Assembly: GCA_002404015.1 (NCBI GenBank) | Contig: DHIW01000034.1 | Span: forward strand, 1 to 25,192 | Source: Chloroflexi bacterium UBA4736 | GTDB lineage: Bacteria; Chloroflexota; Dormibacteria; Dormibacterales; Dormibacteraceae | Length of the DNA: 25,192 nt | Reading direction: 5' to 3' | Shown: one piece after another, positions 1 through 25,192 of the stretch | How the letters are laid out: every line of letters starts with the position of its first letter | Position numbering within the stretch: position 1 is the first letter of the stretch | Notes under the pieces: model-generated | Databases searched by the model: none | Seen by the model: the letters and a program-made list of their open reading frames with translations, nothing else | What the model was told of the DNA's origin: nothing | Translations under genes and position numbers: made by a program

Positions 1-465
1 CACCAGCTCGCGCGACGTGACCGGGCTCCGCGGACATATGTGCTCCCTTGGAGCGGCACATGATCCGGTCCCTGCGCTATGCTGCCGGTGTACGTCGGGG
101 CTCGCGCGAGCAGGGTTGACCGTGAGGTCCGCTCTTGCTTGCCGGGCCTCTTTCTAATTCTTGGGCTCCGGCTAGCGGCGAGTTTACCCTCACCTGGTCG
201 CCAATCTCAACGGTCCGTACGTGGCGTTGCCAAGGTCAGCGGGCCGCCTGCGCTATGCCGCGAAGTTTCTGCGCAGTTCTTACCGCTGTGCGCCACGAAT
301 TGAGTTCGATCGGTGTAGATGTCAAGGTTTTGTAAACGCCGGGTGCAGGCGCTCAGGTGTAGCAGTCGTTGGAATGCCTCTTGACAGACTGCCGACAAGG
401 CTGCCCCACCAACCCATCGCCTAAAGACAGCGGTTTAGTTCCGCGGCGAACTCGAACTAGTACCA
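1..465. other. Region without recognisable gene; possible edge of an integrated element
   Basis: No open frame here looks like a protein: all are short, low in complexity and overlap each other. The base composition is somewhat less GC-rich than the following genes. Small structures are visible: an imperfect hairpin near 38-61 (stem GCTCC/GGAGC at 42-46 and 50-54), a 12-base palindrome GCTCGCGCGAGC at 100-111 whose first ten bases also occur at 6-15, and a 12-base direct repeat CCTGCGCTATGC at 71-82 and 247-258. The stretch ends at a partial tRNA (466-515). It could be the decayed end of a mobile element, or simply non-coding DNA. Confidence 0.35.
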
Positions 466-515
466 CTTCCTTGGTAAGGAAGAGGTCACGCGTTCGAATC
501 GCGTCATGGGCTCCA
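466..515 (+). other. 3' half of tRNA-Thr (GGU anticodon), possible attachment-site remnant
   Basis: The anticodon stem (466-470 with 478-482), the loop with anticodon GGT at 473-475, the variable loop, the T arm (stem 488-492 with 500-504 around TTCGAAT), the 3' acceptor strand CATGGGC (505-511), the discriminator T and an encoded CCA (513-515) are all intact. The 5' half is missing: upstream bases give neither the expected acceptor strand GCCCATG nor a D arm, and GCCCATG is nowhere in 1-465. Site-specific integrases often recombine within the 3' half of tRNA genes, which leaves such a half at one end of the element. A degenerate tRNA pseudogene is the alternative. Confidence 0.7.
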
Positions 516-534
516 CCTCTGCCCTGCTAAGACT

Positions 535-560
535 CCCTCCCCCGTGTCGTGTGGGGAGGG
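535..560. terminator. GC hairpin between tRNA fragment and the 594-854 gene
   Basis: CCCTCCCC (535-542) pairs with GGGGAGGG (553-560) around a 10-base loop. It lies past the tRNA fragment on the plus strand and past the stop of the minus-strand gene. A T-run is lacking on both sides, so an intrinsic terminator is only a guess. Confidence 0.35.
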
Positions 561-593
561 TTGGGAGGGGGTCCCTTTTCGAGCCGGCCAGCC

Positions 594-854
594 TCAGGGG
601 CTGGGAATGGGATACGAGAGGATGACGCGGCCGTCTTGCATGACGTCAACAGTGGCGCCACTCCACGCCAGGATCGCCGGCTCCGGTCCGTAGACGAACT
701 CAAGGGCTCCATCGCGGTCACTGGTGACCATGATGTCGACGGCCGCGCGAGGGTCGAGCAGGACGACGTCGCCCCAGGGTTCGATCCGCAGCTGCATGGC
801 GGACTCGGAGTTGTTGCTGAACTTCAGGCTCTGTCGGAAGAGTCGATTCGCCAC
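594..854 (-). CDS. Small conserved hypothetical protein, 86 aa
   Basis: This is a short acidic soluble protein. Its middle reads like a known type of uncharacterised small bacterial protein, with phrases such as RIEPWGD followed by a proline-containing hydrophobic strand and a later GPEPAILAWSGATVDV; these suggest a small beta-rich fold. No catalytic motif, signal peptide or membrane segment is visible. The start is taken as GTG at 854, because a -10 box TAGCCT (868-863) ends eight bases before it and a TTGCCA (892-887) lies 18 bases further up. TTG at 857 is directly in front and is an alternative. There is no Shine-Dalgarno sequence, so the mRNA is probably leaderless. The function is unknown. 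Confidence 0.65.
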   Translation of the reverse strand: MANRLFRQSLKFSNNSESAMQLRIEPWGDVVLLDPRAAVDIMVTSDRDGALEFVYGPEPAILAWSGATVDVMQDGRVILSYPIPSP

Positions 855-862
855 CAAGGGTC

Positions 863-892
863 AGGCTATGTGGTAACCGACGGCGCTGGCAA
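863..892 (-). promoter_or_regulatory. Promoter of the 594-854 gene
   Basis: On the minus strand, TTGCCA (892-887) is followed after 18 bases by TAGCCT (868-863). The start codon comes 5 (TTG) or 8 (GTG) bases after the -10 box, which is the leaderless arrangement. Confidence 0.5.
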
Positions 893-948
893 GGACACCC
901 CCTCCGAGGCAGCCTCAGACGGTGCCGCCGGCCGAGCCCGCCCACAGG

Positions 949-977
949 TTGTCATCGGCGGGCCGCTGGGCCAAACT
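949..977 (+). promoter_or_regulatory. Possible promoter of the 1035-1418 gene
   Basis: TTGTCA (949-954) and CAAACT (972-977) are 17 bases apart. The leader would be about 50 bases and ends with AGGAGG, so this gene, unlike many neighbours, looks translated from a Shine-Dalgarno site. The -10 box is poor. Confidence 0.3.
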
Positions 978-1034
978 CTAGCGATCCGTCGCACGGGGGC
1001 GACAGCGAAGGCTTGATGACCTGAGGAGGTGCTC

Positions 1035-1418
1035 ATGGCTTCTGACTTCGGAATCTTCATCGGCTGGGGGCAAGTGAAGGCCGGCCGCGAACAGCAGGCG
1101 CTGGAGGTGTTCGCGGAAGCTCAGCAATTCAACGAGCGGTTGAAGCAGCGCGGAGATGTCGAAAGCTACGAAACCGTCCTGCTCGAACTCCACGGAGGCG
1201 ACCTCATCGGCTTCACCCTGATGCGAGGAACGGCGGAGAAGCTGAACCGGCTGCGCTACGAGGACGAGGAGTTCACGCGCCTGATCGCCACGGCCAGCCT
1301 GTACGTCGACAATATGGGAGTTGTCGGAGCTTCGATAGGCGATCGGATCATGCGCCAATTCGGCATTTTTCAAGAGGCGGTCCGATCACTGCAGCCAACA
1401 GCGTCAGCCAAGAACTAG
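1035..1418 (+). CDS. Hypothetical protein, 127 aa, possible dimeric alpha/beta-barrel type
   Basis: This is a soluble protein without membrane segments. The order strand-helix-strand-strand-helix (start GIFIGWGQVKAGRE, then a helix with AEAQQFNERLKQRGD, then ETVLLELHGGDLIGFTLMRG) and the 'GREQQALEVFAEA' start resemble small proteins with an antibiotic-monooxygenase-like or EthD-like ferredoxin fold. I cannot name a family. The start is ATG 1035 because AGGAGG at 1024-1029 is six bases upstream; a GTG at 1029 overlaps that site and is unlikely. The gene ends before a strong hairpin at 1431-1462. Its neighbour downstream is a hydrolase, but the hairpin argues against a simple operon. Confidence 0.75.
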   Translation: MASDFGIFIGWGQVKAGREQQALEVFAEAQQFNERLKQRGDVESYETVLLELHGGDLIGFTLMRGTAEKLNRLRYEDEEFTRLIATASLYVDNMGVVGASIGDRIMRQFGIFQEAVRSLQPTASAKN

Positions 1419-1430
1419 GTAGTTCACTCG

Positions 1431-1470
1431 GCGACGGCGGGAGACGAGTCTCCCGCCGTCGCTATTTCTG
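1431..1470 (+). terminator. Perfect 15-bp inverted repeat with T-rich tail
   Basis: GCGACGGCGGGAGAC (1431-1445) is exactly complementary to 1448-1462 with only GA between, followed by TATTTCT. This is a good intrinsic terminator for the 1035-1418 gene. It ends just eight bases before the Shine-Dalgarno GGAGA of the next gene, so it could also act as an attenuator. Confidence 0.7.
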
Positions 1471-1479
1471 GGAGAAGTC

Positions 1480-2532
1480 ATGGACCTGATTCCCGGCGTT
1501 CGTTCCGAGACGGTCACGACCGACCGTCTCCGCCATCACTACCTCGAGTCCGGTCCGGAGGGTGGCGAACCGGTCCTCCTCATTCACGGGAACCTGGCCA
1601 GCGCCCGGTTCTACGAGCCATTGATGGCCGGCGCGCCGGCTCGCTACCGGATGATCGCGCCCGACAGCCGGGGTTTCGGCGACACGGAGCCCAAGCCAAT
1701 CGACAGCACGCGCGGGCTTCGCGACTGGGCCGACGACGCCCACTCGCTGCTCCGCCACCTCGGCGTCGAGCGGCCGCCCCACGTCGTCGGCTGGTCGACC
1801 GGAGGCGCCGCGATCGCGGTCTACGCCATGGACAGGCCGGTCGCCTCGATGACCTTCATCGACCCCGTCGCGCCCTACGGCTTCGGCGGCGCCAGGGCCG
1901 ACGGGACGCCCTGCTTCCCGGACTGGGCCGGGTCCGGCGGCGGCACCGGCAGCCCCGATTTCACCCAGCGCATCGCGGCCGGGGATCGCACCGACGAGTC
2001 ACCGTTCTCGCCGCGCAACGTATTGAACTCCTCCTACTGGGCGCTGACCCACCGGGAGCCAAAGGAACGCGAGGACATGCTCGTCGGTGAGATCCTGAAA
2101 TCGGTCACCGGCGAGGACGGCTACCCGGGCGACCTGGCGCCGTCCGCGAATTGGCCCGGCATCGCGCCCGGCACGCGGGGGATCCTGAACGCCCTGGCCG
2201 GCAAGTACTGCGACTGGTCCGGCATCGTCGGGATCGACCCCAAGCCATCCGTACTCTGGACCCATGGCACCGCGGACATCGTCATTGCCGACGGGTCGGC
2301 CTGGGAGATGGGGACGCTGGGCAAGATGGGGGTCGTCCCCGGCTGGCCGGGCGAGGAAGTGTTCCCGCCGCAACCCATGGTCTCCCAGATCCGGGCCGTC
2401 CTGGAGCGCTACCGCGACGCGGGGGGCCGGGTCGAGATGGAGATGTTCGAGGGCTCCGGGCACTTTCCGGTGGCAGACGCCGCCGATCGCTGGCGCGAGG
2501 TCTTCCTCGACTTCCTGGCCTCGGTCGGCTGA
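1480..2532 (+). CDS. Alpha/beta-fold hydrolase, 350 aa
   Basis: A cytoplasmic hydrolase of the alpha/beta superfamily. The oxyanion segment LLIHGNLAS (about residues 33-41) is followed by the PDSRGFGDTE loop, the nucleophile elbow GWSTGG with Ser106, Asp266 in WTHGTADIVI as likely acid, and His328 in GSGHFP, so the triad is complete. The cap between residues about 130 and 240 is large and rich in Gly, Pro and Trp; it sets the unknown substrate (ester, epoxide, lactone or haloalkane are all possible). Length is slightly above the usual 260-320. The start ATG 1480 follows GGAGA at 1471-1475. It stands between a terminator and a 120-base gap, so it is probably monocistronic. Confidence 0.88.
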   Translation: MDLIPGVRSETVTTDRLRHHYLESGPEGGEPVLLIHGNLASARFYEPLMAGAPARYRMIAPDSRGFGDTEPKPIDSTRGLRDWADDAHSLLRHLGVERPPHVVGWSTGGAAIAVYAMDRPVASMTFIDPVAPYGFGGARADGTPCFPDWAGSGGGTGSPDFTQRIAAGDRTDESPFSPRNVLNSSYWALTHREPKEREDMLVGEILKSVTGEDGYPGDLAPSANWPGIAPGTRGILNALAGKYCDWSGIVGIDPKPSVLWTHGTADIVIADGSAWEMGTLGKMGVVPGWPGEEVFPPQPMVSQIRAVLERYRDAGGRVEMEMFEGSGHFPVADAADRWREVFLDFLASVG

Positions 2533-2651
2533 CCGCCCGGATATTCCGGGAAAGAGTTCGCGAGGGGTCGATGTCGATTTTGCGGCGCTCCGTTCGATGA
2601 ATGGTTAATGCCGGGCTTGAGCCCCTGCCCCAACCACAAGGAGACAAGACG

Positions 2652-3068
2652 ATGCGATTCATGATCCTGGTCAAGGCGAACAGCGAGTCAGAGGCGGGCG
2701 TGCTCCCCGACGAGAAGATCCTCACCGAGATGGGGAAATACAACGAAGAGCTGGCCAAGGCCGGCGTGTTGCTCGCAGGCGAGGGGCTCCACCCGACTAT
2801 GAAGGGCGCGCGGGTCAGGTTTTCTCAGGGAAAGCGGACCGTTATCGACGGGCCGTTCGCCGAGACCAAGGAGCTGATCGCGGGCTTCTGGCTGTGGGAG
2901 GTCAAGTCGAAGGAAGAGGCCATCGAATGGGTCAAGCGGGCGCCCATGGCGGAGACGGAGATCGAGATTCGCCAGGTCTTCGAGCCGGACGACTTCGGCG
3001 AGGCGTTGACTCCCGAGCTCAGGGAGGCCGAGGGCCGGCTGCGCGCGCAGGCGGCCGGGGAGCGATAG
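2652..3068 (+). CDS. YCII-related (DGPF domain) protein, 138 aa
   Basis: A small soluble protein of the YCII/DGPF family with a ferredoxin-like dimeric fold. Visible marks are the N-terminal strand MRFMILVKANSESE, the EGLHP segment, and the hallmark DGPFAETKELIAGFW with the strand that follows it. Its enzymatic role is not established for the family. The start ATG 2652 is preceded by AAGGAGA (2638-2644). The downstream gene is an ECF42-type sigma factor only 11 bases away if its older GTG start (3080) is used. DGPF genes are the standard genomic partners of that sigma group, often thought to be its targets or co-factors, so the two are likely one operon. Confidence 0.92.
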   Translation: MRFMILVKANSESEAGVLPDEKILTEMGKYNEELAKAGVLLAGEGLHPTMKGARVRFSQGKRTVIDGPFAETKELIAGFWLWEVKSKEEAIEWVKRAPMAETEIEIRQVFEPDDFGEALTPELREAEGRLRAQAAGER

Positions 3069-3079
3069 GCCGGCCTTTG

Positions 3080-3190
3080 GTGACAAACGAAGGTTCGCAC
3101 CCGACGACTGCGACGGACTTACGAACGCTTCGAACGATCGAGGCGGTCTGAAGGATCGAGTCTCCCCGGCTCATCGCGGGTCTCGCGCGG
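3080..3190 (+). pseudogene. Former N-terminus of the ECF sigma gene, interrupted by TGA at 3149-3151
   Basis: In the same frame as the sigma factor, a frame open from GTG 3080 encodes a run ending TIEAV, then TGA (3149-3151), then RIESPRLIAGLARMVRD, joining the sigma ORF at 3191. Relatives of this sigma group read ...IEAVWRIESARLIAGLARMVRD, so TGA stands exactly where TGG (Trp) is expected. The segment codes for most of region 2.1. TGA is an ordinary stop elsewhere in the window (for example 2530-2532 and 7482-7484). It is a nonsense mutation or a base-call error. Confidence 0.75.
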
Positions 3191-4387
3191 ATGGTTCGCG
3201 ATATCGGTCTCGCCGAGGAGCTCGCGCAGGACGCCTTCGTCGCCGCCCTCGAACAGTGGCCGGAGTCAGGCGTCCCGGATCGACCGGGCGCCTGGCTCAT
3301 GGGCACGGCAAAGCATCGAGCGATCGACCTGCTCCGTCGAGGCAAGCGGCTCGAAGGCAAGTACGAGCAGCTGGGTCACGAGCTCGCGGCCGAGCAGGAG
3401 CTGGCCATCCCGGATCTCGATGCCGCGATCGATGATGAGATCGGCGACGACCTTCTCAGCCTCGTGTTCACGGCCTGTCATCCCGTTCTCTCGACCGAGG
3501 CGCGCGTCGCGCTCACGCTCCGCCTGCTCGGAGGTCTCACAACTGAGGAGATCGCTCGCGCCTTCCTCGTTCCGGTGCCGACCATCGCCCAGCGAATCGT
3601 CCGGGCCAAGCGGACACTCACCGAGGCGCGCGTCCCCTTCGAGGTCCCCAGTGGGGCGGAGCTCGGCGCCCGCCTTTCGTCGGTGCTCGAGGTCGTCTAC
3701 CTCATCTTCAACGAGGGCTATTCGGCGACCGCCGGCGACGATTGGTTGCGACCAGCGCTCTGCGAGGATGCGCTCCGGCTCGGCCGCATCCTTGCCGAGC
3801 TCGCCCCAGCGCAGCCGGAGGTCCATGGCCTCGTCGCGTTGATGGAGATCCAGGCGTCGCGCTCGCACGCGCGAGTCGGCCCTTCGGGCGAGCCCATCTT
3901 GCTGCTCGAACAGGACCGCTCGCGCTGGGATCAGCTCCTGATCCGTCGCGGGCTGGCGGCGCTCCAGCGGGCCGAGGAGCTGGGCGGCGCCCTCGGCCCG
4001 TACGCCTTGCAGGCCGCGATCGCCGCTTGCCACGCGCGAGCGCGCATGCCGCAGGACACGGACTGGGCGCGCATCGCGGCGCTCTACGACGCGCTCGCCC
4101 ACCTGGCCCCGTCGCCCGTCGTGGACCTGAACCGGGCGGTCGCCAACGGGATGGCCTTCGGCCCGGCCGCCGGCCTCGAGCTCGTTGAAGCCCTGATGCA
4201 CGAGCCCTCGCTCGAGGGCTACCACCTCCTGCCGAGCGTGCGCGGCGACTTCCTCGCCAAGCTCGGCCGCCCCCGCGAGGCTGGAGTGGAGTTCAAGCGC
4301 GCGGCGTCGCTCACGCGAAACGCGCGCGAGCGAAAGCTGCTCCTCGAGCGCGCCGCCGCCTGCGCACGCGAAACCAACCTCGGGTAG
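3191..4387 (+). CDS. RNA polymerase sigma factor, ECF42-like with C-terminal TPR-like extension; probably N-terminally truncated
   Basis: An extracytoplasmic-function sigma factor that would direct RNA polymerase to alternative promoters. Residues 1-50 carry sigma region 2.2-2.4 (GLAEELAQDAF, PGAWLMGTAKHRAID); about 105-155 is region 4 with LTTEEIARAFLVPVPTIAQRIVRAKR. A long helical extension follows to residue 398 (NEGYSATAGDDW, EVHGLVALMEIQASR, DTDWARIAALYDAL, SPVVDLNRAV), typical of group ECF42, where the extension replaces an anti-sigma factor. ATG 3191 is the first start codon after an in-frame TGA at 3149-3151. Homology clearly continues upstream of this ATG and past the TGA, so a protein starting here lacks most of region 2.1 and may be inactive. 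The partner gene upstream is the DGPF protein. Confidence 0.85.
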   Translation: MVRDIGLAEELAQDAFVAALEQWPESGVPDRPGAWLMGTAKHRAIDLLRRGKRLEGKYEQLGHELAAEQELAIPDLDAAIDDEIGDDLLSLVFTACHPVLSTEARVALTLRLLGGLTTEEIARAFLVPVPTIAQRIVRAKRTLTEARVPFEVPSGAELGARLSSVLEVVYLIFNEGYSATAGDDWLRPALCEDALRLGRILAELAPAQPEVHGLVALMEIQASRSHARVGPSGEPILLLEQDRSRWDQLLIRRGLAALQRAEELGGALGPYALQAAIAACHARARMPQDTDWARIAALYDALAHLAPSPVVDLNRAVANGMAFGPAAGLELVEALMHEPSLEGYHLLPSVRGDFLAKLGRPREAGVEFKRAASLTRNARERKLLLERAAACARETNLG

Positions 4388-4414
4388 CTCCGAGACGCAG
4401 GGGCCGGCGGCCTC

Positions 4415-4804
4415 TCAGCGAATCGTGAGCTGGGGTTGGAAGAGAGCGCCCAGAAGGAGGCGCGCGGTCATCGGGCTGGTGGCCAGCGGCACGCCGTACA
4501 AGTTGCACGCCGCCAGCAGGGCGCGGGCCTCAGGTTCGCGGGGATGCCGGTCCAGCAGATCGACAAGGAAGATCACGGCGTCCACCTCTCCCATGACGAC
4601 CCGGGCCCCAACCTGGGCGTAGGCCCCGGTGGGCCCCGACCTCACGCACTCGATCCGCATCCCGGTCTCGGCGATCAAGAGGCGCCCCGTCGTCTCCGTC
4701 GCCAGCAGCGAGCAGCGGCGCAGCAAATCGGTGTGGCGGAGGGCGAACGCGAGAATCTCAGGGTTCTTGCCCTCGTGCGCGATGAGGGCCAGGCAGGGTT
4801 CCAT
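4415..4804 (-). CDS. Methylglyoxal synthase-like protein, 129 aa, catalytic residues altered
   Basis: The whole protein aligns without gaps to methylglyoxal synthase (MgsA), which converts dihydroxyacetone phosphate to methylglyoxal and phosphate. Kept are ALIAHE (His19 of E. coli), the phosphate-loop-like ATETTG, SGPTG, the Asp of IFLVDLL (E. coli Asp91) and PLATSPMTA. Changed, by my alignment from memory, are the catalytic base Asp71 (GGDQQVG becomes GAYAQVG, Tyr), His98 to Arg, Asp101 to Glu (PHDPD becomes PREPE), Lys23 to Asn and Gly46 to Glu. It may therefore bind a phosphorylated ligand without MgsA activity. ATG 4804 follows a -10 box TAGGCT (4818-4813) by eight bases, with a phased CTTAACC array upstream (4856-4824). 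It is divergent from phoR and convergent with the sigma gene. Confidence 0.82.
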   Translation of the reverse strand: MEPCLALIAHEGKNPEILAFALRHTDLLRRCSLLATETTGRLLIAETGMRIECVRSGPTGAYAQVGARVVMGEVDAVIFLVDLLDRHPREPEARALLAACNLYGVPLATSPMTARLLLGALFQPQLTIR

Positions 4805-4812
4805 CCCGGCTC

Positions 4813-4856
4813 AGCCTAGGGAAGCCCGGTTAAGGCCCCAGGTCTGCCCGGTTAAG
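4813..4856 (-). promoter_or_regulatory. Putative Pho box and leaderless promoter of the methylglyoxal synthase-like gene
   Basis: Read on the minus strand: CTTAACCGGGC (4856-4846), an 11-base unit AGACCTGGGGC (4845-4835), CTTAACCGGGC again (4834-4824), five bases, the -10 box TAGGCT (4818-4813), eight bases, then ATG 4804. Eleven-base phasing next to a -10 box with no -35 box is the layout of PhoB-activated promoters. The same layout precedes pstB. Confidence 0.7.
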
Positions 4857-4902
4857 AATCAGAAGCGGGGCCGGCGCCCGCGGCTGGCCGAGCCCGCCAA
4901 CC

Positions 4903-4908
4903 TATACT
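4903..4908 (+). promoter_or_regulatory. -10 box of phoR
   Basis: TATACT ends six bases before GTG 4915, which places the transcription start at or next to the start codon. No -35 box is clear. The CTTAACC repeats lie 46 bases or more upstream and point the other way. Confidence 0.55.
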
Positions 4909-4914
4909 CGCGCC

Positions 4915-5937
4915 GTGATCTGGGCGCGCTGGCGCCAGCTGAAGGCTCCCGACCAGGAGCCGCGGCGGGACCTGCCTTTCGAGGACCTCATCGAAGAGGC
5001 GCCCATCATGGCGATGCTTCTCGACCGCGATCTGCGCGTGCTGGCGGCCAACGCCCTGGCCCGCGACTTCTTCGCGATCGATCCCGCCCGGCTGCCGGCA
5101 CCTCTCGTCGAGGCGACCCGGGAGGCCAACCTCGACACCGTGCTCAGGGTCGGCCGGCCGGAGGCCGAGATCCGCCTCGCGCACCGCCAGCGCACCGTCC
5201 GGACCCGGACGGTTCCAGGCCCCACGACCGGCTCGACTCTGCTGTTCCTCTCCGACGTGACGGGCCTTCGGCGGCTGGAAACCGTGCGCCAGGAGTTCGT
5301 CTCCAACCTCTCTCACGAGCTGAAGACGCCGATCACGTCGCTCCGGCTGGCTGTCGAGAGCCTCCAGGGCGACGCGCCGGCCGAGGCACGGAAGAAGTTC
5401 GCGAGGCGCGCCCTCCGGGAGGTGGACCACGTCGACGCGATCATCGACAACCTCAGGGAGCTGGCTGAGATCGAGGCCGGCGGCTCGCTCCTCTCGCGCT
5501 CGACCTTCGAGGTGGCCGGCCTGGTCGCCGAGGTGGCGGCGCGGCTCCACCTGGGCGACCGCCTCCTGGTGACAGTCCCGGATGGGCTCACGGTCACTGC
5601 CGACCGGGCCAAGCTGGCGCAGGCGCTCGGCAACCTCCTGGACAATGCCGACAAGTTCGCCCCGGCGGGCACCCTGATCGAGACCTCGGCGGAGGTCGCC
5701 GGGGGAGAGCTCCTGCTGCGCGTCCGCGACCACGGCCTCGGCATCTCGCCGGAGCACTGGGACCGCGTGTTCGAGCGCTTCTACAAGGTCGACCAAGCCC
5801 GCTCCCGCGACGTTCCCGGCACCGGGCTGGGCCTGGCCATCACGAAGCATCTCGCCCTGGCCCAGAACGGCCGGGTCTGGACCGAGGCCGCCCCCACCGG
5901 CGGCCAGGTTTTCGCGATCGCCATACCCATCTCTTAA
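4915..5937 (+). CDS. phoR: PhoR-type sensor histidine kinase without membrane segments
   Basis: A two-component kinase of the PhoR type, 340 aa, expected to phosphorylate PhoB when phosphate is scarce. A PAS-like domain covers about residues 23-115 (IMAMLLDRDLRVLAANALA, ending in SDVTGLRRLE). The HisKA domain has SHELKTP with His134. The ATPase domain has the N box NLLDNADKF (Asn240, Asn244), the G1 box DHGLGIS and the G2 box GTGLGLAITKHL. There is no hydrophobic segment, so the protein is cytoplasmic and must get its signal through Pst/PhoU, unlike the membrane-bound E. coli PhoR. GTG 4915 is chosen because TATACT at 4903-4908 makes a leaderless mRNA likely. The stop codon lies inside the Pho box of pstB. 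Confidence 0.9.
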   Translation: MIWARWRQLKAPDQEPRRDLPFEDLIEEAPIMAMLLDRDLRVLAANALARDFFAIDPARLPAPLVEATREANLDTVLRVGRPEAEIRLAHRQRTVRTRTVPGPTTGSTLLFLSDVTGLRRLETVRQEFVSNLSHELKTPITSLRLAVESLQGDAPAEARKKFARRALREVDHVDAIIDNLRELAEIEAGGSLLSRSTFEVAGLVAEVAARLHLGDRLLVTVPDGLTVTADRAKLAQALGNLLDNADKFAPAGTLIETSAEVAGGELLLRVRDHGLGISPEHWDRVFERFYKVDQARSRDVPGTGLGLAITKHLALAQNGRVWTEAAPTGGQVFAIAIPIS

Positions 5938-5977
5938 CCGGCCCATAAAGAGCGTTTAACCACTTGCGACCTAGGGT
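5933..5977 (+). promoter_or_regulatory. Putative Pho box and leaderless promoter of pstB-phoU-phoB-pstC-pstA
   Basis: Three consecutive 11-base units: CTTAACCGGCC (5933-5943), CATAAAGAGCG (5944-5954), TTTAACCACTT (5955-5965). After six bases comes the -10 box TAGGGT (5972-5977), then TTG 5984 six bases later. There is no -35 box at the usual place; a bound activator would replace it. The first unit overlaps the phoR stop codon. The layout matches that before the methylglyoxal synthase-like gene. Confidence 0.75.
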
Positions 5978-5983
5978 GAGCAG

Positions 5984-6832
5984 TTGGTGGAACAGGCACA
6001 GCGGGGACCGCGGGAACCGGTCGCTCGGGTGACGCCGGCTGCGCTGAGAACTCTCGAGGGGGCAGCCCGCACCAAGATCTCGATCGAAGGCCTCTCCTTC
6101 TGGTATGGCAAGGCGCGGGCCCTTAAGGACATCACGCTGGAGATCCCGGAACGTCGCATCACGGCGCTGATCGGACCATCCGGCTGCGGCAAGAGCACGC
6201 TTCTGAGAGTGCTCAACCGGATGTACGACCTGGTGCCCGCCGCCCGGGCTGAGGGCCGGGTGATGCTCGAAGGCGAGGACGTGGTGGAGACCGACCGGCT
6301 GCTCCAGCTCCGCCAGCGGGTGGGCATGGTCTTCCAACGGCCGAGCCCATTCCCGATGTCGATCCGCGACAACATCAGCTTCGCCCCCCGGTTGCTGGGC
6401 TACAAGCGGTCGCGCATCGAGGAGGTCGTCGAGCGCAGCCTGCGCGACGCCGCCCTCTGGGATGAGGTCTCGGACCGGCTCAACAGTCCCGCGACCGCCC
6501 TGTCGGGCGGACAGCAGCAGCGCCTCTCGATCGCCCGCTGCCTGGCCGTCGACCCGGAGGTGATCCTGATGGACGAGCCCTGCTCCGCCCTCGACCCCAT
6601 CGCAACACTCAAGATCGAGGACCTCATGGGCCGCCTGGCCGAGCGCTACACGATCGTGATCGTGACCCACAACATGCAGCAGGCGGCCCGGGTGGCCGAC
6701 CTCACCGCCTTCATGCTCATGAGCCCCGACGAGCGGAGCGGTGAGTTGGTTGAGGTGGCGCCCACCGTGGAGCTGTTCAACCGGCCGAAGGACCGCCGGA
6801 CCGAGGACTACATCACGGGGCGGTTTGGCTAG
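5984..6832 (+). CDS. pstB: Phosphate ABC transporter ATP-binding protein PstB
   Basis: The ATPase that drives phosphate import through PstC/PstA; 282 aa, slightly longer than the usual 250-270 because of an N-terminal extension of about 30 residues. Walker A is GPSGCGKST (64-72), the Q-loop Gln118 lies in [10 protein letters not shown], the signature is LSGGQQQR (173-180), Walker B is VILMDEP (193-199) and the H-loop is VTHNM (His229). [10 protein letters not shown] and the PCSALDPI stretch are typical of PstB. The start is TTG 5984, six bases after TAGGGT; GTG 5987 directly follows and is equally possible. No Shine-Dalgarno site is present. It overlaps phoU by eight bases. Confidence 0.95.
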
Positions 6833-7484
6833 AGCGGCCTTCGATCGTGAGCTGGAGACGCTCCGCGAGCAGCTCCTGCGAATGGCCGGCCTGGTCGAAT
6901 CTCAGATTGACCAGGCGCTGCAGGCGCTTCGCACGTTCGATCGCGAGCTCGCCGACCAGGTCCGCGGCAACGACCAGCTGCTGAACGAGATGTTCCGGGA
7001 GATCCGCGAGCGCTGCTTCGCGATCATCTCCACCCAGCAACCGGTGGCGCGCGACCTGCGCACGCTGATGGGCGTCCAGTACATCGCCGCCGAGCTGGAG
7101 AGGATCGGCGACTACACGGTGCGGGTGGCTCGTTTCACGACCACCCTGGCAGGGCTCCCGCGCACGCCGCTGCGGGCGGAGTTCGGCCTGATGGGCGAGC
7201 TGGCGCGGCAGCAGGTCTGCGACATCCTCGACGCGCTGATCGAGCACGACCAGGAGCGTGCCCGCGAGATCGCGGCCAAGGACGACGAGATCGACCGGCT
7301 CTACCACCGGGTCTACGACGATCTGCTCCAGGAGATCGGGAGCGGCGTCGACTCGGACACCGCCCTGCGCTCGGTCACGCTGATGCTCGTCGCCCACAAC
7401 CTCGAACGGATCGCCGACCGCGTCACCAACGTGGCTGAGGACATCGTCTTCCTGGAGACCGGCCAGGTGGTCGAGCTCGGTTGA
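6825..7484 (+). CDS. phoU: Phosphate signalling regulator PhoU
   Basis: PhoU links the Pst transporter to PhoR and holds the Pho regulon off when phosphate is plentiful; cytoplasmic, membrane-associated and all-helical. The 219-aa protein shows the two three-helix repeats: first [20 protein letters not shown] to [16 protein letters not shown] (about residues 5-105), then [21 protein letters not shown] to [21 protein letters not shown]. The paired metal-binding signatures ELERIGDY and [11 protein letters not shown] are both intact. TTG 6825 is the only good start codon in this frame near the conserved N-terminus and overlaps the end of pstB, which implies translational coupling. Confidence 0.93.
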
Positions 7485-7491
7485 CCCGGGC

Positions 7492-8177
<686 letters not shown>

Positions 8178-8181
<4 letters not shown>

Positions 8182-9122
8182 TCGGCCGGCTGTCGCTGGC
8201 CTGGGGTGGCGCCCGAAGCCGCCGGCGCGACCGCTTCGGAACGGGCACGGCCATCGCGGCCGGCATCGCGCCGCTGCTCGTCGTGCTGATCGTCGTCGTG
8301 ATCGCGCAGCAGGCGGCGCCCGCGATCCAGCACTACGGCTGGGCGTTCCTGGTGCATACGGCCTGGAACCCGGTCACGCTGGACTTCGGCGCCCTCCCGT
8401 TCATCTACGGCACGCTCGCCACCAGTTTCATCGCCCTGCTGATCGCGCTCCCGATCGGGGTGGGCGTCGCCGTCTTCCTGGCCGAGCCCAGTGCCGCCCG
8501 GCTGCGGAGCGCGATCGGCATCGGCGTCGAACTGCTGGCCGCCATCCCCAGCGTGGTCTACGGAATCTGGGGCCTCTACGTGCTGGCGCCCTGGCTGCTG
8601 ACCCATGTCGACCGACCCGTCAGCGCGCGCTTCGGCAACCTCGGGATCTTCGAGGGCCCCGCTCGCCAGACCAGCCTCTTCACTGCCGGGATCGTGCTGG
8701 CCGTGATGATCCTGCCGACGCTGGCGGCCGTGTCACGCGAGGTGATCCGAGCGGTGCCTGGAGGCCTCCGCGAGTCCGGGGTCGCGCTGGGCGCCACCTG
8801 GTGGGAGACGACCTGGAGGCTCGTGCTGCGCGCCGCCCGGCCCGGCATATTCGGGGCCACCGTCCTGGCATTCGGCCGCGCCCTCGGCGAGACCGTCGCG
8901 GTGACCATGGTGATCGGCAACCGGCCTGAGATCCGGGCCGCGATCTTCGCGCCCGGCTACACCCTGGCGAGCGTGATCGCGAACGAGTTCACCGAGGCGA
9001 CCGGGCAGCTCTACCCGGCGGCCCTGCTCGAGCTGGGATTGGTCCTGATGCTCGTAACCCTGATCGTCAACCTGGGGGCACTCCTGATGGTGCGGCTCGT
9101 GGGCAAGGAGGTCCCAGCGTGA
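8178..9122 (+). CDS. pstC: Phosphate ABC transporter permease PstC
   Basis: An inner-membrane permease of 314 aa with six predicted membrane helices: near 27-50 (APLLVVLIVVVIAQQ), and then four to five from about 77 to 300. The first large loop follows helix 1, as in PstC. The cytoplasmic ABC-contact (EAA) loop reads VPGGLRESGVALGATWWETTWRLVL, and the ALGETVAVTMVIGN segment after it is characteristic. GTG 8178 overlaps the phoB stop by four bases and AGGAGGGG directly precedes it. It would form the channel with PstA. Confidence 0.95.
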
Positions 9123-9970
9123 GCCGCGACCAGCGGCGGCGGTTCGCTGACCGATTCGCGAGGCTGGCCGTCTGGGTGGCCGCCGCGCTGGCGCTGGTGC
9201 CGCTCTCGCTGGTGCTCGCCTACACGGTTCGCAACGGGCTCCCGGCGGCCGCCCACCTCGACTTCTTCATTCACACCGAGCGTCCGGTCGGGATCCCCGG
9301 CGGGGGCGTCGAGCACGCCATCGTGGGCACCCTGATCATCGTCGGGGTGGCCTCGCTGCTCGCCATCCCGATCGGGGTGGTCGCCGGAATCTATCTCGCC
9401 GAGTACGGCCTCGGCCGCTGGGGCGACACGGTTCGGCTGGCCAGCGACGTGCTGGTGGCGGCCCCTTCGATCGCGATCGGGCTGTTCGCGTATGCGCTGC
9501 TGGTCGCGCCCTTCCGCCACTTCTCGGCCCTGTCGGCTTCGGTGGCGCTGGCGGTCCTGATGGTGCCGGTCGTGATCCGGACCACGGAGGCCGCGGTGGC
9601 GCTGGTGCCGGGCGGGCTTCGCGAGGCCGGTCTGGCGCTCGGGCTCGCACGCTGGCGGGTATCGCTGCAGCTGATCCTGCCCGCGGCGGCGCCCGGTGTC
9701 GTCACCGGCGCGCTCCTGGCCGTTGCACGGGCCGCCGGCGAGACGGCGCCCTTGCTGTTCACCGGGTTTGGAAACCGCGCCCTCGCGCTCGACCCCACGC
9801 AGCCGATGGCGGCCCTGCCCCTGATCGTGTTCCACGACGCCCTGACGCCGTACCAGGAGCTCCAGGACACGGCCTGGGGGGCGGCCCTGGTCTTGATCGC
9901 CATCGTGCTGGTCGTCAATCTGGGCAGCCGCCTGGCGCTCCGCCGCCAGCTGGCGATGGCCAGAACCTAA
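9119..9970 (+). CDS. pstA: Phosphate ABC transporter permease PstA
   Basis: The second permease, 283 aa, with about six membrane helices (first at about 19-40, last near 255-275). The EAA loop is VPGGLREAGLALGLARWRVSLQLILP, followed by AAGETAPLLFTG, the usual PstA signature. GTG 9119 overlaps the pstC stop by four bases, with AAGGAGG just upstream. No pstS gene follows; the next gene is a murein peptidase with its own promoter. The phosphate-binding protein must be encoded elsewhere. Confidence 0.95.
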   Translation: MSRDQRRRFADRFARLAVWVAAALALVPLSLVLAYTVRNGLPAAAHLDFFIHTERPVGIPGGGVEHAIVGTLIIVGVASLLAIPIGVVAGIYLAEYGLGRWGDTVRLASDVLVAAPSIAIGLFAYALLVAPFRHFSALSASVALAVLMVPVVIRTTEAAVALVPGGLREAGLALGLARWRVSLQLILPAAAPGVVTGALLAVARAAGETAPLLFTGFGNRALALDPTQPMAALPLIVFHDALTPYQELQDTAWGAALVLIAIVLVVNLGSRLALRRQLAMART

Positions 9971-10102
9971 GAGCCAACCGCGTTGCTCACCGCAACATTC
10001 AGGCCGGAAGCCTCTGACCTGACGCCCGAATGACGGCAAGGCTCAACATCCCTTAACCACCGCGGCCTTGATCGGGCCGGAGCGCTACCTAGCTTCCAAT
10101 TC
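9971..10102 (+). promoter_or_regulatory. Intergenic region with promoter, and possible weak Pho box, of the M23 peptidase gene
   Basis: A CTTAACC unit at 10052-10058 sits in exactly the same register as the first unit of the other two arrays: 11+11+11+5 bases before a -10 box TAGCTT (10090-10095), with GTG 10103 seven bases later. The third unit (10074-10084), however, does not match CTTAACC. TTGATC at 10068-10073 is 16 bases from the -10 box and could be an ordinary -35 box. A weak 5-bp hairpin lies at 9982-9996 after pstA. Confidence 0.45.
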
Positions 10103-11323
10103 GTGGGGAAGTTGGGCCTGCTGGTCTTCATCACAGCGATGTTGATCGGCATGGCTACCGTGCCGGTCTCGGCCACCGACTACTCCGGGCTCGCGGCCGC
10201 CCGCATCCGTCAGGCTCAGCTGGCGCAGGTCCGCGCCCAGCTCGGAGCCTCCCTGGCAGCCGGTATAGCCGCCCAGGACCAGCTGACCCAATCCCTGCAC
10301 GACAACCGGGTGGAGGAGGAGCGCCTGACCGCCGCGCAGGCCGACGCGGACGCCAAGATCGCCGCCCTCGACGCCGAGATCACCGCCCTCGACGCGCAGA
10401 TGGCAGATACGCAGACGCGCATCGACCGCGAGCGGCGCCAGGTCGCCATTCTCGCCCGCGCCATGTATATCGAGCCGGAGTCGATCCTCGTCGAGTTGGG
10501 AGCGTCGAGCAACCTCGGCGATTTCGTCACGCGCATGGGCGACCTGAATGCGGCGGGCGCCCGCGCCCGGGGCATCAAGGCGTCGCTGCAGCGTGACGAG
10601 GACAAGCTGAAGGCTGACCGCGAGAAGCAGGCCGCCGACCGCAAGACCCAGGCCGACCTGAGGGCCAAGCTGCTCGTCCAGCTGGCCGGCCTGCAGGCGG
10701 TGGCGGCCCGCCAGCAGGCGGCCCTCGAAAGCCTTTGGGCTCAACAGGCCCAGACCCAGGCGGAGATGTACAGCGCCAGCCGCCAGTCGACGGCCACCGC
10801 GCAGTACATCGCCGACATGCTGCAGGCGCAGCAGAACGAAGTGGCCGCCGCCGCGTCCCAGGCCGTCTGGGACCAGGTCCAGCTGCTGGGCGGCCAAGTG
10901 CCGGCTGCCTCTGGCGACCTGCACTTCACCAACCCGCTGCCGGGCGGCGTGACGACCCAGGGCTTCGGGCCCAGCCCCTATGCGTTCGAGCCGCCCTACG
11001 GTGGGTACGCCCACTTCCACACTGGGTTGGACCTGTCCACCCCGGCCGGAGTGCCTGTGCTGGCGGCCGGCGACGGGGTCGTCCTGCTCGCGGGCTTCAA
11101 CAACGGCGGCTACGGCAACTACGTCGTCATCGGGCACGCGGCCGGCATCGACACGCTGTACGGCCACCTCATGCAGATCCTGGTGAAGCAGGGCCAGCAC
11201 GTGGCTAAGGGCCAGCCGATCGGCCTCGAGGGCTCGACCGGGAACTCGACGGGCCCCCACCTCCACTTCGAGGTACGCCAGGGCGGCCGCCCCGTGAACC
11301 CGCTGCCCTTCCTGACGGGCTAG
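10103..11323 (+). CDS. Secreted murein hydrolase/activator: coiled coil plus M23 peptidase domain
   Basis: A 406-aa exported cell-wall protein of EnvC/NlpD-like design. A signal peptide or N-terminal anchor covers residues 1-25 (GLLVFITAMLIGMATVPVSA, likely cut after Ala). Residues about 30-250 are Ala, Gln, Asp and Glu-rich coiled coil. The M23 (LytM) domain is 285-405 with all zinc and catalytic residues: His306 and Asp310 in HTGLDLS, then YGHL, then HLH with His386 and His388. It therefore looks able to cleave peptidoglycan cross-links, unlike activators that lack these residues. GTG 10103 follows TAGCTT by seven bases (leaderless). Its stop shares CTAG with the opposite gene. Confidence 0.92.
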   Translation: MGKLGLLVFITAMLIGMATVPVSATDYSGLAAARIRQAQLAQVRAQLGASLAAGIAAQDQLTQSLHDNRVEEERLTAAQADADAKIAALDAEITALDAQMADTQTRIDRERRQVAILARAMYIEPESILVELGASSNLGDFVTRMGDLNAAGARARGIKASLQRDEDKLKADREKQAADRKTQADLRAKLLVQLAGLQAVAARQQAALESLWAQQAQTQAEMYSASRQSTATAQYIADMLQAQQNEVAAAASQAVWDQVQLLGGQVPAASGDLHFTNPLPGGVTTQGFGPSPYAFEPPYGGYAHFHTGLDLSTPAGVPVLAAGDGVVLLAGFNNGGYGNYVVIGHAAGIDTLYGHLMQILVKQGQHVAKGQPIGLEGSTGNSTGPHLHFEVRQGGRPVNPLPFLTG

Positions 11324-11751
11324 GTCTCGAGCTGCAGGTCCAGCCCGCGCTCTGGGGGCTCCTCTGGCCTGACCCAGCGGATGTACGGGTGACCGGTGTC
11401 CACGTGGTACACGTTGGCCTGGTCGGTAGCCTCCTCGTAGCGGGCGTCGAATGACCAGAGGTCGCGCTCGATCAGCGCCTGGTAGGCGGCCTCCAGGTAG
11501 TCCACATCGAACTCCCGGATCTGCTTCGCGTACTTGGGCCTAGTGACGGCAAGGCCACGGAGAAGGCTGCGCGTGCGCCTTAGGTAGTACTTGCCGAGCT
11601 CCCAGTTGCCGCCGTGGGCGGCGTGCCAGGACATGGAGAAGCATTCTCCGACCGACCTCATGACCTCGCCGGTGCCCGGAAGTAGGCCTCCGATCTCCTC
11701 CAGGGTCAGCTCGCCGTGCTTGGTCTTGATCTTGCGAGAGGGCTCGGCCAT
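11320..11751 (-). CDS. Conserved hypothetical protein, 143 aa
   Basis: A soluble, mostly helical protein with no known motif that I recognise. It contains LTLEEIGGLLPGTGEVMRSVGE, a Trp/His-rich middle (SWHAAHGGNWELGKYYLRR), a tyrosine-rich helix (FDVDYLEAAYQALIERD) and the end HPYIRWVRPEEPPERGLDL. The reading frame extends further upstream, but that part is low in complexity. ATG 11751 is preferred because a TACCCT -10 box (11763-11758) ends six bases before it, again leaderless. Its TAG stop (11322-11320) and the TAG stop of the M23 gene share the same CTA(G) bases. The function is unknown. Confidence 0.7.
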   Translation of the reverse strand: MAEPSRKIKTKHGELTLEEIGGLLPGTGEVMRSVGECFSMSWHAAHGGNWELGKYYLRRTRSLLRGLAVTRPKYAKQIREFDVDYLEAAYQALIERDLWSFDARYEEATDQANVYHVDTGHPYIRWVRPEEPPERGLDLQLET

Positions 11752-11869
11752 CGCCGCAGGGTACTCCGGCCGTGCGGCGGCCCGAGCGGGTATTCTTGTG
11801 CACGCGGCGCCGGTCGCGCGCGCGCGACCCCGGCTGCGCCAGCTAGAAACTAGAGGGTGTGATTTCGGT

Positions 11870-12043
11870 TTGAAGGTGCTGGTCAAGCATCCGGAGGAGT
11901 TCGAGCAAGCGCTGCGCGAGTTTCGCCGCAAGGTCCAGGAGCAGGGGCTTGTCCGCGAGATGCGGCGCCGCTCCCACTACGTTCCGCCCGCGGAGGCTCG
12001 CAAGATCAAGAGCCTGCGCGCCCGCCGCCGCCGCACCCGCTAG
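11870..12043 (+). CDS. rpsU: 30S ribosomal protein bS21
   Basis: A 57-aa basic protein of the small ribosomal subunit that contacts the 3' end of 16S rRNA and aids initiation. The frame after the start reads KVLVKHPEEFEQALREFRRK, then QGLVREMRRRSHYVPPAEARK, and ends in RARRRRTR. This is the bS21 pattern: an acidic first helix, then VRxxRxREHY with the usual Tyr, then a basic tail. TTG 11870 is chosen because it sits directly before the conserved Lys-Val; GTG 11876 is possible. AGAGGG at 11852-11857 is a distant Shine-Dalgarno candidate. The 5S rRNA gene follows by 64 bases. Confidence 0.85.
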   Translation: MKVLVKHPEEFEQALREFRRKVQEQGLVREMRRRSHYVPPAEARKIKSLRARRRRTR

Positions 12044-12093
12044 CAGGGTGCTTTCAGCGGCCTGCTAGGTCCCGCCCCAGGACGCTGCCACGG

Positions 12094-12099
12094 TATAAT
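12094..12099 (+). promoter_or_regulatory. -10 box of the 5S rRNA gene
   Basis: A consensus TATAAT ends eight bases before the first base of the 5S rRNA. No good -35 box is seen at 12071-12076. Confidence 0.65.
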
Positions 12100-12107
12100 C
12101 CTTCCCG

Positions 12108-12224
<117 letters not shown>

Positions 12225-12231
12225 ATCCTTT

Positions 12232-12270
12232 AACTCTCGCGACCCGCAAGGGCCGCGAGAGTTTTCTTTT
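12232..12270 (+). terminator. Intrinsic terminator of the 5S rRNA gene
   Basis: AACTCTCGCG (12232-12241) pairs with CGCGAGAGTT (12254-12263); the stem continues with CCC/GGG around a GCAA tetraloop and one A-C mismatch. A TTTTCTTTT tract (12262-12270) follows and runs into the stop codon of the opposite flippase gene. Confidence 0.93.
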
Positions 12271-13582
12271 AGAGCTCTTCGATCACCATCTCTGGGCGCA
12301 GCTTCGGCGCCAACGCCGCGCAGCGCAGGGCGAGCGCTCCGAAGAGGCAGAACACCGCGATCAGCACGTCCGCGACGATGTCGCCTACGCCTCCGTGGTG
12401 GGAGACGATCAGCACCACCTGCAGGGTGCAGGCGGCGGCCAGGATCGGCACGAAGACCCGGTCGTGGACCGCCATGAAGAACTGGATGAGCAGGTTGTCC
12501 AGGCTGAGGCCGAGGCCGATCAGCCCGACCGCGAGGATGTAGGGCTGGGCGTCGAGGAACTTTTCCCCGAACAGCAGCACGACGACCAGCCGCGAGAAGA
12601 GCGCGAACACGACCAGGGCACAGCCCCCCAGGAACGCCAGGATGCCGCCCGACAGCAGCAGCAGCCGCACTGCGTGCTTGTTGGTCGCCACCGCCTCTAC
12701 GACTCGGGGAAAGAGGACCTGGCTCACCGACAGCGTCCCGAAGTAGACGATGGTGCCGATCTTGTTGAGCGCGCCGTAGATGCCCGCGCCGTGGGCGTCG
12801 AGGTAGTGCTTGGCGAGGATCACATCGAGGTTGTAGAGGAGCAGGATGCCGACGGTCCCGGCCGCCGCCGTCAGGGAGAAGCCGAGCATCGTGCGGAGCC
12901 GGGCCTGGCGAGGCTCCACCCGAAGCAGCTCCCGCAGCGAGAACATGCCCAAGCCATAGCCGAACGTGGCGCCCAGCAGGATGGCGATCATGGCGCCGTT
13001 CACCGCCAACCCGAAGATCAGGAGGACGATCAGGATGCCGGTCCGCACCAGGATCTCCGAGCCGAGGTTGACGGAGAGGGCCGGGAATCTCTGCATTCCC
13101 TGCAGCACCCCGCGGGGGATGGCCGCGTACCAGATCGCGGCGACGGCGAGGCCCAGCCAGATGACCGGGAAGGGCGAGCTCAGCTTCAGGAAAGCGGCCG
13201 CCGGCACCGAGAGCGCGGCCACCAGCACCACGAAGACGGCTGCCGGAATGGCGATGACCCGGGTGCTGCGTCGTATCAGGTAGCCCACTCCGCCCTCGTT
13301 ATCGGCCGTCATCAGGGCCGCGGCGTAGCGGGCGAGAACCAGCAACAGGATCAGGTTGCCGGCCGTACCGACCGCGTACAGGGCGACCAGGGAGGCCACC
13401 TCGCCGTACACGGCGGGGCCCAGCACCCGGCCGGCCACCGCGTGGTAGACGAATCCGCCCAGGCCCGCCGTGAAGCCGCCGGCGAAGAGGATGAGGTTCT
13501 GGCGGACCAGCCGGCTGTCGCGAATCCTGGCCAGTCGCGGACCCAGCCGGCGATGCGCGACCGGTTCAGGAGGAGCCGTCAC
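12269..13582 (-). CDS. Polysaccharide flippase (Wzx/MOP superfamily-like membrane protein)
   Basis: A 437-aa integral membrane protein with about 12 hydrophobic helices from residue 28 to 425, consistent with a lipid-linked oligosaccharide flippase of the MOP/MATE superfamily (polysaccharide biosynthesis protein family). The N-terminal helix start RLVRQNLILFAGGFTAGLGGFVYHAVAGRVLGPAVYGEVASL, given here by its positions 24-65, has the GRxLGPxxYGxxAS pattern typical of these flippases. GTG 13582 lies eight bases after a TAGAAT -10 box (13596-13591). It is divergent from a GT2 glycosyltransferase, so both probably act in surface glycan assembly. The substrate cannot be told. Confidence 0.85.
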   Translation of the reverse strand: MTAPPEPVAHRRLGPRLARIRDSRLVRQNLILFAGGFTAGLGGFVYHAVAGRVLGPAVYGEVASLVALYAVGTAGNLILLLVLARYAAALMTADNEGGVGYLIRRSTRVIAIPAAVFVVLVAALSVPAAAFLKLSSPFPVIWLGLAVAAIWYAAIPRGVLQGMQRFPALSVNLGSEILVRTGILIVLLIFGLAVNGAMIAILLGATFGYGLGMFSLRELLRVEPRQARLRTMLGFSLTAAAGTVGILLLYNLDVILAKHYLDAHGAGIYGALNKIGTIVYFGTLSVSQVLFPRVVEAVATNKHAVRLLLLSGGILAFLGGCALVVFALFSRLVVVLLFGEKFLDAQPYILAVGLIGLGLSLDNLLIQFFMAVHDRVFVPILAAACTLQVVLIVSHHGGVGDIVADVLIAVFCLFGALALRCAALAPKLRPEMVIEEL

Positions 13583-13590
13583 TGGCGTCG

Positions 13591-13643
13591 ATTCTAGGGA
13601 ACCATCGCCCTGGAGCCCCGGCGCCCGAGGGCACAGCTATCCT
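13591..13643. promoter_or_regulatory. Divergent leaderless promoters of the flippase and glycosyltransferase genes
   Basis: On the minus strand, TAGAAT (13596-13591) ends eight bases before GTG 13582. On the plus strand, TATCCT (13638-13643) ends nine bases before ATG 13653. Neither gene has a Shine-Dalgarno site or a clear -35 box. Confidence 0.5.
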
Positions 13644-13652
13644 GAATCCGTC

Positions 13653-14546
13653 ATGGCCGACAAGGGGAAGCCGGTGGTTTCGGCGATCGTCGTCAGCTAC
13701 AACGTGCGCGACCTGCTGCTCGACTCCGTTCGAGCCTTCTACAGCAGCTCCGACCTGCCCGTGGAGGCGATCGTCGTGGACAACGCCTCCACGGACGGCT
13801 CGGCGGACGCTGTGCAGGCCGAGTTCCCGCAGGCCAAGGTCATCCGGATGCCCACGAACGTGGGCTTCGGAAAGGCCAACAACGCCGGCCTTCAGCAGGC
13901 CGAGGGCCGCTTCATCCTTCTCCTCAACCCCGACGTGACAGTGCTGGCGGGCTGCGTCGGCAAGCTCGCGGATTTCCTGCTCGTGCGGCCAGACGTGGGG
14001 GCGGTGGGACCCCGCCTGACCCGGCCCGCGGGGGACCTCGACCTGGCCGCGCGGCGCGGCTTCCCGACGCCCAGCACGGCGTTCTACCGGTTGACGGGCC
14101 TCGCCCGCCTGTTTCCGAGGAGCAAGCGCTTCAACCGCTACAACATGGGCTACCTGTCGGCCGCCGAGGTTCACGAGATGGACTCCGGGACAGCCGCCTG
14201 CCTCATGATCCGGCGGACCGCCATCGACCGCGTCGGTTTCTTCGACCCCGACTACTTCATGTTCGGCGAGGATATCGACCTCTGCTACCGGCTGAAGCTG
14301 GGCGGCTGGAAGGTCTACTACATCCCGTCGGCGACGGCCGTCCACGTCAAGGGCGCGTCGACGCAGCAGGCCACCAACCGCATGCTGTACGAGTTCCACC
14401 GCGCCATGTGGACCTTCCACTACAAGCACTACGCGGAGGACATGCCGGCGTTTGCCAACGGCCTCGTCTGGGCTTCCATCTGGGCGCGCTGGGCGACGCT
14501 GGCCGCCCGCGCCTCCATCACGAAAGACCGCCGGATCAGCCCCTGA
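13653..14546 (+). CDS. Family 2 glycosyltransferase (rhamnosyltransferase-like)
   Basis: A 297-aa inverting GT-A transferase, probably cytoplasmic-face, adding a sugar to a lipid-linked or cell-wall glycan. The N-terminal strand SAIVVSYNVRDLLLDSV, VVDNASTDGS (42-50), NVGFGKANNAGL, the metal site in LNPDV (92-94) and the catalytic-base region MFGEDIDLCYRL (Glu206-Asp207) are all present. The pattern GFFDPDYFMFGEDIDLC is typical of WbbL-type rhamnosyltransferases. ATG 13653 follows TATCCT at 13638-13643. The htpX-like gene starts seven bases after its stop, so the two are likely co-transcribed. Confidence 0.9.
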   Translation: MADKGKPVVSAIVVSYNVRDLLLDSVRAFYSSSDLPVEAIVVDNASTDGSADAVQAEFPQAKVIRMPTNVGFGKANNAGLQQAEGRFILLLNPDVTVLAGCVGKLADFLLVRPDVGAVGPRLTRPAGDLDLAARRGFPTPSTAFYRLTGLARLFPRSKRFNRYNMGYLSAAEVHEMDSGTAACLMIRRTAIDRVGFFDPDYFMFGEDIDLCYRLKLGGWKVYYIPSATAVHVKGASTQQATNRMLYEFHRAMWTFHYKHYAEDMPAFANGLVWASIWARWATLAARASITKDRRISP

Positions 14547-14553
14547 AAATCGC

Positions 14554-15462
14554 ATGTACCACCAGATAACGCACAACAAGCGGGCGAGCCTTCTGGTGAT
14601 CGTCCTCTTCATAGTCTTCTGGCTGGCGGCCGGGGCCCTGGTCGGGCTTGTGTTCGGGGGGGGCGGCACCGGTGTCGTCAGCGGCGCGATCCTCTTCGGC
14701 CTGCTGGCGATCCTCGGCGTGCTCTACAGCTATTTCCTGGGCGGCTGGACCGTCCTCTCGGTCTCTGGCGCCCAGCCGGCCGACCCCACCCAGTACGCGC
14801 AGCTGCACAACATCGTCGAGGCCCTGGCAATCGGCGACGGGCTGCCGAAGCCGGCCGTGTACGTCATCGACGACCCCTCTCCCAACGCCTTTGCAACCGG
14901 CCGCAACCCGCAGCACGCCGCGGTCACCGTCACCACCGGGCTGCTTCAGACCATGGATCGAGAGGAGCTGGAGGGGGTGCTGGCGCACGAGATGAGCCAC
15001 ATCAAGAACCTGGACGTGCGCCTCATCCTGATCGTGAGCACGCTGGTCGCCATGGCCGGCCTGATCGGCAGCTTCGCGTTCCGCAGCACCTACCTGATGC
15101 GCGGCGGCCGCAACTCGGGCCAGCTGGTGCTGGTCCTCCTGGCGGTCGGCGCTGTGTTCACCGTGGTCGGCTTCATCGTCGGCCCGCTGATGCAGTTCGC
15201 GCTGTCACGGCAGCGAGAGTCCCTGGCGGACGCGAGCGGGGTGGAGCTGACGCGCAATCCGGCGGGGCTCCTGAGCGCGCTCAAGAAGATCGCCCAGAAC
15301 GACCAGCCGTTGAAGACGTACAACCACGCGACCGCCGCGATGTTCATAGACGACCCGCTCGAGCATCACGAGCACTGGTACAACCACCTGTGGTCCACCC
15401 ACCCCCCGATCCAGGAACGAATCGCCGCCCTGGAAGCGATCCTCGAGGCCAAGAGCACGTAA
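14554..15462 (+). CDS. htpX: Membrane-bound zinc metalloprotease HtpX (M48B)
   Basis: A 302-aa inner-membrane protease that degrades damaged membrane proteins. Two membrane helices are at about 12-35 and 40-62, and two more flank the active site (about 155-175 and 187-210). The zinc motif HEMSH is at residues 145-149 and the third ligand Glu222 lies in RQRESLADA, at the same number as in the E. coli protein by my memory. The stretch NAFATGRNP and the C-terminal STHPPIQERIAAL are hallmarks. ATG 14554 is seven bases after the glycosyltransferase stop without a clear Shine-Dalgarno site. Confidence 0.94.
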   Translation: MYHQITHNKRASLLVIVLFIVFWLAAGALVGLVFGGGGTGVVSGAILFGLLAILGVLYSYFLGGWTVLSVSGAQPADPTQYAQLHNIVEALAIGDGLPKPAVYVIDDPSPNAFATGRNPQHAAVTVTTGLLQTMDREELEGVLAHEMSHIKNLDVRLILIVSTLVAMAGLIGSFAFRSTYLMRGGRNSGQLVLVLLAVGAVFTVVGFIVGPLMQFALSRQRESLADASGVELTRNPAGLLSALKKIAQNDQPLKTYNHATAAMFIDDPLEHHEHWYNHLWSTHPPIQERIAALEAILEAKST

Positions 15463-15549
15463 GGCGCGGGGGCAACCGTTCCGGTTTCCTCCACGGACCC
15501 CCTTCCTTTTCGTGCGATGTGTAATCTCGCTTGGAAGAGCGCCTAATAC

Positions 15550-15593
15550 GGGCCGGCGGAGCCGGCCCTCACGGCGGATCTGGTTTCTTATTT
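15550..15593 (+). terminator. Possible terminator between htpX and the antiporter gene
   Basis: GGGCCGGC (15550-15557) pairs with GCCGGCCC (15561-15568) around GGA. A T-rich TTTCTTATTT follows 15 bases later (15584-15593). It lies between convergent genes. The gap to the T tract weakens the call. Confidence 0.45.
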
Positions 15594-17340
15594 ATGCGAG
15601 GACTTCGCGCCGGCCCTCAAGGTCTGCGATAGCGTCCGTACGGGCGGCTTCCAGGCCCTTCTTCATCGCCTGCTGCAGCATCTTGGCCATCTGGCCCGCG
15701 GACATCAGCCGAGGGATGTACACGAAGTCCGCGCCCTCCTTGTAGAACTCGATCGCCTGCGGGATGTGGTCGGTGGTCACGATCACCTGCGCGCGGGGGC
15801 AGACGTGCCGCGCCGCTTTCAGGATGCGCAGGTTGTTGGTGCCCCGCAGGATGTCGTCCGGGATCGTGGAGACAACCAGCTTGGCCTCGGAGATGTGGGC
15901 GTGGTGCAGCGTGTCGATGTGCGCGATGTCGCCATACACACAGGCCACGCCGCGCTTGCGCAGCTCGCCAATCACGTTGGGGTTGAAGTCGATCACGAGC
16001 AGCCGTTCCAGGAGCTTCGACTTTCCCGAACGCCGCCACTCCTCGAGCTCGTGGACGATCGAGCTGGCGTCGCGGAAGAAACCCAGGAAAACGATGTCCT
16101 TGCCCGCCTCAGGGTCTCCCTCAGCCATCCGGCTGCCCGTCACGTCGGGGATGTGGAGCAGGCGCAGGAGCCCGCTCAGCCTCTGCTGCACGGCCTCGTT
16201 GTTGCGGATCAGGTAGGTCGACGTGACCGAGGTGACCGCGAAGGTCAGGATCACCATCGTCACGATCGAGGCGTCGATCTGGCCCCGAGCCAGCCCCAGC
16301 GAGGCGATGACGATGGAGAACTCGCTGATCTGGGCCAGGTTGACGGCGGGCAGCAGGCTCCCCCGATGGCCCATGCCGGTCGCGTAGAGGAGCGGGACCA
16401 CGACCACGCGGCTGAGGACCAGGAAGCCCGCGGCCGCCGCCACCAGCAGCAGGAGCTGGGGGCTTGGCAGCGGGATCTGCATCCCCAGCGCGACGAAGAA
16501 CAGCGTTACGAAGAAGTCCCGGATGTTGGTCGCCTTGGCGATGACGTCCACGTTGTAGGGGAACGTGGACAGGCTTATGCCGGCGATGAGCGCGCCCATC
16601 TCGCGGGACAGCCCGATGGTGCCGGCGGCGGCGGCCAGGAAGAAGCACCACGCGAGCGCGCTGACGAGGACCAGCTCGGGGCTCTTGGCGACTGAGCGGA
16701 AGAGCCGGGGCAGGATGTAGCGGCTGACCGAGAGGCTCCAGATGACGAGCAGCAAACCCTCCAGGACTGACACCAGCAGGGGGTGGAAGTCGGGGTTGGT
16801 CAGGTTGGGCTGGATGGCCAGCATCGCCACCGCCCAGAGGTCCTGGAAGACCAGCACCCCGAGCGTGATCCGGCCCGCCAGGGTGTCCAGCTCGAACTTG
16901 TCGTAGAGCAGCTTTACGACGATGAGCGTGCTGCTCATGCTCATGCAGGCCGCCAAGTAGAGCAGGTCGAACTTGCCGCCCCCGACGCCGAAGCCGAGCA
17001 GCCAGAAGAACCCGAGCCCCAGCGCGATGCAGATCGGCACCTGGAGAGCGCCGGTCACGACCACCGGGCGGCCCGCGGCGACCAGCTTCTTGAGGTCGAT
17101 CTCCAGGCCGATGATGAAGAGGAGGAGGATCAGCCCCATCTCGGCGACCGTCTGGATGCTGGTCGGGTCGCCGACCAGGTGGAGGCCGATCGGGCCGATC
17201 GCCACCCCCGTCGCCAAGTAGGCGAGGATCAGCGGCTGGCGCAGGCGGTTCGCCAGCAGCGCCAGGAGCGCGGCGGCGCCCACGCAGACACCGATGCTGG
17301 ACAGCAGGTCGGACGTGCTGACCAGGCCCCCGATGTTCAC
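15592..17340 (-). CDS. CPA2-family cation:proton antiporter (Kef-type) with C-terminal RCK domain
   Basis: A 582-aa membrane protein expected to exchange K+ or Na+ for H+. Residues about 10-395 form 11-13 membrane helices, with LILAYLATGVAIGP, LLFIIGLEIDLKKL, LVFQDLWAVAML and AQISEFSIVIASLGL as family marks. Residues about 415-560 form a TrkA-N/RCK domain with strands DIVFLGF, LLVIDFNP, GVACVYGDIAH and LVVSTIPDD. Its usual GxGxxG is replaced by GFFRDAS, so dinucleotide binding is doubtful. GTG 17340 lies about 24 bases after the start implied by TTGAGA-17-CAATAT. It is divergent from a potassium channel gene. Confidence 0.9.
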   Translation of the reverse strand: MNIGGLVSTSDLLSSIGVCVGAAALLALLANRLRQPLILAYLATGVAIGPIGLHLVGDPTSIQTVAEMGLILLLFIIGLEIDLKKLVAAGRPVVVTGALQVPICIALGLGFFWLLGFGVGGGKFDLLYLAACMSMSSTLIVVKLLYDKFELDTLAGRITLGVLVFQDLWAVAMLAIQPNLTNPDFHPLLVSVLEGLLLVIWSLSVSRYILPRLFRSVAKSPELVLVSALAWCFFLAAAAGTIGLSREMGALIAGISLSTFPYNVDVIAKATNIRDFFVTLFFVALGMQIPLPSPQLLLLVAAAAGFLVLSRVVVVPLLYATGMGHRGSLLPAVNLAQISEFSIVIASLGLARGQIDASIVTMVILTFAVTSVTSTYLIRNNEAVQQRLSGLLRLLHIPDVTGSRMAEGDPEAGKDIVFLGFFRDASSIVHELEEWRRSGKSKLLERLLVIDFNPNVIGELRKRGVACVYGDIAHIDTLHHAHISEAKLVVSTIPDDILRGTNNLRILKAARHVCPRAQVIVTTDHIPQAIEFYKEGADFVYIPRLMSAGQMAKMLQQAMKKGLEAARTDAIADLEGRREVLA

Positions 17341-17370
17341 CGCCCGACCGCCTCATCCATGCAGGACGGG

Positions 17371-17399
17371 ATATTGCCTGACCGCACGGGCTATCTCAA
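17371..17399 (-). promoter_or_regulatory. Promoter of the antiporter gene
   Basis: TTGAGA (17399-17394) and CAATAT (17376-17371) have a 17-base spacer on the minus strand. The leader is roughly 24 bases and contains GAGG. Confidence 0.55.
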
Positions 17400-17412
17400 G
17401 CGGGGCCGCTCC

Positions 17413-17418
17413 TATACT
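17413..17418 (+). promoter_or_regulatory. -10 box of the RCK-pore-RCK channel gene
   Basis: TATACT lies 14 bases before ATG 17433, the same hexamer as before phoR. No -35 box is clear. The antiporter promoter is 14 bases away on the other strand, so the two could interfere or share a regulator. Confidence 0.45.
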
Positions 17419-17432
17419 TCCCCGCGCCGGAC

Positions 17433-19154
17433 ATGGCGACAACCCGTACCAGGCCCACCGTGAAGCCTCGGGCTCCCGAGGCGGCCTCGCCCGCTCCGCA
17501 CTTCATCGTGTGCGGCCAGGACGAGCTGGGGTTTCGCGCGGCCGAGGAGCTGAACCGCCTCGGAGAGCCGGTCGTGTTCATCGCGAGCGCCGTCACCGGG
17601 CGGTTCGTCGTGAGCCTGGTCGAGCGGGGCGTATCGGTCGTCCGCGGCAACTACCGCGAGGACAAGGTGCTCATCGACGCCGGGATCGAGAGCGCCCGGG
17701 CGCTGATCATCGCAGAGAGCGACGACATCGGCAACCTGCACGCTGCGCTGGCCGCCCACGAGCTGAACCCCAACCTGAGGGTGGTGCTGCGCATCTTCAA
17801 TGGAGAGCTCGGCCGGCGCGTCCAGGACCTCCTCCAGGACTGCGAGGTGCTCAGCTCATCGACGATCGCAGCCCCGGCCTTCGTGGCGGCAGCGCTGCAG
17901 TCGGACTTCGAGCAGAGCATTGCAGCCGAGGGCAAGGTGCTCGTGGTACGCCACGGCAAGGTGGGCGACTCCGGCGTGCTGATGGCCATTGCCGGCGAGG
18001 ATGCGGCCGGCAAGGTCGTCCTGTTCCCGGAATCGGGGGAATCGGTGCTCTGCCTGGCCGACGGCCAGGTCGCGATCGGCCGGAACCTGGTCAGCCACGC
18101 GGTCCGCCAGGCCAGGCGCCGCCGGCTGCCGCCCGGCCTGCTGGCGGCCGGCCACGTGGTCCGGACGCTCGCCGACAACCGCGTTCGCTACCTTGTCGCC
18201 GGCGTGGCGGCCCTGGTGCTGGTGAGCATGCTCATCTTCCACTTCTTCGCCCACCTGAGCTACCTGGACGCCATCTATTTCACCGTCGTGACGATCACGA
18301 CCATCGGTTACGGCGACATCTCGATGCTTGGGCAGGCCGCGCCGTTGAAGGTCTACAACATCGTGCTCGCGCTGCTGGGCGCCGCCTCGATGGCGATCTT
18401 CTTCGCCGTCATAACCGACACCCTGGTCGGCGCTCGGCTGCGCGAGGCGCTGGGCGGCATTCGGCGCGACATGAGCGACCACGTCGTCGTCTGCGGGGTC
18501 GGCAACATCGGCCATCGGGTGGTCGAGCAGGTGCACGGGATGGGCCTGTCCGTCGTCGCCATGGATGTCAGCGAGAGCGCCAAGGCGATCCCCGAGCTGC
18601 GCCGGCAGGGCATCCCGATCGTGATCGGCGATGCGGGCGAGCTGCCCAATCTGGAGGCGCTCTGCCTGGAGACGGCTCGCTGTCTCGTCGTCACGACAGA
18701 TGACATGACCAACCTGGAGGTGGCGCTGGCGGCCCGCAGCATCAACCCCGAGCTGCGGATCGTGCTCCAGCTGCACGATCCGGACCTCGCGGCCAAGATC
18801 CAGCGGGCGATCGGCATCGGCGTCTCGCGCAGCTCGGCGGGACTGGCCGCGCCCGCCTTCGTCTCGTCCGCCCTGGGGCACCGGATCCTGGGTTCGATCC
18901 CGGTCGGCGAGCGCATGGTGGTTGTCGCCCATGCCGACGTGGTGGAGGGGGCGGAGGCCGAGGGTCACGACATCGAGTGGCTGCAGGCGGACGTCTACGG
19001 CCGGGTGCTGATGCTCGGGCGGGCCGGCCAGCAGACGTGGTGTCCGCCACCCGGAACGCGCCTCGAGAAGGGCGACGGCCTGCTCGTGGTGGCGACCCGG
19101 AAGGGCCTCGACGGGTTCCTCAAGCGCGCGGAGGCAGTCCCCGACTCCGCCTAG
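17433..19154 (+). CDS. Potassium channel protein with two RCK (TrkA-N/C) units flanking one pore
   Basis: A 573-aa protein with the order RCK - pore - RCK. Residues about 22-215 are a TrkA-N/TrkA-C pair in which the nucleotide motif is degenerate (CGQDELG). A first membrane helix is at about 250-272, the selectivity filter TTIGYGD is at 289-295 (K+-selective), and a second membrane helix runs at about 305-330. Residues about 347-560 form a second TrkA-N/C pair with an intact GVGNIG motif and VVAMDVSES. Known channels such as MthK have just one RCK after the pore; the double layout resembles fused or Castor/Pollux-type forms. It is divergent from a K+/H+ antiporter, so the cluster likely handles potassium balance. 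Confidence 0.9.
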   Translation: MATTRTRPTVKPRAPEAASPAPHFIVCGQDELGFRAAEELNRLGEPVVFIASAVTGRFVVSLVERGVSVVRGNYREDKVLIDAGIESARALIIAESDDIGNLHAALAAHELNPNLRVVLRIFNGELGRRVQDLLQDCEVLSSSTIAAPAFVAAALQSDFEQSIAAEGKVLVVRHGKVGDSGVLMAIAGEDAAGKVVLFPESGESVLCLADGQVAIGRNLVSHAVRQARRRRLPPGLLAAGHVVRTLADNRVRYLVAGVAALVLVSMLIFHFFAHLSYLDAIYFTVVTITTIGYGDISMLGQAAPLKVYNIVLALLGAASMAIFFAVITDTLVGARLREALGGIRRDMSDHVVVCGVGNIGHRVVEQVHGMGLSVVAMDVSESAKAIPELRRQGIPIVIGDAGELPNLEALCLETARCLVVTTDDMTNLEVALAARSINPELRIVLQLHDPDLAAKIQRAIGIGVSRSSAGLAAPAFVSSALGHRILGSIPVGERMVVVAHADVVEGAEAEGHDIEWLQADVYGRVLMLGRAGQQTWCPPPGTRLEKGDGLLVVATRKGLDGFLKRAEAVPDSA

Positions 19155-19157
19155 CGG

Positions 19158-19757
19158 TCAGTCAACGTCCTGGTCGTCGGCCAGGGACTCGGGCTCGCCG
19201 GCCTCCAGCGCCACGTGGACGTTGTTGCCGACGACCTCGGTGATCCGATCGGCCGGCAGCCGCTTGCGGTAGCCGCCGAGCCCGCCCCGGCCCACAACCA
19301 GCTCGACGATGCGGCCGCTGTCGTCCGTCTCCACGCGATCCACCTCGCCGACGAGCTCGGAGCCGGCCCAGACCGGGCTGCCGGTCGTGAGCTCGTGGAC
19401 GTCATCCAGGTCGGGGTCGACCTCGACCGGTGGCTGGTAGGGCGCCTGTCCGATCAGGGCGGAGGCGATCGCCAGGAAGTGCTCCAGGGCGAAGCCCGGG
19501 GGTGCCACCCAGCGCTCGCCGGCCGGGCTGACGTGCTCGCCTTCGACGTCCGGCAGGCGCTCCAGCTCGGCGCGGTCCAGGTCGGTGACCAGCTCGTCCT
19601 CGGTGGAACCCTTGAGGCGGCGTACGCCGACTAGGTGCCCGTCCACGACGAGGTGGGTGATGCGGTGGGCGGCCTCGTCGATGACCAGCCGGTCGACCGA
19701 GCCGATCCGCACGCCGTCGCGGCCCCGGACCGGCTCGCCGATCCTGATCGCCCTCAT
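19158..19757 (-). CDS. PRC-barrel domain protein, 199 aa
   Basis: A soluble acidic protein with two PRC-barrel-like repeats. The first is at 1-75 (RIGEPVRGRDGVRIGSVDRLVID, THLVVDGHL), the second at about 125-190 (LTTGSPVWAGSELVGEVDRVETDDSGRIVELVVGRGGLGG). The repeats are listed here by position; both show the strand-turn-strand pattern with GxxIGxVxxL. PRC-barrels serve in RNA processing or as adaptors, and no specific role can be given. ATG 19757 follows the xseB stop by four bases, so it is the last gene of the xseA-xseB unit. Its stop is three bases from the stop of the convergent channel gene. Confidence 0.8.
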   Translation of the reverse strand: MRAIRIGEPVRGRDGVRIGSVDRLVIDEAAHRITHLVVDGHLVGVRRLKGSTEDELVTDLDRAELERLPDVEGEHVSPAGERWVAPPGFALEHFLAIASALIGQAPYQPPVEVDPDLDDVHELTTGSPVWAGSELVGEVDRVETDDSGRIVELVVGRGGLGGYRKRLPADRITEVVGNNVHVALEAGEPESLADDQDVD

Positions 19758-19761
19758 CCCG

Positions 19762-19986
19762 TCACAGGAGCGTGTCCCGGGGTTCCTCGACCGGCGCCGC
19801 GGCCTCCGGCCGCACCTCGATCTTGCGTTTGGCCGCCTCCAGCTTCTCCTGGCAGATCTTGAGGTAGGCCCGGGCCTCGTCCACGGCGGCAAGGGCCTGG
19901 TCCAGGGAGAGGTTGCCGTCCTCCAGGGAGCGCAGCTTCAGGTCGAGAAGCTCCAACGCCTTCTCGTAGCTGAGGTCCACAGGCAC
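19762..19986 (-). CDS. xseB: Exodeoxyribonuclease VII small subunit
   Basis: 74 aa. It binds the large subunit to form the nuclease that degrades single-stranded DNA to oligonucleotides. The family pattern is visible: LSYEKALELLDLKLRSLEDGNLSLDQALAAVDEARAYL, at residues 5-42, where E. coli has FEEALxELExIVxxLExGxLxLExSLxxFExG. The C-terminus is acidic and variable. GTG 19986 is five bases after the xseA stop. Confidence 0.93.
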   Translation of the reverse strand: MPVDLSYEKALELLDLKLRSLEDGNLSLDQALAAVDEARAYLKICQEKLEAAKRKIEVRPEAAAPVEEPRDTLL

Positions 19987-19991
19987 CTGGC

Positions 19992-21335
19992 TCAGGGCTG
20001 AACCCCCTCCACTAGGGCACCTACGGACCCGGCCGCCAGGCGCACCCGGATCCGGCGCCCGGCCGCGGTCTCGCCCGCGCTGCGAAGGACGGTCCCGGTC
20101 TCGGCGTCAAGAGTGATGCTGTAGCCGCGCCCGAGCACGCGCTCGGGGCTGAGCGCGCCCAACCTGTCCGCCCGGTGCGCCAGGCCCTGGCCGGCGTCGC
20201 GCAAAGTTCGCAGGACGGCCAGGTCAATCCGTGGGCCGATCCGGGCCAGCTCCTCGCCCGCGTCGCGCAGGGTGCGCTGGCCGGCGGCGTCGATCCGGAT
20301 CCCCAGCTGGCGCAGCTGCTCCTCTCGGCGGGCGACCTGCCGGACGGGACTCAGCCGGGCCAGCTCGGCGCGGCAGCGGGCGAGCCGCTCGGCGCGGCTC
20401 CGGATCAGGTCGGGGAGGACCTGGCGCAGCCGCTGCTCCCGGCTCGCCAGATGCTCGGCCTCCCGCTCCAGCCGCCGCCGCGACTCCCGGTCCAGGCGGC
20501 GCCCGCGCTCCACCAGCGCGGCGACCAGGTCCGACTTCCTGGGCACGACGCGCGCGCCGGCCTCGGTCGGGGTGCGGCATTCGGCGTCGGCCACCATGTC
20601 GGCGATCGTGCGGTCGGAGGTGTGGCCCAGCGCAGTGACCACGGGTATCTCGGAGGCCAGGATGGCGCGAGCCACAGGTTCGGTGTTGAACGCGTAGAGC
20701 TCTTCGAAGCTGCCGCCGCCGCGGGCGATCACAACCACGTCGGCCAGGCCCTCCTGGTTGCAGCGGCGCAGGGCGACTGCCACACTCCCAGGCGAGGCCG
20801 TGCCCTGGACCTGGGCCGGGTAGACGAGGACCCCCATGTTGGGGTAGCGGTCCCAGATCGTCTCCTGGAGATCGTGGATCACCGCCCCGGTCGGAGACGT
20901 GACGAGGGCCACCCGCAGAGGCAGGTAGGGAAGCGCCCGCTTGCGCTCGGGGGCGAAGGCGCCCTCCAGCTCGAGCCCCTGCTTTAGAGCCTCCAGCTGG
21001 GCGCGCATCTTGCCGACGTCGTCGAACTGGATGAAGTCCACGACCAGGCGCAGCCGGCCGCCCTGCGGCCAGAAGTCCACGCGGCCTCGGAAGATGAACT
21101 CCTGGCCGTCCTCCGGCACGATCCCCAGCCGGCGGGCGGTGTCGGCGAACAGGAAAGCCTCGATGACGGCGCCGGGGTCGCGGATCGTGAAGCTGTAGTG
21201 CCCCTTGGCGCTCAGCTTCATGCCGGTGACCTCGCCCTTCACGATGACGGCCGAGAGCGGGCCCAGCTCGCGCTTGATGGCGAAGGCCAGCTCGGTGACC
21301 GTGAGCGGGCGGCGCGCCTCCTCGGGGCGGATCAT
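19992..21335 (-). CDS. xseA: Exodeoxyribonuclease VII large subunit
   Basis: 447 aa, the catalytic subunit. An N-terminal OB fold (about 10-105; LTVTELAFAIKREL, IVKGEVTG, HYSFTIRD) is followed by the nuclease domain with TSPTGAVIHD (Asp155), IARGGGSFEEL (Arg205) and ALGHTSDRTIADMVAD (His238, Asp241), the residues reported as essential in E. coli XseA to my knowledge. A long coiled-coil arm (about 265-395) binds several XseB copies, and the end has the RGYSITLD strand. ATG 21335 follows the lipoprotein stop by nine bases, so the genes form one unit with xseB and the PRC protein. Confidence 0.95.
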   Translation of the reverse strand: MIRPEEARRPLTVTELAFAIKRELGPLSAVIVKGEVTGMKLSAKGHYSFTIRDPGAVIEAFLFADTARRLGIVPEDGQEFIFRGRVDFWPQGGRLRLVVDFIQFDDVGKMRAQLEALKQGLELEGAFAPERKRALPYLPLRVALVTSPTGAVIHDLQETIWDRYPNMGVLVYPAQVQGTASPGSVAVALRRCNQEGLADVVVIARGGGSFEELYAFNTEPVARAILASEIPVVTALGHTSDRTIADMVADAECRTPTEAGARVVPRKSDLVAALVERGRRLDRESRRRLEREAEHLASREQRLRQVLPDLIRSRAERLARCRAELARLSPVRQVARREEQLRQLGIRIDAAGQRTLRDAGEELARIGPRIDLAVLRTLRDAGQGLAHRADRLGALSPERVLGRGYSITLDAETGTVLRSAGETAAGRRIRVRLAAGSVGALVEGVQP

Positions 21336-21344
21336 CCGGTCAGT

Positions 21345-22364
21345 TTATCGGCAGGCTCCGGCCACCATCGACGCGGTCAGGGGGGTCGTGGCGACCTGGT
21401 GGATCGGGCCGCCGGAGTCCGATCGCCAGACCGCTCCCGAGAAGCTGCTGAACCAGGTCACCGTCCCATCCACGACCAGCGGGAAGGTCGGGTTGCTGTT
21501 GACGATGGCCCCGCTGAACAGGGCGCCGCCAGTCGCGACGACCGAGTAGGTGGTGGCGGTCGTGTGGGCCAGCAGGGGCACCGGGCCGCCGCCGCCGAGC
21601 ACGCTGACGTTCTCACCGGGGTAGGAGGCGAACGTGCTGGCGGCTCCGGTCGCGAGGTCGAGCTGGCGGACCCGGTTCGCGGCCCCCGGCCCGCCACCTG
21701 CGGGAGGCGCGATCCCAGCGTCGAGGTCGGCGCCCCACGCCTTGCCCCCGACGATCTGTGTCCAGATCCCGTCGGCTGAGACCTGCCGGAACGTGCTCGC
21801 GGTGGGGTTCACCAGGACCAGGCCCTGGGGCGGGGCCCCTGAGCTGGGGATCACCCGGACCACGTAGATACCTTCGCTCTCCCAGCTCAGCACGTTGGAC
21901 GGTGCGGGGACCGGGATGCTGCGCTCTGTGCCGGTCGCCACGTCCACGACGTGGATGCTGCCGGCCACGGGACCGGTGGCGGGCTGGTTGGCCGTGTAAG
22001 CGTAGTGCTCGCCGTCGGGCGAGACCGCCGCCCGGCTCACCGGCAGCCATTTCGAGTGGGCGCGGTCGTATGTGCCCTGGCTGGCCGGGTCGGCGGTGAA
22101 GGTGGCGGCCGGGAACTGCACGAACCCGCCGTGGCCGGCCGCACCGTGGGCCGGGTTTCCGTCAGTGGGCGCGTCCCCGCTCGCCACCGGCAGGCGGCAG
22201 GCCGCCAGCGCCGAGGGGGTGGGGGTCGAGCTGGGCGCCGAGGTGGGGGTCGGGGAGCCCGAGGGGGTCGGGGTCGGCTTGGCAGTGGGGGTCGGGGACC
22301 CGCCGCCCAGGCTGCAGGCCGAGAGCAGGAGTGCTGTCAGGACGAGTGCGGGGCGTATGCGCAT
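21345..22364 (-). CDS. Lipoprotein with Pro/Thr-rich linker and beta-propeller-like repeats
   Basis: 339 aa, exported and lipid-anchored: signal peptide 1-16 with lipobox LLSACS (Cys17). It is followed by a PT/PS-rich linker (about 22-52) that spans the cell wall. The rest has repeated beta strands of WD40/TolB-like type, such as RAAVSPDGEHYAYTANQ, IHVVDVATGTERSIPV, LVLVNPTASTFRQVSADG and RQLDLATGAASTFASY, so a propeller is likely. No catalytic site is visible; a binding or sensing role is a guess. ATG 22364 has no Shine-Dalgarno site. The gene lies between moaA and xseA on the same strand. Confidence 0.8.
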   Translation of the reverse strand: MRIRPALVLTALLLSACSLGGGSPTPTAKPTPTPSGSPTPTSAPSSTPTPSALAACRLPVASGDAPTDGNPAHGAAGHGGFVQFPAATFTADPASQGTYDRAHSKWLPVSRAAVSPDGEHYAYTANQPATGPVAGSIHVVDVATGTERSIPVPAPSNVLSWESEGIYVVRVIPSSGAPPQGLVLVNPTASTFRQVSADGIWTQIVGGKAWGADLDAGIAPPAGGGPGAANRVRQLDLATGAASTFASYPGENVSVLGGGGPVPLLAHTTATTYSVVATGGALFSGAIVNSNPTFPLVVDGTVTWFSSFSGAVWRSDSGGPIHQVATTPLTASMVAGACR

Positions 22365-22590
22365 CGGTTACCAGAACGTGGAGAGGACGGTGACGGCTAC
22401 GAGGGTACTCGACAAGAGGTCCGGCCGGAAAGCTCAGACGGAGCTTCGGCGCCCATGCAACCCATCCGCGGCGTCAGCTTCTGCGGTCCTCGCGTACGCA
22501 CCGCAAGTGCGCATGCTGCGGTCCTCGGCGCTTCCTTGCGGCTGGGCCACCTGGCCACCGAATCTCTCGCCTGGCCTTCCGGCCGGACCT
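22365..22590. repeat. Intergenic region bounded by a 16-bp inverted repeat
   Basis: AGAGGTCCGGCCGGAA at 22415-22430 is exactly complementary to 22577-22592, with 146 bases between; the second arm overlaps the moaA stop. Each arm has the palindrome TCCGGCCGGA. Within the spacer CTGCGGTCCTCG occurs twice (starting near 22480 and 22517). No gene is visible. It could be a MITE-like element or a long-stem RNA; I see no target-site duplication. Confidence 0.5.
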
Positions 22591-23589
22591 CTAGCCCCCG
22601 ATCTGCGACATCGACTTGGCCGGCCTGATGAAGCCCTCCTGGTTGATCAGGTGGCCCTCCTCCTTGTGCCAAACCGCGGTCTCGATGACTCGGCCGATGT
22701 GGTCGTCCGAGGCCCCGCTCCGCATCAGGTCCCGCAGCGGCGTCTCCTGCAGCGAGAAGAGGCACGTCCGCAGGCCGCCCTCGGCCGTCAGCCGGACCCG
22801 GTTGCAGGACGTGCAGAAGGCCTGGCTGACGGAGGAGATGAACCCGAGGCCGCCGGCGGCGCCGTCCGCGAACTTGAACTTGGTCGCCGGTCCCGGGCGC
22901 TCCTCGGGCGCCGCCACCAAAGGGAAGAGGTCCTCGATCTGCTCCTGGATGCGCCGCGAAGGCACCACCAGGTCGTTGTTCCAGATGCCGTCGCCGTCCA
23001 GCGGCATGAACTCGATGAAGCGAACCTCGTAGCCCTTCTCGCGGGCCAGCCGCGCGAAGTCGACCACCTCGTCGTCGTTCTGGCCCTTCATCACGACCAT
23101 GTTCAGCTTGATCGGCGAGAGCCCGGCCTCCTCGGCGGCCTGGATGCCGTCCATCGTCCGGGCGAACGCCTCCACCCGCGCGATCTCCTGGAAGCGGTCC
23201 AGGTGGAGCGTGTCCAGCGAGATGTTGACGCGCTTCAGGCCGGCTTCGGCGAGAAGCTTGGCCTTCTGGCGAAGCAGCACCCCGTTGGTCGTCATGGTGA
23301 TGTCCAAGCCCGGCGCCAGCGAGTTGATCATCGCGATCAGCTCCTCCAGCCGGACCCGGACCAGGGGCTCGCCGCCGGTCAGGCGGATCGTCCGGACCCC
23401 GTAGCGTTCGACGAAGATGCGAGCCAGCCGGTGGATCTCCTCGAAACGGAGGATGTCCTCGCGGGCCAGCCACTTCAAGCCCTCGGCGGGCATGCAGTAG
23501 ATGCAGCGGAAGTTGCAGCGGTCGGTCACCGAGATGCGCAGGTCGTCGGCGACACGCCCGTAGCTGTCCCGAAGCACCCCACTCACCAC
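22591..23589 (-). CDS. moaA: GTP 3',8-cyclase MoaA (molybdenum cofactor synthesis)
   Basis: 332 aa, a radical-SAM enzyme that rearranges GTP in the first step of molybdopterin synthesis together with MoaC. The N-terminal cluster motif CNFRCIYC (Cys25, Cys29, Cys32) and the C-terminal cluster motif CTSCNRVRLT...TCLF are complete, and the protein ends in the conserved Gly-Gly tail needed for activity. GGEPLVR and NISLDTL are also present. GTG 23589 is chosen since a TATCAT -10 box (23602-23597) ends seven bases before; GTG 23586 and 23577 are alternatives. No other Mo-cofactor gene is in the window. The same frame stays open far upstream across the crotonase genes, but only as an antisense shadow. 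Confidence 0.94.
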   Translation of the reverse strand: MVSGVLRDSYGRVADDLRISVTDRCNFRCIYCMPAEGLKWLAREDILRFEEIHRLARIFVERYGVRTIRLTGGEPLVRVRLEELIAMINSLAPGLDITMTTNGVLLRQKAKLLAEAGLKRVNISLDTLHLDRFQEIARVEAFARTMDGIQAAEEAGLSPIKLNMVVMKGQNDDEVVDFARLAREKGYEVRFIEFMPLDGDGIWNNDLVVPSRRIQEQIEDLFPLVAAPEERPGPATKFKFADGAAGGLGFISSVSQAFCTSCNRVRLTAEGGLRTCLFSLQETPLRDLMRSGASDDHIGRVIETAVWHKEEGHLINQEGFIRPAKSMSQIGG

Positions 23590-23607
23590 TTGCCGGATGA
23601 TACCCGC
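23590..23607. promoter_or_regulatory. Very short divergent promoter between moaA and crotonase gene
   Basis: Only 18 bases separate the two start codons. TATCAT on the minus strand (23602-23597) precedes GTG 23589 by seven bases. On the plus strand GATGAT (23596-23601) precedes ATG 23608 by six bases. The -10 boxes overlap, so the two genes would compete for polymerase. Confidence 0.45.
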
Positions 23608-24381
<774 letters not shown>

Positions 24382-24385
24382 GGAG

Positions 24386-25174
24386 ATGACCGAGCAGGCG
24401 ACCGAGCAGGCGGTGACGGTGACGACGAAGGCGGGCGTGGCCTGGATCAGGCTGAACCGCCCGGAGAAGATGAACGCGGTCAACAGCGCCCTTCGCGCGC
24501 AGCTGGCGGAGGCCGTGAAGCAGGTCGAGCGCGACCCGGAGGCCAGGGTCGTGGTCGTGACGGGTGCCGGCCGCGCCTTCTGCGCGGGTGCCGATGTCCG
24601 CGAGTTCGCCTCCCGCGAGGGTGCTGTGGAGACGATCCGAGCCGAGTACGAGTCGATCCTCTCCCGGCTGCGCAGCATGCCCAAGCCAGTGATCGCGGCC
24701 ATGAACGGCGTCGCGGCCGGGATCGGGGCCAGCCTGGCCCTGGTCGCGGACATCCGGATCGCGGTGCCCGAGGCCTCTTTCCTCGAGGCGTTCGTCAAGA
24801 TCGGGCTCACGGTCGACGGCGGCGCGACCTGGCTGCTGCCCCGCCTGATCGGTCCCGGCAAGGCGCTGGAGATGTTCTTCACCGGCCGTCCGATGGGTGC
24901 CGAGGAGGCGGAGCGTCTCGGCCTCGTCAACCAGGTGGTGCCCGCCGAGCGGCTGGAGGAGACGGTCGGCGAGCTGGCGAGGGCGCTGGCCGCCGGTCCG
25001 GCGGGTGCGCTGGGCGCCATCAAGCGCTCGGTCAACTATTCCCTCAACGCAACGTTCGAGGAGGCCATGGACTTCGAGTTCCTGCTCCAGGGCGTCCAGA
25101 TGGAGGGCGCCGACTTCAAGGAGGGCGTGAGCGCCTTCCTGGAGAAGCGGCCGCCGAGGTTCGGAGCCACCTAG
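24386..25174 (+). CDS. Crotonase-family protein, PaaG-like isomerase
   Basis: 262 aa, from ATG 24386 with GAGGAG just upstream (overlapping the preceding stop). The CoA-binding fold is clear: NRPEKMNAVN, FCAGADVREFA, PKPVIAAMNGVAAGIGASLALVADIR. The glutamates of true hydratases are absent: the first position is Ser117 and the second Phe136. Instead Asp144 in GLTVDGGATWLLPR matches the Asp of PaaG-type 1,2-epoxyphenylacetyl-CoA or delta-enoyl-CoA isomerases. It is therefore an isomerase, not a hydratase, most likely acting together with the gene before it. No other paa gene is in the window. Confidence 0.88.
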   Translation: MTEQATEQAVTVTTKAGVAWIRLNRPEKMNAVNSALRAQLAEAVKQVERDPEARVVVVTGAGRAFCAGADVREFASREGAVETIRAEYESILSRLRSMPKPVIAAMNGVAAGIGASLALVADIRIAVPEASFLEAFVKIGLTVDGGATWLLPRLIGPGKALEMFFTGRPMGAEEAERLGLVNQVVPAERLEETVGELARALAAGPAGALGAIKRSVNYSLNATFEEAMDFEFLLQGVQMEGADFKEGVSAFLEKRPPRFGAT

Positions 25175-25192
25175 TGGACCGTAACAGCGGAA

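Follow-up and report, generated by a model that had tools for sequence, protein, structure and literature searches.

The CTTAACC repeats that flank the kinase gene at the phosphate locus of this Chloroflexota genome are very probably the DNA site by which these bacteria switch on phosphate uptake. The window (the whole stretch of 25,192 nucleotides analysed here) carries an mgsA-like gene on the minus strand, followed on the plus strand by phoR, pstB, phoU, phoB, pstC and pstA (Table 1); we establish below the sequences, phase and position of the repeats, their conservation across genomes and the gene neighbourhood in which they recur. The window contains neither pstS nor a DUF47 gene: a tblastn search of it with a relative's PstS and DUF47 proteins returned nothing better than E = 1.2.

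Table 1. Genes and promoter elements at the phosphate locus of the window
Feature	Position	Strand	Basis
mgsA-like gene, 129 aa	4415..4804	-	PF02142 and NF003559 over cut-off, TIGR00160 under
-10 box TAGGCT	4813..4818	-	9 bases past last unit
Candidate Pho-box array of mgsA-like gene	4824..4856	-	CTTAACC-N4-AGACCTG-N4-CTTAACC-N4; middle unit degenerate; relatives have the pstS array there
TATACT, leaderless-type -10 of phoR	4903..4908	+	exact in 18 of 23 relatives
PhoR-like histidine kinase, 340 aa	4915..5937	+	HisKA and HATPase_c; best NCBIfam TIGR02966 (phoR), under cut-off; 54-63% identity, 23 relatives
Candidate Pho-box array of pstB	5933..5965	+	CTTAACC-N4-CATAAAG-N4-TTTAACC-N4; best window match of relatives-only matrix; same placement in relatives
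-10 box TAGGGT	5972..5977	+	10 bases past last CTTAACC-type unit; TANNNT-type boxes at similar spacing in relatives
pstB	5984..6832	+	TIGR00972 over cut-off
phoU (start uncertain)	6834..7484	+	TIGR02135 over cut-off
phoB-like OmpR-family response regulator, presumed array binder	7492..8181	+	Response_reg and Trans_reg_C; TIGR02154 216 bits, under cut-off
pstC	8178..9122	+	TIGR02138 over cut-off
pstA	9119..9970	+	TIGR00974 over cut-off

The first-pass annotation had described CTTAACC arrays with -10 boxes on both strands, and direct reading bears this out. The minus strand reads CTTAACCGGGC (4856-4846), AGACCTGGGGC (4845-4835) and CTTAACCGGGC again (4834-4824), followed by five bases, TAGGCT (4818-4813), eight bases and an ATG at 4804; the plus strand reads CTTAACCGGCC (5933-5943), CATAAAGAGCG (5944-5954) and TTTAACCACTT (5955-5965), followed by six bases, TAGGGT (5972-5977), six bases and a TTG at 5984. 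Its account of the geometry was equally sound: repeats spaced by 11 bases, the last just upstream of the -10 box, and a start codon no more than eight bases further on (eight on the minus strand, six on the plus). The traits of a Pho box, namely tandem direct repeats, an 11-base period and a last unit lying 9 and 10 bases from the -10 box, can accordingly be read off the window. CTTAACC occurs four times there against 0.39 expected (a roughly ten-fold excess), a count reached by none of 100 dinucleotide shuffles.

We scored these sites with a 29-position matrix from which the window itself was excluded; it was built on those regions of relatives (38 of 45) whose score against a hand-made seed was 24 or higher out of 29. 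The plus-strand site at 5933 reaches 31.9 bits (the relatives' median is 32.3), against a mean of 2.9, standard deviation of 3.0 and maximum of 11.7 for the best match in each of 60 shuffled windows, and hence stands far above chance. Other window registers give 14.2 bits (5922, overlapping 5933), 9.2 bits (4856) and 7.3 bits (10030). The minus-strand site at 4856 lies within the range of the shuffle maxima, its middle unit AGACCTG being the misfit, so that the case for it is built on its position and on the other mgsA promoters described below. The fourth CTTAACC (10052-10058, plus strand), which the first-pass annotation had not listed, sits 31 bases (9 + 22) before a -10-like TAGCTT (10090-10095) that belongs, with a GTG at 10103, to an M23 peptidase gene after pstA; at 7.3 bits its register is too weak alone, yet its phase is compatible with a Pho box.

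Between the two arrays, phoR carries a TATACT of its own, placed six bases upstream of the GTG start, and the five relatives lacking the exact box carry near variants of it. The PhoR-like kinase displays no transmembrane helix by hydropathy (top 19-residue Kyte-Doolittle mean 1.1) and may therefore be cytosolic.

Relatives were reached through a PstB scan of genome contigs, whose best 80 of 591 matches came mostly from distant phyla and provided a Chloroflexota record (L001) as the point of entry. A kinase match at 1e-40 is present in 134 of the 301 genomes of that phylum, and PhoR at 55-62% in only 11 (E <= 6.4e-108; the next at 2.1e-51); within the class of one of these 11 (G083), 23 of 110 genomes hold a phoR orthologue at 1e-70 or better. 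The grouping of the window with these relatives rests on the similarity of PhoR, PstB and PhoB and on gene order rather than on a species tree. In the relatives the genes usually run pstS (divergent), phoR, pstB, phoU, phoB, pstC, pstA: pstS is divergent in 21 of the 23, and phoR is followed by pstB in 20, by a contig end in one and by phoU in two (G040 and G362, where a two-unit array precedes it).

The first-pass annotation had proposed a search for the array at the pst genes of relatives. Once run, this check did not refute the reading: a good three-unit match is present in 38 of the 45 phoR-adjacent spacers of the 23 relatives, as judged with a seed (at least 24 of 29) that had been shaped on such sites. 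The match is absent from seven regions (after phoR in L102, L103 and L105; before it in L103, L105, L106 and L183), and the arrays of G075 (L105) and G115 (L103) are poor on both sides. Arrays downstream of phoR typically read CTTAACS-N4-CATAAA-N5-CTTAACC, followed by 9-10 bases, a box like TATCCT or TAGGGT and a nearby start codon; a typical array on the pstS side is CTTAAGC-N4-GTTAACC-N4-CTTAAAC with CATAACGT or TAGCGT. In five further genomes of the class (G021, G171, G345, G347 and G349) the phoR-pstS spacer contains a pair such as GTTAACC-N4-CTTAACC; 22 bases on comes a third unit, which reads CATAAAG, GATAACG or GATTACG, and after it N9 and either TAGCCT or TAGCAT. Four of these genomes have a DUF47 gene on the far side of phoR, and at a sixth such pst locus (L291) the contig ends before pstS.

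The phase of the repeats is tightly kept. Counting TTAA cores no more than 50 bases apart, every one of the 18 pairs after phoR has a distance of 11 or 22 bases, as do 28 of 32 on the pstS side (one is 14, none 10 or 12), giving 46 of 50 for the pooled spacers and never a distance of 10 or 12. When the exact pattern TTAA-N8-TAA-N7-TTAA was searched across the 110 genomes without regard to genes, it gave 40 rows in 23 genomes, which with six both-strand doubles reduce to 34 sites, 32 of them at pst/pho loci; outside these loci lie G203:C46, whose neighbouring genes have no evident link to phosphate, and G251:C8. The pair YTTAACC-N15-YTTAACC, allowing one mismatch at most, placed 7 of its 11 matches in 11 relatives at the phoR locus. 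That the reversed-pattern controls are not empty (15 rows for the former search, 7 for the latter) would be expected if these were merely chance AT-rich repeats in GC-rich spacers, such as UP elements or terminator remnants; but such repeats would not keep an 11/22 phase and a fixed distance to the -10 box, before the same genes, while their flanks diverge, and on phase, spacing, gene neighbourhood and conservation we rule this explanation out, its probability being close to nil.

Outside the class, 21 loci were inspected (L001, L004 and L112-L130). Plain phased TTAA runs lie near pho/pst genes in L113 (six units), L115, L121, L122 and L129 (the same locus as L339), with weaker runs in L117 and L127; in the remaining 14 the pattern used finds no phased run. 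The box type is thus wider than the class, yet not seen everywhere.

Which protein reads the box is a separate question. The window regulator scores 216 bits against the PhoB model TIGR02154, below its curated cut-off of 296.2, and its best NCBIfam score is to YycF (223 bits, also under cut-off). The TIGR02154 cut-off is missed in G083 and G021 as well, and of 14 control genomes, 10 of which give a signal, just 2 exceed it, for which reason we regard it as narrow. The repeats might instead be bound by another OmpR/PhoB-family regulator (WalR/YycF-, MtrA- or RpaB-like) that controls envelope and phosphate genes together; the lead of YycF over PhoB speaks in its favour, and since two genomes examined encode 13 and 15 regulators matching the PhoB model at 1e-40 or better, another of these could bind. 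The scores of the window's kinase and regulator, below the PhoR and PhoB cut-offs, likewise count against the PhoB reading. We nevertheless judge the rival quite improbable, given that across genomes the sites are concentrated at phoR-pst-phoB loci and in front of DUF47, pstS and mgsA, and that the gene of the PhoB-like regulator sits within the operon itself. The PhoB recognition helix is near-identical across 17 loci and the window.

A promoter pattern blind to genes, exact TTAA-N7-TTAANC-N9/10-TANNNT, gives 30 sites in 29 of the 110 genomes against 2 reversed-control rows. The genes downstream are DUF47/PhoU_div (15), mgsA (7), pstS (6), one solute-binding-protein-like gene (G336) and one that is unclear (G363:C160); the DUF47/PhoU_div call (PF01865) is by Pfam for one gene and by likeness for the rest. 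We take DUF47/PhoU_div to be a Pit accessory gene, likely under Pho control. Its phased promoter occurs in 15 genomes (L249, L250, L258-L265, L270, L273 and L275-L277), and 14 of the 15 share TTAACGAC(G/A)CCTTAA(C/T)C-N10-TANNNT. The G336 contig (C98; L248/L306) bears two phased CTTAAC pairs 296 bases apart, the second before the binding-protein-like gene, which has no Pfam match and is possibly a transporter of a phosphorus compound. In G091 the same CTTAACC-N15-GTTAACC stands on two contigs (L139 on C56, L141 on C153) with slightly different flanks, possibly a duplicate assembly or a repeated gene; the L139 copy precedes what by eye is an acyl-CoA dehydrogenase-like gene.

With two mismatches the YTTAACC pair yields background in four genomes (forward plus reverse rows over reversed control: 34/459, 3/9, 84/79 and 23/11), the last being G004, an uncultured actinobacterium (genome of L041), at twice its control. 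A looser 29-base pattern with three mismatches gives 84 rows in 24 genomes, roughly 40 of those rows lying at phoR loci, and the control gives 67; outside the phoR loci its rows show no surplus over control, and this search, by pattern and not by gene name, established no phoA or ugp member.

Because an mgsA-like gene occupies the place in the window where relatives have pstS, mgsA itself was searched across genomes. A homologue is found in 45 of the 110 genomes of the class of G083. Of the 30 class loci examined, eight show two phased units ahead of mgsA, then N9, TAGACT and, eight bases on, a start codon (seven of the eight were recovered by the gene-blind pattern too), and one further locus (G362) has a degenerate pair. 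G021 and G171 possess both the pst-locus array and the mgsA promoter, and the mgsA genes examined in G345, G347 and G349 have no phased promoter. Across the phylum a canonical MgsA query matches 65 of 301 genomes; the 13 closest to it (L339-L351; 0.9-2.1 Mb) were taken as a second group. Here mgsA lies directly after phoR in nine and close before pstS or pstC in 11, with one or other arrangement in all 13, and in 12 of the 13 it is preceded by between three and five units in phase, some of them relaxed, with N9 and then TATACT, TAAACT, TATTCT or TATCCT. In L348 and L349 the same search finds pstC and not PstS. L346 has the order phoR, mgsA, pstS, pstC, in agreement with our assumption that DET0138 and DET0139 of D. 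mccartyi 195 are pstS and pstC. By their small size, and by the two mgsA genes in three of them, the second-group genomes look like Dehalococcoidia; D. mccartyi carries two mgsA genes (PMC4340931).

The remaining 36 mgsA upstream regions examined all lack an array and, as the class set of nine was chosen once the repeats had been seen, the fair count is 20 of 58 mgsA regions examined. With a phased promoter on canonical mgsA in eight class genomes and 12 of 13 of the second group, MgsA looks like a Pho-regulon gene of the phylum.

The window protein itself departs from this canonical form. It resembles methylglyoxal synthase over nearly its whole length (2.3e-31 to 1wo8; we take 1wo8 and 1b93 to be the Thermus and E. 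coli enzymes) and retains the TTG and SGP stretches, presumably the phosphate pocket, but carries Asp71->Tyr, His98->Arg, Asp20->Glu and Asp101->Glu. In the E. coli numbering, His19, Asp20, Asp71, His98 and Asp101 are the catalytic residues; at residues 19, 20, 71, 98 and 101 the window has H, E, Y, R, E and its nearest relative (P0002, 75%) H, D, Y, R, D. The canonical active-site residues are present in all 30 class homologues examined, and of 78 database proteins, among which the window's own is counted, 73 keep all five, the joint loss of Asp71 and His98 being confined among these 78 to the window protein and P0002. Their loss means that the window MgsA-like protein is probably not an active synthase, and the fact that two diverged copies share it points to a small retained subfamily rather than to decay. 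The first-pass annotation was right that a methylglyoxal synthase-like gene lies in the other direction; it had given the gene too little weight, and the name should probably not be read as an activity.

These features bear on whether the mgsA-side array is just a former pstS promoter, beside which the mgsA-like gene arrived by chance and under which phosphate control would be meaningless. The low score and lost middle unit of the site, the altered active site, and the 36 of 58 mgsA upstream regions (those outside the class nine and the second group) that have no array would all fit such an origin. What weighs against it is that mgsA elsewhere owns a phased promoter, in the eight class genomes (seven found blind to genes) as in 12 of 13 of the second group, and we think this account unlikely, if the most substantial of the alternatives considered.

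Taking the locus as a whole, we have high confidence that the arrays are the Pho boxes of a Chloroflexota lineage, operating as follows. Under phosphate shortage, the presumed signal, PhoR would phosphorylate the PhoB-like regulator of its own operon; this regulator, the likely binder, would occupy the 11-base-phased YTTAACC units head-to-tail; the last unit, ending 9-10 bases before the -10 box, would take the role of a -35 element; and RNA polymerase would be recruited to the nearly leaderless promoters of pstB-phoU-phoB-pstC-pstA on the plus strand and, on the minus strand, of the divergent gene (pstS in relatives, mgsA-like in the window), activating both. The divergent array may act on phoR as well.

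Phosphate inhibits MgsA, and the enzyme's reaction releases phosphate from DHAP (PMC11850910). For E. coli it has been stated that methylglyoxal helps phosphate turnover during starvation and that PhoB brings about an indirect increase in a methylglyoxal reductase (PMC3465305). In D. mccartyi 195, DET0137 (methylglyoxal synthase) falls with DET0138 and DET0139 into one transcript cluster tied to solvent toxicity: cluster members show no expression in most conditions, DET0137 rises 46.8-fold under tetrachloroethene saturation, and phosphate limitation is named only in passing in the available portions of that paper (PMC4340931). A later network analysis gives the DET0137-inhibition link a strength of 0.000, which its authors attribute to the method (PMC5102406). 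One could go further and propose that in Chloroflexota PhoB drives mgsA as a core part of the response to phosphate shortage, starving cells using the enzyme to regain phosphate from DHAP alongside PstS; that in the window's lineage the gene captured the pstS promoter and, with its TTG/SGP stretches retained, lost the catalytic residues to become a phosphate- or triose-phosphate-binding regulator beside PhoR; and that the DET0137 rise is a Pho response; we offer this only as a speculation, and a rather doubtful one. Our literature search found no publication on a Chloroflexota Pho box and, within the open-access literature (most subscription journals lying outside it), no report of transcriptional phosphate control of methylglyoxal synthase. 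The box provides a readable phosphate-starvation signal for a largely uncultured phylum, so that Pho regulons become predictable from metagenomes; it places methylglyoxal synthase under predicted transcriptional phosphate control; and it permits a testable reinterpretation of DET0137, a published stress biomarker, together with DET0138/0139 (PMC4340931).

Among known systems, the E. coli PhoB box has the same architecture of 11-base head-to-tail units about 10 bases upstream of the -10 box (PMC1906773, PMC4415409), but its unit is CTGTCAT, whereas those of the window are CTTAACC, CATAAAG and TTTAACC; the Streptomyces PhoP box is again of direct repeats and the same general build, but with the unit GTTCACC (PMC4415409). 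The first-pass annotation had held the array to be unlike the E. coli and actinobacterial boxes, and neither consensus, as given in the accessible text of PMC4415409, matches it. Its reading of a candidate Pho box in this lineage is likewise supported, except that the type of box is already known, the core being that of the cyanobacterial SphR box. The latter is a CTTAACCT unit of 8 + 3 bases with an 11-base period (PMC1906773), whose TTAA core was demonstrated by EMSA (PMC11126600). The SphR/PhoB box of Synechocystis PCC 6803 and the arrays described here share the CTTAACC(T) unit, the 11-base period, the run of at least three units and the position before pst genes. In the window the TTAACC core is kept but the eighth base is not T, and against at least three copies of CTTAACCT site 5933 has three units, the middle one CATAAAG, and site 4856 two clear units. 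The Chloroflexota case differs further in its host, in its GC-rich linkers (in the window's class), in a middle unit that is often CATAAA, in its near-leaderless promoters and in having mgsA and DUF47 among its targets. As unit and period are those of the SphR box save for the eighth base, we class the Chloroflexota arrays as an instance of that element in a new phylum, its regulon altered to take in mgsA and DUF47.
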